The notes beneath the pieces are model-generated. The model saw only the letters and a program-made list of their open reading frames with translations. It searched no databases and was not told where the DNA came from. A stretch of DNA of 64,000 bases from Methylophilus aquaticus (GTDB lineage: Bacteria > Pseudomonadota > Gammaproteobacteria > Burkholderiales > Methylophilaceae). The stretch is from assembly GCF_030769565.1 (NCBI RefSeq), contig NZ_JAVCAP010000001.1, positions 90,161-154,160 of the forward strand, given 5' to 3'. How positions within the stretch are numbered: the stretch's first letter is position 1; each line of letters opens with the position of its first letter. Positions 1 through 64,000 of the stretch are shown here, one piece after another. Position numbers and translations under genes: made by a program.

Positions 1-168
1 CATCGCAAAATACAACCGCGACCGCCCGCACAGTTCGCTTGACAGGCTGACGCCGGATGAGTTTTACTTTAAACACCTGCCCGCAACACCCAAGGCAGCT
101 TAAACAGAATCGCAAGATATTTCACTTAAAACTTCAAAGATTCTGTCCAACTAAACGGGGCCACCTCT
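1..168 (+). mobile_element. Right-hand end of an IS3-family insertion sequence (partial)
   Basis: The window opens inside the 3' end of a transposase reading frame. It is followed by about 60 bp of non-coding DNA ending in a GC-rich stretch (about 143-168) that looks like an IS3-type terminal repeat, TGTCCAACTAAACGGGGCC. The left end lies outside the window, so the terminal repeat pair and target duplication cannot be checked. The exact right boundary is an estimate. Confidence 0.55.
2..103 (+). CDS. IS3-family transposase OrfB, C-terminal end (partial)
   Basis: Only the last 33 codons are in the window. They include the pattern YNRDRPHSSLDRLTP followed by EF, the usual end of the DDE/rve integrase domain of IS3-family OrfB transposases, where the YN-RPH-SL-TP block surrounds the final catalytic Glu helix. 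The frame stops at TAA 101-103. The protein would cut and join the element ends in the cytoplasm. Whether the complete gene is intact cannot be judged from this fragment. Confidence 0.75.
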   Translation: MAKYNRDRPHSSLDRLTPDEFYFKHLPATPKAA

Positions 169-376
169 CCCTGATCGAAAAACTCTGGCGGTTGACATAT
201 TAGCTCCCTCTTTGTATTTACAAAAAGTATATACATTTTATGTGCGGATTGTCAATTTAACTGTGGCGATGATCCAGGCATCAGTAACATTCGCTGTTGT
301 GATTGAATTCTTTAATGCAAACAAAAGACATTTAGTGCACTCATACTCATTCAAAATAGAATCAGGAGTCTCCTGT

Positions 377-754
377 ATGCAAATTGCACTGCACCGAAAA
401 CTCATCCTTACCGCGATTATTTGTTTGATGCTTTATCAGGTGGGCACCTGGATTGCGCTGATTGCAGGCGCAGTGTGGGGTGCAGGGGCCGCAGTGATCG
501 TGGCCGTGGTTTCCTATGTCTGCGCACGACTGGCCAAACGCGGTGCAACCAGTACCCTCTGGTTTTTGATGCCGACACTCTTATTTACGGTGATTCCATT
601 GTTAGCCAAGGGCTGGAGTCTGTTTACCAGCCAAACCGGCGCTGTGGATATGCTGGTAGATCTGGTGCCTTTGCTGGTGGGGTTTGTGATTCCGGTCGCG
701 CTGTTATCCATGGTCTATCTCGACATGCGCAAGAAGACCTTGCTCGTAGACTAA
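377..754 (+). CDS. Hypothetical small integral membrane protein
   Basis: This 125-residue protein is not recognised. It is very hydrophobic, with about four predicted membrane segments: residues about 8-25, 27-47, 57-75 and 88-112. It ends in a short basic tail (MRKKTLLVD). The ATG at 377 is preferred over an in-frame codon at 212 because AGGAG lies 8 bases upstream and the extra upstream sequence is AT-rich and unlike the rest. It is followed after 87 bases by the sulfatase-fold membrane transferase gene and may be co-transcribed with it. No catalytic motif is visible, so a function cannot be assigned. Confidence 0.65.
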   Translation: MQIALHRKLILTAIICLMLYQVGTWIALIAGAVWGAGAAVIVAVVSYVCARLAKRGATSTLWFLMPTLLFTVIPLLAKGWSLFTSQTGAVDMLVDLVPLLVGFVIPVALLSMVYLDMRKKTLLVD

Positions 755-841
755 AGCAGGCTGTCAGCACGATGCAGTGCAATAACAATCCACAATAACC
801 CGTTATAATCACGGGCTCAAACACATCTGAATTAAGCAAAC

Positions 842-2830
842 ATGCAAGCAAGTTATTTCGGTAAGCCGCGTTCTTCTTCTAAATTGTGGGCGATTGGTCG
901 CTGGTTTGGTCCTTTTGCTCCGCTGGTGGTGATGTTTATTGTCGGGCTGGTATTTCTCTCGCTCACGCGCGTCGGCTTGGTGTTATGGAAGTGGCAGCGT
1001 GTTCAGGCCACAGGAGAGCTGGCGCAGATTTTATTACAGGGCGTGCGGGTGGATGTCATTCAACTCGGTTTGCTGGCCTTAATCCCGGTCTTGCTGTCGC
1101 CGATATTAGCGACGCGCAATCACTTCAAGCTCTGGCGTGGGTTGACGTATGTGTGGGTTTTGCTGGCCTTGGTGTTACTGGTGTTTATGGAGGCGGCCAC
1201 CCCTGGCTTTATTCAGGAATACGATATCCGCCCCAATCGGATTTTTGTCGAATATCTGAAATACCCGCATGAAGTGTTTGGCATGTTGTGGCAAGGCTTC
1301 AGGCAAGAGCTGTTTTTTGGACTGGCGATGACCGTCGTTGCCTTTGCTGTGGTCGTCAGGATATTAAACCCATGGCGCAACACCGAGGCGCGCTGGTCAA
1401 ACCTCGCGCTTTGGCTGGTGTGGCCGCTGGTATTTGTGTTGACGGTATTTGCGATTCGTTCGACATTGACGCACCGTCCGGCCAATCCGGCACTGTTTGC
1501 GATTACGCAGGACAGTATGGTCAACAGCCTGATTTTAAATTCCACCTATTCAGTCATTTACGCAGCCTACAGTTTGCAGCACGAAGCCAAATCGAGTGAA
1601 ATATACGGCAAGTTGCCGCGTGAAAAAGTGTTTGCACTCACCGGCGCCAAAGAGTCAGATATTCCCACACTGCGCACACTACAACCGGTCACGCATACTG
1701 ATAAACCCTACAACCTGGTGATTCTGCTGCAAGAGAGCCTGGGGGCCGGTTTTGTGGAATCGCTGGGCGGCAAGCCGGTGACACCCAATCTTGAAAAACT
1801 CAAATCCGAAGGCATCTGGTTTACCCAGATGTATGCCACGGGGACCCGTTCTGTACGCGGGATTGAAGCCGTAGTGACTGGCTTTCAGCCCACGCCCGCC
1901 GACAGTACCGTCAAACTGGGTTTAAGCCAGAAAAACTTTTTCACGCTGGCTGCCTTGCTGAGCAAGCAGGGCTATTTAACCGAGTTTATTTATGGGGGCG
2001 AATCGCATTTTGATAATATGCGCAGCTTTTTCATGGGCAATGGTTTTCAGCAGATTACTGATCAGCCAGATTTTAAAAATCCGGTGTTTGTGGCCAGCTG
2101 GGGCGCCTCGGATGAAGACCTGCTGAATAAAACCCACGAGCAACTGTTGGCGCATCATGCGAGCGGCAAGCCCTTTTTTACACTGGCGTTCAGCTCTTCC
2201 AACCATGCGCCCTTTGAATTCCCGGATGGCCGTATTGATCTCTATGAGCAACCCAAGGCTACCGATAACAATGCGGTGAAATATGCTGACTATGCGATGG
2301 GGGAGTTTATTAAAAAAGCCAAAGCCAGCCCGTACTGGAAAGACACGGTGTTTTTGATTGTAGCTGATCATGATATTCGGGTACGTGGCGATTCACTGGT
2401 GCCGATTGAGCATTTTCATATTCCGGCGCTGATTTTGGGTGGCCCGGTGCAAGCAAAAACAGTAGAAGTCATTGCCAGTCAGATGGATTTGCCGGTCACT
2501 ATGTTGTCATTGATGGGGGTACAGGCACAGCACCCGATGACTGGACAAGATTTGTTAAATGTAAGTGCTGACTACCGCGGACGCGCCATGATGCAGTACA
2601 ACTACACCTATGGTTGGATGCAACAGACCGGCGCTACGGCTGCCGACAATGAGGTGGTAGTGTTGCGCGAGGGGCAAGCCCCTGCTTTTGGGCATTATGA
2701 TGTGCTAAACAAGCAACTGCAGACCACACCGGTCCCAGCGCAGGGCAAGGAACTCGCTGAGCGTGCGCTAGCCAATGCCTTGTTGCCTGCATTGCTATAC
2801 AAAGAGCAGCGTTACCGCTTGCCTGAATAA
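842..2830 (+). CDS. LTA synthase / OpgB-like membrane sulfatase-fold phosphotransferase
   Basis: This 662-residue protein has about five N-terminal membrane helices (residues about 22-235) and then a large periplasmic alkaline-phosphatase/sulfatase-fold domain (about 290-600). The usual LtaS/MdoB landmarks are visible: NLVILLQES with a metal-binding Glu near 297, a Thr in the ATGTRSVRG loop near 333 in the place of the LtaS nucleophile, NHAPFEFP, and VADHD for the second metal ligands. Members of this family move phosphoglycerol or phosphoethanolamine from phospholipid onto envelope glycans such as osmoregulated periplasmic glucans or LPS. The substrate here is unknown. The next gene, a glycosidase-like/LPS-kinase-like fusion, begins 9 bases downstream, suggesting a joint role in envelope glycan decoration. 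Confidence 0.85.
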   Translation: MQASYFGKPRSSSKLWAIGRWFGPFAPLVVMFIVGLVFLSLTRVGLVLWKWQRVQATGELAQILLQGVRVDVIQLGLLALIPVLLSPILATRNHFKLWRGLTYVWVLLALVLLVFMEAATPGFIQEYDIRPNRIFVEYLKYPHEVFGMLWQGFRQELFFGLAMTVVAFAVVVRILNPWRNTEARWSNLALWLVWPLVFVLTVFAIRSTLTHRPANPALFAITQDSMVNSLILNSTYSVIYAAYSLQHEAKSSEIYGKLPREKVFALTGAKESDIPTLRTLQPVTHTDKPYNLVILLQESLGAGFVESLGGKPVTPNLEKLKSEGIWFTQMYATGTRSVRGIEAVVTGFQPTPADSTVKLGLSQKNFFTLAALLSKQGYLTEFIYGGESHFDNMRSFFMGNGFQQITDQPDFKNPVFVASWGASDEDLLNKTHEQLLAHHASGKPFFTLAFSSSNHAPFEFPDGRIDLYEQPKATDNNAVKYADYAMGEFIKKAKASPYWKDTVFLIVADHDIRVRGDSLVPIEHFHIPALILGGPVQAKTVEVIASQMDLPVTMLSLMGVQAQHPMTGQDLLNVSADYRGRAMMQYNYTYGWMQQTGATAADNEVVVLREGQAPAFGHYDVLNKQLQTTPVPAQGKELAERALANALLPALLYKEQRYRLPE

Positions 2831-2839
2831 GAGAACAGA

Positions 2840-5080
2840 GTGAAGCGTCAAAAATTACCCTCCATGTTGACCCGTCAGGTGGTGCTGGACGGGTTTGCAT
2901 ACCTGCTTAAAGGTGGTTTTCAGCTCAACAAAAGTCATTTGCCTGGTGAGGGGCACCGGATTCCGGATCACTTTGTGGGTATTTGTGTGGCCACCAACGC
3001 GCAAGCCGGGACAGATGATTATGTGCTGGCACAACTGATTGGGCTTGGATTAGGTAGGGTAAGGCTGGATATCGGCGATGATGACATGTTGCCCCATCAG
3101 TTACGTTTGCTGCAAACCTTGTCAGATGCAGGGCTGCTGGTGGATGTGCATCTGGTACAACCGTTTGCCATGGCCAGGCAAATGCTGGATGCCGAGACTC
3201 AGGCAAGATGGCAGCAATTTGTCGAACAATTTTTGCAGCACCATGCGACGCAAATCGCGAGTCTTGAAATAGGCAATACCATCAATCGCAAGCGGTGGGC
3301 CGGATATCACTGGCCGGGTTTTTTGCGGGCTTGGCAAATCGCGCATGGTTTGGCCAGGCAATACGGTGTGAAGGTTGTTGGCCCCAATATTCAGGATTTT
3401 GAGCCGTTCTACAACATCAGTGCTTTCAAAAAATTGCAGGCTGAACATTTGCTGCCGGATGTGCACAGTAACAATTTGTTTGTTGAGCGCGTGATCGAGC
3501 CTGAGCAAGCCGACCACCGCATTTTTAAATTCCGCTGGACACGTTGTTTCAAATTCAACCTGATCAAAAAAGCGCGGCTATTACAGAAAATCGGCGCGGA
3601 TTTCGGGGTGCCAGCCTTGATCTCGCCAGTCGCTTTCTGGGCGATTTATCGTATTCAGCGTCATTTACCGGATGGCGCGCAAAAGCAGGCGGATTATGTG
3701 ACACGCTATTTCACTTTGCTGGCAGCCTCGGGCGCGGTGCAGCAGGCCAACTGGGGTGCCATGATTTGCCACCGTGAAGGCGTGATTAATGATGGTCTCG
3801 ATGACGCACGCTATCCTGCATTGGAAAGAGTTGCTTACTATCGCTCAGCCAGTGGGCAGCCGGAGGAGTATCAGCGCAATCCAAGTTTTAAGGCACTGAG
3901 AACTGTAGCTCGCTGGTTGAACGGCGCCGAATACATTGCCCCCCTGGCCACCGGCAACGGCTTGGAAATTCATCAATTGCGCAAGCATCAAAAGCAGATC
4001 CATGTAGCATGGGCGGTCAATGGGCGTTGCGCTATTCTGGACGAGATTTATGCTGACTCCTGTTTGCGCAAGGCAGAGTTTATCAGTCGCGACGGACAAG
4101 TGATCGCGCAACCGTCCCTGATTAGCGAAATCCCGGTTTATCTGGTCTGGGATATTTCTGATGTGGTTGAATTGCATACCACACAGCCAGCCTTGTCGCA
4201 GACCGTGATTCACGCCCATATTCAGGGGCTTAAATATTATCCGGTACACGATGGTGACTGGCGTGGCATGCTGTTGGCAGAGAACCGGGAACAGGCCATA
4301 CAATTCTGGCGTGCCTGGCACCCTGACACCTTAAAGGCCCCTGAAAAAGATCAAGCCTTGCGCCATGCCAGAAATGCGATCTGGCCATTGCCTGACCCGC
4401 GTGCGGAGGGCAAAAGAGTCACCGTCAAGCAACCTGTCAAAATGCACTGGCACAAGACCATACTTGACCGGTTTAAACCCAGCAAAGCTAAACGGAGCTG
4501 GAATGGTGCCATGGAATTGCTGCGACGTGGCGTCGGCACAGCCATGCCGCTGGCCTATTTTGAGCGCGTGGACGACCCCGGCCTCAAGCAGAATTTCTAT
4601 ATCTGCGAGTATGTGACGCATGACTTTGCGATCTCACAGGCTTTTATTGCATTCAGTCAGGGTGCCACAGCGTTTCAAGGTATTCCAGCAGAGCGCTTGT
4701 ATCAGGCCTTTGCCGGATTTTGCCAACGCATGCATGCCTCGGGGATTTATTTCCGTGACTTTTCCGGTGGCAATATACTGGTGAGCCAACAGGAAAAACA
4801 ATTGAACTTTGCCCTGATTGATACCGCACGTCTGCATGCATATCCAACGGCGACACCGCAAGCGGAGCGCATGGCCGACTTGACCAGGGCCATTCATAAA
4901 CTGCACTGGGAGGGGCGCAAGCAGTTTTTATCGTATTATCTGGGCGTGTCTGCAAGCCGCCTGCGTATACGCACGGTGCTGCCTTTTTACCGATATGATC
5001 TTAAAGTCTATTTAAAACGCAGGATAGGCCGTAAAGGCTGGAAGCGACTGTTGCGGTATATCAAACAACAACGTGGTTAA
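2840..5080 (+). CDS. Two-domain protein: glycoside-hydrolase-like barrel plus LPS-kinase-like domain
   Basis: This 746-residue protein starts at GTG 2840, nine bases after the preceding stop, with GAGAA upstream. The N-terminal ~350 residues resemble a TIM-barrel glycosidase (clan A type). They include TNAQAGTDDY, the strand GRVRLDIGDDD and SLEIGNTINRKRW, where the acid/base Glu would be expected. The C-terminal ~240 residues resemble the Kdo/heptose (WaaP-like) kinase fold: GIYFRDFSGGNILV replaces the usual HRD-x-N catalytic loop, and FALIDTARL replaces the metal-binding Asp segment. There is no signal peptide, so it is probably cytoplasmic. A role in making or modifying an envelope glycan with the upstream transferase is inference. 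FRD instead of HRD leaves kinase activity uncertain. Confidence 0.7.
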   Translation: MKRQKLPSMLTRQVVLDGFAYLLKGGFQLNKSHLPGEGHRIPDHFVGICVATNAQAGTDDYVLAQLIGLGLGRVRLDIGDDDMLPHQLRLLQTLSDAGLLVDVHLVQPFAMARQMLDAETQARWQQFVEQFLQHHATQIASLEIGNTINRKRWAGYHWPGFLRAWQIAHGLARQYGVKVVGPNIQDFEPFYNISAFKKLQAEHLLPDVHSNNLFVERVIEPEQADHRIFKFRWTRCFKFNLIKKARLLQKIGADFGVPALISPVAFWAIYRIQRHLPDGAQKQADYVTRYFTLLAASGAVQQANWGAMICHREGVINDGLDDARYPALERVAYYRSASGQPEEYQRNPSFKALRTVARWLNGAEYIAPLATGNGLEIHQLRKHQKQIHVAWAVNGRCAILDEIYADSCLRKAEFISRDGQVIAQPSLISEIPVYLVWDISDVVELHTTQPALSQTVIHAHIQGLKYYPVHDGDWRGMLLAENREQAIQFWRAWHPDTLKAPEKDQALRHARNAIWPLPDPRAEGKRVTVKQPVKMHWHKTILDRFKPSKAKRSWNGAMELLRRGVGTAMPLAYFERVDDPGLKQNFYICEYVTHDFAISQAFIAFSQGATAFQGIPAERLYQAFAGFCQRMHASGIYFRDFSGGNILVSQQEKQLNFALIDTARLHAYPTATPQAERMADLTRAIHKLHWEGRKQFLSYYLGVSASRLRIRTVLPFYRYDLKVYLKRRIGRKGWKRLLRYIKQQRG

Positions 5081-5221
5081 ACCTCTACTTAGGCCAGTCT
5101 CATGAAAATCATGAATACAAGTTGCGCAGTTTAATCACGACAACAAGTACGGGCAGTTTTAATATGGTCACACGTTGATAGCAACTGCTAAAACGAATTT
5201 AAGGAAAAAGGAGAAATGACT

Positions 5222-5293
5222 ATGTGGACTAAACCAGCTGCTACCGAAATGCGTTTCGGTTTTGAAGTAACTATGTACGTTATGAACAAATAA
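5222..5293 (+). CDS. pqqA: PqqA, coenzyme PQQ precursor peptide (orphan copy)
   Basis: This is a 23-residue peptide, MWTKPAATEMRFGFEVTMY plus VMNK. It matches the PqqA family in length and layout: the aromatic-K-P start, the GFEVT core, and Glu15 and Tyr19 three residues apart, the two side chains that PqqE crosslinks to make PQQ. An ATG two codons earlier (5216) is in frame, but AGGAG at 5209-5213 is 8 bases from ATG 5222 and only 2 from 5216, so 5222 is chosen. No pqqB, C, D or E is nearby, so the maturation genes must be elsewhere. PQQ is the cofactor of periplasmic methanol dehydrogenase, and extra pqqA copies are known in methylotrophs. A strong terminator follows directly, so this is probably a short separate transcript. 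Confidence 0.93.
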   Translation: MWTKPAATEMRFGFEVTMYVMNK

Positions 5294-5311
5294 TTTGTTC
5301 TTCAGTACCTG

Positions 5312-5336
5312 ACGGGCGCTTTTAGCGCCCGTTTTC
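5312..5336 (+). terminator. Rho-independent terminator after pqqA
   Basis: An 8-bp perfect stem, ACGGGCGC / GCGCCCGT, has a 5-base loop and is followed by TTTTC. It lies 18 bases after the pqqA stop and ends a short pqqA transcript. Confidence 0.85.
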
Positions 5337-5423
5337 ATTTGTGGCGCTTTTAAAACTTTCTGTGAACGCTATGTTCCAACCAGCGACTTTTAACGAAATA
5401 CTCTCGTGCTGAGGTTTTGTACC

Positions 5424-6152
5424 ATGCGTAAAAATAAGTTGTTGTTCGCGGTTGCGATGTGGATATTGAGTGCACCGTTGCATGCCTGCATTGAGGCTTC
5501 CGCGTTGCAGAGGCTGGCCGAAAGTGAAATGGGCTATATGTCGCAACGCATTCCGCCGGCGTTCGCAGATGCGGTGGCTGATCGCCAAATACAGGGCAAT
5601 ATGCAGATTGCGTCAGCAGATGCCTGTCAGTTGCATTGGCAGCTGACGTTGCCTGCAGCTGATATTGAAGAGGCGCAGGCGATTTTACAGGCACAGCCTG
5701 CCAAGCAGATCATGTTGGCTGCACAGGGGTACGAGATCCCGGCACAGACGTCACTGGACGCATTGTTTTTGCTGGATGAAAAACGCATGCAGCCACAGCC
5801 TAAAGAGGGGTTGCAGACTGCCCCGTTAGGCAAGCTCAGAGCAAGTGTAGAGCTGATGTATGCCTTGCTGACCCAGGCACGTGCAGATGCCGCCGCGCGT
5901 CATCCGGTCTGGACGGAGCCTGAGACCCAGATATTGAATGCACAATGTGCCATGCAGTTCGTGGCTAAAGAGGATATTCAGCAAGCCTGTGCTTGTCGCA
6001 CGCAAGAAATTTCAGCCCGGTTTACTGCGAGGCAGGTACGGTACAACCAGTATATTTCGAGCAATCCCTACGCCTTTGCGAGCGGTAATGGCGGTGACTT
6101 CAAGCAGCTCGACAAACGGCTGCAAGAACGCTGCGGTCTGGCTGTGCGCTAA
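5424..6152 (+). CDS. Hypothetical secreted protein with conserved-looking cysteines
   Basis: This 242-residue protein is not recognised. ATG 5424 is chosen because GAGG lies about 9 bases upstream and the translation then begins with a clean signal peptide: KNK, a hydrophobic core, then SAPLHA followed by Cys. An in-frame GTG at 5406 would put a Cys-containing extension in front of the signal. The mature part is alanine- and glutamine-rich with probable helices and several cysteines (QCAM, ACACR, ERCGL). LHAC at the cleavage site could be a weak lipobox, but it is not the standard L-A/S-G/A-C. It converges on the DUF3034 gene with only 8 bases between stops. Cellular location is periplasmic or outer membrane by inference. 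Confidence 0.6.
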   Translation: MRKNKLLFAVAMWILSAPLHACIEASALQRLAESEMGYMSQRIPPAFADAVADRQIQGNMQIASADACQLHWQLTLPAADIEEAQAILQAQPAKQIMLAAQGYEIPAQTSLDALFLLDEKRMQPQPKEGLQTAPLGKLRASVELMYALLTQARADAAARHPVWTEPETQILNAQCAMQFVAKEDIQQACACRTQEISARFTARQVRYNQYISSNPYAFASGNGGDFKQLDKRLQERCGLAVR

Positions 6153-6160
6153 ACGTGCAC

Positions 6161-7030
6161 TCAGTAGTTAATCTGGCCTGACAAATACCAGCCAGTCTGA
6201 TTGTCTTTATTGGCAATGGTGCCCAAGTCAATATAAGCGCCGGTGACAGAAACGTTTTTATGTGGAAACCACGTCATGAATACATCATGTGCGCTGTTTT
6301 CTTTATACACTGACAAATTGTCCGGTTTGTAACGTAACTCTGAGCCCAGTAGCCAGTTGTCACTCAGCATGACCGCGGCTGACACCGCGGGATAAATACG
6401 ATATTGGTCATGTTTGTCTCCGCCAAATCCCAATAATCCAAACTGATTGGCTTTGCTGGCATGCAGATTGGCATTTAATAACAGGTTATAGCCGTTTAAA
6501 GCACCTAAATACAGCTTGCTGGCTGCGACATAGAGGTCAATCCCGCTGCGGCTTTGGGCCCCCAGCAATTTGGGTACAAAGCTATAATCTTCATTGTATT
6601 TATATTGCGCACCTACTGAAACTTGCGGTAACCAGTTATCTTGGTCATAAATGGCGTCTCCCAGCACGCGCACTTTCACGCCCAGTGTGTTTAAGTGAAT
6701 TTCTTCACCAGGCACAGTATCACTGAGACCAAACCTCGCCTGGCTGGCGCTGACCTCCACGCGATTGTAAAAGCCCAGTGCAATGCCCGTGGTGCGCAAT
6801 TTAAAGTCGCCTTTGGTTTCTGCATGGGTATAAAAAGCAGAACCGCCAATTTGCTGATTGGTGCCATAGCCTGTAATCAGGGCCCACGGCATCAGGCCAC
6901 CCCCGCCAGCACCTTCAACTTGTGTCACACCACCCGTGCCCAGTAAGCGGTCGCCCGCTAATGCGGATGTCGATGTTGTGAGCGCGAAACAAAGCCAAAT
7001 CGCTGATTTTTTGAAATGTATCAAGCGCAT
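6161..7030 (-). CDS. DUF3034 family outer-membrane protein
   Basis: This 289-residue protein has a signal peptide (basic start, hydrophobic core, SALA cleavage). It then shows the DUF3034 hallmark GDRLLGTGGVTQVEGAGGGG with LMPWALITGYGT. The rest is alternating hydrophobic/polar strands rich in Tyr, Asn and Gly and ends in QINY with a terminal aromatic, as expected for an outer-membrane beta-barrel. The second of two adjacent ATGs (7030) is preferred because GAGGGA sits directly before the first. It is divergent from the truncated haemoglobin/cupredoxin/phosphodiesterase operon, 152 bases away, and the shared promoter region suggests linked control. The family's function is not established. 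Confidence 0.8.
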   Translation of the reverse strand: MRLIHFKKSAIWLCFALTTSTSALAGDRLLGTGGVTQVEGAGGGGLMPWALITGYGTNQQIGGSAFYTHAETKGDFKLRTTGIALGFYNRVEVSASQARFGLSDTVPGEEIHLNTLGVKVRVLGDAIYDQDNWLPQVSVGAQYKYNEDYSFVPKLLGAQSRSGIDLYVAASKLYLGALNGYNLLLNANLHASKANQFGLLGFGGDKHDQYRIYPAVSAAVMLSDNWLLGSELRYKPDNLSVYKENSAHDVFMTWFPHKNVSVTGAYIDLGTIANKDNQTGWYLSGQINY

Positions 7031-7182
7031 CATTCCCTCTTGCTGACTAATTTAGTTAACGCATTATTAATCATCGCTACTCAATATTATTGATAAGATA
7101 AAGGCGAAAAATCGGAGCTTTTCTGATGAATGAAATATTTAGGTCGACATTAATATGTTAGGTGTGCTAAAAAAAGGAAAAA

Positions 7183-7611
7183 ATGATGCGGTATTTAGTG
7201 ATGATTCTCATCCTGAGTATATGTGTTGCGTGCCAGCCAGCGCAACCCAGGCCAGAAGCCAGTTTGTATCAAAGAATTGGTGGCAAGGCGATGCTCACCA
7301 GATTGTCAAATCAAACGCTTGACATAGTGAGTAAAGACCCCAGAACCAGTCGCTCATTTGAAGGGGTTAAAATGGGTACTCTCAAACAGAGTCTGACAGA
7401 CTTTTTGTGTGTGAAAACGGGTGGCGACTGCATTTACGAGGGTGAAACCATGAAAAATTCTCATGCCGATGCCAAGATCACTATGGCAGAATATGAGATT
7501 ATGGTGGAAGTGCTGCGCGAGCGCATGAACATAAACGGCGTGGGAACGCGTGAAAAAAACGAGTTGCTAAAAATTTTAGCGCCCATGAAACATGACGTGG
7601 TGACACAATAA
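7183..7611 (+). CDS. Group 1 truncated haemoglobin-like lipoprotein
   Basis: This 142-residue protein has a lipoprotein signal with lipobox-like CVAC (Cys17) and then a truncated globin domain. SLYQRIGG matches the usual start of group 1 truncated haemoglobins. CVKTGGDCIYEG and TMKNSHADAKIT match the E-F region, with His94 in the place of the proximal haem ligand. An unusual Cys pair (76 and 83) flanks the TGG turn. AAGGA lies upstream of ATG 7183. Anchoring in the envelope would make it an extracytoplasmic haem protein able to bind O2, NO or a redox partner. It leads an operon with a cupredoxin-like gene 10 bases downstream and a c-di-GMP phosphodiesterase, so a role in sensing respiratory or metal state is plausible but inferred. 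Confidence 0.75.
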   Translation: MMRYLVMILILSICVACQPAQPRPEASLYQRIGGKAMLTRLSNQTLDIVSKDPRTSRSFEGVKMGTLKQSLTDFLCVKTGGDCIYEGETMKNSHADAKITMAEYEIMVEVLRERMNINGVGTREKNELLKILAPMKHDVVTQ

Positions 7612-7621
7612 TAGGATTGCT

Positions 7622-8209
7622 GTGCTGAAATTGATTTTTGTCTATGTCGGCTGGTGGATTGTAACAGGTATCTTTGCAATCCCGTTGTATGCGGCTGAAG
7701 TGACGTTTACTGTGACGGATGCTACTGGCAAGCCATTTCCTGATGCGGTGGTTGCCTTGTTTGATGGTAAGTCAGCAGCGCTTACAACCACCGCAAATAC
7801 TAAAATTGTTCAAAAAAACAAGCAGTTCAATCCAGGCGTCACCGTGGTTCAAACCGGGACATTGATACATTTTCCCAATGAGGACACAGTCCGCCATCAT
7901 GTGTACTCATTTTCCCCCGCAAAAAAATTTGAGTTAAAGCTTTATAGGGGTGTGGCAGCAAACCCGGTGCAGTTTGATCAGGCCGGCGTCGTCAGTTTGG
8001 GCTGCAATATTCATGATTCAATGATAGGGTATATTTACGTGCTTGATACGCCATTTTTTGCCAAGACCGATAGTCAGGGGCAGGCCGTGCTCACTGTTGC
8101 CGATGGGCAGTACACGTATCAAGTGTGGCCAGCGGGCAGGCTGAAGCCGTCAGTAGAGCAGAAACAGCACATTAATGGTGCAACCGCAATCAAGGTCAAT
8201 CTCCCATGA
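7622..8209 (+). CDS. Periplasmic cupredoxin-like protein (methylamine-utilisation-protein type)
   Basis: This 195-residue protein starts at GTG 7622 with AGGA 5 bases upstream. It has a signal peptide (PLYA|AEV). The mature part has an Ig/carboxypeptidase-regulatory-like strand pattern and a type 1 copper site: His93 (in VRHHVYSF), Cys128, His131 and Met134 (GCNIHDSM), exactly the C-x2-H-x2-M spacing of cupredoxins. Homologues are often labelled methylamine utilisation protein, but no mau genes are nearby. The last four bases overlap the start of the phosphodiesterase gene (ATGA), which indicates translational coupling. It probably binds copper in the periplasm and could be a ligand-side partner for the membrane sensor that follows. 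Confidence 0.8.
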   Translation: MLKLIFVYVGWWIVTGIFAIPLYAAEVTFTVTDATGKPFPDAVVALFDGKSAALTTTANTKIVQKNKQFNPGVTVVQTGTLIHFPNEDTVRHHVYSFSPAKKFELKLYRGVAANPVQFDQAGVVSLGCNIHDSMIGYIYVLDTPFFAKTDSQGQAVLTVADGQYTYQVWPAGRLKPSVEQKQHINGATAIKVNLP

Positions 8210-10674
8210 AAAAGCTGCATGGGTTGATTCAGTTTAAACATATCCGCACACGTATTGCCGTGGTTTTTCTGTCGGTGGTCGTGGTGTTGCAACTGGCCGG
8301 ACTGGTGCCCATGAAGTTCAGTCTGACACATCACGCCAACAAGATTGCAGAAAATCAAATTGAAATCGGCGAGCGGATTTTTGTCAGTCTGATACAACAC
8401 AATACCCAAAGCTATAAACAGGCCGCGCAAGTGCTGGCAGCAGATTATGCTTTTCGTGAAGCGGTTGCCAGCGCAGATATCGAAACCATAGAGTCAGCGC
8501 TCAGCAATTATCAATCCAGAATTCATGCCGAGGTCGCTTATTACGTCAGCGAAGACGGTGCAATGGTGGTGAGCACTGCAAATAGTCAGGAAGCCTATCG
8601 GAAAGTGGATTTAAAGCAGGCCAGCCAGCAGTTCAACTCGGGCAAACTTAAATTTGACATCATTGATGGCAAACCCTTCCAGTTGATTTCTGTGCCAGTC
8701 AAGGCACCCGTGGTCATCGGCTGGATTGTGCTTGGATTCAAGATTGATAACAATCTGGCCAACCAGATCAAGCAACTCACCAATCTGGATGTCACCTTTA
8801 TTCAGAAAATGCCGCAAAAGAGCTGGCAACTGGTCAGTGGCACCTTGTCTCCGGAGTCTGGCAATACGCTGATTCATGCCATTTCCGGCATTTACCGTGA
8901 GCAACTGAGTATTCATAGCATTGAAATGGATGACAAAGAGTATCACCTGAAAATGCGGTCGCTGTATGAAGGCGCAAACGGTGAAAGCTTAATGGTTGTT
9001 TTGCAAGGCTCGGTGACCAGGTTTGTTCAAGATTTGAATACGCTTTTCTTGACCATGCTTTTCTTGACCATGGTTGGCATCGGATTATTGGCTGTCGTCA
9101 TCTGGTATATCGCCAGAAAGTTGGTGCAGCCGATTACCGAACTTGCAGATAATGTCAGCGAGATGACCCAGGGTAACTACGATCAGGAAATCCAGATCAA
9201 CCGCAGTGATGAGCTTGGTCATTTGGGTAAATTGTTTAACGACATGCGTGAGGCCATACAGCAGCGTACACGCAGAATTCAGCGTTTGGCGTTTAATGAT
9301 GAATTGACCGGTTTATCTAATCGCCTCGCATTTATGCAAGGCATCGGATCTGCCATTCTGACGCATGCTGAAAGTAAAGATAAATGCAGCGTGATTGTGA
9401 TCAATATCAACCGCTTCAAGCCCATCAATAACACCTTGGGCCGTGATTTTGGAGATGACTTGCTCAGACATGTGGGCCAGGTGCTCAAGGAAAATATTTA
9501 CGCCGCCCATGACATAGTCGCGCGACTGGATGCGGATGAATTTGCAGTGTTGTTACATCATGCTGATCAAACCAGAGCAACCGCTTATGCTGCCAAAATC
9601 AATGCTATATTGGATCAACCGGTACATGTGCAAGGGCAAGCCATCGATGTGCGCACCGGCATAGGGGTCGCCGTTTATCCCGAGCATGGGATGGATGAGG
9701 AGTCTTTGCTCAACCATGCCGAAACAGCCCAGCAGGAATCAAAATCTAAAAAGACGGAGTGGATTGTCTACAACGCGGCATTGGAAATTGACCAGTCTGA
9801 GACCTTGACCTTGATCTCTGATCTGAAAGAAGCCATTTCTCAGAATCAGTTGCTGCTATACATCCAGCCTAAAATTGATGTGGCGACGCGTAAAGTGTTG
9901 GGTGGTGAGGCCCTGATCCGCTGGGTACATCCGGAAAAAGGCATGATATTCCCGGATCAGTTTATTCCATTTGCCGAACAAACCGGTGTCATCAGTGATA
10001 TTACTAACTGGATGCTGAATCGCGCCTGTGAGGTACTGGCAGAATATAAGCGCCAAGGCCTGCATATGAGTCTGGCTGTGAACTTATCCACACGAGACTT
10101 AAATAACATTGAATTGCCTGAACAGCTTGCCGTGTTACTCGCCCAGCATGGACTGGATACCAGGTCTCTGAAACTGGAGATTACAGAGGGCAGTTTGATG
10201 CAGGATCCCGAGCGTGCAGAAACCGTAGTGCGCAAACTGGCTGGCATGGGCTTGCATTTGTCGATTGATGACTTTGGTACAGGCTATTCCTCGCTGGCCT
10301 ATCTGCGTCAATTGCCGGTACAAGAGTTAAAAATTGACCGCTCATTTGTCATGTTTATGGATAAAAATGTAAGTGATGCCAGCATCGTTAAATCGACCAT
10401 TGATCTGGCGCATAATCTTGGTTTGAAAGTGGTCGCGGAAGGCATCGAAAACGAGGGCGTACTGGCGCAGTTGGCCAAACTTGGATGTGACGAAGGGCAG
10501 GGCTATTTTATCGGCAAACCCATGCCGGAAAAAGACTTTTCAGTCTGGCTGGAGCGCTGGGAAGGGCAGGATCAGGTGGATATCAACGTCGATATTGGCG
10601 ATGACATGCGGTTTGCCACCAACCCGCTTGACCCTGTGTTGGACGAAAAAAGTACATTAAAATTAAACAGCTGA
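8206..10674 (+). CDS. Membrane-bound GGDEF-EAL protein, probable c-di-GMP phosphodiesterase
   Basis: This 822-residue protein has a TM helix near 18-38, a periplasmic sensor domain (about 40-280), a second TM (about 282-306), HAMP (about 306-360), GGDEF (about 365-525) and EAL (about 540-790). The GGDEF signature reads RLDADEF near residue 441 instead of GG(D/E)EF, so diguanylate cyclase activity is probably lost. The EAL domain keeps GGEALIRW, LEITEG, DDFGTGYSSL, KIDRSF and EGIEN, so hydrolysis of c-di-GMP to pGpG is expected. The periplasmic domain faces the same compartment as the co-transcribed haemoglobin and cupredoxin, which suggests that one of them supplies its signal. An acidic tail follows the EAL domain. 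Confidence 0.9.
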   Translation: MKKLHGLIQFKHIRTRIAVVFLSVVVVLQLAGLVPMKFSLTHHANKIAENQIEIGERIFVSLIQHNTQSYKQAAQVLAADYAFREAVASADIETIESALSNYQSRIHAEVAYYVSEDGAMVVSTANSQEAYRKVDLKQASQQFNSGKLKFDIIDGKPFQLISVPVKAPVVIGWIVLGFKIDNNLANQIKQLTNLDVTFIQKMPQKSWQLVSGTLSPESGNTLIHAISGIYREQLSIHSIEMDDKEYHLKMRSLYEGANGESLMVVLQGSVTRFVQDLNTLFLTMLFLTMVGIGLLAVVIWYIARKLVQPITELADNVSEMTQGNYDQEIQINRSDELGHLGKLFNDMREAIQQRTRRIQRLAFNDELTGLSNRLAFMQGIGSAILTHAESKDKCSVIVININRFKPINNTLGRDFGDDLLRHVGQVLKENIYAAHDIVARLDADEFAVLLHHADQTRATAYAAKINAILDQPVHVQGQAIDVRTGIGVAVYPEHGMDEESLLNHAETAQQESKSKKTEWIVYNAALEIDQSETLTLISDLKEAISQNQLLLYIQPKIDVATRKVLGGEALIRWVHPEKGMIFPDQFIPFAEQTGVISDITNWMLNRACEVLAEYKRQGLHMSLAVNLSTRDLNNIELPEQLAVLLAQHGLDTRSLKLEITEGSLMQDPERAETVVRKLAGMGLHLSIDDFGTGYSSLAYLRQLPVQELKIDRSFVMFMDKNVSDASIVKSTIDLAHNLGLKVVAEGIENEGVLAQLAKLGCDEGQGYFIGKPMPEKDFSVWLERWEGQDQVDINVDIGDDMRFATNPLDPVLDEKSTLKLNS

Positions 10675-10691
10675 TTTTGAATACATGGCGA

Positions 10692-11210
10692 TTAGCCACG
10701 GGCGTCACGCCCGTTTAGCAAGTAAGCCACAATCAGCCCGTTTGCCAGACCAAATACAATGCTTGCCATCAACAGCGGTGGCAGTAACAGGAAAGTTTGC
10801 GGGACGGGAATCAACCATAGCCTGACCATCAAAAGTTGCCCTGTGATATGTGCCATGGCTGCCAGTATGCTGAGGCTGACTGCACTAAAGTAGCTGGCAG
10901 GCAGTCTACTTGCCAGCCAAAGTGCTACCAAACTGGTGAGGGCGCCGGTCATGCTCAGGAAAAAGGTGGGTGTGAGGAGTTGTCCAAACAATAAGCTGCC
11001 AGCCAGCACCCTGAGTAGACTCACACTGGCTGCCGTTGCAAATCCATAGCGATACAATACAAACAGCACCACAATATTCGCAATCCCCGGTTTGACGCCA
11101 GGCAACAGGCTGGGAAACGTGGCTTCCAGCAAATGCAGGCTGATGGCCAGTGTCGTCAAGCCTGCAATTTGCCTGTCTCTGTCAGTGATAGTCAGTGAGA
11201 TGGATTGCAT
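10692..11210 (-). CDS. Gx transporter family membrane protein
   Basis: This 172-residue protein has about five hydrophobic helices and resembles the Gx transporter family (heptaprenyl diphosphate synthase component I-like, ECF-S-like fold). It has the conserved start region LLEATFP followed by PGVKPGIANIVVLF. It is the last gene of a minus-strand set after NusG-domain-II and ApbE genes, ten bases downstream of the former. This trio recurs in extracytoplasmic flavin-transfer/redox loci, where the Gx protein is thought to handle a flavin or quinone-like substrate. Its exact role is not established. Confidence 0.8.
   Translation of the reverse strand: MQSISLTITDRDRQIAGLTTLAISLHLLEATFPSLLPGVKPGIANIVVLFVLYRYGFATAASVSLLRVLAGSLLFGQLLTPTFFLSMTGALTSLVALWLASRLPASYFSAVSLSILAAMAHITGQLLMVRLWLIPVPQTFLLLPPLLMASIVFGLANGLIVAYLLNGRDARG
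10698..10717 (+). terminator. Terminator-like hairpin after the phosphodiesterase operon
   Basis: ACGGGCG / CGCCCGT with a 3-base loop is followed by TTTA, 23 bases after the phosphodiesterase stop. It is embedded in the last codons of the convergent Gx transporter gene. Confidence 0.6.
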
Positions 11211-11220
11211 GGCCGTCTCT

Positions 11221-11604
11221 TCAATAACTCAGGCTATCAAAGCCTGATTCTCCGAGTAATACAATGCTTACCTGATTGGGCAGGCACAACACCACCTGCC
11301 CCGCACGGCGCAGCCAGCCTTGTTGTACACAATACTGGTTATGACAGGGCGCATGTTCAAAGCGGACTTTGCCCTGATGGATGTGGATCACACTTTGCCC
11401 CATCGTACCTTTCACCGTGATATGTCTGTCTTGCATGAGGTCATACGTACCGATAATGTGTGTGCCCTGGCGAATCTGGCATTTTGTGGCGTGCGCGTAG
11501 TTTCCCCAGTCCGACCATAGCCAGCCGGTGATGCCCAGGCTGAGCAGTAGCACTAGCCAGTCCCCCCATAACAATGGGCGCAGCTTACTCAACCAGGTGC
11601 GCAT
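11221..11604 (-). CDS. NusG domain II-containing membrane-anchored protein
   Basis: This 127-residue protein has one N-terminal membrane helix (about 14-32) and a single NusG_II domain. The diagnostic block is present: GKVRFEHAPCHNQYC, then QGWLRRAGQVVLCLPN, with Cys at the PC, YC and LCLP positions. Such proteins are found beside ApbE and Rnf/Nqr-like genes and are exported, unlike the transcription factor NusG. It overlaps the end of apbE by 20 bases and is followed closely by the Gx transporter, so the three are very probably one operon. It probably takes part in extracytoplasmic flavin-linked electron transfer, with details unknown. Confidence 0.85.
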   Translation of the reverse strand: MRTWLSKLRPLLWGDWLVLLLSLGITGWLWSDWGNYAHATKCQIRQGTHIIGTYDLMQDRHITVKGTMGQSVIHIHQGKVRFEHAPCHNQYCVQQGWLRRAGQVVLCLPNQVSIVLLGESGFDSLSY

Positions 11605-12619
11605 GTCTCGCGGTCTCCGGATGCAGCCAGGTCAGTCGTTGCTGCATGGGTGGGTTGAGTGAAATCTTGCCTGTTTGGTCAACCATTAACCAGCCAAATA
11701 CGCCCATGGTTGAAGCTAATGCGCTGGCTTGTTCAGGCGCAATAAACATGGGTTTTGAAGCCACGTCCGACAGCACACCAGCATGCCCCTGTGGTGCAAT
11801 CAGCACGGTCACAGCTTGTGTGGTCTGCACTGGCATACCGGTGCGCGGGTCAATAATATGACAATAGCGCATGCCGTCTTTCATATAATAGCGCTGATAA
11901 TCACCCGAGGTGCCAATGGCCCAGCCACTCGGTAAATCAAGGGCTGCCATCGCCCCCGGCTGGCGTGGATGCTGGATGCCCACTCGCCATGCGCGTCCAT
12001 GATGTTGACCCAGCGCCATCACATTGCCGCCGATATTGATGAGGGCGTTTTTAACCCCATGCGCTTTTAGTATCGCCATGCCTTCATCCAGCGCATAGCC
12101 TTTGGCGTAGCCGCCCAAATCCATCTTTACTGAGCGATTGCGAGAGGCCACGACATCCTTTGTAATGGTTAAATCGGTCATCGCTGGCCGTTGTGCCTGT
12201 AGCCGCTGTAATTGTTGCGGCGCGAATTGCACAGGGCTGAATTGCTCACGGTGAAAACCCCACAATGCAATCAACTGGCCGATGGCCGGATTGAACAGCC
12301 CACCGGATTGCACCGATAATTGTTGTGCGTGTTGTAACAGGTCTGCCAGCGTATGCGAAACAGGAATACTACTGTTGCCTTGGGTAATGGCGGTATTGAG
12401 TTGCTGGAGTTCACCTGCTTGCCAGGCGTGCAGTTGCTGATGCAACTGTTGGTAACGTGCGAATACCGCCTGACTGGCCTGTTGCGCCTTTGCCTCTGAC
12501 AGGTCGTCAATCTGTACATCCACCAGCGTGCCAAACACATAAGCCTCGCTGTGCGTGCTGTCAGGCTGGCAGCCGCCGCACAGACTGATTAATCCTAATA
12601 AACATAACCATCGATACAT
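11585..12619 (-). CDS. apbE: FAD:protein FMN transferase (lipoprotein)
   Basis: This 344-residue lipoprotein has the lipobox LCGGC near residue 17. ApbE attaches FMN from FAD to a Thr/Ser of periplasmic or membrane target proteins. The visible motifs are MDLGGYAKGYALDEG, LINIGGNVMALG, AIGTSGDYQRY and HIIDPRTGMPV. The metal-binding segment reads SDVASKP, with Ser where D-x-x-T is usual. ATG 12619 is chosen over TTG 12625. No FMN-binding-domain, Nqr or Rnf protein is in this window, so its flavinylation target must be encoded elsewhere. It is the first gene of the minus operon with the NusG_II and Gx transporter genes. Confidence 0.92.
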   Translation of the reverse strand: MYRWLCLLGLISLCGGCQPDSTHSEAYVFGTLVDVQIDDLSEAKAQQASQAVFARYQQLHQQLHAWQAGELQQLNTAITQGNSSIPVSHTLADLLQHAQQLSVQSGGLFNPAIGQLIALWGFHREQFSPVQFAPQQLQRLQAQRPAMTDLTITKDVVASRNRSVKMDLGGYAKGYALDEGMAILKAHGVKNALINIGGNVMALGQHHGRAWRVGIQHPRQPGAMAALDLPSGWAIGTSGDYQRYYMKDGMRYCHIIDPRTGMPVQTTQAVTVLIAPQGHAGVLSDVASKPMFIAPEQASALASTMGVFGWLMVDQTGKISLNPPMQQRLTWLHPETARHAHLVE

Positions 12620-12796
12620 CAGCAAATTATCTCATACATCGTTCGTCCTGCTATTGCATGTGCTGCGCCGTACAAGGGATTTAAAGTGAATCGTGATTGA
12701 TTAGTTTTATTAATGATTAAAATTTAAACAATCAATTTTATTTTTATGGTGAAGCGTTTCATAATGCATGCCCAGAGTTCAACAAGGAGACCCGTC

Positions 12797-12883
12797 ATGA
12801 ACCAACGCAGAATGCATGCTAAAGGCAGTTTTATTGTGAATTACATGATTGATGTGATCACCAGGCGCTTCACACATATGTAA
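12797..12883 (+). CDS. Candidate 28-residue microprotein upstream of the OhrR-like gene
   Basis: This small ORF encodes MNQRRMHAKGSFIVNYMIDV followed by ITRRFTHM. AAGGAG at 12784-12789 sits 7 bases before the ATG, a textbook ribosome binding site in an otherwise AT-rich intergenic region. The peptide is basic with a short hydrophobic middle. It ends 63 bases before the OhrR-like gene and 37 bases before that gene's operator-like palindrome. It could be a leader peptide or a small membrane-active peptide. No homologue is recalled and coding status is uncertain. Confidence 0.4.
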   Translation: MNQRRMHAKGSFIVNYMIDVITRRFTHM

Positions 12884-12920
12884 ATATTCCTGGCTTTCAA
12901 ATAAAATCGCTTGCAATTAT

Positions 12921-12932
12921 ATAGTGCACTAT
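12921..12932 (+). promoter_or_regulatory. Operator-like palindrome before the OhrR-like gene
   Basis: A perfect 12-bp palindrome, ATAGTGCACTAT, ends 14 bases before the regulator start. A near-identical site lies upstream of the catalase-like gene (13442-13453), so this is probably the binding site of the MarR/OhrR-type regulator, giving autoregulation. Confidence 0.7.
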
Positions 12933-12946
12933 TTAAAATAAAAAGC

Positions 12947-13399
12947 ATGGATATTAAAGACAATCGTGTCATACCCGTGCTGAATGACCAGTTATGTTTT
13001 GCCGTGTATTCGCTTTCACTGGCGATTAGCAAGGTGTACCGGCCATTACTCAAGCAGCTGGATTTAACTTACCCGCAATACCTGGTGATGCTGGTGTTAT
13101 GGGAAGGCGATCAGTTATCTGTTTCCGAAATTGGTGAAAAACTGTTTCTGGACTCTGCCACTTTGACGCCCTTATTAAAGCGGTTGGAAGTCTCTGGATT
13201 ACTCAGTCGCGAACGTTCCAGCCGGGATGAGCGTCAGGTCATTATATGCCTGACAACCGCTGGCAAACAGTTACGCGCGCAAGCTGGCCAAGTGATGGAA
13301 ACCATGCTGTGCGCCATGGGATGTTCGATCGAGGAAGTACAGGGTTTGCGCGATAGGCTCAATGGCCTGCGTAATCATTTGGTCATGAATCTGGACTAG
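12947..13399 (+). CDS. MarR-family peroxide-sensing regulator, OhrR-like
   Basis: This 150-residue protein is OhrR-like. [17 protein letters not shown] carries the reactive N-terminal Cys of organic-peroxide sensors, followed by [16 protein letters not shown] and a winged helix with [16 protein letters not shown] and SRDERQV. Oxidation of the Cys by organic hydroperoxides releases the dimer from DNA in this family. ATG 12947 gives the usual family N-terminus, while a TTG 12 codons earlier would run through the palindrome at 12921. Unlike the typical ohrR-ohr arrangement, no ohr gene is adjacent. The neighbour is a secreted catalase-like peroxidase preceded by the same palindrome, which suggests that this is its target. 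Confidence 0.87.
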
Positions 13400-13441
13400 A
13401 GTAAGGGCCACGCTAAGCGCTATTGAAAGTGTATTTTTTAT

Positions 13442-13453
13442 ATAGTGCACGAT
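13442..13453 (+). promoter_or_regulatory. Second operator-like site, before the catalase-like gene
   Basis: ATAGTGCACGAT matches 11 of 12 positions of the palindrome before the OhrR-like gene and lies about 93 bases before the catalase-like start. It probably marks a shared regulon of two promoters. Confidence 0.62.
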
Positions 13454-13545
13454 TTAATTTTGAGCGATCAAAAATGCAGTCAGTATCAGGGTGTTTTTAT
13501 GTCAGTAGTGAGTCATTTTAAATTTTTTTGAGAAAGGATGAAGCA

Positions 13546-14538
13546 ATGCAACGTTCAACAATGATCCGTTTGGCAGTGACGGCCGCTTTATTGGCCACGC
13601 GTTCCGCATGGGCGGAGGACAAACCTGTCACCGAGCAGTTGGTAGATACCTTGACCACATTGTCCGGTGGGCCACATAAGGGTTATCGGGCCAATCATGC
13701 CAAAGGCGTGATGGTCGAAGGGACATTTACACCGACTGCGCAGGCGGCGGGTATTTCAAGTGCACCGCACTTTAAATCGGGTTCAACACCTGTGCTGGTG
13801 CGTTATTCCGATGCCACCGGTGTCCCTAACATACCGGATGCAAACGGTAATGCGTTTCCGAAAGGCATTGCGATTCGCTTTAAATTGCCTAATGATGAAG
13901 CTACCGACATTGTCAGCATTTCGGTGAACGGATTTCCCGCTGCGACGCCAGAAGACTTTCTTGGCTTGCTGAATGCCGTGCGCGATTCTGCCAACAGCAC
14001 AGCCAAACCGAGTCCGGTCGAGCAGTTTGTGGGCAGCCATCCGGCAGCATTGAAATTTGTCACCACGCCAAAACCGGCACCGGTCAGCTTTGCTACCCAG
14101 CCATTTTTCGGGGTGAATGCATTTAAATTCACCAATGCGGCAGGACAAAGCGTCTATGGCCGTTACCAGATCATTCCGGGGGCTGGTGCGCAATATCTGA
14201 GCAAAGAAGCTGCGGACAAGGCTGCACCAGACTATTTGATGGAAGACATTGTGACGCGTGTTAAAGGCCAGGGTGTGCAATACAAACTGGTATTGCAAAT
14301 CGCCGACAACGGTGATGTGGTGAATGATGCAACCGTACTATGGCCGGACACGCGCAAAACGGTAGAACTGGGTACTTTGACTCTGAACCGTGCGGTGGTT
14401 GATAGCAAGGCGGCAGAAAAACCGTTGATGTTTAATCCGCTGCTACTGCCTGAGGGCATTGCGCCGAGTCAGGATCCCATCCTGCTGGCCAGACCTGCGG
14501 CGTATGCAGTGAGTTACGGCAGAAGACTCGCCAACTAA
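13546..14538 (+). CDS. Secreted catalase-family peroxidase (SrpA-like)
   Basis: This 330-residue protein belongs to the small catalase-related peroxidase family and has a signal peptide ending SAWA|ED. Haem-pocket features are visible: GYRANHAKGVMVEG with the distal His, VRYSDATGVP, KGIAIRF, a DIVSISVNGFP segment, and near the C-terminus ARPAAYAVSYGRR, which has the R-x3-Y pattern of the proximal haem Tyr. It is shorter than true catalases (about 480 or more residues) and lacks their C-terminal parts. ATG 13546 follows AAAGGA, while TTG 13528 is less likely. Export places it in the periplasm, where it would remove peroxides. It lies 147 bases after the OhrR-like gene and carries its palindrome upstream. 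Confidence 0.88.
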   Translation: MQRSTMIRLAVTAALLATRSAWAEDKPVTEQLVDTLTTLSGGPHKGYRANHAKGVMVEGTFTPTAQAAGISSAPHFKSGSTPVLVRYSDATGVPNIPDANGNAFPKGIAIRFKLPNDEATDIVSISVNGFPAATPEDFLGLLNAVRDSANSTAKPSPVEQFVGSHPAALKFVTTPKPAPVSFATQPFFGVNAFKFTNAAGQSVYGRYQIIPGAGAQYLSKEAADKAAPDYLMEDIVTRVKGQGVQYKLVLQIADNGDVVNDATVLWPDTRKTVELGTLTLNRAVVDSKAAEKPLMFNPLLLPEGIAPSQDPILLARPAAYAVSYGRRLAN

Positions 14539-14546
14539 AACCAAGG

Positions 14547-14580
14547 CAGCCTTTCGACAAGTGTGTCCGAAAGGCTGTTT
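14547..14580 (+). terminator. Terminator after the catalase-like gene
   Basis: A perfect 10-bp stem, CAGCCTTTCG / CGAAAGGCTG, is followed by TTT. It lies between convergent catalase-like and msrB genes and could serve both. Confidence 0.75.
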
Positions 14581-14597
14581 ACCCAATGCAGGGAGCG

Positions 14598-15089
14598 TCA
14601 GGCGTTCCCTGCATTAAATACAATCGCTTTACCATTAATGCAGTAGCGCAAACCATGTTCCGTTTTGCCGTCGGGAAAGACATGTCCGAGATGCGCATCA
14701 CACACATTGCATGTCACCTCCACTCTCTGCATGCCATGGCTTTCATCCCAAAAATAAGCAATGGCATTCGCCGTCACCGGTTGGTCAAATGAGGGCCATC
14801 CTGAGGGGGAATCAAATTTCTGGCCAGAATCAAACAGCACTTGCTGGCAGCACACGCAAGCGTACAAGCCAGGAGTAAAAGCCTGACAGATTTCTGAAGA
14901 AAACGGCCGCTCTGTTCCACGTAAACGCGTAATGGCAAACACATCCTCATCCAGCACTTCACGCCAGGCGCGTGGAGATTTTTGTACTTTGCGCGCAGGC
15001 GCCGGATTGCCAAATTGCGCCCACTTCAGAATATCTTTCCAATTCACCATCATTGTTAGCCAGTCAGGAGTTAATGCCGGATTTTCCAT
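14598..15089 (-). CDS. msrB: Peptide-methionine (R)-S-oxide reductase
   Basis: This 163-residue protein reduces methionine-R-sulfoxide in proteins. MsrB motifs are present: the zinc-binding pairs CVCC and CNVC, GWPSFDQP, HLGHVFPDG, and RYCINGKAI with the catalytic Cys. RYCING replaces the more common RYC-(I/V)-N-S. There is no signal peptide, so it is cytoplasmic. The start is uncertain: the frame opens at 15089, but ATGs at 15053 and 15050 (MVNWKDIL) would also give a complete MsrB domain, and no clear ribosome site separates them. Its place next to a peroxide-responsive pair fits an oxidative-stress cluster. Confidence 0.9.
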   Translation of the reverse strand: MENPALTPDWLTMMVNWKDILKWAQFGNPAPARKVQKSPRAWREVLDEDVFAITRLRGTERPFSSEICQAFTPGLYACVCCQQVLFDSGQKFDSPSGWPSFDQPVTANAIAYFWDESHGMQRVEVTCNVCDAHLGHVFPDGKTEHGLRYCINGKAIVFNAGNA

Positions 15090-15176
15090 GCTTGTTTATC
15101 GCATCAGTCCTTGTCATCGACTGATACACTGCTTTTTGAGTATATCACCAGCAAAAAGTTTGCAGGGAGCAACGGA

Positions 15177-16100
15177 TTGATCGTCAGACCCAGACCCCGT
15201 TTAATAGAGTTGTTTTTTATTGTCAAAGGTTCGATTGTACTCAGAATCATGCCTTTGCTTGTGTTTCTGGCTGTGTTGTCAGCCGGCATCGTATCTATTT
15301 ATACCTTCAGACCCGACTGGTTACCACGCTTTGATGGCGGCCCCTTTGCCTTGTTGGGTATTACGCTGTCCATATTTCTCGCCTTTAGAAATAACGCCTG
15401 CTATGAACGCTGGTGGGAGGCCAGAAAAATTTGGGGTGAGTTTATGTTGACAGCCAGAAATCTCGGGCGACTGAGTCAGATTCTGGACAAGCACGCTGAG
15501 GGAGTCAGTCCCGACCGCAGACAACTGCTGGAACTCAATATTGCCTATGCACATGCTTTGTTGCTGCAACTGCGCCCAGGCAACCAACTGCCCAAAATAA
15601 AATCGCTCTTGCCAGAATCCTTGGTGCACACATTTATCCATAGCACAAACCCGCCAGAAGTCATTTTGCGCACTATGGAGCGTATCCTGATTGACGCATT
15701 GCGCGCAGGACAGATTCAACCCATCCAGTTTAACCTGCTGGAAGAATTGATCCAGAAACTGGCACAGGCACAAGCGGCCTGTGAGCGTATTCAAAATACA
15801 CCGATCCCGTTTGGCTATACATTGCTGCTACACCGTACCGCCTATACTTTCTGCTTTTTAATGCCATTCTGTTTCGCCAACACACTGGGATGGGCGACGC
15901 CATTTGTCACGGCACTGGCGGCCTACACGCTGTTTGGACTGGATGCGTTAGGCAATGAGCTGGAGGAGCCGTTTGCGCCGATTGCCAATGCATTACCGAT
16001 AAATGCTCTGACCGATATCATTGAAATAGAACTCAGAGAAGCGCTTGGCGATGAAGTGTTGCTAGCGCTGCCGCTCCCAAAAGAGTTTGTATTGATGTAA
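15177..16100 (+). CDS. Bestrophin-family anion channel protein
   Basis: This 307-residue bestrophin (YneE/UPF0187) family membrane protein is predicted to form a pentameric anion-selective channel in the inner membrane. TTG 15177 is chosen because AGGGAG lies 7 bases upstream and the product then begins with MIVRPRPR, the characteristic N-terminus of the bacterial family. A TTG at 15111 would add 22 atypical residues. FLAFRNNACYERWWEARK-type sequence near residue 80 and GLDALGNELEEPFA near 260 are family signatures. It is divergent from msrB and converges on the di-haem oxidoreductase gene with only 7 bases between stops. Confidence 0.88.
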   Translation: MIVRPRPRLIELFFIVKGSIVLRIMPLLVFLAVLSAGIVSIYTFRPDWLPRFDGGPFALLGITLSIFLAFRNNACYERWWEARKIWGEFMLTARNLGRLSQILDKHAEGVSPDRRQLLELNIAYAHALLLQLRPGNQLPKIKSLLPESLVHTFIHSTNPPEVILRTMERILIDALRAGQIQPIQFNLLEELIQKLAQAQAACERIQNTPIPFGYTLLLHRTAYTFCFLMPFCFANTLGWATPFVTALAAYTLFGLDALGNELEEPFAPIANALPINALTDIIEIELREALGDEVLLALPLPKEFVLM

Positions 16101-16107
16101 GCATTGC

Positions 16108-17439
16108 TTAGAGGGACTCTAGAAACTTAAGTAGCAGGGCGCGCTCCTCTTTGCTCAAGTGGCGAAAGCGCTCTCGGGCAGTATTTGCTTCGCCGCCATG
16201 CCATAAAATAGCCTCAGTTAGGTTTCTGGCGCGGCCATCATGCAAAAAACCAGCATTGGCATGCACGGTCTTTGCCAGGCCTATGCCCCACAGCGGCGGC
16301 GTGCGCCATTCACTGCCATTGGCTGCAAAATCTGGCCGATGATCTGCCAGTCCTTCACCCATATCATGCAGCAACAGGTCAGTATAAGGGCTCAACTGGC
16401 GCTGCTTGCGTAGCGCCAGGCTGGGCTGCTGGTGCGCCTTTAATTGATCCGTATGGCATTCAATGCATTGCGCCTGTTTAAACAGGCTTGCACCACGCTG
16501 GGTTTCTGCACTGTGAGGCAACGGTGGTGGCACGTCCAAGGCGCTCAGGTAAAACTGGATCTGGTCTAATTGCTGCATTGTCAGTTCCGGTGTTGCATTG
16601 GTTTGTGCGAGGCAGGCGGCTTGTTGTGCGCTGCAGTTTTCTTGTGGAAACAGGCTGGATGTAATGCCTAAATCGCCATGAAAAGCGCTGGCAATCTGTT
16701 GCCGTAAATTGGGCACATTGGCTTTCCAGCCAAATTTGCCAAGCACGGTTTTCTGCTGTGCAATGTCCCACACCCGGTTGGGTCGGCCACTAATGCCTGC
16801 CGGTTTGCTGCGTTGGGCCTGCTGCAAAATCTCTTCATCGCTGATACTATCGAGCAAACCCAGGCCAAACACCGCAGGTGCAATGCGCGCAGATGTTTGC
16901 ACGGGCGCAAGTGGCCCATAAGCCAGTGCGCTGAACCGGATGTTAGGTCGACGCAGGGTGACAGTCTCGCCATCTGCAAACGTGACCAAGACCGGGATAT
17001 AGTCAATATCGGCAATGCCTTCACCAGCCACACCGGGAACACCAAACTCATTGAGCTGATCGCCATAGATTGGATGCGGCACGTGATTGTTTTGTGCGTC
17101 GGTCACGCTGAGCCGCACCAGCATGGTTTTCATCGACTGGTGAGGACCGTCGGGTGCAAAGCCGCGGCCATTGCCAGGATGGCAGGCCACACACGAAAAA
17201 CGGTTATAAAGCGGCCCCAGTCCGCTAAATTGGCTGTCTTCACTCCCTGGGGTCGTCCATACCTGGCTAAACAGCGTGCGCCCGGCCTGAAACGTGTTTA
17301 ATGCACTGGCCTCTAGGCTGGGTACAGGGTGGGTGTAGGCATCCGCAGTCCGCTGCGCGTGCGTGATGTTGGCTTCTTGCGCGTGCAGCCCCTGGCTGAG
17401 CAGGCAACATAGCAGCAAGCGCAGTACCATTACCAGCAT
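16108..17439 (-). CDS. Di-haem cytochrome c oxidoreductase (DHOR / DUF1111 family)
   Basis: This ~443-residue secreted c-type cytochrome has two CxxCH sites: CVACH in FSCVACHPGNGRG and CIECH in the second half. It shows DHOR-family segments such as GLGLLDSI and the C-terminal RTPPLWGIG...LHDGRA. The upstream frame opens at 17508, but that would overlap the preceding gene. ATG 17439 starts a normal signal peptide (LRLLLCCLLSQGLHA) 7 bases after the preceding stop. It is the third gene of a TonB receptor/solute-binding protein operon. Related proteins sit in iron-acquisition loci and could oxidise or reduce metal or thiols in the periplasm. The substrate is not established. Confidence 0.85.
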   Translation of the reverse strand: MLVMVLRLLLCCLLSQGLHAQEANITHAQRTADAYTHPVPSLEASALNTFQAGRTLFSQVWTTPGSEDSQFSGLGPLYNRFSCVACHPGNGRGFAPDGPHQSMKTMLVRLSVTDAQNNHVPHPIYGDQLNEFGVPGVAGEGIADIDYIPVLVTFADGETVTLRRPNIRFSALAYGPLAPVQTSARIAPAVFGLGLLDSISDEEILQQAQRSKPAGISGRPNRVWDIAQQKTVLGKFGWKANVPNLRQQIASAFHGDLGITSSLFPQENCSAQQAACLAQTNATPELTMQQLDQIQFYLSALDVPPPLPHSAETQRGASLFKQAQCIECHTDQLKAHQQPSLALRKQRQLSPYTDLLLHDMGEGLADHRPDFAANGSEWRTPPLWGIGLAKTVHANAGFLHDGRARNLTEAILWHGGEANTARERFRHLSKEERALLLKFLESL

Positions 17440-17446
17440 GGTCTGC

Positions 17447-18739
17447 TTATGGGCCCACCAGTAAGGCTTGCAGTGCATTCGCTGCTGCCTGGTAGCGTGC
17501 TTTGGCAAGCTCAGACCACTGCTTGGCTAAGGCTTCGCGTTCGCTGGCTTGAGTGGCTTGAAATGCAGCTACATGTTCTGCCGAGAATAAGGCTTGTTCC
17601 GTCAGCCATGGCTGCAGTAATTGTTGTTCAATTTCGCTGATTTTTCCTGCATCGCGCTTTAAATGGCGTGCAAAAGTGATATTCACAAACAGGGATTGCA
17701 GTAGCGCCTGGTGTTTCACCAGGCTGGCTTCAAAATAGGTGTTGAGTATATTCTGCGCAATCACATCACGTACAACGTCATCTTTGGGCATGGCGGCGGC
17801 GTAGGGGTCAAAGTAGCCTGCTGGCCGCTGCGCATATACCGCAGGGTCGACCGGCAATTTGCGAATATCTGGCGTGAACAATAACTGCTGTCCGGCAGAC
17901 GAGAGCGTGAATTGCGCAAATGCCTCAGCGGCCGCCTGGTGCGGTGCCTGTTGCAAAATGGCGACATGGGCTGGAGAGTAGGCGACGATGGGCGGGTAGC
18001 GATATTGCAACTGCGCCCCTTTGGCAATGGCCGACGCTGCAAAAAAATCCATGGTCAGGCCGACCATGGCGCGGCCGCTGGCGACTTCGTCGGTGATAAA
18101 GGTTGAGCCGCTCTCAATAAAACGCGCATTCAGCGTAACCTTGGTCAGCATGGCCCAGCCGTCTGCCCACGCTTGGCCGCGCAACATGGCATCAATCAGG
18201 CCCGTCGCAAAGCCAACCTTGCTTGGCAGCGGGAACGCAATTTGGCCCTGCAGTGCCGGGTTGGCAAGGTCTTGCCAGTCTTGTGGCTTACGCAGTTTCG
18301 CTTTCTCAAACGCAGACGGTGCAATCACCATGCCCAAGCCTGCGATTTCAGTCGCTGCATACAAGCCCTGCGGGTCATTGAGCAACGTGCCATGCAAGCT
18401 GGTTGGTGCATGTATCCATGCCGGGTCCAGTGTTTGCAATAAGCCTTGTTTGGCCAGTAAGCCAAAGTTCTGTCGTGACGGCGTCCAGTAAACATCAACC
18501 TCACCCGGATGCTGGTGAAGATAGCTTAAAGCGTCATTCGATTGCTTCCACAATACTTCAAGCCGGTAGTGTGGAAACTGTTGCTCAAAAGCGGCCTCAA
18601 ACTGTGAAATCATCTCCTGCGGGTAGCTGGTCATCACCACCAGTTTTTCGCTGGCAGTAGCAACTAGGCTGCCCAGCAGCAAGCCACTTGCCAGAAGTAG
18701 TTTTTTGAACCTGCTTACTAGGTCGTAGCTTTGTGTCAT
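17447..18739 (-). CDS. Periplasmic solute-binding protein (ABC-type, iron/metal-like)
   Basis: This ~430-residue exported binding protein has a signal peptide ending VATA|SEK. It then shows the family 1/iron-type SBP pattern: VVMTSYPQEM, EVDVYWTPSRQ, GLGMVIAPSAF, KVGFATG and the SGRAMVGLTMDF turn. A C-terminal extension of about 100 residues rich in Gln, Ala and Glu (probably helical) goes beyond the usual ~340-residue length. ATG 18739 lies 14 bases after the TonB receptor stop, and the upstream frame to 18784 would overlap that gene. No ABC permease or ATPase is adjacent, so it either uses a distant transporter or hands its ligand to another protein. Confidence 0.8.
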   Translation of the reverse strand: MTQSYDLVSRFKKLLLASGLLLGSLVATASEKLVVMTSYPQEMISQFEAAFEQQFPHYRLEVLWKQSNDALSYLHQHPGEVDVYWTPSRQNFGLLAKQGLLQTLDPAWIHAPTSLHGTLLNDPQGLYAATEIAGLGMVIAPSAFEKAKLRKPQDWQDLANPALQGQIAFPLPSKVGFATGLIDAMLRGQAWADGWAMLTKVTLNARFIESGSTFITDEVASGRAMVGLTMDFFAASAIAKGAQLQYRYPPIVAYSPAHVAILQQAPHQAAAEAFAQFTLSSAGQQLLFTPDIRKLPVDPAVYAQRPAGYFDPYAAAMPKDDVVRDVIAQNILNTYFEASLVKHQALLQSLFVNITFARHLKRDAGKISEIEQQLLQPWLTEQALFSAEHVAAFQATQASEREALAKQWSELAKARYQAAANALQALLVGP

Positions 18740-18753
18740 GGTGATGGGTCCGA

Positions 18754-20739
18754 TTAGAACAGGTAGCTCAGGTTGGTAAACCACATACGACCTGGGTTAG
18801 GGAAGCCAAAGTCCAAATAGTAGTTTTTATCTGTGAGGTTGTTCACGCCAACTTCTGCTGTCAGGTTGGTCACAGGCTGCCAGGCGGCTTTGAGGTTCAT
18901 GATGGTAAACCCATCAACTTTGGCCGTGTTGCTCACCCAGCGGCTGCTGTTGTATTCGGCAAAGCCAATAATGCGCACTGCATTTACAGGTGTCCAGGTC
19001 AGGTTGGTGGTGATCTTGGTTTCTGGCACACCGGTAATTTTAGTATCGTCTTTCAGGTTCTTGATATCCATATTAGTGATGTTGCCACCTAATTGCCATT
19101 GATCGCCCAACGCTGTATTTAGACTGAGCTCAACCCCGCGGATACGTACTTCGCCGACATTCTGGTTTTGGCATTTATTTGTTGTAGAGCAGGAAGCCGC
19201 TCCGTTCAGGTTCACACTTTGAATTTTGTCATCAATGTCATTCTGAAATATTGCTACTTGTGCAGTGGTGCCTGACCAAGGATTACCTTTATAGCCAATT
19301 TCGTAATTATGAGCTTTCTCTTTAGTCAAATTGGGGCTCTCGATGTAGCTCCCTAGGCGTAATGAGTAGCGATCTTTTAGCGTTGGTAATCGAGTTTTTT
19401 GAGCTGCACTGGCATAAAATGCGGTCGTATCGCTCCATTGGTAAGAAATAGCAGCTTGTGGATCATTCGCTTTTAATTTTTTTGCGGTGAAATTAAAACC
19501 TGTCTTATAAATTTTGTCTGGTTCGATTTCATGATGTGCAAATCCGAACGTTGCCGTTGTTTTAGAGCCAATTAATATTGCGTCTTCGACGGCCAGGGAG
19601 CGTAATGTGTCCTCAAATTTCTCACCGGTAACGCCTAAACGATCGAGGCTCTCATGTTTGTCAACCTTATATTCGGTAAACAGACGCAGCGTGTTATTTG
19701 GGATGCGAGTAGACTCTAACTCCACCATGCCGCCATTTGTCTTGTCATGATAAATACTCACACCAGTGACAATTGGGTTTGTCACCAATAATGTGCTGTA
19801 GGTATTGTTTGTGTAACCTTTTAAAGTGTTGTCAAACTGATCATTAAACAATCTTAGCTTAAGCGTTTCATGACCACTCACGGCAGTTTTGGATATAAAG
19901 TACAAACTTTCTTTATCCCACTGCGGCCATTTCCAAAAGCGAACCTGGCCGCCGCCGCTCGTATCGGTAATCGGTGGGTTACCTTTTTCACCGTCCTGCT
20001 TGTAGTAAGAAAGGGCATATTCATCAGTCTCATTGGGAGTAAGACCAAATTTCAGCGAAACTTTGCTATCTTGGTATTGTGAGTTGTCGCGTTGGCCGCC
20101 TTTTTCTGTTGTTGTCGGTTTGAAATCATCTGATAAGCGGAAACCATCACTATCACGATAACTGACGCCTGCTTGTGCATACCAGTTGCCCTGGTTTGTT
20201 CCAATATTAAAATTGGCTTCATGCGTGTTTTGTTGGCCATAACCAATACGTGCATCGCCTTCCAGCGCTTTGGTCGGCTTGCGTGAAACCAGGTTAATTG
20301 CGCCGCCAAGTGTGTTGGGGCCGAAGGAGACGGAACTGTAGCCTTTGGACACCTGAATCGCCGCCAGGTCCGAGGTGGTGAATCGGCCCATATCTACATA
20401 GCCGTCATAAGGCACATACACGGGAATCCCATCAATAAACAACGGTACTTGGCGGATATCGTAGCCACGCACAGAAATCATTTGCTCGTTACGGCTGTTG
20501 TTTGAAAGCGTGATACCGGGGAGCAGGTTTAATGCGGAACCGATGGTTTCGCGGTTAAATTTGCGCATGTCATTGATGAGCAAGGTGTCACTAATCACGC
20601 CTGCATTTTGATCTTTAGGTGCAGTTACGACAATTTCGCCCAAGGTGAAAATGTTGCTATCTTCTGCCAGCGCCTGAACACTGGAGCCTCCCAGCAGGCA
20701 TGCGATGATCCCTGCTATTTTTTGTTGTGAAGTTACCAC
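18754..20739 (-). CDS. TonB-dependent outer-membrane receptor
   Basis: This 661-residue receptor starts at GTG 20739 with GAGGA about 8 bases upstream. It has a signal peptide (VQALA|ED), the TonB-box-like LGEIVVTAP, a plug domain (about 40-160) with RGYDIRQVPLFIDGIPV, and a 22-strand-type barrel ending in the aromatic LSYLF. It would import a chelated metal or other large ligand using TonB energy. The barrel contains a small Cys pair (ASCSTTNKCQ). The co-transcribed binding protein and di-haem protein suggest metal uptake, most simply iron, but the ligand cannot be read from sequence. A 16-bp inverted repeat sits 41 bases before the start. Confidence 0.9.
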   Translation of the reverse strand: MVTSQQKIAGIIACLLGGSSVQALAEDSNIFTLGEIVVTAPKDQNAGVISDTLLINDMRKFNRETIGSALNLLPGITLSNNSRNEQMISVRGYDIRQVPLFIDGIPVYVPYDGYVDMGRFTTSDLAAIQVSKGYSSVSFGPNTLGGAINLVSRKPTKALEGDARIGYGQQNTHEANFNIGTNQGNWYAQAGVSYRDSDGFRLSDDFKPTTTEKGGQRDNSQYQDSKVSLKFGLTPNETDEYALSYYKQDGEKGNPPITDTSGGGQVRFWKWPQWDKESLYFISKTAVSGHETLKLRLFNDQFDNTLKGYTNNTYSTLLVTNPIVTGVSIYHDKTNGGMVELESTRIPNNTLRLFTEYKVDKHESLDRLGVTGEKFEDTLRSLAVEDAILIGSKTTATFGFAHHEIEPDKIYKTGFNFTAKKLKANDPQAAISYQWSDTTAFYASAAQKTRLPTLKDRYSLRLGSYIESPNLTKEKAHNYEIGYKGNPWSGTTAQVAIFQNDIDDKIQSVNLNGAASCSTTNKCQNQNVGEVRIRGVELSLNTALGDQWQLGGNITNMDIKNLKDDTKITGVPETKITTNLTWTPVNAVRIIGFAEYNSSRWVSNTAKVDGFTIMNLKAAWQPVTNLTAEVGVNNLTDKNYYLDFGFPNPGRMWFTNLSYLF

Positions 20740-20780
20740 GATGATTGTCCTCGCTTACCTGTAATATTTTTATAAGAAAT

Positions 20781-20816
20781 ACCTATCGATGTTCCCGATA
20801 GGGAACATCGATAGGT
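20781..20816. promoter_or_regulatory. Perfect 16-bp inverted repeat before the TonB receptor operon
   Basis: ACCTATCGATGTTCCC (20781-20796) and GGGAACATCGATAGGT (20801-20816) are exact inverted copies around GATA. No U-run follows on either side, so it is more probably an operator or transcript structure than a terminator. It lies 41 bases upstream of the receptor start codon. The identity of any binding protein is unknown. Confidence 0.75.
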
Positions 20817-20869
20817 AGGATGAATACTGATTTTCTTACCCTTAAATCGTCATGGATTTTAGCATCGTT

Positions 20870-20892
20870 ATATTCAATAGGGAATATCGATA
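20870..20892. promoter_or_regulatory. Second partial copy of the TonB-operon operator motif
   Basis: ATAGGGAATATCGATA (20877-20892) matches 15 of 16 bases of ATAGGGAACATCGATA in the strong inverted repeat (20798-20813), in the same orientation and 79 bases further upstream. It has its own short inverted repeat, ATATTC/GAATAT. A paired-site operator is a reasonable reading. The rest of the 438-base gap between the TonB receptor and the M48 gene shows no gene that I can support. Confidence 0.6.
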
Positions 20893-21177
20893 ATTGCTAA
20901 ATGTGAAATGGCTAATTAGGGATGCAGATGGCAAAAAGTTGATCACTGCGTTAAATTGACGGCAACACTAATAAAACTTAATTGATAAGCTATAAACGTG
21001 TGAAACAGTAGGTTGCTGTGCGATTTGAATACTACAAAACGATATAGGAGGCACCAACAAAAATAAAATTTATGTCAGTCAAATCAAGATTCAAATTAGC
21101 TAACTCGATAGTATGGGCAAGAGTTCAAGCACCCTCTAAATTTAAAAGTGATTCATATATAAAAGGAAATAGAAAAA

Positions 21178-22374
21178 ATGAACGAACTTGTTTATCCACG
21201 CGAACGTACGCTGGGCAAGATTACTCTAGTTCTGGGTCTTTTGGTCTGGATAGGTTTAATTGTCGGCACTTTTGGTGTTGCATTACTGATATTGGGCCTC
21301 AGTTTTTTACTTTATTTGTTTGCTCAATCAGCATTAATTGCTTACATCAAAGGGAATGGTGTTGAGCTAACAGAGGCGCAACTTCCTGATTTATATGCAC
21401 AGTTTGTGGCTTGTTGTGACCGATTGCAAATGGAGAGTCGACCAGAGGCATTCATACTCAATGGTAATGGTGGGCTTAATGCGTTTGCTACAAAGTTTTT
21501 GGGGACACAGTATGTTGTTTTGTTGTCCGACATCGTTGATGCCATGGAAAAGCATACTGATGGCGTGAAATTTTATATTGGGCACGAACTTGGTCATTTG
21601 CGTATGAAGCATTTGGGTGTTGGGCATCTTTTACGTTGGCCAGCACTATGGCTACCTTTAGTTGGTGCCGCGTATTCCCGTGCGCGTGAAAGCACTTGTG
21701 ATCGACATGGTTTAGCATGCAGTGAATCGCCTGAAAGTGCTACCCGTGCGCTTGTGGCATTATCTACCGGGCCAGATCGATGGAATCAATTAGATTTAGG
21801 GGCTTACCTTGGACAAGCTAAACACACATCTGGCTTTTGGATGTCATTTCATGAGTTAATTGCAGGCTATCCGTGGCTGACCAAGCGTGCGGTTCGTATC
21901 ATGAAGAGCGAAACAGAGGTTCCTAAACGTAATGGTTTTGCCTACCTGATAGCCTTATTCATACCATTTGCAGGTCGTTTAGGCGGTGGTTTTGGATTGC
22001 TTATTATGGTCTATATGATTGGTGTATTGGCTGCAATTGCTATTCCAGCTTACCAAGATTACACAGTCAAAGCTAAATTAAGTACCGTGGTCATTGAGTC
22101 TAAGAATGCACGAAGAGCATTAACTGAGTATTATCAAGCAAACCAAAAAACGCCTGAATCATTAGATATGCTCGGCATAAAATCACAGCAATCGGATGGC
22201 AGCCAGCTATCTATGAATCCAAATAATATGGAGCTGACTGTTCGCACCAAGCAAGGCCAACTCATCTTCAAACCTTCACTGGATGACCGCGGCAATGTGA
22301 TTTGGGGCTGCACAAATGGTGAAGGAATAAAACCAACTCAACTTCCACCTGCGTGTCACGGAGTATTAGAGTAG
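21178..22374 (+). CDS. M48-family metalloprotease fused to a pilin-like C-terminal domain
   Basis: This 398-residue protein starts at ATG 21178 with AAAGGA just upstream. It has two or more N-terminal TM helices (about 12-55), then an M48 peptidase domain: HELGH with zinc ligands His136 and His140, catalytic Glu137, and ESTCDRHGLACS carrying the third-ligand Glu region. A further TM segment (about 257-285) runs into IGVLAAIAIPAYQDYTVKAK, which is the mature N-terminal helix sequence of type IV pilins. It is followed by a globular tail with a Cys pair (WGC and PPAC) like a pilin D-loop. The prepilin cleavage motif (GFTLIE) is absent, so the pilin part is not processed normally. Function unknown. 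Confidence 0.85.
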   Translation: MNELVYPRERTLGKITLVLGLLVWIGLIVGTFGVALLILGLSFLLYLFAQSALIAYIKGNGVELTEAQLPDLYAQFVACCDRLQMESRPEAFILNGNGGLNAFATKFLGTQYVVLLSDIVDAMEKHTDGVKFYIGHELGHLRMKHLGVGHLLRWPALWLPLVGAAYSRARESTCDRHGLACSESPESATRALVALSTGPDRWNQLDLGAYLGQAKHTSGFWMSFHELIAGYPWLTKRAVRIMKSETEVPKRNGFAYLIALFIPFAGRLGGGFGLLIMVYMIGVLAAIAIPAYQDYTVKAKLSTVVIESKNARRALTEYYQANQKTPESLDMLGIKSQQSDGSQLSMNPNNMELTVRTKQGQLIFKPSLDDRGNVIWGCTNGEGIKPTQLPPACHGVLE

Positions 22375-22415
22375 TCATCAGTGTCTTGCATGAATATTGA
22401 ATAGGGGCAGATTGA

Positions 22416-22443
22416 AAAAGGGTGCACACAGATGCACCCTTTT
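22416..22443. terminator. Bidirectional terminator between the M48 and dadA genes
   Basis: An 11-bp perfect stem, AAAAGGGTGCA / TGCACCCTTTT, has a 6-base loop. It is A-rich on one side and T-rich on the other and lies between convergent stops, so it can end both transcripts. Confidence 0.85.
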
Positions 22444-22455
22444 AGATTTAATAGA

Positions 22456-23736
22456 TTAGATTTTTCTCAGATAACGAGAGAACTGTAAATCTTGTGCTTC
22501 TATTTCTGGTGTTTTATGCGCCATCAGGTCAGCTAATACTTGGCCCGAGCCGCACGCCATGGTCCAGCCCAGGGTGCCATGGCCAGTATTCAGCCACACG
22601 TTGGGGTAGCGGGCATCTGCCTGGCCAATGATGGGCGTGCCATCCGGCGTCATTGGGCGCAAGCCAGTCCAGAATAACGCTTGCGAGACATCACCTACAT
22701 GTGGGAACAAACCATTGAATACCATTTCCAGCGTCTCGCGGCGGCGCGGATTAAGCGTTAAATCAAAGCCTGCCAGTTCAGCCATGCCGCCAACGCGAAT
22801 GCGCTGGTCAAAGCGCGTGATGGCGACCTTGTAGGTTTCGTCCATGACCGTAGACAATGGAGCTGCATCAGGCTGGAGGATGGGGATGGTCAGCGAATAT
22901 CCCTTCACCGGATACACAGGCAGCTTGAGGCCCAATGCAAGAGCCAGCTGGCGTGAGTAGCTGCCCTGCGCAATCACGTACTGGTCTTCTTGCAGTGTCT
23001 CCATGCCCTGTGCAGTCGCTATCTCTACACCCAGTATCTTGTGGTGCTGCATGATAAGTCGCTGGATGCTGACGCCATGCCTGAATTGCACGCCTAATTT
23101 CTGTGCCATGGCTGCCAATTGTGTGGTGAATAGCTGGCAATCTCCGGTTTCATCACCCGGCAGGTACAAGCCACCAAGCAACTGCGCCTTAACGTGCGTA
23201 AGGGCGGGCTCAATACGCGTGCAGCCCTCAGGGTCCAGATGTTCAAATGGCACACCCATCCGGCTGAGAACAGCAATATCCTTGGCTTCAGCGGCGAGCT
23301 GTTTAGCGGTGCGGAACACTTGCAGCGTGCCGCGGCTGCGGGCCTCATACTGGATGCCGGTTTGGATGCGCAAGGCCCGCAAGCAGTCGCGACTGTATTC
23401 TGCCAGCCGAACCATGCGTGATTTATTAAGGCCGTAGCGGGCAGTGGAGCAGTTGCCTAAAAATTGTGCAATCCACTGACATTGCCACAAGCTAAAATCG
23501 GGACGGATACTGAGAGGCGCATGGCGTTGAAACAGCCACTTGAGCGCTTTGAGTGGCACATCCGGGCTTGCCCATGGCGCTGCATACCCCGGCGAGATCT
23601 GGCCTGCATTGGCAAAGCTGGTTTCGAGGCCAACGGCTGGCTGGCGGTCTATGACGGTGACATCAAAGCCTTTTAATGCCAGGTAATAGGCACTTGTGAC
23701 CCCAATCACACCAGAACCTAGCACCAACACACGCAT
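22456..23736 (-). CDS. dadA: D-amino acid dehydrogenase, small subunit type
   Basis: This 426-residue FAD-dependent oxidoreductase of the DadA/DAO type oxidises D-amino acids (classically D-alanine) to 2-oxo acids and passes electrons to the respiratory chain at the inner membrane. The N-terminal dinucleotide fold [20 protein letters not shown], then [30 protein letters not shown] and the C-terminal [15 protein letters not shown]...[11 protein letters not shown] are all typical, and the length is normal. No alanine racemase (dadX) is adjacent. It is single on the minus strand, ending at a bidirectional terminator. Confidence 0.92.
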
Positions 23737-23852
23737 GATGACACTCCTACGACTGCCGAAACGAGGTTATTTATGTTATTCAATATCTTGGTACTGAATG
23801 TACACGGATCAGTTGATCAATGTTGATTGCGCAGGATACGGATAGTTTCTGC

Positions 23853-24803
23853 TTAGGATGACTGTTTTTCCAACGCTTGCACCATCACCATGGCCGGGTC
23901 GCATGGCAGATCCCAGCCAGCTGATTGCGCTGCAATTTCCACCATGCCGGTCGGGCTGGTGACATTCACTTCGGTTAAATAGTCGCCAATCACATCCAGC
24001 CCGACTAGAAACAGGCCGTGTTGTTTGAGTGTTGGGCCTACCGTTGTAGCGATTTCAAGGTCGCGTGCGCTTAACGGTTGGGCGACACCTTTGCCGCCAG
24101 CCGCAAGGTTACCGCGCGTCTCGCCGGTTTTCGGGATGCGGGCGAGGGCATAGGGTAGCGGCTCACCGTTGATGATCAGGATGCGTTTATCCCCTTTGTT
24201 AATCTCGGAAATGTAACGCTGCACCATGATGGTTTGCTGTTCAAAGCGGGTCAGTGTTTCGAGGATGGCGTAGGTGTTAGGGTCATTTTTACGCAACCTG
24301 AAAATACCGCTGCCGCCCATGCCATCCAGTGGCTTGACGATGATGTCGTCATGCTCGGCCAAAAAGGCCAGTATTTTTTCCTGTTTGCTGGTGACGATAA
24401 AAGGCGGCGTGAATTGCGCAAAACGGGTCACCGATAATTTTTCGTTCCAGCCTCGAATAGACGCAGGGTCGTTGATGATGCGCGCACCTTGTTGTTGCGC
24501 CAGCTCCAGCAAATAGGTGCTATAGAGGTATTCGTTATCAAAAGGCGGGTCTTTGCGCATGAGCACCGCGTCAAAGCTGTGCGGGGCTTGCGTGGTTTTG
24601 TCGCCAGTTTTCCAATGGCTGTCTTCAGTAAAGACAAAGGTCTGGGCATCAACCTTGACAGTGTCGCGTTGCAGGTGCCAGTCGTGCTGTTCACACACAT
24701 AAAGTGTGTGGCCACGTGCCTGAGCGGCACGCATGATGGCAAGACTGGTATCTTTGTAGCTTTTGAGTGATGCCAGCGGATCAAGAATAAACAGCAGTTT
24801 CAT
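23853..24803 (-). CDS. gshB: Glutathione synthetase
   Basis: This ~316-residue ATP-grasp enzyme joins gamma-glutamylcysteine and glycine to make glutathione in the cytoplasm. Characteristic segments are LFILDPLASLKSYKDTS, DAVLMRKDPPFDNEYLY, IINDPASIRGWNEK, IIVKPLDGMGGSGIFRL and NVTSPTGMVEI. The second of two adjacent ATGs (24803) has the better spacing from GAGG. It lies 18 bases downstream of gshA, so both steps of glutathione synthesis are co-transcribed. Glutathione is also the acceptor in the glutathione-linked formaldehyde oxidation route used by some methylotrophs, and the pair may serve that as well as redox balance. Confidence 0.95.
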   Translation of the reverse strand: MKLLFILDPLASLKSYKDTSLAIMRAAQARGHTLYVCEQHDWHLQRDTVKVDAQTFVFTEDSHWKTGDKTTQAPHSFDAVLMRKDPPFDNEYLYSTYLLELAQQQGARIINDPASIRGWNEKLSVTRFAQFTPPFIVTSKQEKILAFLAEHDDIIVKPLDGMGGSGIFRLRKNDPNTYAILETLTRFEQQTIMVQRYISEINKGDKRILIINGEPLPYALARIPKTGETRGNLAAGGKGVAQPLSARDLEIATTVGPTLKQHGLFLVGLDVIGDYLTEVNVTSPTGMVEIAAQSAGWDLPCDPAMVMVQALEKQSS

Positions 24804-24821
24804 CATGCGCCTCGGATTGGG

Positions 24822-26132
24822 TTATGCGTTCAATGGGTCGTTTTCCTGCAATTCTAAACCTGCCGCTAACAGGGCCAAACGCGCCACTACGCCATAAGCA
24901 TAGAAACGGTTGGGTGGGGCATCAGGTGCGCCCGCGCAGTCGGGCAGGGTGCAAGGCTTTTCAAAAGCCAGTGGTTCAAAGTGCATGCCAGGCGCGTTCA
25001 GATTTTCATCAATGCCCCGGCCCGTGTGCACGCGGTAAAAGCCGCCGATGACAAAGTGATCCATCATGTATACCACTGGCTCAGCCACCGCCTCGTTGAT
25101 GGTTTCAAAGGTATACACGCCTTCCTGGATGATCACTTCGCTGACGGCCATGCCTTCTTTAATCACTGACATTTTGTTGCGGGCCTTGCGGTTTAAATCG
25201 CGCACTTCGTCGGCGGATTTGACACTCATAATGCCCATGCCATAAGTACCGGCATCGGCCTTGACGATGGCGAATGGCTGTTGCGTAATGCCATATTCGT
25301 CATATTTGGCCTGGGTTTTTTTGAGGATGCTTTCCACCTTTTCGGCCAAGAGGTCTTCTCCGACGCGCGCATGAAAGTCAATGCCACTGGCAGTCTCAAA
25401 GTAGGGGTTAAGCAACCATGGGTCTATGTCCAGCAAGGTCGAAAAACGGTCTACCACAGTATTGTAAGCAGAAAAATGCTGAGATTTGCGGCGCGTTGCC
25501 CAGCCAGCGTGTAGCGGAGGAATCAAGTATTGTTCAAGGCCTTGCAGAGTGTCGGGGATGCCGCCGGACAAATCATTATTTAGCAGGATGGCACAGCTAT
25601 CAAAGGCCGCGTAGTCTATGCCTTCAAATGATACCGCGTTGAGTTTAAGGCGATTTTTTTCACGCACCAACGGTTCCAGAATCAAGGGCAGGCCATCATG
25701 GGTTTCCAGTCTGGTGATCTCCGTTACTTCGGGTGACAGGCTACCGACACGGACTTCCATGCCTGCCGCTTTGAGGATATTGCAGAGTTCCAGCACATTG
25801 CGCAGGTAGTAAGTGTTACGGGTATGGTTTTCGGGAATGAGCAACAGGCGGCGTGCCTCAGGACAGATTTTTTCCACGGCCACCTGGGCTGCTTGTACAG
25901 CCAGACTGATAAACTCGGGGTTGAGGTTATTAAAACCACCCGGAAACAGATTGGTATCGACGGGTGCCAGTTTAAAGCCGGCATTACGCAAATCGACACT
26001 GGCATAAAATGGCGCGGAGACTTCTTGCCATTGCGTACGGAACCAGTGCTCGATGTCCGGCATGGCTTGCAATATGCGTTTTTCGAGTAAGACCAGCGGG
26101 CCGCTCAATGCGGTGGTTAAATGGGGAACCAT
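24822..26132 (-). CDS. gshA: Glutamate-cysteine ligase (proteobacterial ATP-grasp-like type)
   Basis: This 436-residue protein belongs to the glutamate-cysteine ligase type found in many beta/gamma-proteobacteria, distinct from E. coli GshA. Signature stretches are SVDLRNAGFKLAPVDTNLFP, LIPENHTRNTYYL, IVKADAGTYGMGIM and YRVHTGRGIDENLNAPG. It makes gamma-glutamylcysteine from Glu and Cys using ATP, the rate-limiting step to glutathione. ATG 26132 is chosen because AGGAG is 6 bases upstream, while a TTG one codon earlier is unnecessary. It is followed by gshB in the same operon. Confidence 0.93.
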   Translation of the reverse strand: MVPHLTTALSGPLVLLEKRILQAMPDIEHWFRTQWQEVSAPFYASVDLRNAGFKLAPVDTNLFPGGFNNLNPEFISLAVQAAQVAVEKICPEARRLLLIPENHTRNTYYLRNVLELCNILKAAGMEVRVGSLSPEVTEITRLETHDGLPLILEPLVREKNRLKLNAVSFEGIDYAAFDSCAILLNNDLSGGIPDTLQGLEQYLIPPLHAGWATRRKSQHFSAYNTVVDRFSTLLDIDPWLLNPYFETASGIDFHARVGEDLLAEKVESILKKTQAKYDEYGITQQPFAIVKADAGTYGMGIMSVKSADEVRDLNRKARNKMSVIKEGMAVSEVIIQEGVYTFETINEAVAEPVVYMMDHFVIGGFYRVHTGRGIDENLNAPGMHFEPLAFEKPCTLPDCAGAPDAPPNRFYAYGVVARLALLAAGLELQENDPLNA

Positions 26133-26185
26133 CAATTGCTCCTGTGTGTGTTTTATCTAGTCCGCGCGGCGCGGCACCAGCGTGA

Positions 26186-27160
26186 TTATGTGTGTTCGAT
26201 GATTGCGTGTGCCTGCTGATCCGCATGATAGCTGCTGCGTACCATGGGGCCGCTGGCGGCATTGTCAAAGCCCATGGCATCTGCCTGCTGTTTGAACCAT
26301 GCAAATGTGTCGGGGGTAACATAGCGCAGCACCGGCAAATGGTGCACACTGGGCTGCAGGTATTGCCCCAGTGTGAGCATGGTGACGCCATGCTCACGCA
26401 AATCCTGCATGACTTGCAGAATTTCATCATCGTTTTCACCCAGGCCCAGCATCAGGCCCGATTTGGTCGGCACGCTCGGGTAAAGCGCATTGAATTGCCT
26501 GAGCAGATTGAGCGAGTTTTGATAGTCTGAGCCGGGTCTGGCCTGTTTGTACAGGCGCGGCACGGTCTCCAGATTGTGATTCATCACGTCGGGCGGCGCT
26601 TCACGCAAAATTTTCAGCGCAATATCCAGACGTCCTCTAAAGTCGGGCACCAGGATCTCAATTTTAATGTGCGGAGATTGCGCACGGATGGCACGGATAC
26701 AGTCGACAAAATGCTGGGCGCCACCATCAGGCAAATCGTCGCGATCTACTGAAGTCACCACCACATAACGCAGTTTCATCTGCGCTATGGTGCGCGCGAG
26801 ATTCTCCGGCTCGTGGGGGTCAGGCGGCAGAGGTTTGCCATGGGCGACGTCACAGAACGGGCAGCGGCGGGTGCAGATGTCCCCCAGAATCATAAAGGTC
26901 GCCGTGCCGCCGCTAAAGCATTCACCGATATTCGGACAGCTGGCTTCTTCACACACGGTGTGCAGATTGTTATCTCGCAACACCTGTTTGATTTCCTGGA
27001 AACGTGCCGAATCCGGCACTTTCATGCGTATCCATTCCGGCTTGCGCAGCATGGGTTGCGGGATGATCTTGATCGGGATGCGCGATGTTTTGGCGGCATC
27101 TATTTCTTTGACACCCGCCACTTTTTTGGCTGGTCGATCAGTGGGGTTCAGGTCTGACAT
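26186..27160 (-). CDS. lipA: Lipoyl synthase
   Basis: This 324-residue radical SAM enzyme inserts two sulfurs into octanoyl groups on E2 and H proteins. The auxiliary cluster motif [12 protein letters not shown] and the radical SAM motif CTRRCPFC are intact. [25 protein letters not shown] and [11 protein letters not shown] are typical. Its first codons overlap the end of lipB by 23 bases, so translation is probably coupled. It is the last gene of the long minus-strand mre-mrd-rlpA-dac-ybeD-lip series. Confidence 0.97.
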
Positions 27161-27785
27161 GCGTCAGTTTCTCTTTCAATCGTTGGGTAATATCCACGGC
27201 GATGTCTGCCATGCCAAGTGCAATATGCAGATCGCTGGTTTGTGTCATCTGCATGCCTGCATATCCACACGGATCAATGTCTGCAAACGGCTGCAAATCC
27301 ATGGCGACATTTAAGCTCAAACCATGATAACAGCATTGATTTTTCAGGCGTAGCCCCAGTGAGGCTATTTTTTTACCCTCTATATAGACACCGGGTGCAT
27401 CGGCCCGGGCAACTGCACGGATACCGTGATCATGCAAAAAATCAATCAGGCTGTTTTCCAAGATGGTGACGAGTTGCCGCACATTCAAGTGGTTGCGTGC
27501 CAAATCAATCAGGCAGTAAATAATGAGTTGGCCGGGTCCGTGGTAGGTGATTTTGCCGCCGCGGTCTACCGGTACGACCGGAATTGCATTTTGTGGCAAA
27601 CGCACGCCGCGGCGATTGAGGCCGAGTGTATAGACGGGCGGGTGTTCTGTGATCCAGAGCTGATCAGGGGAATCAACAGTTCGGCTGGCAGTGTAGGCCT
27701 GCATCTCTGCCAGTGTGCTGGCATAGTCACGCAACCCCAGTGGGTGAATTTCAAGCACAGGCTGACAGGTTTCCAGTGCAGGCAT
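27138..27785 (-). CDS. lipB: Octanoyl-[acyl carrier protein]:protein N-octanoyltransferase
   Basis: This 215-residue protein transfers octanoate from ACP to lipoyl domains, the first step of lipoate synthesis. [32 protein letters not shown] with the catalytic Lys, and [13 protein letters not shown] with the catalytic Cys are all present. It sits 6 bases downstream of the DUF493 gene and overlaps lipA, preserving the ybeD-lipB-lipA order seen across proteobacteria. Confidence 0.96.
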
Positions 27786-27791
27786 GCAGTG

Positions 27792-28076
27792 TTAAAGCAC
27801 CACCTTGACCAACGGGTGTGCGGTCAGGCTGCGGTAAATCTCGTCCAGTTGTGGTTTCGACGTCACATAGACCAGACAAGTCAGGCTCAGGTATTTGCCA
27901 TTGCTGCTGCCACGCATTTCGATCAGGTGCGTATCAAACGCAGGCCAGTGCCCCTGTATGGTACGGGTAATTTCCATCGTAAAATCCGCGTGGGTTTCGC
28001 CCATGACCTTGATCGGAAAGTTGCACGGAAACTCGATCAGGGTTTCTTCAGCAGTGGGTAAATCTGGTTCGCTCAT
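27792..28076 (-). CDS. ybeD: DUF493 family protein, YbeD-like
   Basis: This 94-residue small cytoplasmic protein with an ACT-like alpha/beta fold has LIEFPCNFPIKVMG at the N-terminus and LSLTCLVYVTSKPQLDEIYRSL towards the end, typical of YbeD/DUF493. It lies between dacA and lipB as in E. coli and other proteobacteria. Its function is not established, and the position suggests a role linked to lipoate metabolism or its control. Confidence 0.9.
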   Translation of the reverse strand: MSEPDLPTAEETLIEFPCNFPIKVMGETHADFTMEITRTIQGHWPAFDTHLIEMRGSSNGKYLSLTCLVYVTSKPQLDEIYRSLTAHPLVKVVL

Positions 28077-28097
28077 GGCAGTTGCCTCCAGCTAGGG

Positions 28098-29237
28098 TTA
28101 TTGCAGATACAAACGGACTTGATCAATCATGCGCGCAAAAATATTGCTGGCTTCCACTGCATGTGCGGTCACCAGCGGTACACTGCGTACGACTTTTCCA
28201 TTCAGGCTGAATTCAATCTGGCCAACAACCTGCCTGGCCTTCAGCGGTGCTTCCAGCGGCTTGTTAATGCGCAGGCTGGCCTTCATGTTTGGATATTCAC
28301 CACGCGGCATGGTGAAATACACCGGTTTGCTCACGGTTAAATCAATGCTGTTCTCAGTGCCTTTCCATACCTTTTGTGTACTGACTTTGGCGCCTGCTTG
28401 ATACACTGTTTTAGACTCATAAAACTGAAAGCCAAAATTAAGCAGTTTTTGACTTTCTGCGGCCCTGACGTTATCTGAAGCCGTACCCAGCACCACTGAA
28501 ATCAAACGGAAATCATCGCGCTTGGCTGATGAGATCAGGCAGTAACCAGCGGATTCTGTATGACCTGTTTTCATCCCATCTACGGTGGGATCTAAAAATA
28601 ACAGGCGGTTGCGGTTTGGCTGGGTGATTTTGTTGTAGGTATATTCTTTTTGCGAGTAGAGGCGCTTGTAGTCCTGTGGAAAGTCACGAATCAACGCATT
28701 GGCCAATATGGACAAATCTCTCGCTGTTGTCATATGTGCCGGGTCTGGTAAGCCAGTGGCATTCATAAAATGACTGTTATTCATGCCCAGCAAGGCGGCT
28801 TTCTTGTTCATCAGTGCGGCGAATAGCTCTTCACTGCCGGCAATGCCTTCGGCCAGTGTAATGGCAGCATCATTGCCAGATTGAATAATCAGGCCATGCA
28901 GCAGTTCATCCACCGTGACCGTCATGGTGGTGTCGATAAACATTTTTGAGCCTTCCACTTTCCAGGCTTTATGGCTGACTGGCAGTGCTTGCGTCAGGGA
29001 CAGGCGTTTTTGTTTGACTGCTTCAAAGGTGAGGTAAGCCGTCATGACTTTGGTCAGTGAGGCTGGCTCTACCGGCATATCTGGCTGATTGGCAGCTAAC
29101 AGGTTGCCGGTGTTAGCGTCACGTAAAACAAAGGCTTTCGCAGCCAGCGTCGGTGCTGGTACATCGACAGAAATTGCCTCAGCCGCCAGTACACTGAAAG
29201 GAAAAACGAATAGAACAGCAAAATAAAAGCGCCACAT
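28098..29237 (-). CDS. dacA: D-alanyl-D-alanine carboxypeptidase (PBP5/6 type)
   Basis: This 379-residue penicillin-binding protein has a signal peptide (SVLAAEA). The active site triad is complete: SLTK (Ser-x-x-Lys), SGND and KTG in DGMKTGHTESAGYCL. It trims the terminal D-Ala from peptidoglycan pentapeptides in the periplasm. A C-terminal domain of about 95 residues ends in an amphipathic helix (ARMIDQVRLYLQ) that would hold the enzyme to the inner membrane. It could be dacA or dacC, since the paralogue cannot be told from sequence alone. It follows rlpA by 23 bases. Confidence 0.93.
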   Translation of the reverse strand: MWRFYFAVLFVFPFSVLAAEAISVDVPAPTLAAKAFVLRDANTGNLLAANQPDMPVEPASLTKVMTAYLTFEAVKQKRLSLTQALPVSHKAWKVEGSKMFIDTTMTVTVDELLHGLIIQSGNDAAITLAEGIAGSEELFAALMNKKAALLGMNNSHFMNATGLPDPAHMTTARDLSILANALIRDFPQDYKRLYSQKEYTYNKITQPNRNRLLFLDPTVDGMKTGHTESAGYCLISSAKRDDFRLISVVLGTASDNVRAAESQKLLNFGFQFYESKTVYQAGAKVSTQKVWKGTENSIDLTVSKPVYFTMPRGEYPNMKASLRINKPLEAPLKARQVVGQIEFSLNGKVVRSVPLVTAHAVEASNIFARMIDQVRLYLQ

Positions 29238-29260
29238 GCTAAATCACTTAAAGAAAAAAC

Positions 29261-30268
29261 CTAACGAGAAAAAATAAGTGCAGGTAACTGCAATTGGTCG
29301 CGCATTTGACTGGCTGCCTGCACCGCCAATGCGTGATCTTGAAACGGCCCCAGCACAATCTGGAACACCTTTCCATTATACACTTTGTTCACTAAGGATT
29401 GTGTCTCCGGCATGATGCTGAAAATGCGCTGTTGCAAACGGTCTGCATTTTCTTCCTGACCAAAAGCGCCTACTTGCACATAGATGCCATTAACAGCCAG
29501 CGTGTTCAGTTGGCGAGTTACAGTCAATGTACCCATGGCGGGTGTGGCGGTTTCTTTAGTGTTGGTCTGGCTGGAAGGTAGCGGTGCTGCCGCATTCACT
29601 TGTGAGGGGTCAATCAGCGCAATTTCAACTTTTGCCAAGCCTTGGCGAATGATATCCAGTTGTTTTGCCGCTGCGTAGGATAAGTCCATAACGCGATCAC
29701 GGCCAAAGGGGCCACGGTCATTGACGCGTACCAAAAGGGTTTTGCCGTTGCTTAGGTTGGTTACGCGTGCATAGCTTGGAATCGGTAATGTCCTGTGGGC
29801 CGCGGTCAACTTGTACATATCATAGATCTCGCCACTGGCCGTTTTGCGGCCATGAAATTTTTTACCATACCAAGAGGCATGGCCAGTCTGAATAAAGGGC
29901 GTGGTAATTGCAGACATTGGTAAAATCGTTTCCCCATTCACAATATATGGTCTGGTTGTGCCTTGTACAATAGGCTCCAGTCGCGGGGTGATGCTGGTTT
30001 CCAGCGGAATATTGAGGTCTATGCCATCGGTCGGGTTGCCAGTAGTTTCAGGCTTTGGGTCAATGTTGATCAACTTGGCGCCGTTGAGCGGAGGTGCACT
30101 CATGGACGGGGCAGGCGATGTTGCAGAAGCTGCCGGACGTTCGGCGGGGATTTGTCGGGCAGAAGAGGGCGTGGAAGGCGCTGTTTGTCTTGGCGGCATG
30201 CTGCTTTGACAGGCCACTAGTGCGGCTGTCAGGATCCCAATACTCAGCTGTCGCAAATAACAATGCAT
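29261..30268 (-). CDS. rlpA: Septal ring lytic transglycosylase RlpA family lipoprotein
   Basis: This 335-residue lipoprotein has the lipobox LVAC near residue 20. A Pro/Ser/Ala-rich linker (about 22-110) is followed by the double-psi beta-barrel domain (QTGHASWYGKKFHGRKTASGE, LTAAHRTLP, VRVNDRGPF) and a C-terminal SPOR domain (YVQVGAFGQEENADRLQ) that binds denuded glycan strands. The DPBB catalytic Asp is kept in NDRGPF. It acts in the outer membrane/periplasm on peptidoglycan and sits between rodA and dacA in the elongation operon. Confidence 0.94.
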   Translation of the reverse strand: MHCYLRQLSIGILTAALVACQSSMPPRQTAPSTPSSARQIPAERPAASATSPAPSMSAPPLNGAKLINIDPKPETTGNPTDGIDLNIPLETSITPRLEPIVQGTTRPYIVNGETILPMSAITTPFIQTGHASWYGKKFHGRKTASGEIYDMYKLTAAHRTLPIPSYARVTNLSNGKTLLVRVNDRGPFGRDRVMDLSYAAAKQLDIIRQGLAKVEIALIDPSQVNAAAPLPSSQTNTKETATPAMGTLTVTRQLNTLAVNGIYVQVGAFGQEENADRLQQRIFSIMPETQSLVNKVYNGKVFQIVLGPFQDHALAVQAASQMRDQLQLPALIFSR

Positions 30269-30293
30269 TTTTATCCTTGTCGAGAGTAATCAA

Positions 30294-31391
30294 CTAGTCA
30301 GTGGCGACAAGCCGTTTATGTGATTGCACACTCATCAGTAGGCCAAGACTCAGTCCCAGTGTTAGTAATGAGGTACCACCATAGCTGACCAGTGGAAGCG
30401 GAATGCCGACAACGGGTAAAATCCCGCTTACCATCCCCATGTTTACAAAACAATAGGTAAAAAAGGTCGCAGCAATGCTGCCTGCCAGCAACCTTGAAAA
30501 TACGCTTTTAGCTTGCGATGCAATGACAAATGCGCGGCCGATAATGATCGTAAATAACAACAACAATAAGCAGCAACCAGCTAGCCCAAACTCTTCGGCA
30601 AACACTGCAAAAATAAAGTCGGTTGTGCGTTCTGGTACAAAGTCCAGTTGAGATTGTGTACCATTCAGCCAGCCTTTGCCGGTGGTGCCGCCGGAACCAA
30701 TGGCAATCGTTGCCTGAATAATATGGTAGCCTGCGCCCAAAGGGTCTTGGCTGGGATCAATCAAAATTTCAACCCGCCGACGTTGGTAATCATGCAGCAT
30801 TGACCATAAAACAGGTAAGGCTGCGCCAAAGGCCACGCCACTGCCAATAATAAATTTCCAGCTAAGGCCTGCCAGAAAAATGACGTAAAACCCTGCAGCG
30901 AACACCAGTGTCGCTGTTCCCAGATCTGGTTGTTTTGCAATCAGCAGCACCGGAATCAGCAAGATGACACCAGCAACCAGATAATCGCTGCTACGCAGCA
31001 TGGATTCACGCTTGGAAAAATACCAGGCAAGCATAATGGGTACTGCCAGCTTCATCAACTCGGAGGGTTGGATTTTGGTGATGCCCAGATTAAGCCAGCG
31101 GCGCGCACCATGGCTGATATCCCCCACCAGCGCGACCGCAATTAATAGCGCCATTCCCAGCAGGTAGGCAGGTAAGGCGATGCGTTCAATATGCTGCGGC
31201 TGGGTGTTAGCCACCAAAAACATTACTCCCAGCATGACCAGGATGTTGACGATTTGTGCATTGACCTTGGCAAAGGTTTGGCCGGAGGCACTGTAAAGCA
31301 CCATTAAAGCAACCACCAGCACCATTAATACTGTGGCCAGCAGAATGGAGTCGATGTGACGGATAAACTGTACAATCAGCTTTCTAATCAT
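30294..31391 (-). CDS. mrdB: RodA, SEDS peptidoglycan glycosyltransferase
   Basis: This 365-residue protein has about ten membrane helices and polymerises lipid II for side-wall growth together with PBP2. SEDS hallmarks are visible: LNLGITKIQPSELMKLA, KQPDLGTA, LGAGYHIIQATIAIGSGGTTGKGWLNGTQ and PLVSYGGTS. ATG 31391 is chosen because it overlaps the mrdA stop by 8 bases (coupled translation) and gives the normal RodA N-terminus. The longer frame to 31442 adds residues not usual in RodA. Confidence 0.96.
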   Translation of the reverse strand: MIRKLIVQFIRHIDSILLATVLMVLVVALMVLYSASGQTFAKVNAQIVNILVMLGVMFLVANTQPQHIERIALPAYLLGMALLIAVALVGDISHGARRWLNLGITKIQPSELMKLAVPIMLAWYFSKRESMLRSSDYLVAGVILLIPVLLIAKQPDLGTATLVFAAGFYVIFLAGLSWKFIIGSGVAFGAALPVLWSMLHDYQRRRVEILIDPSQDPLGAGYHIIQATIAIGSGGTTGKGWLNGTQSQLDFVPERTTDFIFAVFAEEFGLAGCCLLLLLFTIIIGRAFVIASQAKSVFSRLLAGSIAATFFTYCFVNMGMVSGILPVVGIPLPLVSYGGTSLLTLGLSLGLLMSVQSHKRLVATD

Positions 31392-33333
31392 GTTCTTCCT
31401 CTTCTGTGCCAAGCGCATGCTGGTGGGCATCTTCTGTCGCATTGACCACCAAGCTTTCGGCGGCTACTACTGGATCCGCCGGTACTTTGCCCAGTAAATA
31501 GTAATCCATCACTCGCCGCGCAATCGGGCCCGCCGCCGAACCACCGTGACCGCCGTTCTCAACAATCACCGCCACGGCAATTTTAGGATCATCGGCCGGT
31601 GCATAAGCGATAAACCAGGCATGGTCGCGATGACGCTCGTTAATGGATTTTTCGTTATATTTTTCGTTTTGTTTGATGCCCACTACCTGTGCTGTACCGG
31701 TTTTTGCGGCAATCAGGTAACCCGCATTGGTGCCTATGGCCGCGGCCGTGCCACCGGGTTGAGTCACGTCCATCATGCCTTGTTTCACAATTTCAAGGTT
31801 GCTCGGGTTGAGCGGTAGTTGGTCTGCAATCACATGCGGCAGCAGTTTGACCTGGTTGGATTTTGAATTAACGATGGCATTGACCAGATGTGGGCGGATC
31901 GCCTTGCCATGGTTGGCCAGCATGGCTGTTGCGTGCGCCAATTGCATGGGCGTGACCAGGGTATAGCCTTGACCAATCCCGACGATCACGGTTTCTCCCA
32001 TGTACCAGGGAAGTTTAAAACGTCTTTGCTTCCAGCCAGGTGTGGGTAGCAGGCCGGACAGTTCACCCTGGATATCGATATTGGTTTTTTCACCAAAGCC
32101 AAAATGGCGGACAAAATCCGTGAGCCTGTCGATGCCCAGTTCCATGGCGAGGCCATAAAAGAAAGTATCGCAAGACACCGTAATGGCTTTGCGCATGTCT
32201 ACTGAGCCGTGTCCGGAAGGCTTCCAGTCACGGTAGCGATGGCGGCTGTTGGGCAAGGTAAAGTAGCCCGGATCACTGATGGTATACGGGGGTTGGCGTT
32301 TGCCAGATTCCAGCCCGGCCAAGGCCACAAAAGGTTTAAACGTCGAGCCCGGTGGGTAAATACCTTTCAATGAACGGTTAATCAGTGGTTTGTCGAGCGA
32401 GTTGTTGAGCAGGTTCCAGTTGTCGTAGTCAATGCCATCCACAAACAGGTTGGCATCAAACGAAGGCATGCTGGCCATCGCCAGTACTTCTCCAGTGGCA
32501 GGGTGGATGGCGACCAGCGCGCCACGACGACCAGCGAATTCCTGCTCGGCAATTTCCTGCATTTTGGCATCGATTGACAGCACGACATTGTTGCCAGAAG
32601 TCGGCGACGCACTCGACAGCACCCGCACGGCGCGGCCATCAGCATCAATCTCCACCTGCTGAAAACCGGTAATGCCATGCAGTTCTTGCTCATAGGCCTG
32701 CTCTACCCCGGCTTTGCCAATATGTTCAGTACCTTTGTAGTTGGAGAGCTGACTGTTCTCCTTGAGCTGTTTCAGGTCATTTTCGTTGATGCGGCTGATG
32801 TAGCCAATGGCATGGGTACCCAACGTGCCGTAGGGGTAGTGTCGAAACAAGCGTGACTTCAGCTCCACTCCCGGAAAGCGAAAACGGTTAACTGCAAACT
32901 TGGCGGCTTCAAATTCGTTTAAATGGGTTCGGATTGGCACACTTTCAAAGGTGTGGCTTTGTGCCCGCAGTTTTCTAAAGCGCTTGAGATCACTCGCCGA
33001 GACTTCAACCAGCTTGCTTAACCCATTAATGGTATCTTGCAGGTCATCGGTTTTTGAAGGGGTGATTTCCAGCGTATATACAAAAAAATTATGCGCCAGA
33101 ATAATGCCATTACGGTCTGAAATCAGGCCCCGATTCGGGGTGATCGGTACAATCGAAATGCGATTGTTTTCGGCCAGTGTTTGATAATAGTCATAGCGAT
33201 ACACCTGCAGAAAGTAAAAGCGACCAGCCAGCGCTGCAAATGCAGAAAGTACTAGCAACACCAGTATCAGCAAGCGCAGTCTGAACTTGTGTTGTTCGTT
33301 TTGATGATTTTTGAGTTCGGTGCTGTAACCCAT
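31384..33333 (-). CDS. mrdA: Penicillin-binding protein 2 (elongation transpeptidase)
   Basis: This 649-residue protein has one N-terminal TM (about 20-42), a dimerisation domain, and a transpeptidase domain with PPGSTFKPF (catalytic Ser-x-x-Lys), VSCDTF and KTGTAQ. It crosslinks peptidoglycan during rod elongation in complex with RodA, MreC and MreD. It begins 4 bases after mreD and ends overlapping mrdB. The C-terminus ends in an acidic/His run (EDAHQHALGTEEEEHD) that is not part of the fold. Confidence 0.96.
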   Translation of the reverse strand: MGYSTELKNHQNEQHKFRLRLLILVLLVLSAFAALAGRFYFLQVYRYDYYQTLAENNRISIVPITPNRGLISDRNGIILAHNFFVYTLEITPSKTDDLQDTINGLSKLVEVSASDLKRFRKLRAQSHTFESVPIRTHLNEFEAAKFAVNRFRFPGVELKSRLFRHYPYGTLGTHAIGYISRINENDLKQLKENSQLSNYKGTEHIGKAGVEQAYEQELHGITGFQQVEIDADGRAVRVLSSASPTSGNNVVLSIDAKMQEIAEQEFAGRRGALVAIHPATGEVLAMASMPSFDANLFVDGIDYDNWNLLNNSLDKPLINRSLKGIYPPGSTFKPFVALAGLESGKRQPPYTISDPGYFTLPNSRHRYRDWKPSGHGSVDMRKAITVSCDTFFYGLAMELGIDRLTDFVRHFGFGEKTNIDIQGELSGLLPTPGWKQRRFKLPWYMGETVIVGIGQGYTLVTPMQLAHATAMLANHGKAIRPHLVNAIVNSKSNQVKLLPHVIADQLPLNPSNLEIVKQGMMDVTQPGGTAAAIGTNAGYLIAAKTGTAQVVGIKQNEKYNEKSINERHRDHAWFIAYAPADDPKIAVAVIVENGGHGGSAAGPIARRVMDYYLLGKVPADPVVAAESLVVNATEDAHQHALGTEEEEHD

Positions 33334-33337
33334 GGCC

Positions 33338-33814
33338 TTACAGTTTTTTCGGGCGGGTCAGCTCGCCAAACGCCATAATCATGATTTGCCAGAGTAGTAA
33401 ATCGCTGATCACAGGCAGGCTGTAGGTCCAGTCAGGCATTTCGCTGCCTGCAAACAGCTTCAGCAGTAAAATCAGCAGGCGCTGTACCCCAAATAATGTC
33501 ACCACGTATAAATACAGTTGCCAGCGATTGAATAGCACCAGTCGGCGCTGGTAGACCAGCCCCAAAAACGCCGTTACCGCGAAAGTAAACGCATGCTGTC
33601 CCAACAGGCTGCCTGTGGAAAGGTCAACCAGCAAACCCGCAAACCAGACCCAGCCCACATTGCAGTGGTAAGGGGATTGCAGAAGCCAGTAAAGGGCAAT
33701 CACCAGTAAAAAGTCAGGGCGAATGATGACGCCTGAGCTTGACCATGGATAAAGTTGAAACACCAGACCGACCAGCATAGTAAAAAAGAACGTACTAAAT
33801 TTGACCGGTTTCAT
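33338..33814 (-). CDS. mreD: Rod shape-determining protein MreD
   Basis: This 158-residue integral membrane protein has about five helices. RPDFLLVIALYWLL near residue 32, VGWVWFAGLLVDLSTGSLLGQHAF, and a Lys-Lys-Leu C-terminus are typical of MreD. It bridges MreC to the RodA-PBP2 complex. Its ATG overlaps the mreC stop by four bases, and its N-terminal FSTFFFTMLVGLVFQLYPW forms the first membrane segment. Confidence 0.93.
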   Translation of the reverse strand: MKPVKFSTFFFTMLVGLVFQLYPWSSSGVIIRPDFLLVIALYWLLQSPYHCNVGWVWFAGLLVDLSTGSLLGQHAFTFAVTAFLGLVYQRRLVLFNRWQLYLYVVTLFGVQRLLILLLKLFAGSEMPDWTYSLPVISDLLLWQIMIMAFGELTRPKKL

Positions 33815-35061
33815 CTTACATGCTCCGGTGGAGACGCTTTTCTGGGCGTTTCTGGCTTGGGCAAGGCTGTTTTCTCAGCCTCTTGCTTAAGTGTTTCTTT
33901 GACGGATGCTTTTTTGGGTGTTTCTACTTTTGGGGTTTCCTGCTTGGGTATTTCTTGTTTCGGAGCTTCTGTATTCGCCGGCTCTGCAGGGGCCGGGTCT
34001 GCTTGTTGCACTGCTGCATTTTCCGGCAATGCTTCTGTCGGTGGTTCTGCATTGAGTTCAGCCTTGCTGTTGCCTTCAGGCCGGCCAGGGTCTGTCAATG
34101 CATTCTGTTTTTGTAGAATATCCACGACAGACTGGTCAAGGTGCTGGGCATTGTTGCGTGGCAGCATTGGCCGATTATCCGTCATTGGGTTCACGGCAGG
34201 GGCTTCCGGCATTTTTAGAATCAATACATGTTTGTGGTTATTGACCCCGGCAATCGGGCTGCTGATGATTTTTGCAAAAGGGGAATCCTGACTTTGTTTG
34301 ATCTGGGTGACGGTGGCCACAGCCAAGCCGGCCGGATAGACGCCATCGATGCCGGAGGTGACCAGTTTGTCGCCCACCTTGATATCTACACTGGTTGGCA
34401 GGTAGGGAATATCCAGTGTGTTGCGTTTGCCTTCCCCAAATGCAATCGCGCGCAATTGGTTGCGTTCGATCTGAATGGGGATGGAGAGCTTTTTATCCGT
34501 GATCAGCGTGACTTCACTGGTAAACGGGTAGACACGGGTAATCTGGCCTACCACGCCTTGCTCATCAACCACCGCTTGCCCGGGGGCGATATGGTGATGG
34601 CTACCACGATTGAGCGTAATAATGTTGCTGAACGGGTCACGCCCCATATGTAGCACTTCACCCAGTGTGGCCTGTGGAATGCGCGGTGCATCGCCTGCCA
34701 GCAATGTGCGCAAATGCGCATTTTCGGCATCTACTGTCGCCAGACGCTGTAATGCCGCATGGTCGATCAGCCCTTGTTCCTTGAGTTTGAAGTTTTCCTG
34801 TATCAGTCGGTTGTGCGAGGTGAAGTAGGTGTCAATATTGCGGCCCCACTCATTAGGGGCGCTGGCCAGCACTTCCAGTGGGTGCAGTGCGGCACTGAAT
34901 CCTTGACGCACCTGGCTCAAGTAGTCAAAGCGTGCATCCACCGCCATCATCAATAGCGAGACGGTACAAAAAAACATCAGGCGCGGAAATGGCTTGGGCC
35001 CCTGGACAAAAAAGGCCGGAGAAACCTGCGGATCCAGCTGTTGGTGTATGCCTTTAAGCAT
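33811..35061 (-). CDS. mreC: Rod shape-determining protein MreC with long charged Pro/Lys/Glu tail
   Basis: This 416-residue periplasmic scaffold has one N-terminal TM (about 28-45), a coiled coil (about 80-115) and the tandem beta-barrel domain (GDAPRIPQATLGEVLHMGRDPF, VDEQGVVGQI, GDKLVTSGIDGVYPAGLAVATV). MreC binds PBP2 and activates elongation. The usual domain ends near residue 300. The last ~110 residues are low-complexity with repeated PKQE-, PK-ETPK- and PA/AE-rich units ending in PRKASPPEHVR. Family members are normally about 270-370 residues, so this tail is long. Confidence 0.95.
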   Translation of the reverse strand: MLKGIHQQLDPQVSPAFFVQGPKPFPRLMFFCTVSLLMMAVDARFDYLSQVRQGFSAALHPLEVLASAPNEWGRNIDTYFTSHNRLIQENFKLKEQGLIDHAALQRLATVDAENAHLRTLLAGDAPRIPQATLGEVLHMGRDPFSNIITLNRGSHHHIAPGQAVVDEQGVVGQITRVYPFTSEVTLITDKKLSIPIQIERNQLRAIAFGEGKRNTLDIPYLPTSVDIKVGDKLVTSGIDGVYPAGLAVATVTQIKQSQDSPFAKIISSPIAGVNNHKHVLILKMPEAPAVNPMTDNRPMLPRNNAQHLDQSVVDILQKQNALTDPGRPEGNSKAELNAEPPTEALPENAAVQQADPAPAEPANTEAPKQEIPKQETPKVETPKKASVKETLKQEAEKTALPKPETPRKASPPEHVR

Positions 35062-35089
35062 GATCAGGAACGCGCCAACCCGGATTCAC

Positions 35090-36136
<1,047 letters not shown>

Positions 36137-36260
36137 TTATCCTGTGAAAATTCTGACTTTTGGGCCGCCATCAGAGCGTGGCATAAAATCAAGGTATAAT
36201 AGCGCAAAACGCACATGAAATTAAGATGTGATTTCAAAATCTTGTAGACATTAAGCAGAT

Positions 36261-36548
36261 ATGGCACTCAATCTAGACGATATCAAGCGCATTGCCATGC
36301 TCGCCCGCATCGAGGTGAGTGAGAGCGAAGCGCAGGAAACTTTGCATAAACTGTCCGGCATTCTTGGTTTGATTGAGCAAATGCAGGCAGTGGATACCAC
36401 CGGCATTACGCCTATGTCACACTCGCAGGACGTGACGCAGCGTTTGCGAGAGGACGTGGTTACCAAAACCAATCAGCGCGAACTGTTTCAATCCATTGCG
36501 CCCGCAACACAAGACGGTCTGTATCTTGTCCCTAAAGTCATTGAATAA
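36261..36548 (+). CDS. gatC: Asp/Glu-tRNA amidotransferase subunit C
   Basis: This 95-residue protein begins [20 protein letters not shown] and ends with the [10 protein letters not shown] segment, both typical of GatC, which stabilises GatA on GatB. Together GatCAB amidates Glu-tRNA(Gln) and Asp-tRNA(Asn) made by non-discriminating synthetases. It is the first of three consecutive genes, with gatA 43 bases downstream. Confidence 0.96.
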
Positions 36549-36591
36549 TACTCCGTTTTTACACGGTTAAGCTTTTACACGGTTAATAAAC

Positions 36592-38076
36592 ATGATCAAC
36601 AGCAGTTTGAAGCAGCTCGGCCACTTGTTGGCCAGCAAACAAATCTCCAGTGTTGAGCTGACGCAAAGTTATTTGCAACGCATGGCACAGCACAATCCGG
36701 GGATCAATGCCTACATCACCATCGATGAAGAAAAGTCTCTGGCGCAGGCCAAGGCTGCCGATGTCAGCATTGCGGCTGGCAACGCACAAGCGCTGACGGG
36801 GATACCGATTGCGCAAAAAGATATTTTTTGCGCCAAAGGCTGGCGCACCACCTGCGGCTCCAAAATGCTGGAAACCTTTATTTCACCTTACGATGCACAT
36901 GTGATCAGTCAGTTTGATGCGGTGGGTGCGGTGAATCTGGGTAAAACCAATATGGATGAATTCGCCATGGGTTCTTCTAACGAAACCAGTTATTTTGGTG
37001 GCGTGAAAAACCCGTGGGATGTTGACCGTGTACCGGGCGGCAGCTCGGGTGGTTCTGCAGCAGCCGTAGCGGCACGCCTGTGTGCGGCGGCCACCGGCAC
37101 CGACACCGGCGGTTCTATCCGTCAACCGGCTTCTCTGTGCGGTTTTACTGGCCTGAAGCCGACTTATGGACTGGTGTCACGTTACGGCATGATCGCGTTT
37201 GCCTCCTCACTTGATCAGGCCGGCCCCATGGCCAAGTCCGCTGAAGATTGCGCCTTGATGATGAATGTGATGGCCGGTTTTGACGAGCGTGATTCCACCA
37301 GCCTCAATCGCCCGGTTGAAGACTACACCCGCGGTCTGGCTGCGATGACGGGTGACCAGCCGCTCAAAGGCTTGCGCATCGGCCTGCCCAAAGAATACTT
37401 TGCCGAAGGCCTCAACGCCGATGTTGCCAAAGTGATTGAAACTGCAATTGCCGAGTACAAAAAACTGGGCGCCGATATTGTGGAAGTCAGCCTGCCCAAC
37501 AACAATCTGTCGATTCCGGTCTACTACGTGCTTGCACCGGCAGAGGCCTCCAGCAACCTGTCACGTTTTGATGGTGTGCGTTATGGGCACCGTGCCGCCG
37601 AATACAATGACTTGCTCGAAATGTATATGAAATCGCGCGCCGAAGGTTTTGGTGCCGAGGTCAAGCGCCGGATTCTGATTGGCACCTACGTGTTGAGCGC
37701 CGGTTACTACGATGCCTACTACCTCAAAGCCCAGCAAATCCGCCGCCTGATTGCGCAGGATTTTGTCGAAGCCTTCAAGTATTGTGATGTGATCATGGGC
37801 CCGGCTGCCCCTTCCACTGCCTTTAAAGTCGGCGAAAAAACCAGCGACCCGGTGGCCATGTATCTTGAAGATCTGTACACCATTGCCGTCAACCTCGCTG
37901 GCTTGCCCGGGATGAGTATTCCGGCCGGATTTGCGCAAAGCAGCGAAGGCAAGCCACTGCCAGTCGGCTTGCAGATTATTGGTAATTATTTTGATGAGGC
38001 ACGCATGCTGGATATCGGCCATGCCTATCAACAAGTCACAGACTGGCATCAGCAGATGCCAGCAGGGTTGGAGTAA
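36592..38076 (+). CDS. gatA: Asp/Glu-tRNA amidotransferase subunit A
   Basis: This 494-residue amidase-signature enzyme releases ammonia from glutamine for transfer to tRNA-bound Glu or Asp. The Ser-cisSer-Lys triad context is visible: [10 protein letters not shown] (Lys), [15 protein letters not shown] (cis-Ser) and [15 protein letters not shown] (nucleophile Ser). Length is normal for GatA. It is separated from gatB by only 3 bases. Confidence 0.97.
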
Positions 38077-38079
38077 ATC

Positions 38080-39525
38080 ATGCAGTGGGAAGTCGTTATT
38101 GGGTTAGAAACCCATACACAATTAAAAACCAATACCAAAATTTTTAGTGGCGCTTCTACCACTTACGGTGCTGCGCCCAATACACAAGCCTGTGAGGTGA
38201 GTATTGCCTTGCCTGGTGTGCTGCCCGTGCTCAACAAACAAGCCGTGGAGTGTGCCATCAAGTTCGGCTTGGCAATTGATGCTGAAATCGCGCAGCGCAG
38301 CGTATTCTCTCGCAAAAATTACTTTTATCCTGACCTGCCAAAAGGCTACCAGATCAGCCAGTTTGAATTGCCTGTAGTGGGCAAAGGCAAGATCACCATT
38401 CAGGTGCCCGCAGGCAAAAGCACCGAAGCTTACGAAAAGGTGATTCATATTACCCGCGCGCATCTGGAAGAAGATGCCGGTAAATCAGTCCATGATGCAG
38501 TAGATGGCATGTCTGGCATTGACTTGAACCGTGCGGGCACGCCCCTGCTGGAAATTGTGACTGAGCCCGATATGCGCAGTGCTGCTGAGGCAGTGGCTTA
38601 TGCCAAAAAACTGCATGAACTGGTGCAATGGATTGGTATTTGTGACGGCAATATGCAGGAAGGTTCGTTCCGTTGCGACGTCAACGTGTCGGTACGTCCC
38701 AAAGGTACGGAAAAGCTGGGCACGCGCCGCGAGATCAAAAACCTCAACTCGTTTAAATTCATGCAGCAGGCGATTGAGTACGAAACCCAATGGCAGATTG
38801 AGACCCTGGAAGACGGCGGCACCATTCAGCAGGCCACGGTGCTGTTTAACCCGGACACCGGCGAAACCCGTGCCATGCGCAGCAAGGAAGAAGCCAACGA
38901 TTACCGCTACTTCCCCGACCCGGACTTGCTGCCATTGGCCGTGACCGAGGAAGACAAATCCCGTGTCAGGGCCGAGATGCCGGAATTGCCACAAGCTTTG
39001 CAAGCACGTTTTGTGGGTGAGTACCAGCTATCTGCCTATGATGCCAGTACCTTGACCGCCTCCAAAGCGGTGGCCGATTATTTTGTAGAAACTGTGCAAG
39101 CTGGTGCAGATGCCAAACAATCCGCAAACTGGGTGATGGGCGCGGTGTCGGCCAAACTCAATGCTGAAGAAAAAACCATTGCTGACAGTCCTGTCACAGC
39201 CACGCAGCTGGCAGCGCTGCTCAAGCGTATTGGAGATAACACCATTTCAAACAACGCAGCCAAGCAGGTGTTTGAAGGCATGTGGGCAGGTGAGGGCACA
39301 GTCGATGCCATTATTGAAGCCAAAGGCCTCAAGCAAGTGTCAGATACTGGTGCCATTGAGGCCATCATTAAAGAGGTGTTGACTGCAAATCAGGCAATGG
39401 TCGACGAGTATAAATCGGGCAAAGAAAAAGCGTTCAATGCGCTGGTTGGCCAGTGTATGAAAGCCTCCAAAGGCAAGGCTAACCCGGCGCAGGTCAACGA
39501 ATTACTAAAGAACATGTTGGGCTAG
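38080..39525 (+). CDS. gatB: Asp/Glu-tRNA amidotransferase subunit B
   Basis: This 481-residue protein activates and amidates the misacylated t[18 protein letters not shown] at the start, [28 protein letters not shown] and the C-terminal YqeY-like helical tail ([20 protein letters not shown]) are typical GatB features. It is the last gene of gatCAB and is followed by a strong terminator. Confidence 0.97.
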
Positions 39526-39564
39526 GCAAACACAGGGCCAGGCAACAAGCTGCAACAAAAAACA

Positions 39565-39594
39565 AACCCCGCTTTTGGCGGGGTTGTTTTTTTT
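39565..39594 (+). terminator. Rho-independent terminator after gatCAB
   Basis: A perfect 8-bp stem, AACCCCGC / GCGGGGTT, with loop TTTTG is followed by a run of T broken by one G. It ends the gatCAB transcript. Confidence 0.9.
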
Positions 39595-39610
39595 GACATG
39601 TCAGCAATGA

Positions 39611-39721
39611 TTATTTGCAGTGCTCTTTGTCGTGATGGTCTTTGTCGCAATGTTCGTTTGCAAAAGAAACGTTTGAGAATACGGCCATCATTACCAAAAC
39701 TACTGCTGCGATTTTTTTCAT
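39611..39721 (-). CDS. Small secreted His/Cys-rich protein, probable metal binder
   Basis: This 36-residue ORF has GGAG 7 bases before its ATG. It has a clear signal peptide (KKIAAVVLVMMAVFSNVSFA) and a 15-residue mature peptide, NEHCDKDHHDKEHCK, made almost entirely of His, Cys, Asp, Glu and Lys. The mature part has four His and two Cys, with EHC repeated at both ends, so binding of copper, zinc or nickel in the periplasm is likely. It could be a buffering peptide or sensor. It is separate from the convergent gatB gene. I recall no named family. Confidence 0.68.
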   Translation of the reverse strand: MKKIAAVVLVMMAVFSNVSFANEHCDKDHHDKEHCK

Positions 39722-39870
39722 TGTGATCTCCGAGAGTATTTATCAAGTTAAAGTCGGTTGATGCATGTGGAGTGCAGCATGCATCCCACATAGTTTATTT
39801 AACGGCAACCAGATACATATCTAAAACCCAAGCAGCAGGGTTAATCACAATTAATTCGTTGTTTTGATTT

Positions 39871-40281
39871 TTACTGCCCACAGAGGGCATGACACATCAA
39901 TTGGTAGCAAATTGTCATAAAGCCGACGGTGGTAATCACAAAGCTGATCGCCGAGTAGACTTTCCATTTTGTTTTGCTCCAAAAGTCCGGGTCAAATGCG
40001 GCAATCACAAACACCGTTGGATTAGTAAACCCGCCAATGGCAACACATACGCACGCAAAATAATGCAGCTCAATGCCAGCGGCTTTGGCGGCGCCATAAA
40101 ACCCCAAACCAAATAATGCCATCAAGGCATAATCAACATGGGCACGTATCATCGTTTTATAATCGACCAAAAATTCGCCATCAATGCCCTTGATGGGAAA
40201 CCAGCGCGCAAAGGTCATCAGCCAGGCTGACAAAATCAAGGCTGTGGTACAGGCAACTGCTCCGATGAGTAAGACTTCCAT
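39871..40281 (-). CDS. Hypothetical four-helix membrane protein
   Basis: This 136-residue protein is not recognised. It has four predicted membrane helices (about 3-23, 48-66, 72-92 and 108-130), conserved-looking polar residues at TMIRAHVDYALM, GGFTNPTVF and FDPDFW, and a C-terminal Cys/His end (MCHALCGQ). It is on the minus strand, divergent from the TPP riboswitch/thiC unit, with GGAG just before the start. No link to thiamin is evident. A redox or small-molecule membrane role would be speculation. Confidence 0.65.
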   Translation of the reverse strand: MEVLLIGAVACTTALILSAWLMTFARWFPIKGIDGEFLVDYKTMIRAHVDYALMALFGLGFYGAAKAAGIELHYFACVCVAIGGFTNPTVFVIAAFDPDFWSKTKWKVYSAISFVITTVGFMTICYQLMCHALCGQ

Positions 40282-40432
40282 TTTTTTCTCCTGAAATCCT
40301 GAATGAAATAAATCCCTTTTCTAAACTGCAAGGGTAATGTAATTGTAGACAGGTCTGTCTACCTGTCAATTATCGCGATATGCAATAGGCCTGCGCTTGC
40401 GTTGTCATGGCTTTTCGCGTACATTCCGGACG

Positions 40433-40530
40433 TTGCTAGGGGTCTGTAACCGCTTTATTTTATTGCGGGTTTACAGTGAGAAATACCCTTCGAACCTGAT
40501 GCGGTTGATACCGCCGTAGGAAAGCATGTA
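40433..40530 (+). promoter_or_regulatory. TPP riboswitch (THI element) controlling thiC
   Basis: The conserved TPP aptamer core is visible: GTGAGAAAT, then ACCCTTCGAACCTGAT (40485-40500), then GGTTGATACCGCCGTAGGAAAGCA, preceded by an AGGGG strand near 40437. It lies about 75 bases before thiC on the same strand. Binding of thiamin pyrophosphate should reduce thiC expression, probably by hiding the ribosome site or causing early termination. The exact ends are estimated from the conserved core. Confidence 0.95.
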
Positions 40531-40580
40531 ATGCGGCACTCTGTACGTTTCTTTGAGCTTCGCAGCCCATGCCCCTATGA

Positions 40581-42488
<1,908 letters not shown>

Positions 42489-42553
42489 TTTTTTACATGA
42501 GAATATGACATCACCAGCCAGATCATACAACCAGTCGACAGAGAAAAAATCGT

Positions 42554-44242
42554 ATGCAAATCAACCTCGAACATTTGCGCAGTGTAACCGCAGAAAAAAC
42601 ATGGCGGCGGGGCGAGTTATATTTTGAGCAAGGATTGGTGACACTGCTCGAACAAGATGCCGATAGCATTAAAGCCTCGGTGAAAGGCACGCAGCGCTAT
42701 CAAGTCGTTTTATCTAATCATAGTGGCCAGTTTGCTTGCGTGTGTGATTGCCCGATGGCAGCCAGCGCCCAAAATCCTTGCAAGCATGTGGTGGCCGTTT
42801 CTTTGCGGGCGACTCAGATGATAAGCTCGCCATCTGCAAAAGCGCCAAACACAACCGTAAAAAGCCAATCATCCAATATGCAGGAGTTAGTTGCATTTAT
42901 ACAGGCACAACCCAAGGAGTGGCTCGCTCATACCTTAATCGCGCTAGCAGACAAGCAGCCCGAGGTGCAACAAATATTGGGTATGTTGCGGCAGTCAGCC
43001 AGTAAAGACAATCTGAAAGAACTACAAAAATCGCTCTCCAGTCTGATCGGTCGTCCCCGCTTTATGGACTACAAACAATCCAGAAGTTATGCAAACAAGC
43101 TCAACTCGGCGGCGGGTATTTTTGAACAAATGCTGTTACGCGGGCAAACCGCTGATTGCATGACTATACTGGAGTATGCGCTGGAACGTGTCATTAAAGT
43201 CTACGCACAGTCAGATGACTCTGGCGGGCAGATTCATGACGCCATCACTACAATGGGAGATCTTTATCGTGACGCCTGTGTAGCAGCTTCCGAGGTGCAT
43301 AAGCCCACCGCGGCCCGCATATTCAAACTACTGTTGGTGGATGATTGGGGCTTTATCAACCGCGATGATCTGGAGGCTATGATGGGCACCGCTTCGGTAC
43401 TGGCGCTGGAGGATAAAATTTGTGAGGCTTGGCTTAAACAGCCTCCCCGAGCAGCTTACACGTTTGATGCACATACAAGCAAAGTCGAGGCACTGGTCAC
43501 CGCAATTGCGCAGAAAAACAAGGATGTTGACTTGTTGATTCGCATTTATAGCCGTGAGCCAGTTCATGAGCATGGCTATCTCAACCTGATTAAAACCTGT
43601 CAACAATTTCACCACATGCGTGAAGCCGTGCAATGGGCTGAGCGTGGGTTAAAGGCAAATCCAAAAAGTAACTCTATCCGCAGCCTGTTGGCTGAAATGT
43701 ACCTGCAAGACGGTCTGGATGACGAAGCCTCAGAACTGCTCTGGCAAAATTTTTTGCAACGACCTGAGGCAAGCAGTTATCTGGCACTCAAACAACATAG
43801 CGGTAAGGCTTGGACGCACTGGCGGCAGCAGGTCATGGAAAAGCTCATCGCCAGTGAGCAAAAGTCCACCCATTTGCTTGCAACGCGAAACAATCACCAA
43901 ACGCAGGCGAATGCCTCATTGCGGATCGCTTGTCTGTTGGCTGAGGGGAGTATTGAAGAAGCCCGCAATCTGCTGAAAACCCATGATTGCAGTCACCTGT
44001 GCAGGCGACAGCTTGCGCAGCAGATACACCAACAATACCCGGACGAAGCTGCGCACCATCTACAAACCATTATTTCAGAGATCACGCAAGTATCCTCCCC
44101 CAGAGCCTATGAACAAGCCTGCGAACTATTGAGGGAGATGCAAGTTTGGTTACCCAAGCATACATTTGACGCCTACTTGCAAGATTTAAAAGTGCAAAAC
44201 AAGATAAGGCCAACTTTTATCAAGCTACTCAATACAATTTAA
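42554..44242 (+). CDS. SWIM zinc-finger protein with helical-repeat C-terminal part
   Basis: This 562-residue protein has a SWIM zinc finger at residues about 55-80: Cys64-x-Cys66, then Cys76-x-His78 in CDCPMAASAQNPCKHVVAV. SWIM domains bind DNA or proteins and are often found with helicase-like or uncharacterised partners. The remaining ~470 residues are helical with TPR-like repeats (for example AVQWAERGLKANPKSNSIRSL). It lies 65 bases after thiC on the same strand but is probably a separate gene. There is no signal peptide, so it is cytoplasmic. Function is unknown. Confidence 0.8.
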   Translation: MQINLEHLRSVTAEKTWRRGELYFEQGLVTLLEQDADSIKASVKGTQRYQVVLSNHSGQFACVCDCPMAASAQNPCKHVVAVSLRATQMISSPSAKAPNTTVKSQSSNMQELVAFIQAQPKEWLAHTLIALADKQPEVQQILGMLRQSASKDNLKELQKSLSSLIGRPRFMDYKQSRSYANKLNSAAGIFEQMLLRGQTADCMTILEYALERVIKVYAQSDDSGGQIHDAITTMGDLYRDACVAASEVHKPTAARIFKLLLVDDWGFINRDDLEAMMGTASVLALEDKICEAWLKQPPRAAYTFDAHTSKVEALVTAIAQKNKDVDLLIRIYSREPVHEHGYLNLIKTCQQFHHMREAVQWAERGLKANPKSNSIRSLLAEMYLQDGLDDEASELLWQNFLQRPEASSYLALKQHSGKAWTHWRQQVMEKLIASEQKSTHLLATRNNHQTQANASLRIACLLAEGSIEEARNLLKTHDCSHLCRRQLAQQIHQQYPDEAAHHLQTIISEITQVSSPRAYEQACELLREMQVWLPKHTFDAYLQDLKVQNKIRPTFIKLLNTI

Positions 44243-44398
44243 AACCTGAAGCAGCGTTTTTTGTCGGGTTGCCACCGCTGAGTTTTTTCACGTTTCAAGA
44301 TGGCCATTTAAAACCTTAGCGCGTCAGGGGTCTCCAGCCCGCATAAATCAACTAAATGATGCTAATGTATCGTGAAATTCGCGTTCTTGGAGAAAACA

Positions 44399-45244
44399 AT
44401 GCAGCCAACCGTCGAAAATGTACTTAAAGAATTACCCGCTTATTTAAGCCAGTTTACCCGCATCCTCACCGCGCCCAAACAGCTGCTCCATCAACACCTG
44501 CAAGCGGAAGACAGCGCTGTCCTGTTTGAAAAAGCGATAGCCTTTTTCATGCTTTCTTTCATCATTGCGCTGGTGCTGGCCGTGGTGTTCCCCGAAGTCA
44601 CCAACCCGGTCAGTCTGTCCGCGGATGCGGCCAGCATGACCACCCACGCCATGGCGGCGATCCGGCTGTTATTCGAATTGCTTGGCTTGGGTGCGATTGC
44701 CTATCTCTCAGCCAGACTGGTCGGGGTGCACACCGGCTTTATGCGATTTTTTGGTTTGATGAGCGCAGCCGTCGGCGTGGTTCTCGTGCTGCAAGTATTT
44801 GCCAGTGCGCTCACCAACATCAGCATGGCCGATCCGGTCACCGCCAAATCCTGGATACAACTGGAAAAAATCAGCCAGACCATGAAGGCCAATGTAGCAC
44901 AGCAGCTGTGTATGACCGACCCCGACACCGGTGAAATCAAACCGGACCCTGCAATGCAAACCACACAAACGCGCATCAAGGCGCAGTCACAAAGCCTTTA
45001 CCTCAAAGCCAGCCAGCGGCCTTTATTTAAACTTGCAGCTGCTTTGCAATTTGTGGTGACTTTGGTCATTTTGATCTGGCTTGCCCGCGTGTGGTGGCTT
45101 TACCTGCAATATCACCGCTTAAGTCTGGCTAAAGGCTGGCTTGCCACTGTGTTGCTCTTGGTGTTTGGCGGGGCAGGGTGGATGTTGCTGGGGCTGGTGG
45201 ATGCAGGCACCACTATGATGGGCCTTTATCGCAACTGCGCCTGA
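44399..45244 (+). CDS. Yip1-like membrane protein
   Basis: This 281-residue protein begins MQPTVENVLKELPAYLSQFT followed by RILTAPKQLL, the usual start of small bacterial Yip1-domain/DUF proteins. It has about five membrane segments (about 42-62, 80-101, 113-135, 217-238 and 250-275). ATG 44399 has GGAG upstream, and the frame opening at 44372 adds 9 residues with no ribosome site. The loop between helices 3 and 4 is long and charged with one Cys. No enzyme motif is visible. It may be involved in membrane organisation, which is only a guess. Confidence 0.65.
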   Translation: MQPTVENVLKELPAYLSQFTRILTAPKQLLHQHLQAEDSAVLFEKAIAFFMLSFIIALVLAVVFPEVTNPVSLSADAASMTTHAMAAIRLLFELLGLGAIAYLSARLVGVHTGFMRFFGLMSAAVGVVLVLQVFASALTNISMADPVTAKSWIQLEKISQTMKANVAQQLCMTDPDTGEIKPDPAMQTTQTRIKAQSQSLYLKASQRPLFKLAAALQFVVTLVILIWLARVWWLYLQYHRLSLAKGWLATVLLLVFGGAGWMLLGLVDAGTTMMGLYRNCA

Positions 45245-45356
45245 TCAGGCTTAAAAGCCGGGTATTTGGCCGGGTTTTGCCGCTTTTATCGCGCAATTCT
45301 GTGCAGGCCGTCCGCGCTATAGTCCACAGTCTACATTGCGGCCAAAGGGCATCCAC

Positions 45357-47012
45357 ATGGCGAACAACCTGCAAAGCAGTCTGGTAAGGGATTTTCGGCA
45401 AACACTGTTATGGCCTGTACAATTAATGACAGACGACCTTGGTCCGTCTGCTGTGCATTGCCCGTGGGATGTCTTAAAAGCCACGCCCAATTCGCCATGG
45501 CGCGAAATTGAAGACGAATTCTTGCAGTCCGCGTCGCTGCTCAGCGAAACCCGCTATCAGGAGTTTGTGACCTTTATGCCGTTTGCCCAGCGCTTTTTAT
45601 ATGGCGAAGGCAAGCATGGCCGCGAATCCGGCGGGTATGGTGAATCACCCATTCATATTTTTACCCGCAATGATATCCGCGAAGTACGCATCACATTGCA
45701 GGGTGAATCAGATCCGCTCATCTTGCGCGTTTCACATATCGAGTTATATTTCTTTTTTGATATTGATGTTGCCATGCTGGCACTCGAAGTCACTGCCAAA
45801 GATTTGCCGCTGCAACACGCCATGGAAGTGCTCTACCGGCTGGGCCGCACCTATCCCAATTATTGGGAGGAGAGCGGCGAAGGCGGTCACTGCGCGCAAC
45901 GTATTGAATGGCTGGACCCACACGGGCAAGTCATCGCCGCTTCCGATTACGAAAACAAAGCGCGCTACCTCGCCTTTGTCAAAGAAAACCATGTGCCTTG
46001 TGTTTCGTTGCACTGGGCAGCCCTGATGAGTCCGCTGGTACAGCATTACTCAGAGCAAGCAGGCGAAATCCGTTACCGCGAACTTGAGTATCAGCGCATG
46101 CCGCTGATGGCCTATTTGAGTTTTGACGATGTCAGCCAGCTCAGTCGCGGTGACCTGATCCGTCTAGGTCTGGTGTGCCAGCCCTGGCATTCAGAAACCC
46201 TGCCGTTTACCGAACAGTTTCTGCAAGACTTTGAAAAAAATAATTGTTATGACCGCTATTGGGATGACAGTCGTCAGGACGCATGGAGCACTACCCGTAT
46301 CATGAGTACCGGGCAAAACTTTGTGGTGGTTGGCAATCATCAGCACCGCGTATTCACCAACGAGAAAACCGGCATCAAACGCCACTACCAAAACCAGTAC
46401 TTTCTGCTGTTTTTAATTGCGCACTTTCAAAAAGCCGCCTTGCTCATGCTCTCTGACCGCATGGTACAAGCCATCAGCCGTCTGGATATGCAAAGCGAAG
46501 ACTCCATCAAAACCTTCCGCAACCGCATCCGCAACGCCACCGCCGTATTTTTGCGCTTTACCCACCGCTACTGGTTTGAAAACGTCTCCGATCAAGCAGT
46601 GGCCAAAGACCTGTTTGCCCTCATGCTTAAACAACTCGACTCTGCCGACCTGTTTGAGAAAACCCGTCGCCGCATCATGGATATGGCCGAATACCTCGAA
46701 GGCGAAGAAATCAAACGACAGGCGGATACCGTCGTCCGCCTCACCGTAGTTACCATTCTGGGCCTGATCGGCACCATGACCAGCGGCCTGCTCGGCATGA
46801 ACCTCATCGACCTCACCCAAGTCAGCTTGTTGGAAAAACTTGGCTACTTCAGCATCGTTTTTATCCCGGTCAGCCTGCTCACCTTTTATACCGTAATTAA
46901 ATCGAGAAGGCTCTCACTCTTCCTAGACGCATTGTCTAACGAGGGGGCCGGGTTGGGGTATAAGCTGGTGAAGCTAAAGAATGTATGGTTTGGCAGGCTG
47001 GATGAACGTTGA
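45357..47012 (+). CDS. CorA-like two-helix membrane protein with very large N-terminal domain
   Basis: This 551-residue protein has, near the C-terminus, two membrane helices. The first ends in SGLLGMNLI, the GMN signature of CorA-family Mg2+/Co2+ channels (about residues 481-483), and is followed by a short loop and a second helix (about 495-517). CorA proteins are usually about 310-370 residues. Here the preceding domain is ~450 residues with a long alpha-helical section (about 350-460) like the CorA stalk and an N-terminal part I do not recognise. ATG 45357 is chosen over TTG 45336 because AAAGGG precedes it. Divalent cation transport is likely but the selectivity is unknown. Confidence 0.72.
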   Translation: MANNLQSSLVRDFRQTLLWPVQLMTDDLGPSAVHCPWDVLKATPNSPWREIEDEFLQSASLLSETRYQEFVTFMPFAQRFLYGEGKHGRESGGYGESPIHIFTRNDIREVRITLQGESDPLILRVSHIELYFFFDIDVAMLALEVTAKDLPLQHAMEVLYRLGRTYPNYWEESGEGGHCAQRIEWLDPHGQVIAASDYENKARYLAFVKENHVPCVSLHWAALMSPLVQHYSEQAGEIRYRELEYQRMPLMAYLSFDDVSQLSRGDLIRLGLVCQPWHSETLPFTEQFLQDFEKNNCYDRYWDDSRQDAWSTTRIMSTGQNFVVVGNHQHRVFTNEKTGIKRHYQNQYFLLFLIAHFQKAALLMLSDRMVQAISRLDMQSEDSIKTFRNRIRNATAVFLRFTHRYWFENVSDQAVAKDLFALMLKQLDSADLFEKTRRRIMDMAEYLEGEEIKRQADTVVRLTVVTILGLIGTMTSGLLGMNLIDLTQVSLLEKLGYFSIVFIPVSLLTFYTVIKSRRLSLFLDALSNEGAGLGYKLVKLKNVWFGRLDER

Positions 47013-47044
47013 AGGGCCAGCTTGTGATTACATAAATAAAATGG

Positions 47045-47404
47045 TTAATTAAATGCTTCGATATTCCAGCTGGAGATTGAAAGTATTGATAACCATAAAT
47101 CATGGGCATTTCCCCAGACATTGCCAGCAATAATTTCTTCATTTGTCGCCGGGCGTACTGAGTGAAAGCTATGCCATATATGATCGTCAGCGTTAGCGCC
47201 ATTCGAGTATTGCCATAAATCTTCATCCAGAGAGGGAATGCCAATTTGTTCCGCAATAAAAAACTCTCCCGAATCAAAGTGTTTCAGCATTTTATTAATT
47301 TGCTCATCTTCCAGCTGGCCTGATAAAAGCAGTTTCCCCCATGCCTTGTAGTTGGCTGCGTCTCTATATAAATATTCAAACACAGAGTAAGTGTTTGGTT
47401 GCAT
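47045..47404 (-). CDS. Hypothetical protein beside HNH nuclease gene
   Basis: This 119-residue, acidic, Trp- and Asn-rich protein is not recognised. It has no signal peptide or membrane segment. It ends 32 bases after the convergent CorA-like gene and begins 13 bases downstream of the HNH nuclease gene, in the same direction, so the two are probably co-transcribed. Sequence bits such as EEIIAGNVWGNAHDLWLSIL have no motif that I can name. An accessory or immunity-like role to the nuclease is speculation. Confidence 0.6.
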   Translation of the reverse strand: MQPNTYSVFEYLYRDAANYKAWGKLLLSGQLEDEQINKMLKHFDSGEFFIAEQIGIPSLDEDLWQYSNGANADDHIWHSFHSVRPATNEEIIAGNVWGNAHDLWLSILSISSWNIEAFN

Positions 47405-47417
47405 TTTTAAATCCTTT

Positions 47418-48191
47418 CTATTTTAAGAAGACTTCATTTCGATGGCGTTGCAGAAACTCGGAAGAGGGGATGAATCGCTCAGGTAATTCAATCGTTTTAC
47501 CCTCAATGGGTAAAATAACATCGCGAATAAATGGGTCATTACGCGCTTTTAGAATATCAGATACAACAACTTTAAAACTTTCTGAGAGCGTGATGAAGCC
47601 TTTATCAAAAGCTCTGTCGTGAATTGCCGATAGGCATAACCCATTGCTAGGATTTAAACGATTTGTTTTGTCCTTGCTCCAAGGCACAATATGGCTCGCG
47701 ATTAATAGCTTGGGCTCTGACAAGCCAGACATGCAACAGCGTGAACGATAACTACTCATCACAGCGCGGCGGAAAAAATGCTGCTTAATGCGTTGCTCAG
47801 TTAAAACTCGCCTTGTTTCGCCAGTAAAATCTTCTGGCATCAATGCGTTGTTTTCTGGCTCGATAGTTTCAGGTGAAGCTTGTTCTAACTGTTGCCGAAG
47901 TAATTGACACTCAACTGCTAATCTTTCCCAGTCCGCATGAAATTCATTCCAAACTTCTTCATCCAGTTTTGACGAGCCATCCAGCCCTTTGCGACCTGTA
48001 GACGTGATCGCAGGATCAATACTGGCAATATTGAGCATTTTCATTGCAAGTGCATCGGGCGTTCGCCCAATCACTTTTGCTAAGTGAATGATTTCAGGGT
48101 TTCGACTATGAATGCGGCCATATGGCAATTGACAGTAAAGATGGAAAGCCAATTTGACTTGCTCTTTGGTCCAACGCGTATTGTTTGCCAT
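47418..48191 (-). CDS. HNH endonuclease domain protein
   Basis: This 257-residue protein has a C-terminal HNH nuclease domain: the sequence around residue 145 has YRSRCCMSGLSEPKLLIASHIVPW, followed by NPSNGLCLSAIHDRAFDKGFITL, the His-Asn-His pattern of HNH_2 (restriction-like) enzymes. The N-terminal ~80 residues hold a helix-rich region with IHLAKVIGRTPDALAMKMLNIASID, resembling a DNA-binding helix pair. ATG 48191 follows AGGA. It is likely a DNA endonuclease, either of a mobile element or defence type. The neighbour is the small 119-residue gene. Confidence 0.82.
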   Translation of the reverse strand: MANNTRWTKEQVKLAFHLYCQLPYGRIHSRNPEIIHLAKVIGRTPDALAMKMLNIASIDPAITSTGRKGLDGSSKLDEEVWNEFHADWERLAVECQLLRQQLEQASPETIEPENNALMPEDFTGETRRVLTEQRIKQHFFRRAVMSSYRSRCCMSGLSEPKLLIASHIVPWSKDKTNRLNPSNGLCLSAIHDRAFDKGFITLSESFKVVVSDILKARNDPFIRDVILPIEGKTIELPERFIPSSEFLQRHRNEVFLK

Positions 48192-48194
48192 CAC

Positions 48195-48792
48195 TATATC
48201 CTGTCAGTATATAAAACGACTTGAGTAGCACGAATGTTCAGAACGCCTTGACCAAGCATCAATGAATAAGTGTGCGACCCTATGCCGCGCTTTGCTCGCA
48301 AAGACAGGCCTTCACCCTCACCACACCCTCTCCCTTAGCAGAGAGAGGGTGTATCTTTTCTGCATGCATCTGCGTTTATATGTAGCGAGGTAATTTCTTA
48401 AAAAGCTTCCTGAATTTAAGTGCTAATTAAGTAAAACTATAATCATTCGACGGCCATCAGTGTTTGTTAAATACTCAAGATAGCATCAAACATGCTTATT
48501 GTAATCTCCGAATGTATAGATCACTAAGTTGTAGGGTTTGAGAATAGGGACTGCGTATTAAAGCTGGAGTCTCTCTGCTAAAAATAGTCTGTACGGATAC
48601 GCTAACGATTAAGCCCGTAACTGAGCCACCAAGCAAAAAATCTTTTATTTAATTCCCAGCTTGTATGCCATTAGGTATATACCGAACTACCTATATCGAG
48701 AGATTCTTTCTTGCCTCGATGGGTCCACAATGGAAACCATCGTGATTGAGCAAACATGTAAACGAGAAGACATGCATCACATTTCACTCATT
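48195..48792. other. Intergenic stretch without a recognised gene
   Basis: About 600 bases separate the HNH gene from the small secreted family. They hold a 12-bp-arm repeat at 48323-48352 (listed separately) and a weak inverted repeat, TTAGGTATATACCGAACTACCTA, near 48671-48693. I see no ORF with a ribosome site, no tRNA and no terminator beyond the 48323 hairpin. Confidence 0.5.
48323..48352. repeat. REP-like hairpin
   Basis: ACACCCTCTCCC and GAGAGAGGGTGT pair over 11 of 12 positions around an 8-base loop, beside a CCTTCACCCTCACC run. Such CCCTCTCCC/GAGAGGG hairpins are dispersed repeats in many proteobacterial genomes and may also act as a weak terminator. Confidence 0.55.
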
Positions 48793-48806
48793 AAAGGAGA
48801 GACAAC

Positions 48807-49073
48807 ATGAGATACATCATTTCTACAGCAGTTTTGGTTTCGGGTTTGGTAGCGGCTATGCCAGTGCTGGCTTTTGATCAAGAAGTGAGTGTTGAGCACA
48901 AAGCGCATGCGCAACAGTTTTTGAGCAAACGCCCTTATGCAAACCCTGTGGTGTTGGCCAAGGCGGGTGCCGAGCAGGGGTGGGTAGGTGCTTCGCTGGT
49001 GGTTGGGCAGGATCAGGCATTGAAGCAGCAGCACATCATGAAAATGCACATGATTGGAAAACGTGCTTATTAG
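48807..49073 (+). CDS. Small secreted protein, first of three paralogues
   Basis: This 88-residue protein has AAAGGAG just upstream of ATG 48807 and a signal peptide (STAVLVSGLVAAMPVLA|FD). The mature ~65 residues contain KRPYANPVV, WVGASLVVGQD, QALKQQ and the C-terminal MKMHMIGKRAY. The next gene repeats most of this with high identity. The GKR-aromatic unit appears twice (KRPY in the middle, GKRAY at the end). There are no Cys residues and many His, Lys and Met. I do not recognise the family. It is probably exported to the periplasm or outside. Confidence 0.75.
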   Translation: MRYIISTAVLVSGLVAAMPVLAFDQEVSVEHKAHAQQFLSKRPYANPVVLAKAGAEQGWVGASLVVGQDQALKQQHIMKMHMIGKRAY

Positions 49074-49170
49074 TCAGGTTGCTGTCAGCCTGTTATGCAA
49101 TGATATAAGTGCCGTGTTGCGATGGCGCGCAGGGTGCGATTGAAAAATTGAGAGATTAAGGAGCATTAAA

Positions 49171-49437
49171 ATGAGCAAAATCTTATTGGCAGTATTGATG
49201 GTGTTCGGCGTGATGGCAAATGTTCAAGCTGGAAATCTGGCCGCGAATGACGAAGGAGTTCGCAATTTGCATCACAAAAATTTTGCGGGTCAGCGTCCTT
49301 ATGTAAACCCGGTGGTGTTTGCCAAAGCGGATGCCGATCAGCCTTGGGTAGGTGCTTCGCTGGTGGTAGGGCAAGATCGTGCATTGAAGCAGCAGCAAGT
49401 AATGAAAATGCACATGATAGGTAAGCGTGCATTCTAA
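49171..49437 (+). CDS. Small secreted protein, second paralogue
   Basis: This 88-residue protein has AAGGAG upstream of ATG 49171 and a signal peptide ending VQA|GNL. The mature part has EGVRNLHHKNFAGQRPY, VNPVVFAKAD, WVGASLVVGQDRALKQQ and MKMHMIGKRAF. Residues from about 44 to the end are nearly the same as in the gene before, while the RNLH-KNF-GQRPY block is shared with the gene after, so it is the link between the two. It is probably co-transcribed with both neighbours (97 and 77 bases apart). Function is unknown. Confidence 0.75.
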   Translation: MSKILLAVLMVFGVMANVQAGNLAANDEGVRNLHHKNFAGQRPYVNPVVFAKADADQPWVGASLVVGQDRALKQQQVMKMHMIGKRAF

Positions 49438-49514
49438 TCAGTGTGCTATCAGGTGAGGGGCTTACGTGCTGACACCTGAAAAGAACCCGCGATACATGTA
49501 TGAAGGAGCGAAAA

Positions 49515-49802
49515 ATGTATAAATTATTACTAGCAGGATTGATGGCATTCGGTTTGGTCGCCAACGTGCAAGCAGGTGATTTATCAGAAAATGATACTGG
49601 CGTACGCAACCTGCATCAAAAAAACTTTACTGGTCAGCGCCCATACAGTAAAGCCCCGCAAATCAAGCAGCAAAGCCCTGCGGAGCAATGGGAAGGCGCA
49701 GGGATTGTGACCGACAAGCCAGAAAAAGGCTTTGATAAACATCAGCAGATGCGGCTGAATTTTATGGGCAAGCGCCCCTATGTAGGCCCGCCATCAGATT
49801 AA
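49515..49802 (+). CDS. Small secreted protein, third paralogue
   Basis: This 95-residue protein starts at ATG 49515, with AAGGAG 6 bases upstream, rather than 49500, which gives a signal peptide (AGLMAFGLVANVQA|GDL). It has TGVRNLHQKNFTGQRPYSK like the second paralogue, but its middle is different (SPAEQWEGAGIVTDKPEKG). It ends in MRLNFMGKRPYVGPPSD, which keeps the GKR-aromatic unit with six extra residues. The end of the set is marked by a strong terminator. The divergence suggests that it has a different partner from the first two. Confidence 0.75.
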   Translation: MYKLLLAGLMAFGLVANVQAGDLSENDTGVRNLHQKNFTGQRPYSKAPQIKQQSPAEQWEGAGIVTDKPEKGFDKHQQMRLNFMGKRPYVGPPSD

Positions 49803-49829
49803 GCTGTTGACTGTGATGTCGTTAAATAC

Positions 49830-49855
49830 ACCCTGCAGATTGCAGGGTTTTTTTT
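49830..49855 (+). terminator. Terminator of the small secreted gene set
   Basis: A perfect 8-bp stem, ACCCTGCA / TGCAGGGT, with a 3-base loop is followed by TTTTTTT. It ends the third paralogue's transcript. Confidence 0.88.
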
Positions 49856-49859
49856 GGAC

Positions 49860-50393
49860 TTATTCCTTTAAGATCACCGGGCTGATTTCAAAACTGCCGC
49901 CGGCGTGGCTGACTAATATCTGCGCATCCTGAATGGTAAAGCTGATGGAAAGGCTGCGTGCCGCGGCGGCGCTCAGTTGCTCAGTTTCTGGCAGGTTAAT
50001 CACTGTCACATTGTTGAGTTTGAGCATGGCTTTGCTGTTTTGCGCCCACCACATATCTGCTGTGCGGCCACCGTAGAGTACTTGCACCACATGATTTGCG
50101 CGGCCACAGGCTTTGCGTATCTCGCGTTCATCTGGCAATCCCACGCATATCCAGCGTTCAATCGCGCCGGTCAGGTCTTTTTGCCACAGATCTGGTTCAT
50201 CGTCATCACTGAGCCCGTTGCCAAATTGCAGGGCTTCATTCGCGTTTAACACAAATGCCAGCAGGCGTACCATCAGCCGTTCATCGGTTTCAGAAGGGTG
50301 TTTGGCCAGTGTCAGGTTGTGCTGCTGGTAATAGTGCCGGTCCATATCCGCGATGTTGACGTCGATTTTATAAATAGTGGATTTGAGTGCCAT
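49860..50393 (-). CDS. yaeQ: YaeQ family protein
   Basis: This 177-residue protein begins MALKSTIYKIDVNIADMDRH and contains LAKHPSETDERLMVRLLAF, DEPDLWQKDLTGAIERWICVG and LPDEREIRKACGRA, the usual YaeQ blocks, at normal family length (about 180). It is cytoplasmic with a PD-(D/E)xK-like fold (E-x-D-LWQKDL). Function is not clearly established, and older reports linked the family to transcription antitermination. ATG 50393 gives the family N-terminus. The frame opening at 50648 is an extension through the operator region and is rejected. Confidence 0.9.
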   Translation of the reverse strand: MALKSTIYKIDVNIADMDRHYYQQHNLTLAKHPSETDERLMVRLLAFVLNANEALQFGNGLSDDDEPDLWQKDLTGAIERWICVGLPDEREIRKACGRANHVVQVLYGGRTADMWWAQNSKAMLKLNNVTVINLPETEQLSAAAARSLSISFTIQDAQILVSHAGGSFEISPVILKE

Positions 50394-50503
50394 GGCGGTA
50401 GCCTGCAATAAAAAGTGTTGCGAGTATAGCAAAGCAGCGCGGGTGATTTGCAGTTTTGTAGCCGGCGCGATACAACAAAATACTTGCCAAATCGTGTATG
50501 CCA

Positions 50504-50545
50504 CGCTTAAAATAAAAATGAAACGTTTTATTTTTATTTTAAGCG
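50504..50545. promoter_or_regulatory. 42-bp near-perfect inverted repeat at the TetR gene start
   Basis: Two 21-base arms, CGCTTAAAATAAAAATGAAAC (50504-50524) and its reverse copy (50525-50545), adjoin with no spacer and differ at one position. The repeat ends 3 bases before the TetR start codon and 111 bases before yaeQ in the other direction. It is probably the operator of the TetR-type repressor (autoregulation of the efflux operon) and may also form an mRNA hairpin over the ribosome site. A shared effect on yaeQ is possible. Confidence 0.82.
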
Positions 50546-50548
50546 CAC

Positions 50549-51223
50549 ATGATATCAGCCCATAATCCAGCAGCAAACAGCGCCAAAACTCGGGTGGGAC
50601 GCCCCAGAGCCGGTACAGAAAACGAGCGGCATAGCCAGTTACTGGCACAGGCGCTCGAGCTGTTCATGACCGAGGGTGTCACGCAAACCAGCGTAGCCCG
50701 TATTGCCGCGCATTGCGGTGTCTCCACACGCACCATCTACGAACGCTATGACAATAAATATGAATTGCTGATCGCCGCAGTCGCACAGATGGTGGAGCAG
50801 GATGTGTCTGCTATGGTGCAGGTGGATGACCTGCACAAACACAGCCTGAATGAAGTTCTGACCCGTATTGGTCGTTTCATCCTCAACCGTGTGCTGGAGC
50901 CTCGCATGGTTTCTTTTTATCGTATCGGCGTTTCCGAGTTTTACCATGTGCCAGAATTGGCGCTGGCCATGAAGCAGGCCGGGCCTGAGCGCTTATTTCA
51001 GATGTTGGCTGAAGTATTGGCTTTTTATGCGGCGCAGGGCAGTTTGCCAAGCGTGAATTTTAAACAGGCAGCAGAGTCTTATTGCGAATTGGTCATTGCC
51101 GGGCCGCGCAACAAAGCCCTGTTCGGCGCATTGCCAGCGGATTGGGATGCCGAGGCACATATCAATTTTGTAGTGACATTGTTTCTTAAGGGAATCACAG
51201 GGATGGAGCACAATCATGGGTAA
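50549..51223 (+). CDS. TetR-family transcriptional regulator of RND efflux operon
   Basis: This 224-residue protein has an N-terminal helix-turn-helix (about 25-75): LAQALELFMTEGVTQTSVARIAAHCGVSTRTIYERYDNKYELL, with the TetR spacing. The C-terminal ~140 residues form a ligand-binding domain of the AcrR-like type (PERLFQMLAEVLAFYAAQG). The start at ATG 50549 has no good Shine-Dalgarno sequence because it is set against the 42-bp inverted repeat. Its stop overlaps the outer-membrane factor gene start by 8 bases, so the four genes form one operon. It probably represses it until a drug or solvent binds. Confidence 0.92.
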   Translation: MISAHNPAANSAKTRVGRPRAGTENERHSQLLAQALELFMTEGVTQTSVARIAAHCGVSTRTIYERYDNKYELLIAAVAQMVEQDVSAMVQVDDLHKHSLNEVLTRIGRFILNRVLEPRMVSFYRIGVSEFYHVPELALAMKQAGPERLFQMLAEVLAFYAAQGSLPSVNFKQAAESYCELVIAGPRNKALFGALPADWDAEAHINFVVTLFLKGITGMEHNHG

Positions 51224-52628
51224 GCGCTATCGATGGTATTGGCTTTGTCTGGTGATTCCGTTGGCAGGTTGCTCAATATTGGAAGAGTATATTCGCCCCA
51301 AACCAGTAATCCCCGCACAGTGGCAAGCCTCGTTACCGTTACCGCATACAGGTAAAGTGGCTTCACTTAAAGATTGGTGGGCGCAATTTCATGATCCGGT
51401 ACTGGATCAGTTGCTGTTGCAGGCGCAACAAGAAAGTCCGTCCCTTGAGCTCGCGCTCTCAAATATTCGCGCTGCGCGGGCCAATCTTGGTTCGGCTTAT
51501 GCACAAGGCTTTCCTACACTGAGTACCACCGGCTCGTTTACTGAAAGCAAGGGCGCCAATGCAGCGCTGGGTGCCAGTACAGTGAAAATCACCTCTGGCA
51601 CACTGGATGCCAGCTGGGAGCTGGATTTGTTTGGCAAGGTCAGGGCAGGCAAGCAGGCGGCAAAGGCGCAACTGGAGTCGCGGGAAATGGCTTGGCATGA
51701 TGCGCGTATTTCGCTGGCTGCTGAAGTGGCCAACAATTATGTGAACTACCGTGCTTGTCAGGACACCGTCAGCGCCTTGCAGCAAGCATGGGGTTCGCGT
51801 CGCGAAACAGCACGTTTGACAGGCATTTCTAGTGGCGCCGGGTTTACTGCCCCGGCAGAACTGGCGCTCGCAGAGGCAGCGACGCGTGCCAGTGAATCGA
51901 CACTGGATGGTCAGCAGGCGGAATGCGATGGCCTGGTCAAGGCGCTGGTCGCCCTGACCAACCTCGCTGAACCGGAGTTGCGCAGCGTACTGGCACGCGG
52001 CAAAGGCATGCCACAACCGGCCATGTTCGATGTGCAGCGCTTGCCTGCCGAACTGCTGACGCGCCGACCAGACCTGGTCAAGGATGAGCGCAACCTGGCC
52101 GAAGCCAGTGCCAATATCGGTGTCAGTAAAGCCGCTTTATACCCTAGCCTCAGCCTGACAGGCTCGATTGGTTACCGGCAAACCACAATCAACGGCATGG
52201 TGATTCGCGGCCAAACCTGGTCGTATGGCCCCAGCCTGAAACTGCCTCTGTTTGATGGTGGCGCCAGCCGGGCGGCCGTGGAAGCTGACAGGGCCACATT
52301 TGATAACTTGCTGGCTACCTACAAGCAGGATGTACGTAATGCCGTAAAAGAGGTTGAACAGGCGCTGGTGAATCTGAACAGTGCCACCCGCCGTGAACAG
52401 TCAGAAGGCGCAAGTGCAGCGCAGTATGGCCAGTACTTCAAGGCTGCAGAACTCAATTGGAAGTCAGGCGGGCTAGACCTGCTTTCATTAGAAGATGCGC
52501 GCAGGCAGAAAATCAATGCCGAGTTGAATGTGATCACGCAGAAAAAAACCAGGGTGTTGCAATGGATCGCACTTTACAAGGCATTTGGTGGTGACTGGCA
52601 AGAACAAGCAGGACAAAAAAGGGATTAA
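51216..52628 (+). CDS. RND efflux outer-membrane factor (NodT/OprM family lipoprotein)
   Basis: This 470-residue outer-membrane lipoprotein (lipobox LAGC near residue 17) forms a TolC-like exit duct. It shows PLPHTGKVASLKDWWAQFHDPVLDQLL, AARANLGSAYAQGFPTLS, a second repeat EASANIGVSKAALYPSLSLTGSIGY, and LLTRRPDLVKDERNLA, the two-fold repeat of the family. It starts inside the TetR stop and is separated from the adaptor gene by two bases. Confidence 0.92.
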   Translation: MGKRYRWYWLCLVIPLAGCSILEEYIRPKPVIPAQWQASLPLPHTGKVASLKDWWAQFHDPVLDQLLLQAQQESPSLELALSNIRAARANLGSAYAQGFPTLSTTGSFTESKGANAALGASTVKITSGTLDASWELDLFGKVRAGKQAAKAQLESREMAWHDARISLAAEVANNYVNYRACQDTVSALQQAWGSRRETARLTGISSGAGFTAPAELALAEAATRASESTLDGQQAECDGLVKALVALTNLAEPELRSVLARGKGMPQPAMFDVQRLPAELLTRRPDLVKDERNLAEASANIGVSKAALYPSLSLTGSIGYRQTTINGMVIRGQTWSYGPSLKLPLFDGGASRAAVEADRATFDNLLATYKQDVRNAVKEVEQALVNLNSATRREQSEGASAAQYGQYFKAAELNWKSGGLDLLSLEDARRQKINAELNVITQKKTRVLQWIALYKAFGGDWQEQAGQKRD

Positions 52629-52630
52629 TC

Positions 52631-53794
52631 ATGGCAGCGAATATGTTGACAAAAAAAACCAAGTTTTTGGCCATCGCGGCCGTGCTGGTGGGGGTGAGTG
52701 TGTGGTTCTTGCTGCATCCTACGCATCAGGCGGAGCTGGCAGATAAACGCAGTAAGCGTGAGGCAGCGGGCGCAGCCACCGCGGGCAAAGCGGCACTCAG
52801 TGTCGAAGCGATACAGCCCGTTGCGGTGCAATGGCCGATGACCACCACTCTGAATGGCAGTATTTTTCCATGGCAGGAGGCGCTGGTGAGCGCCGAAATT
52901 GGAGGCTTGCGTATTCAGCAGGTACTGGCAGATGTCGGTACACAAGTGCGTAAGGGCGAGCCGCTGGTGCTTTTGGCGGATGAAACCGTCAAGGCCGATG
53001 TACAAAAGCAGATGGCCACCGTTGAAAAGGATAAAGCCGCGCTGGCTGAAGCCAAAAGCAATGCTGACCGCGCGCGCGAAATCCGTGAAAGTGGCGCTTT
53101 ATCTGCACAAAAAATCAATGAATACCTGATTGCCGAGCAGACCGCGGTGGCCAATCTGGCATTATCGCAGGCGGAACTCGAAAACCAGAAAATCCGGTTG
53201 CGGCAAACCCGGGTGGTGGCGCCGGATGACGGGGTGGTGTCTTCCCGCTCGGCCAATCTGGGCAATGTGGTTTCATCAGGCGCCGAACTGTTTCGTCTTG
53301 TGCGCCAGAGCCGTATTGAGTGGCGCGGCGAGGTCAATGCTGACCAGCAAATGGCCATCCATACCGGACAGGTGGTGAATCTGATCTTGCCCGGCGCGAA
53401 AAAGGTGACAGGGCGGGTACGCCTGGTGGCGCCGACCGTAGACAGCAATACCCGCAATGCGCTGGTGTATGTGGATATTCCCAAAGACGCCGCCAAGCCC
53501 GGCATGTATGTGCAGGGCAAGATCGATGTGGGCCAGCAACAGGGCTTGGCAGTGCCACTCAGTGCAGTGACCTACCGTGATGGCTTTGCCTATGTATTTG
53601 AGTTGGGACAGCTGGGTAGCCAGAATACCAGCAAAGTGACGCAACGCAAGGTGCGCACCGGACGTAGCCGCGGCGAGCAGATTGAGTTGCTGGAAGGCGT
53701 GGCACCACACGCCAGCATGGTCTTGACCGGCGGCGCATTTTTGAATGACGGGGACACCGTGAGAGTGATTTCCACTGTAAAAGGCGGAGTGTAA
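52631..53794 (+). CDS. RND efflux periplasmic adaptor (membrane fusion protein)
   Basis: This 387-residue adaptor has a membrane anchor (about 9-26) and the barrel-sandwich/coiled-coil/beta-barrel layout of HlyD/AcrA-like MFPs. IGGLRIQQVLADVGTQVRKGEPLVLL marks the lipoyl half, ARAREIRESGALSAQ-type helical hairpin sequence follows (about 120-180), then VVAPDDGVVSSRSANLGNVVSSG. It links the inner-membrane pump and the outer-membrane duct. It starts 2 bases after the OMF stop. Confidence 0.93.
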   Translation: MAANMLTKKTKFLAIAAVLVGVSVWFLLHPTHQAELADKRSKREAAGAATAGKAALSVEAIQPVAVQWPMTTTLNGSIFPWQEALVSAEIGGLRIQQVLADVGTQVRKGEPLVLLADETVKADVQKQMATVEKDKAALAEAKSNADRAREIRESGALSAQKINEYLIAEQTAVANLALSQAELENQKIRLRQTRVVAPDDGVVSSRSANLGNVVSSGAELFRLVRQSRIEWRGEVNADQQMAIHTGQVVNLILPGAKKVTGRVRLVAPTVDSNTRNALVYVDIPKDAAKPGMYVQGKIDVGQQQGLAVPLSAVTYRDGFAYVFELGQLGSQNTSKVTQRKVRTGRSRGEQIELLEGVAPHASMVLTGGAFLNDGDTVRVISTVKGGV

Positions 53795-53796
53795 GT

Positions 53797-56700
53797 ATGA
53801 ATTTTTCTGCCTGGTCTATCCGTAACCCGGTCCCGGCCATTTTGTTATTTGTGGTGCTGAGCTTTCTGGGCATCAAGTCGCTCAATCAGCTGGGTAAACA
53901 AAACTTCCCTGATATTGAGTTGCCGGTCATTACGGTCAGTGCCTCGCTGGAAGGTGCCGCGCCGCCACAGCTCGAAACCGAGGTGGCACGCAAAATAGAA
54001 GACAAGATTGCGACCATTGGCGGCATTGAGCATATGACCACCACGATTACCGATGGCAGTGTCAGCATCAGTGTGCAGTTTACGATTGATACCAACAGTG
54101 AAGAGGCGCTCAATCTGGTGCGTAATGCAGTGGATAGCGCGCGTTCTGAGTTACCTGTTTCCGTGACTACCCCCACCGTGTCCAAGCTGACGACTTCCGG
54201 CAGCGCTATCCTGACCTTTGTGGCCTCCGCCGAGAATATGGATGAGGGCGAGCTGTCATGGTTTGTCGATAACGAGGTCAGCAAGGCCATGCTTGCGGTG
54301 AATGGCGTTGGCAAAATCACGCGTACGGGCGGTGTGGACCGCGAAGTGCAGGTCAATCTGGATCCGACCCTGATGTCTGGTCTGAGCGTCAATGTCAGTG
54401 ATGTCTCGGCGCAACTCAAACGTGTCCAGCAGGATGCTTCCGGTGGCCGTGGCGATATTGGTGACAATATCCAGTCCGTGCGCACGCTGGGTGCTTTGCA
54501 TAGCGCCGATGAAGTGCGCAATCTCGATATTCCGCTTGGTGATGGCCGGCATATCAAGCTCTCGCAAGTGGCTGAAGTGCTGGATACCTATGCCGAGCGC
54601 ACGACGTATGCCAGTTATGATGGCAAGCCAGTCATCCGCTTTGAAATCACGCGCAGCAAGGGCACCAGCGAAGTCACCGTCGCCAAGGATGTGCGTGCTG
54701 CACTGGCATCCTTCAGCCAGCAGCATCCGCAGGTCAAGATCATTGAAGCCTTTAACATGGTGAAGCCGGTGGAAGACAACTATCACGGTTCCATGCAGTT
54801 GTTGTATGAAGGGGCGTTGCTGGCCATTCTGGTGGTGTGGTGGTTTTTGCGCGACTGGCGTGCCACGATTATTGCCGCAGTTGCGCTGCCATTATCGATG
54901 ATCCCGACCTTTGCCTTTATGCAGTATTTTGGATTTTCACTCAACGTGCTGACCTTGCTGGCGATGGCGTTGGTGGTGGGTATTCTGGTGGATGATGCGA
55001 TTGTAGAAATTGAAAATATTGTGCGCCACCTGCGCATGGGCAAAACACCTTATCAGGCCGCGATGGAAGCCGCCGATGAAATTGGCTTTGCCGTGATTGC
55101 GACCACGTTTACGCTGGTGGCGATTTTTCTGCCCACCGCGTTTATGAGCGGTATCCCAGGTAAATTTTTCAAGCAGTTTGGCATTACCGCAGCCATCGCC
55201 ATTCTGGGCTCACTGGTGGTCGCACGGTTGCTGACGCCCATGATGTCGGCTTATCTGCTCAAGCCGCACGCGATGAAAGAGGAGGTAGATTCAGCCTCGA
55301 TGGGTATTTATCTGCGCTGGGTCAGCTGGTGTTTGCATCATCGCAAAACAGTGGTGGCAGGGTTTCTGCTGTTTGTTGTTGGCTCTCTCAGCCTGATGCC
55401 GTTGTTGCCAAAAGGGTTTGTCCCTTCCTCTGACAGTAGTCAGACCAAGGTCAATATTGAACTGCAACCCGGCACGCCTCTGGAGCAAACGCGTCAGGTA
55501 GTACAACTGGCCGAGCAGATTGTGAAACAGCATCCTGAAGTGACTGCAGTGTTCAGTGCCGCGGGCACCGCCAGCACCGGCGGTGGCGGGCCTAATGCAT
55601 CGCAAAACTCTACAGATGTGCGTAAAGGCAGCCTGGTAATCAGCCTCACCGACCGTAGCCAGCGCCATCAAAAACAATCCGAGATCGAGGCCGACTTGCG
55701 TGAACGCTTGAAAAGTTTGCCGGGGGCACGCATTTCGGTAGGCATCGGTGAGTCTGGCGAAAAATTACAAATTACGCTGGCCAGCGATGACCCGATTGCC
55801 CTGTCCAGTGCCAGCCAGCAAGTCGAGCAGCAATTGCGCACTTTGGGCGGCGTCGGCAATATCACCTCGAGCGCCAGCTTGCAGCGACCTGAAGTGCAAA
55901 TCATTCCCGATGTGGACAAAGCCGCCGAATTGGGTGTCACGGTGGAAGCCATTGCACAGGTGATCCGCGTGGCCACTTCGGGGGATTTCTCCAACAGCAT
56001 GCCCAAACTCAATCTGCCTCAGCGGCAGGTGCCTATTCGTGTGCGCTTGGGCCCCAGTGTGCGCAGCAGTCTGCAGGAAATCGCACAATTACGCATTCCT
56101 GCCCGTAACGGCAGCGTGAGTCTCGAAACGGTTGCCACGGTGCGTATGGGCAGTGGTCCGCAGCAAATTGACCGCATGGACCGCATGCGTAACGTGACCT
56201 TTGATATTGAGCTCAACAAACGCCAGATTGGTGAAGTCTTGCGTGAAGTGCAGCAACTGCCCGCCATGCAAAATCTGCCGCCGAGCGTGAAGCAGCTCGA
56301 AGCCGGCGATGCCAAGCGCATGAACGAGTTGTTTGCCAGTTTTGGCGGCGCCATGATTATCGGCATCCTGTGCATTTATGTGGTGCTGGTGCTGCTGTTT
56401 GGCGACTTCTTACAACCCGTCACCATTCTGGGCGCACTGCCCCTGTCATTGGGAGGCGCATTCTTTGCTTTGCTGGTCACGCATAACAGCTTCTCCATGC
56501 CGAGCGTGATTGGCCTGCTGATGCTGATGGGCGTGGTTACCAAAAACTCCATTTTGCTGGTCGAATACACCATCATGGCGCGCAAAGAGCGCAAGCTCAG
56601 CCGGTTTGATGCCATTATTGATGGCTGCCACAAGCGTGCACGGCCAATTATCATGACCACGATTGCCATGGCGGCCGGCATGATGCCGATTGCCTTGGGC

Positions 56701-56868
56701 TTGAGTGCAGACCCCAGTTTCCGCGCACCGATGGCGATTACGGTGATTGGTGGGTTGATCACCTCAACAGTGTTGAGCTTGGTGGTGATTCCGGTGTTGT
56801 ATACCTATGTGGATGATTTGCTGGGGTGGGTGAGGGGCTTGGCGCGACTTGCGCGTAAGCATGTGTAA
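53797..56868 (+). CDS. RND efflux pump, HAE1/AcrB-like permease
   Basis: This 1023-residue inner-membrane proton-driven pump begins with SIRNPVPAILLFVVLSFLGI and has the twelve-TM, two-large-loop layout of RND transporters. Motifs are GILVDDAIVEIENI in TM4 with the proton-relay Asp pair, SGIPGKFFKQFGITAAIAIL, RVRLGPSVRSSLQEIAQL in the second loop, and LMGVVTKNSILLVEY in TM10. It starts 2 bases after the adaptor stop. Drug or heavy-metal selectivity cannot be read; absence of a metal-cluster motif points to organic compounds. Confidence 0.94.
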   Translation: MNFSAWSIRNPVPAILLFVVLSFLGIKSLNQLGKQNFPDIELPVITVSASLEGAAPPQLETEVARKIEDKIATIGGIEHMTTTITDGSVSISVQFTIDTNSEEALNLVRNAVDSARSELPVSVTTPTVSKLTTSGSAILTFVASAENMDEGELSWFVDNEVSKAMLAVNGVGKITRTGGVDREVQVNLDPTLMSGLSVNVSDVSAQLKRVQQDASGGRGDIGDNIQSVRTLGALHSADEVRNLDIPLGDGRHIKLSQVAEVLDTYAERTTYASYDGKPVIRFEITRSKGTSEVTVAKDVRAALASFSQQHPQVKIIEAFNMVKPVEDNYHGSMQLLYEGALLAILVVWWFLRDWRATIIAAVALPLSMIPTFAFMQYFGFSLNVLTLLAMALVVGILVDDAIVEIENIVRHLRMGKTPYQAAMEAADEIGFAVIATTFTLVAIFLPTAFMSGIPGKFFKQFGITAAIAILGSLVVARLLTPMMSAYLLKPHAMKEEVDSASMGIYLRWVSWCLHHRKTVVAGFLLFVVGSLSLMPLLPKGFVPSSDSSQTKVNIELQPGTPLEQTRQVVQLAEQIVKQHPEVTAVFSAAGTASTGGGGPNASQNSTDVRKGSLVISLTDRSQRHQKQSEIEADLRERLKSLPGARISVGIGESGEKLQITLASDDPIALSSASQQVEQQLRTLGGVGNITSSASLQRPEVQIIPDVDKAAELGVTVEAIAQVIRVATSGDFSNSMPKLNLPQRQVPIRVRLGPSVRSSLQEIAQLRIPARNGSVSLETVATVRMGSGPQQIDRMDRMRNVTFDIELNKRQIGEVLREVQQLPAMQNLPPSVKQLEAGDAKRMNELFASFGGAMIIGILCIYVVLVLLFGDFLQPVTILGALPLSLGGAFFALLVTHNSFSMPSVIGLLMLMGVVTKNSILLVEYTIMARKERKLSRFDAIIDGCHKRARPIIMTTIAMAAGMMPIALGLSADPSFRAPMAITVIGGLITSTVLSLVVIPVLYTYVDDLLGWVRGLARLARKHV

Positions 56869-56897
56869 TAGGATGGCTTGACCTTGCCGGTTGACTT

Positions 56898-56927
56898 AAA
56901 AAAGCGCACTTTGACGTGCGCTTTTTT
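56898..56927 (+). terminator. Terminator of the efflux operon
   Basis: An 11-bp perfect stem, AAAAAAGCGCA / TGCGCTTTTTT, with an 8-base loop begins 29 bases after the permease stop. Confidence 0.85.
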
Positions 56928-57067
56928 GTTATTGGATAATGCGCAAAATATTCTTTATTTTTATTTATCAAGCATATATGTCATGCCGTTTTGGATCGCA
57001 CGCGATTGTGGGGGCATGTCTTGGAAGTCCAGACGGGGTTGCCGACTGTATTTTTTAGTGGACAAGG

Positions 57068-57085
57068 GTGGGCATGAATGCCCAC
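57068..57085. repeat. Short perfect hairpin in the intergenic region
   Basis: GTGGGCAT / ATGCCCAC, an 8-bp stem with a 2-base loop, lies just before the large nested palindrome. It may be part of the same element. Confidence 0.5.
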
Positions 57086-57111
57086 GCGGATGGTTACTGG
57101 TTGTTTCTACT

Positions 57112-57403
57112 GTTTCATTTCGCCTTTAGGCGACCGTTCTTTCTTATGCTTGTCCATAAGAAAGAAGGCAAAGAACAAGACACCCCAGCTTCCGCTTGAT
57201 CCTTGCGCTACTCGGCTTGTCGGGCGTCCATCGAAACTCAACCTGGCAGCTCACATAATACGTGAGCTGCCAGGTTGAGTTTCGCGAGCGCTTATTTTGG
57301 TGAGCAACGCAGGAATCAAGCGGAAGCTGGGGTGCACTTTCTTTTGGTGACTTTATCTTTGTGCAAGCAAAGAAAAGTTACTCGCCTAAAGGCGAAAAGA
57401 AAC
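57112..57403. repeat. 292-bp element of three nested inverted repeats
   Basis: Three arm pairs are nested. The outer pair is 57112-57133 / 57382-57403 (22 bases, 1 mismatch, TTCGCCTTTAGGCGA core). The middle pair is 57181-57200 / 57315-57334 (20 bases, perfect, CACCCCAGCTTCCGCTTGAT). The inner pair is 57232-57254 / 57262-57284 (23 bases, perfect, CTCAACCTGGCAGCTCAC core). There is also a local hairpin, TTCTTATG / CATAAGAA (about 57142-57163). No ORF with a ribosome site crosses it. It resembles a non-autonomous repeat or a highly structured RNA. The TTTCTTTTGG/GCAAGCAAAGAAA parts recur in many betaproteobacterial intergenic regions. Confidence 0.75.
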
Positions 57404-57588
57404 ATGACAATCAAACACTAACGTCTGTTCAAAAATGCCGACTCTAAAGTCTTCTTAAAGACAAGAATAGAAAAGAACGGTCGCTGAAAAGTCGAAATAC
57501 ATGATTCCTTAATCTGGTTTGATATTCAGGATGCGACTGTGTTGCTGTGGGCGAGGGCTCTCACTCAGCTTGGGCTGAAAAGATATGT

Positions 57589-57729
57589 GGGCACCTCTAA
57601 AAATTCAAATTCCGTTGCGATACTGCGTTGCTCATAAAAAATTTATCCTTACATATCAAATATATGCGGCGTCAAAATTTTTTACTCGCGCCTTGTCTGG
57701 CGTAGTAATTTGAATTTTTAGAGGCACCC
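57589..57729. repeat. MITE-like element with 18-bp terminal inverted repeats
   Basis: CCTCTAAAAATTCAAATT (57594-57611) and its exact reverse copy (57707-57724) bound a 95-base core that includes GTTGCGATACTGCGTTGCTC and TTTACTCGCGCCTTGTCTGGC. GGGCA- and -CACCC extend the arms imperfectly. There is no ORF. The size and structure fit a miniature inverted-repeat element. Such elements would need multiple genomic copies to prove mobility. Confidence 0.7.
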
Positions 57730-57769
57730 AGGTGTGAGTTAGCTGAGAATTTTGGGTTGGGTGAAATAA

Positions 57770-58201
57770 TTAACTGTTAAGCGCACATTCCACACGCTCA
57801 ACCACCAGTTGTTGCAACTGATCCCTTACCGTCTGACTCAGCGGCTGCACCTCGGAATCCCGCACGGCCTCTCCCCAGTGACTGTTCGGGAAGTGCTTGT
57901 CATGCTCAAATCTGGGAATCACATGCCAATGCATATGCGGTGTTTTATTGCCTAAACTCGCCAGGTTAATTTTGTCCGGTTGTATCACATCACGCACCGC
58001 GCGCTCAACGGCAAACACCACTTTCATGGTACGTGCGCGTTCAGCAGGCGGCAGGTCGGTCATTTCCTTGACGTGTGCAAGCAGTTCGATGCGGCAATAC
58101 GCCGGATAGTCGGCATCATGTAACAGCACGACCCGGCAGAAGTCATCCTGCCACAACAGGTCTTGCGGGGTTGGGGTGCAGAGCGGGCACTTAATGATCA
58201 T
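57770..58201 (-). CDS. HIT-family nucleotide-binding protein
   Basis: This 143-residue cytoplasmic histidine-triad protein has MHWHVIPRF (His-x-His-x with a preceding PH), the HIT active site that acts on nucleotide phosphates, plus an N-terminal CPLC pair that could bind zinc. It overlaps the nadA stop by four bases (ATGA), so translation is coupled. Physiological substrate unknown. Confidence 0.9.
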   Translation of the reverse strand: MIIKCPLCTPTPQDLLWQDDFCRVVLLHDADYPAYCRIELLAHVKEMTDLPPAERARTMKVVFAVERAVRDVIQPDKINLASLGNKTPHMHWHVIPRFEHDKHFPNSHWGEAVRDSEVQPLSQTVRDQLQQLVVERVECALNS

Positions 58202-59295
58202 GAGACTGCCAGCATGCGGTCCAAAGTCAGTTTGGCCAGTTTGGCCTCGTCTTCAGGCACTTTAATCTGGTTGACCACGTTGCCTTCTGCAAGGTTTTCC
58301 AGGCACCAGGCCAGATGTTGCGGATCGATACGCGCCATGGTCGAGCATTCGCACACCACATGGCTCATAAATTGCACCAGCTTGTTCTGCGGTTTCATCT
58401 GTTCGGCCAGGCGCGTGACCAGATTCAGCTCAGTGCCCACCAGCCACTTGGTGCCAGGTTCTGCTTCACTGACCGTGCGCAAGATATACTCGGTCGAGCC
58501 GACATAATCCGAATTGATGCACACTTCAAAGGCCGTTTCCGGATGCGAAATCACCTTGCCATCAGGATGCTGGGCGCGGAACTGGTCAATATTCTGTTTG
58601 CGGAACATCTGGTGTACCGAGCAATGACCTTTCCACAGCAGAATTTTGGCCTCTTTGATTTGTTGTTCTGTCAGGCCGCCCATCGGCAAGTCAGGGTCCC
58701 ATACCGGCATGTGTTCCAGCGGAATACCCATTTTGTAGCCGCTCCAGCGACCCAAATGCTGGTCAGGGAAGAACAGAACTTTTTCACGCTGGCTAAAGCT
58801 CCACTCTAAAATCTTGGGTGCATTGGTACTGGTGCAAACAATGCCGCCGTGTTCACCACAAAATGCTTTTAAATCGGCGGCCGAGTTAATGTAGGTCACT
58901 GGCGTGATGGTTTGATCAAAATCCAGTACCTTGCTGAGTTCGCGATAGCTGCGTTCTACTTTTGCCAGATTGGCCATGTCCGCCATGGAGCACCCGGCGG
59001 CCAAGTCAGGTAACACCACAATTTGCTCTGGACGGCTCAGAATATCGGCCACTTCCGCCATAAAGTGCACGCCCAGAAACACGATAAATTCAGCATCCAG
59101 ACTGTCGCAATATTTTGACAGTTTAAGGGAGTCACCAGAGAAGTCGGCATGGCGATACACGCTTTCATGCTGGTAGTGGTGGCCCAGAATCACCAGTCGC
59201 TTGCCCAGCTTTTCACGGGCGGCCAAAATCCGTGCCTGACAGTCATCGTCTTTGGCAGACTGGAATTTCTCAAATTGTATGGTGGCAGTTTGCAT
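58198..59295 (-). CDS. nadA: Quinolinate synthase
   Basis: This 365-residue Fe4S4 enzyme condenses iminoaspartate with dihydroxyacetone phosphate to quinolinate for NAD. LVILGHHYQHESVYRHADFSGDS, VVLPDLAAGCSMADMA, VHQMF, HPETAFEVC and the final FMSHVVCECSTMARIDPQHL include the three cluster Cys positions and substrate residues. Length fits the NadA type found in betaproteobacteria. nadB and nadC are not adjacent. It leads a two-gene unit with the HIT gene. Confidence 0.96.
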   Translation of the reverse strand: MQTATIQFEKFQSAKDDDCQARILAAREKLGKRLVILGHHYQHESVYRHADFSGDSLKLSKYCDSLDAEFIVFLGVHFMAEVADILSRPEQIVVLPDLAAGCSMADMANLAKVERSYRELSKVLDFDQTITPVTYINSAADLKAFCGEHGGIVCTSTNAPKILEWSFSQREKVLFFPDQHLGRWSGYKMGIPLEHMPVWDPDLPMGGLTEQQIKEAKILLWKGHCSVHQMFRKQNIDQFRAQHPDGKVISHPETAFEVCINSDYVGSTEYILRTVSEAEPGTKWLVGTELNLVTRLAEQMKPQNKLVQFMSHVVCECSTMARIDPQHLAWCLENLAEGNVVNQIKVPEDEAKLAKLTLDRMLAVS

Positions 59296-59370
59296 GCTTG
59301 TATTGATCAGATGGGGGTGAAAACGTTATTTTACAACCGATGTGGATTAATCCCAATTGTAAATGCAGCA

Positions 59371-59823
59371 TCAGAGCGTCAACTGGTGTTTTTCACCCAG
59401 CCGTTTCAGCGCATCCACATTGGTCCAGCTGAATACTTTTTTGGCTGCTTCGCGCCAATCCAGCCATACATAACGGGTATGTTCATTGGGCGCGAGGCTT
59501 ACGGGCATTGGTTCCGGAACACACAGGCCAAACAAGTGTTCGGTATTTTCAGTCACATCCGGCGCGTAGCGATGGCGCCAATGTGGATAGATTTCATAGA
59601 CATTGCTTGCATGCCAGTCTTGAAAGTCATAGGCCAGCGCATCCAGTCCTGTCTCTTCTTTCACTTCGCGAATCGCCGCCTGATAAGGCGTTTCGTCAGC
59701 CTCCAGACTGCCGGTGACCGATTGCCAAAAGCCCGCTTTGTCGGCGCGTTCCATCAGCAAGACCTCAAGTTGCGGGGTGTGAATCAAGATTAGTGCAGAA
59801 ACGGGTGTTTTGTAATGGGTCAT
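59371..59823 (-). CDS. nudB: Dihydroneopterin triphosphate diphosphatase
   Basis: This ~150-residue Nudix hydrolase has the Nudix box GSLEADETPYQAAIREVKEETG intact. FWQSVTGSLE before it and the C-terminal TRYVWLDWREA segment are typical of NudB, which removes pyrophosphate from dihydroneopterin triphosphate in folate synthesis. ATG 59823 gives the family start MTHYKTPVSALI. The GTG at 59859 adds 12 residues with no ribosome site. No folate gene is adjacent. Confidence 0.9.
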   Translation of the reverse strand: MTHYKTPVSALILIHTPQLEVLLMERADKAGFWQSVTGSLEADETPYQAAIREVKEETGLDALAYDFQDWHASNVYEIYPHWRHRYAPDVTENTEHLFGLCVPEPMPVSLAPNEHTRYVWLDWREAAKKVFSWTNVDALKRLGEKHQLTL

Positions 59824-59859
59824 GTTATTGGTCGATGTTTCAACAAGCGGTGAACTCAC

Positions 59860-60192
59860 GCTAAAAACATCTTACAGGAAATTGAATGGTTGTTCTGACC
59901 AGCCGGCAGGTCATATGTTTCAACCGTTTTGTCTACTTTGATGAATGGTGGTTGATATCAACCATTGTATATGACTACAACCACCAATCTATCGGGTGCA
60001 TGGTTATAAATTATAAAATATTTAATTATATCAATGCCTTAACGATAATAAAAAATCGGCATATAAAATGCTCTATTTTAAACATAGTGTTGTCTTTATA
60101 GTTGTAAATCATTTGATTTTATCAAGTTGATTGAATGTTAAAGATAATAACAACGAATCTTCCCTGATTATCCTTTCCCGAGGATATTGCTT
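59860..60192. other. AT-rich intergenic stretch without a recognised gene
   Basis: About 330 bases between nudB and an orphan terminator. 59985-60165 is strongly AT-rich. I see no ORF with a ribosome site. It could hold a promoter and the body of a small RNA ending at 60193-60221. Confidence 0.45.
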
Positions 60193-60221
60193 AACCCAAG
60201 CTTGATGCTTGGGTTTTTTTT
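60193..60221 (+). terminator. Orphan rho-independent terminator
   Basis: A perfect 9-bp stem, AACCCAAGC / GCTTGGGTT, with loop TTGAT is followed by a run of T. No gene on the plus strand ends before it: the nearest upstream gene, nudB, is on the minus strand. A small RNA ending here is the simplest reading. Confidence 0.7.
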
Positions 60222-60470
60222 GGTGACAGCGTTTATTTTTTGAAACAGTTTGAATCCCACTGCTTCTTACAAAGCCCCAGTATCAAAATCAGTTGTCAGT
60301 TTGTGCATGGGTGATCTCGGCTTGACAGCAACAATGCCTTAGAATAGGGTTTAAACTAACTTATTGTATGGATGCACCTGTTGGTATCCAAGGCTAATCA
60401 CGACAGCCCTGGCTATATTCGTGGATTAAAAAAAGTGTGACTATTCGCGCTTGTGAGGAGGCTGTTGACG

Positions 60471-60713
60471 ATGAACCCCAATATTATCGAAGACAACCTC
60501 CATTTTTTTAAGGGGCATGGTGGTCAACACCCATTAAAAACCAACATACTGACCCATCTCAATCAGCCGACCCCAATGATGAAGCGTCTTGGCGTATTCT
60601 TGAGAGACTCGCCTGTTTGCTCAGTGCTTATTCGGAGTGAAAAGGTGTATTTGACAGTGTGCCGGCGTTTTGTATTGATCTTCAGCAGTGGGTTGCCATG
60701 CACATGCGATTGA
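60471..60713 (+). CDS. Candidate 80-residue ORF at the head of the pseudo-hydrolase/ABC cassette
   Basis: ATG 60471 has GAGGAGG 9-10 bases upstream, the best ribosome site in this area. The peptide begins MNPNIIEDNLHFFKGHGGQH and ends SSGLPCTCD with a Cys-x-Cys pair. It has a basic, hydrophobic stretch in the second half (VYLTVCRRFVLIFSSG). Its stop overlaps the start of the next gene by up to 16 bases, and that gene has no good ribosome site of its own, so coupled translation is likely. The coding status is not certain, and it may be only an upstream regulatory ORF or a peptide substrate of the exporter. Confidence 0.45.
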   Translation: MNPNIIEDNLHFFKGHGGQHPLKTNILTHLNQPTPMMKRLGVFLRDSPVCSVLIRSEKVYLTVCRRFVLIFSSGLPCTCD

Positions 60714-62146
60714 TTTTTCTAGTGCTGTTGTTTCATCATAGCCACACTGCGTTTGCCTTCACGCCTTGTCGTATCAGTGGATTTTCCTATGCAATCGAAT
60801 GTACTACGTTGGTCGTTGAAAGTTCGGTGTCGCATCAATCACTGTTTGATGTGAGGGTATTCAAGGTGGCGGCCAGAGTGCGTTATCCTTTGCCATCCCC
60901 ACTGATTTGGATTCCGAGCAGTTTAAGCGTCAGTCCGACTGCGCGGGCCCCATTTATGATCAATAGTTTGTCAAGGATTCGCAACAAACGTGATCTTATC
61001 TGGATCGAATTGACGCCACATGCCTCAGGGTTGCGCAATCACTGTGGCTGGTCTAAACCTTGGAACAGCCTGTCTTTTCGTCTGGATCGTTTTGCCCATC
61101 CAGAATATTTGGCAAGTTGTCAAACTGAACTTAAAACACTAGGGGTGCTCGATGAGCTCACCCCCGAAACCCTGGCTGGGTATTATGAAGCAGTCGCCAA
61201 GCAGTTAAATCTGACTAAAGTAACGATTTTTGCCGAGCAAGCAGGGGCTGAAATTGCCAGCGCATGGCAGCAACAATCCCCGGGTAGAGTATTGTTTCAA
61301 GTGATGGATAACCCGTCGGAGGCCCGTGCTCCATCGTCGCTGATGGCGCAAGCGGTGGCGATAGACCGCAAGCTGCAAGCCATCGATACGCAATGTCGTC
61401 GCAGCGGACAATGTGCGTCAGATGCCCTTGGACTCCAACAGGCGTTTAGCCAACTGCGCACGCAATTACCAACATTGGTCACGGTGCAAAGTCCCTATAC
61501 ATTTGCCGAGGAATCCATCACATTCACAGCCCCTTTTTTAGTCTATGCCCTCCAGCAACAGCTCAACCTCACTGAACAGTCACAATGGTTGCCCAATGTG
61601 TTTCATCAAGCCAATCAGGGAAACTGGTTGCCCCTATATCAATTAATTGCAGGGCAATGGACAAGGCGCTTGCCTCAGGTCAATGACGTGTTTTATCTTG
61701 CCGAGCAATGCATCGACTGGCAGACATTTACCGATAACACTGCGGTTGCCCCTGCCCATCCTTCATTCTTGGTGAATTGGATCTATCAGCAACTCAAGCA
61801 GCGTTATCAAACCCTGTGTCAATCAAGCCCCAAGTTGATGCACCAACCCATCAAGCATAAAACGCAACCACCGCCGCAATTGATTTTGCGTGGCGGCTTA
61901 TGGTCGGTTGGCCAGAACGATACCCCGTTAGAATCGACGCTATTGCTCCATGTGCCAGGCGTAGAGCACGTATTTAGTTATGGTTGTGCCAAAGAGGTGA
62001 TTGCACGTTACGTGAATGTCGTGGATAAACAATTGCAAACGGGTAAAGCCGTCTCTGTACGTCAAACAGAGATCGAGGCCGAGTGTTTGCTCAACATGCC
62101 CTTGCCTGTCAAGCCCTCGCTCGCAGACGCGATAAAGAAAAAATGA
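60698..62146 (+). CDS. Secreted TAP-family alpha/beta-hydrolase homologue without catalytic Ser and Asp
   Basis: This 482-residue protein has a signal peptide (LIFLVLLFHHSHTAFA|F). Its body follows the tripeptidyl-aminopeptidase/proline-iminopeptidase-like hydrolase pattern: LTPETLAGYYEAVAKQLNLTKVTIF in front of the nucleophile elbow, then PGRVLFQVMDNPS, and the C-terminal LILRGGL with VPGVEHVFSYGCAKEV. The elbow reads FAEQAGAE, with Gln181 where GxSxG needs Ser. The acid strand reads GGLWSVG with Trp402 where Asp is usual. His424 is kept. It is therefore probably a non-enzymatic homologue. It overlaps the ABC ATPase gene start by 4 bases (ATGA), so it belongs to the exporter operon. Confidence 0.78.
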   Translation: MHMRLIFLVLLFHHSHTAFAFTPCRISGFSYAIECTTLVVESSVSHQSLFDVRVFKVAARVRYPLPSPLIWIPSSLSVSPTARAPFMINSLSRIRNKRDLIWIELTPHASGLRNHCGWSKPWNSLSFRLDRFAHPEYLASCQTELKTLGVLDELTPETLAGYYEAVAKQLNLTKVTIFAEQAGAEIASAWQQQSPGRVLFQVMDNPSEARAPSSLMAQAVAIDRKLQAIDTQCRRSGQCASDALGLQQAFSQLRTQLPTLVTVQSPYTFAEESITFTAPFLVYALQQQLNLTEQSQWLPNVFHQANQGNWLPLYQLIAGQWTRRLPQVNDVFYLAEQCIDWQTFTDNTAVAPAHPSFLVNWIYQQLKQRYQTLCQSSPKLMHQPIKHKTQPPPQLILRGGLWSVGQNDTPLESTLLLHVPGVEHVFSYGCAKEVIARYVNVVDKQLQTGKAVSVRQTEIEAECLLNMPLPVKPSLADAIKKK

Positions 62147-62919
62147 TTATGATCGAAGCCATTGACCTCAGCAAACGTTTTGAGCACTCCTCACTTTTTA
62201 GAAAAACCCAGCCAGGCAGACCCGTGCTTGACCGCGTCTCTTTGCGGGCTGAAGACGCCTGTATCACGGCCTTGCTGGGACCCAATGGCGCGGGTAAAAC
62301 CACTTTTCTCAGAATGCTTGCGGGCTTGGAAAAGCCAGAGGCAGGAAGCATCTTGATTCAAGGGCAGCCTGCCCATTTGCACACGGCGAAATTTGCCTAT
62401 TTAAGTGATGGATGCGGCTTATACCCTCGGTTAACAGGGGAAGAAAATATTCGTTATTTTGGCGCACTGTATGGCCTGTCTGATGCACATATCACGCTTA
62501 GGATCCAAACACTGGATAGCCATTTGGGCTTCGCCCATGTGCTCGCCAAAAAAGCGGGAGCGTGCAGTCTAGGAGAGCGCATGCGCATCGCATTGGCAAG
62601 AGCGCTGGTGCATGACCCCCACACCCTGGTATTAGATGAACCGACCAACGGGCTGGATTTGGCCTCGGTACGCAAATTGCGAAATTTCCTCCGTTATTTA
62701 GCGAGCGAGGCAGGTGGGGGCAAATGTATTCTGCTGTCCACGCATCATCTGCACGAAGTTGAAATGATTGCCGATCAAGTGATTGTGTTGGTGCAAGGCC
62801 AAGTCAAGGCTACCGGCAGTGTCAGACAAATTACGGTGGCCAATGCTGCGCAACACTTTGAAGATGCGTTTGCTGCTTTGGCATTTGGGGAGACAATCTC
62901 ATGCATCAACGTTGGGTGA
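62143..62919 (+). CDS. natA: ABC transporter ATP-binding protein, NatA-like
   Basis: This 258-residue ATPase has Walker A (GPNGAGKTTF), a signature sequence CSLGERMRIALARAL (SLGER in place of the usual LSGGQ), Walker B (TLVLDEPTNGLD) and a switch His (STHHLHE). ATG 62143 overlaps the preceding stop and is followed by a second ATG at 62149. It pairs with the ABC-2 permease gene, overlapping it by 19 bases. NatA/NatB pairs export Na+ or other substrates; the pseudo-hydrolase upstream suggests a different substrate here, such as a peptide. Confidence 0.88.
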   Translation: MIMIEAIDLSKRFEHSSLFRKTQPGRPVLDRVSLRAEDACITALLGPNGAGKTTFLRMLAGLEKPEAGSILIQGQPAHLHTAKFAYLSDGCGLYPRLTGEENIRYFGALYGLSDAHITLRIQTLDSHLGFAHVLAKKAGACSLGERMRIALARALVHDPHTLVLDEPTNGLDLASVRKLRNFLRYLASEAGGGKCILLSTHHLHEVEMIADQVIVLVQGQVKATGSVRQITVANAAQHFEDAFAALAFGETISCINVG

Positions 62920-64000
62920 TTTTTAAAAAAGAGTTCAAAGACTCACTGCGGGATCGGCGCGGACTCTTAACCGTTGGACTCGTCACCGTATTGGCTGGGC
63001 CACTGTGTTTGTTATTCATGGCCAATATGCTGTCGGAGTATGAAGCCAAATCCGAGCGACGCGTGGTGGTGGTGCATCGCCTGGCAGACAGCCCTAGCTT
63101 GCAAAACTATCTGCAACGAGAAAGTGCACAAATCGTCCCGGCGCCTCCTGATTATGAGGCAGCGTTGCGTGAAGGGCGATTGTTAGAACCAGTGGTGATT
63201 GTGCCGCCGCAATTTGACCAGCAATGGCAGCGCGGAGAAGTCGCGACATTGACACTACTCACCAACAGTCAACAAGCACGCACACAAGCTTCTGTGAGCA
63301 GGCTAAAACGCTGGCTGCTTGGCTACGCCAGCATGCAAAGCGAATGGGCTTTAATGCAACAGCCCACGCTGCTCAGAATGCACGAACTGATACAGTTGGA
63401 GGAACAGGATCAAGCCTCAGACAAAGCACAAACCGTCAAACTGTTCGGCATGCTGCCCTACTTTTTGGTGTTTGCTGCCCTCTATGGGGTATGGAGTGCC
63501 GCGTTAGAAACCACGGCTGGCGAGCGCGAAAAAGGAACGCTGGAGGCATTGGCCGTGACCCTGACCTCGCCAGTTCATTTAGTGATTGGAAAATGGTTGG
63601 CCGTTACTACCTTAGGCGCAATCCTGGCAACCCTGGCGACTTTAGGCTTTATCCCCGCGCAAGCATGGATCGCCAGTGACACCCTCAAGGCCATGTTTAA
63701 CTTTGGCAGTGATGAAGCCATGATTTGCTTGTGTTTGATCTTGCCTTTGGTAGGTTTTTTTGCTGCCTTGTTGCTTTTTTTAGGGGCTGTAGCCGCTTCC
63801 ACCCGGCAGGCGCAAACCAATGCCACTCTGGTCATGTTACTGGTGGCTTTTGTTCCGATGCTCTTCTTAACTCAAGGCGGTCAAGTGAGTGTTTGGCAAA
63901 CCTGTCTGCCCGTATTGGCGCAACATCATGGCATCATTGCACTCCTCAGCGGTGAGCCCCTTAGCCTCAAGCCAATACTATCGCTGGTTGGTTGTCATGC
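62901..64000 (+). CDS. natB: ABC transporter permease, NatB/ABC-2 type (partial, runs off window)
   Basis: ATG 62901, with GGGGAGA 6 bases upstream, opens a frame that continues to the end of the window (366 codons seen). After MHQRWVIFKKEFKDSLRDRR there is one TM (about 24-44), a large extracytoplasmic loop (about 45-180), then further TM segments with the ABC-2 signature region ETTAGEREKGTLEALAVTLTS and PVHLVIGKWLAV. This is the NatB/CcmB-like layout. It would form the membrane channel for the ATPase encoded just before. The stop and anything after it lie outside the window. Confidence 0.87.
   Translation, partial: MHQRWVIFKKEFKDSLRDRRGLLTVGLVTVLAGPLCLLFMANMLSEYEAKSERRVVVVHRLADSPSLQNYLQRESAQIVPAPPDYEAALREGRLLEPVVIVPPQFDQQWQRGEVATLTLLTNSQQARTQASVSRLKRWLLGYASMQSEWALMQQPTLLRMHELIQLEEQDQASDKAQTVKLFGMLPYFLVFAALYGVWSAALETTAGEREKGTLEALAVTLTSPVHLVIGKWLAVTTLGAILATLATLGFIPAQAWIASDTLKAMFNFGSDEAMICLCLILPLVGFFAALLLFLGAVAASTRQAQTNATLVMLLVAFVPMLFLTQGGQVSVWQTCLPVLAQHHGIIALLSGEPLSLKPILSLVGCH

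Follow-up and report, generated by a model that had tools for sequence, protein, structure and literature searches.

KRPY proteins, a family of small exported proteins in the Methylophilaceae that look like the output of a dedicated signaling unit

Three consecutive small genes in the window, the 64,000-nucleotide stretch of Methylophilus aquaticus DNA analyzed here, were found to encode members of a family of apparently exported proteins that we call KRPY. At the level of sequence, genome comparisons establish this family and its conservation, an upstream element shared by its genes and placed almost exclusively at them and at the locus of their presumed regulator, and the co-inheritance of the family with a regulatory triad composed of a LuxR-type protein with a GAF domain, a CHASE3 hybrid histidine kinase, and a single receiver. 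Together, the proteins, the triad, and the element look like a dedicated cell-surface response. The reading that we favor, with slightly better than even confidence, is that the KRPY proteins are the dedicated output of the triad and act in the envelope as mostly unstructured, basic two-site binders. Small exported proteins confined to one lineage usually lead nowhere, as nothing indicates when they are produced. For the KRPY proteins, by contrast, an operator, a likely regulator, a kinase, and neighboring enzymes have all been identified in cultivable methanol users (Methylophilus and Methylotenera), so that both stimulus and function are directly testable.

The gene cluster and the KRPY family

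All three genes lie on the forward strand. The first (48807-49073, from the open reading frame) encodes an 88-aa protein of the 'short' type (P0001) with the motif SKRPY, a central WVGAS, and a C-terminal GKRAY. The second (49171-49437) also encodes 88 aa (P0002), a chimera with a long-type front and a short-type back whose motifs are GQRPY and a C-terminal GKRAF. The 95-aa product of the third (49515-49802; P0003) is of the 'long' type and carries GQRPY and GKRPY, the latter followed by a six-residue tail; the ATG at 49515 was chosen as its start over 49500 because AAGGAG directly precedes 49515. An AAGGAG-type ribosome site stands before each gene, and the cluster is followed by an intrinsic terminator with an 8-pair stem and a T-run (49830-49848, forward strand). 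The ORFs, ribosome sites, and hairpin thus confirm the original prediction of three consecutive genes with their own ribosome sites and a common terminator. Signal peptides, also predicted, were assigned by eye; assuming the corresponding cleavage sites, the apparently exported mature proteins have 66, 68, and 75 residues, in line with the roughly 65-75 proposed, and isoelectric points of 9.1-10.0. In the middle of each protein lies W-x-G-A, and each contains the motif (G/S)(K/Q)R(P/A)(Y/F), which had been described as occurring once near the middle and once at the C-terminus. Two copies are indeed present in all three proteins, and the second forms the exact C-terminus of proteins 1 and 2; the terminal placement does not hold for protein 3, which ends six residues further on in VGPPSD.

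None of the three window proteins scored above a curated Pfam or NCBIfam cut-off, and a profile search of PDB chain sequences gave no match at E<=10, so the earlier suggestion of an unrecognized family has stood up in these collections. For 55 KRPY members, scattered weak matches alone were obtained in Pfam (best E 0.0073, DUF6791) and NCBIfam (best E 0.00045, BRANT_His_rich, two members), and PHROGs gave no consistent match (phrog_24782 in two members, best E 7.6e-4; phrog_36662 in one, E 0.0098). Plasmid records searched with protein 3 gave no match. Among the matches listed in searches of the largely open literature for the family, its motif, its regulator, its hosts, and the SulP-carbonic anhydrase pair described below, no published account of the family was found, and it is absent from the excerpted text of PMC3728764. 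Among the papers listed, one, PMC6152110, contains the string 'KRPY'.

The family is real, with similarity among its members far beyond chance. A profile built from members matches 42 of 187 Methylophilaceae genomes, distributed over 7 of 24 genera, while protein 2 alone as the query (E<=1e-3) finds matches in 31 of the 187. A lack of conservation in relatives had been named at the outset as a finding that would count against the prediction; the 42 matching genomes of the same family show the opposite. The M. aquaticus genome itself has seven members by this profile, of which three are in the window while contigs 14 and 3 carry two each, and the protein 2 orthologue in a relative, G061, is 82% identical. 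In an order-wide sample of 399 genomes, where at most 12 candidates per genome were scored, four matched the profile, three of them from the same family. The fourth, in G335 (E=0.0018), was rejected by judgment, the protein having 246 aa and being aligned over the signal region and one TRPY only. All 13 loci from a pattern scan of named genome contigs belong to Methylophilus or Methylotenera.

We defined the family as small proteins that begin with a signal-like segment and contain [GSA][KQR]R[PA][YF] twice, with [WF]x[GA][AST] at the center; the three window proteins possess all of these features. A broken 66-aa copy from G061 was excluded before members were counted. Of 94 distinct members, both strict motifs occur in 69, one in 22, and none in three; the central segment is present in 88, and 40 end exactly at the second motif. 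The most conserved, nearly invariant sites are the R-P-Y of motif 1, the G of WxGA, and the R of motif 2. Met and His residues were seen by eye to vary across the family, and metal binding through them was dropped as a candidate function. Reduced 68-aa KRPY proteins with the C-terminal motif only (FLGSRPYMES) were noted at two loci (L090, 7253-7459, and L091, 6929-7135, both on the reverse strand), where their genes occupy the usual slot from luxR to SulP. The dN/dS ratio was 0.05-0.28 across the 12 pairs computed, the values being rough for four of them because dS exceeds 1, and this range indicates that purifying selection acts over the whole KRPY protein. Such selection argues against the proteins being antimicrobial peptides or precursors of modified peptides, a role that their small size, basic character, and conserved C-terminal motif could suggest. 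So does the lack of a modification enzyme or immunity gene among the identified neighbors, many neighbors being unidentified, and we consider this role extremely improbable.

Many KRPY clusters consist of a pair, a 'short' gene that stops at the motif and a 'long' gene extended by a short tail, usually with D or E as its last residue. Alignment identifies gene 2 of the window as a recombinant of a gene-3-type front and a gene-1-type back, joined at the first motif. Before that motif, it is as gene 3 at 32 of 44 aa, versus 11 of 43 for gene 1; past the motif, 35 of 44 aa and 110 of 132 bases are as in gene 1, and 9 of 44 aa as in gene 3. The sharing noticed earlier, between proteins 1 and 2 at the back and between 2 and 3 at the front, is real and sharp in the alignment, and it is explained by recombination between unlike neighbors. 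The genes are paralogous, as had been proposed, but the notion of tandem copies arising by duplication needs revision in that they are not simple duplicates, gene 2 being recombinant. The same middle gene is present in G061, where stop codons interrupt the third gene. A second chimera of this design, independent of the first and with its joint at the same motif, was found in a Methylotenera genome (G144); it agrees with the long gene at 35 of 40 aa ahead of the joint and with the short gene at 42 of 47 aa behind it. Just upstream of the window cluster lie an HNH_2 endonuclease-like gene and a 119-aa ORF (47045-48194, reverse strand); matching stretches in G061 (L040) and G060 (L042) have neither, so that they apparently represent a small insertion.

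AlphaFold2 prediction for protein 2 with 55 sequences gave no confident fold (pLDDT 61.9, pTM 0.22), the model consisting of the signal helix, one helix before the C-terminal motif, and otherwise coil. We read this model as suggesting a flexible protein with two short docking motifs. It had originally been proposed that the proteins are structural or bind a ligand and that their two motif copies do the same job; given the lack of a confident fold, these roles stay conjectural. A coat on the surface or a component of a biofilm matrix would suit apparently exported, basic proteins that come in several copies and repeat a short aromatic motif. With two motif copies only, no beta-rich fold in the low-confidence model, and no genes for secretion or assembly noticed alongside in the neighborhoods read, we judge a structural function to be quite unlikely.

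Small exported proteins of other families offer partial parallels. CpxP and Spy are small, exported stress proteins of the periplasm under the control of an envelope-sensing two-component system; the KRPY proteins are likewise small and exported, and control by an envelope pathway is what we propose for them. They differ in that just 1 of 55 KRPY members weakly matches each of the two models (E 0.021 and 0.039), in lacking a confident fold, and in having as their presumed regulator a GAF-LuxR protein instead of an OmpR-type one. The BhsA/McbA (DUF1471) and DUF4148 families resemble KRPY in their small size, signal peptide, and paralogue clusters. No KRPY match to DUF1471 is listed at E<=0.1, DUF4148 matches 1 of 55 members at E=0.081 only, and the KRPY and WxGA motifs are not known as features of either family.

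The upstream element and the regulatory triad

The promoter element, the LuxR triad, and the SulP-carbonic anhydrase genes all lie outside the span on which the original prediction was based. Upstream of the three genes, a conserved element was read at 48664-48703 (forward strand) as TATGCC-N5-GTATATACC-GAAC-TACCTAT-ATC-GAGAGA; in relatives it takes the form TATGCC-N5-GTATAYACCG-N3-TACCTAT-N3-GGTAGA, the GGTA half being degenerate in the window. The element is followed in relatives by a T-rich stretch and then a CATAAT/CAAAAT-like hexamer, and the probable -10 hexamer of the three-gene promoter, CACAAT (48726-48731, forward strand), stands at the position shared with them. By eye, CATAAT, CAAAAT, or CACAAT is found at equal distance in most of the aligned upstream regions. 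The alignment comprised 41 distinct upstream regions picked by their GTATA..TAT core, so that only the conservation of TATGCC and AGA on its flanks counts as independent.

Counted from the putative -10 and the putative transcription start, the center of TACCTAT-N3-GGTA lies at about -43. The operator of a LuxR-type class II activator is centered near -42.5 beside a weak -35, and LuxR-type activators usually contact RNA polymerase from that position upstream of -10. If this -10 is right, the element could thus occupy a class II position, and its TACCTAT fits the NarL heptamer TACYYMT. The KRPY locus differs from NarL/LuxR-type systems in that its regulator has GAF instead of a receiver and in the arrangement of the half-sites as GTATAYACC plus TACCTAT-N3-GGTA.

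In the 2.96-Mb M. aquaticus genome, the pattern GTATATACCNANCTACCTATA has three perfect sites, each before a KRPY cluster. Allowing up to three mismatches adds one further site, which has three mismatches and overlaps a perfect site on the opposite strand; the reversed-pattern control gave one site. A looser pattern with at most one mismatch yielded 49 sites in 38 of the 187 family genomes, and its reversed control yielded six. By coordinates, 44 of the 49 stand before KRPY genes, two of these before reduced one-motif genes (G108 and G110). Two more are beside luxR with no KRPY gene on the stretch (G075 contig 15 and G079 contig 150, the KRPY genes of G079 being on another contig). The remaining three (G128, G144, and G146) are elsewhere and have one common sequence, which in G128 and G144 falls within an unrelated long ORF. 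Every one of the 39 perfect matches falls either at a KRPY gene or at the regulator. Because the element was defined on the genes where it was counted, there is some circularity in its discovery; independent support comes from how rare it is in the rest of these genomes and from the reversed-pattern controls. No site with at most one mismatch was found in 7 of the 42 KRPY genomes (G041-G044, G161, G165, and G170), and diverged versions of the element are visible in each of the three loci read from these seven.

Some paralogues have no element, for example one in M. aquaticus (C3:49476) beside a PhoPQ-like system and PepSY genes, and such distant paralogues indicate that the KRPY family is not wholly under this pathway. 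Distant paralogues of the form KRP(L/V)...KR(A/P)Y were seen at the far end of the triad in L038 (contig 3 of M. aquaticus; 11465-11815), L044 (3894-4151), L045 (3244-3525), L046 (9470-9799), and L048 (1722-2051). PepSY genes and a PhoPQ-like pair lie nearby in most of these loci, and GTGAAAG repeats replace the shared element upstream of the paralogue in L045, L046, and L048.

At the common locus, the element is flanked on one side by the KRPY genes and on the other by the divergently oriented gene of the GAF-LuxR protein, which has no receiver domain of its own; the luxR gene is followed by that of the CHASE3 hybrid histidine kinase and then by the single receiver. The M. aquaticus copy of this locus is on contig 3 (L038), unlinked to the window cluster. 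Orthologue-level luxR (E<=2.3e-35; next best 2.7e-18) was found in 42 of 187 genomes, and 41 of these are among the 42 with KRPY (Fisher p = 4.8e-39, ancestry uncorrected). The luxR gene is partial in some genomes, being in two pieces in G104, where the first KRPY gene looks broken as well, and incomplete in G170. Of the unmatched genomes, G076 is 80% complete, and in the luxR-only G110 the slot is occupied by a reduced KRPY gene with one motif, which escaped the genome-wide profile. A weak match elsewhere (E 4.8e-4) places G108 among the 42, and its KRPY gene at the usual position is likewise reduced, while the common locus of G075 has lost its KRPY gene and kept the rest. The hybrid kinase was found in 41 of the 187 genomes, all within the luxR set, with about six candidates scored per genome in this count and in the Burkholderiales triad search below. 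An apparent loss of the kinase in G180 was withdrawn, as part of the gene was found next to SulP on a different contig. KRPY, LuxR, kinase, and receiver are all kept in G082 and G165 without an adjacent SulP, which makes the triad the tightest link of the KRPY genes.

Related triads were found in three other Burkholderiales genomes among the 399 sampled (G191, G193, and G241; kinase 40-44% identical). No KRPY gene lies within the 16 kb read around each, and G191 and G193 gave no genome-wide KRPY match either. Since the related triad occurs without a nearby KRPY gene, the KRPY proteins look like an added output. If this is true, they would represent a clear case of a signaling unit, present in related form in other Burkholderiales, gaining a new and nearly exclusive output. 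TATGCC-N4-GGCATA-like dyads noticed by eye just before luxR in these three genomes (L111, L112, and L113) recall the left part of the element and are a possible old autoregulatory site of the triad.

The same triads bear on the idea that KRPY proteins or their fragments are the ligand of the CHASE3 kinase, forming a self-inducing peptide-signal loop. That small exported proteins are inherited together with a LuxR regulator and a sensor kinase of the membrane is consistent with such a loop, as are the several diverging KRPY copies in many genomes. The kinases of the triads without a nearby KRPY gene, however, apparently do not need KRPY, and no recurrent exporter or processing protease was found in the neighborhoods read, except that in several loci of the Methylotenera type the far end of the triad has a gene for a trypsin-like protease. 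A signaling role for the KRPY proteins therefore appears unlikely.

In the scheme that we prefer, with KRPY as the output of the triad, the CHASE3 kinase would sense an envelope signal, and the LuxR protein would bind the TACC half-sites upstream of -10 and switch on the KRPY clusters, the unlinked one in the window included. Judging from where the sites fall, the KRPY genes look like the main, possibly the sole, direct targets of this LuxR branch. Once the protein is exported, its two (S/G)(K/Q)R(P/A)(Y/F) motifs, separated by the WxGA segment, would each dock on a partner, and the protein might modulate an envelope complex or act as an adaptor with a protective role, which is the least certain step. 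A more tentative and rather doubtful extension is that a complete sensor-kinase pathway serving, as judged by its DNA element, one purpose controls an undescribed kind of disordered, two-motif exported protein whose copies move to other genomic sites with their operator and recombine exactly at the binding motif, yielding mix-and-match envelope adaptors.

Neighborhoods of the KRPY genes

Downstream of the KRPY genes at the common locus lie genes for a SulP permease and then a beta-carbonic anhydrase. This KRPY-SulP-carbonic anhydrase order beside luxR was found in 19 of the 23 luxR loci read (the exceptions being G075, G082, G165, and G180), and SulP is present in 49 of the 187 genomes, including 40 of the 42 with KRPY. 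No STAS domain was detected in the SulP of the L044 copy. In the excerpted text of PMC6458275, SulP without STAS beside a beta-carbonic anhydrase is predicted to move bicarbonate or balance pH, and a similar pair in Methylococcus is described in that of PMC11423575. The pair directly downstream in the KRPY locus is the same as in can2-sulP of Acidithiobacillus and CA3-SulP of Methylococcus; the excerpts of the two papers mention neither a small exported protein nor a LuxR/hybrid-kinase triad there (PMC6458275, PMC11423575).

At the common locus, the promoter of the element would also read into the SulP anion permease and beta-carbonic anhydrase genes, and since these are predicted bicarbonate or pH genes, inorganic carbon or pH is a likely candidate for the stimulus to which the triad may respond. 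The KRPY proteins are probably flexible, two-motif envelope proteins tied to bicarbonate or pH. In the window itself, nothing near the KRPY cluster suggests bicarbonate.

It could also be that KRPY proteins assist or regulate the pair of SulP permease and beta-carbonic anhydrase from the periplasmic side, in the handling of inorganic carbon or pH. Both the recurrent gene order and the presence of SulP in nearly all KRPY genomes speak for this, as does the predicted function of the pair as a bicarbonate or pH system (PMC6458275, PMC11423575, in the parts excerpted). It is at odds with G082 and G165, which keep KRPY without an adjacent SulP and have no SulP match genome-wide at E<=1e-80, and with the window and contig 14 clusters, which lie apart from the SulP-carbonic anhydrase genes. 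Furthermore, no KRPY gene was detected in 8 of the 49 SulP genomes, several of which are incomplete or have a more distant SulP. We regard such an accessory role as rather unlikely and continue to favor the KRPY proteins as the output of the triad.

Other neighborhoods were also noted. CysA/CysW-like genes lie near the KRPY pair in L041, L043, L046, and L047 and beside the triad in L089, and a link to sulfate uptake was considered; it was rejected as a general rule because the contig 14 pair of M. aquaticus, which is of that type, has no CysA/CysW-like neighbors. This second KRPY pair is in a methanol-oxidation-like region of contig 14 (L039, 1814-17007), flanked by PQQ-type beta-propeller/SoxYZ-like carrier genes and by MoxR-VWA-MoxY-like genes (MoxR ATPase, MoxY-like kinase). 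A link to methanol oxidation was set aside, the arrangement being seen in the M. aquaticus genome only. Finally, thirteen short ORFs on one strand lie beside a KRPY pair in G060 (L043, 8437-13246, reverse strand), two of them ending in PSFKRDA, and our guess is that this array is akin to a gene-cassette (integron-like) array.
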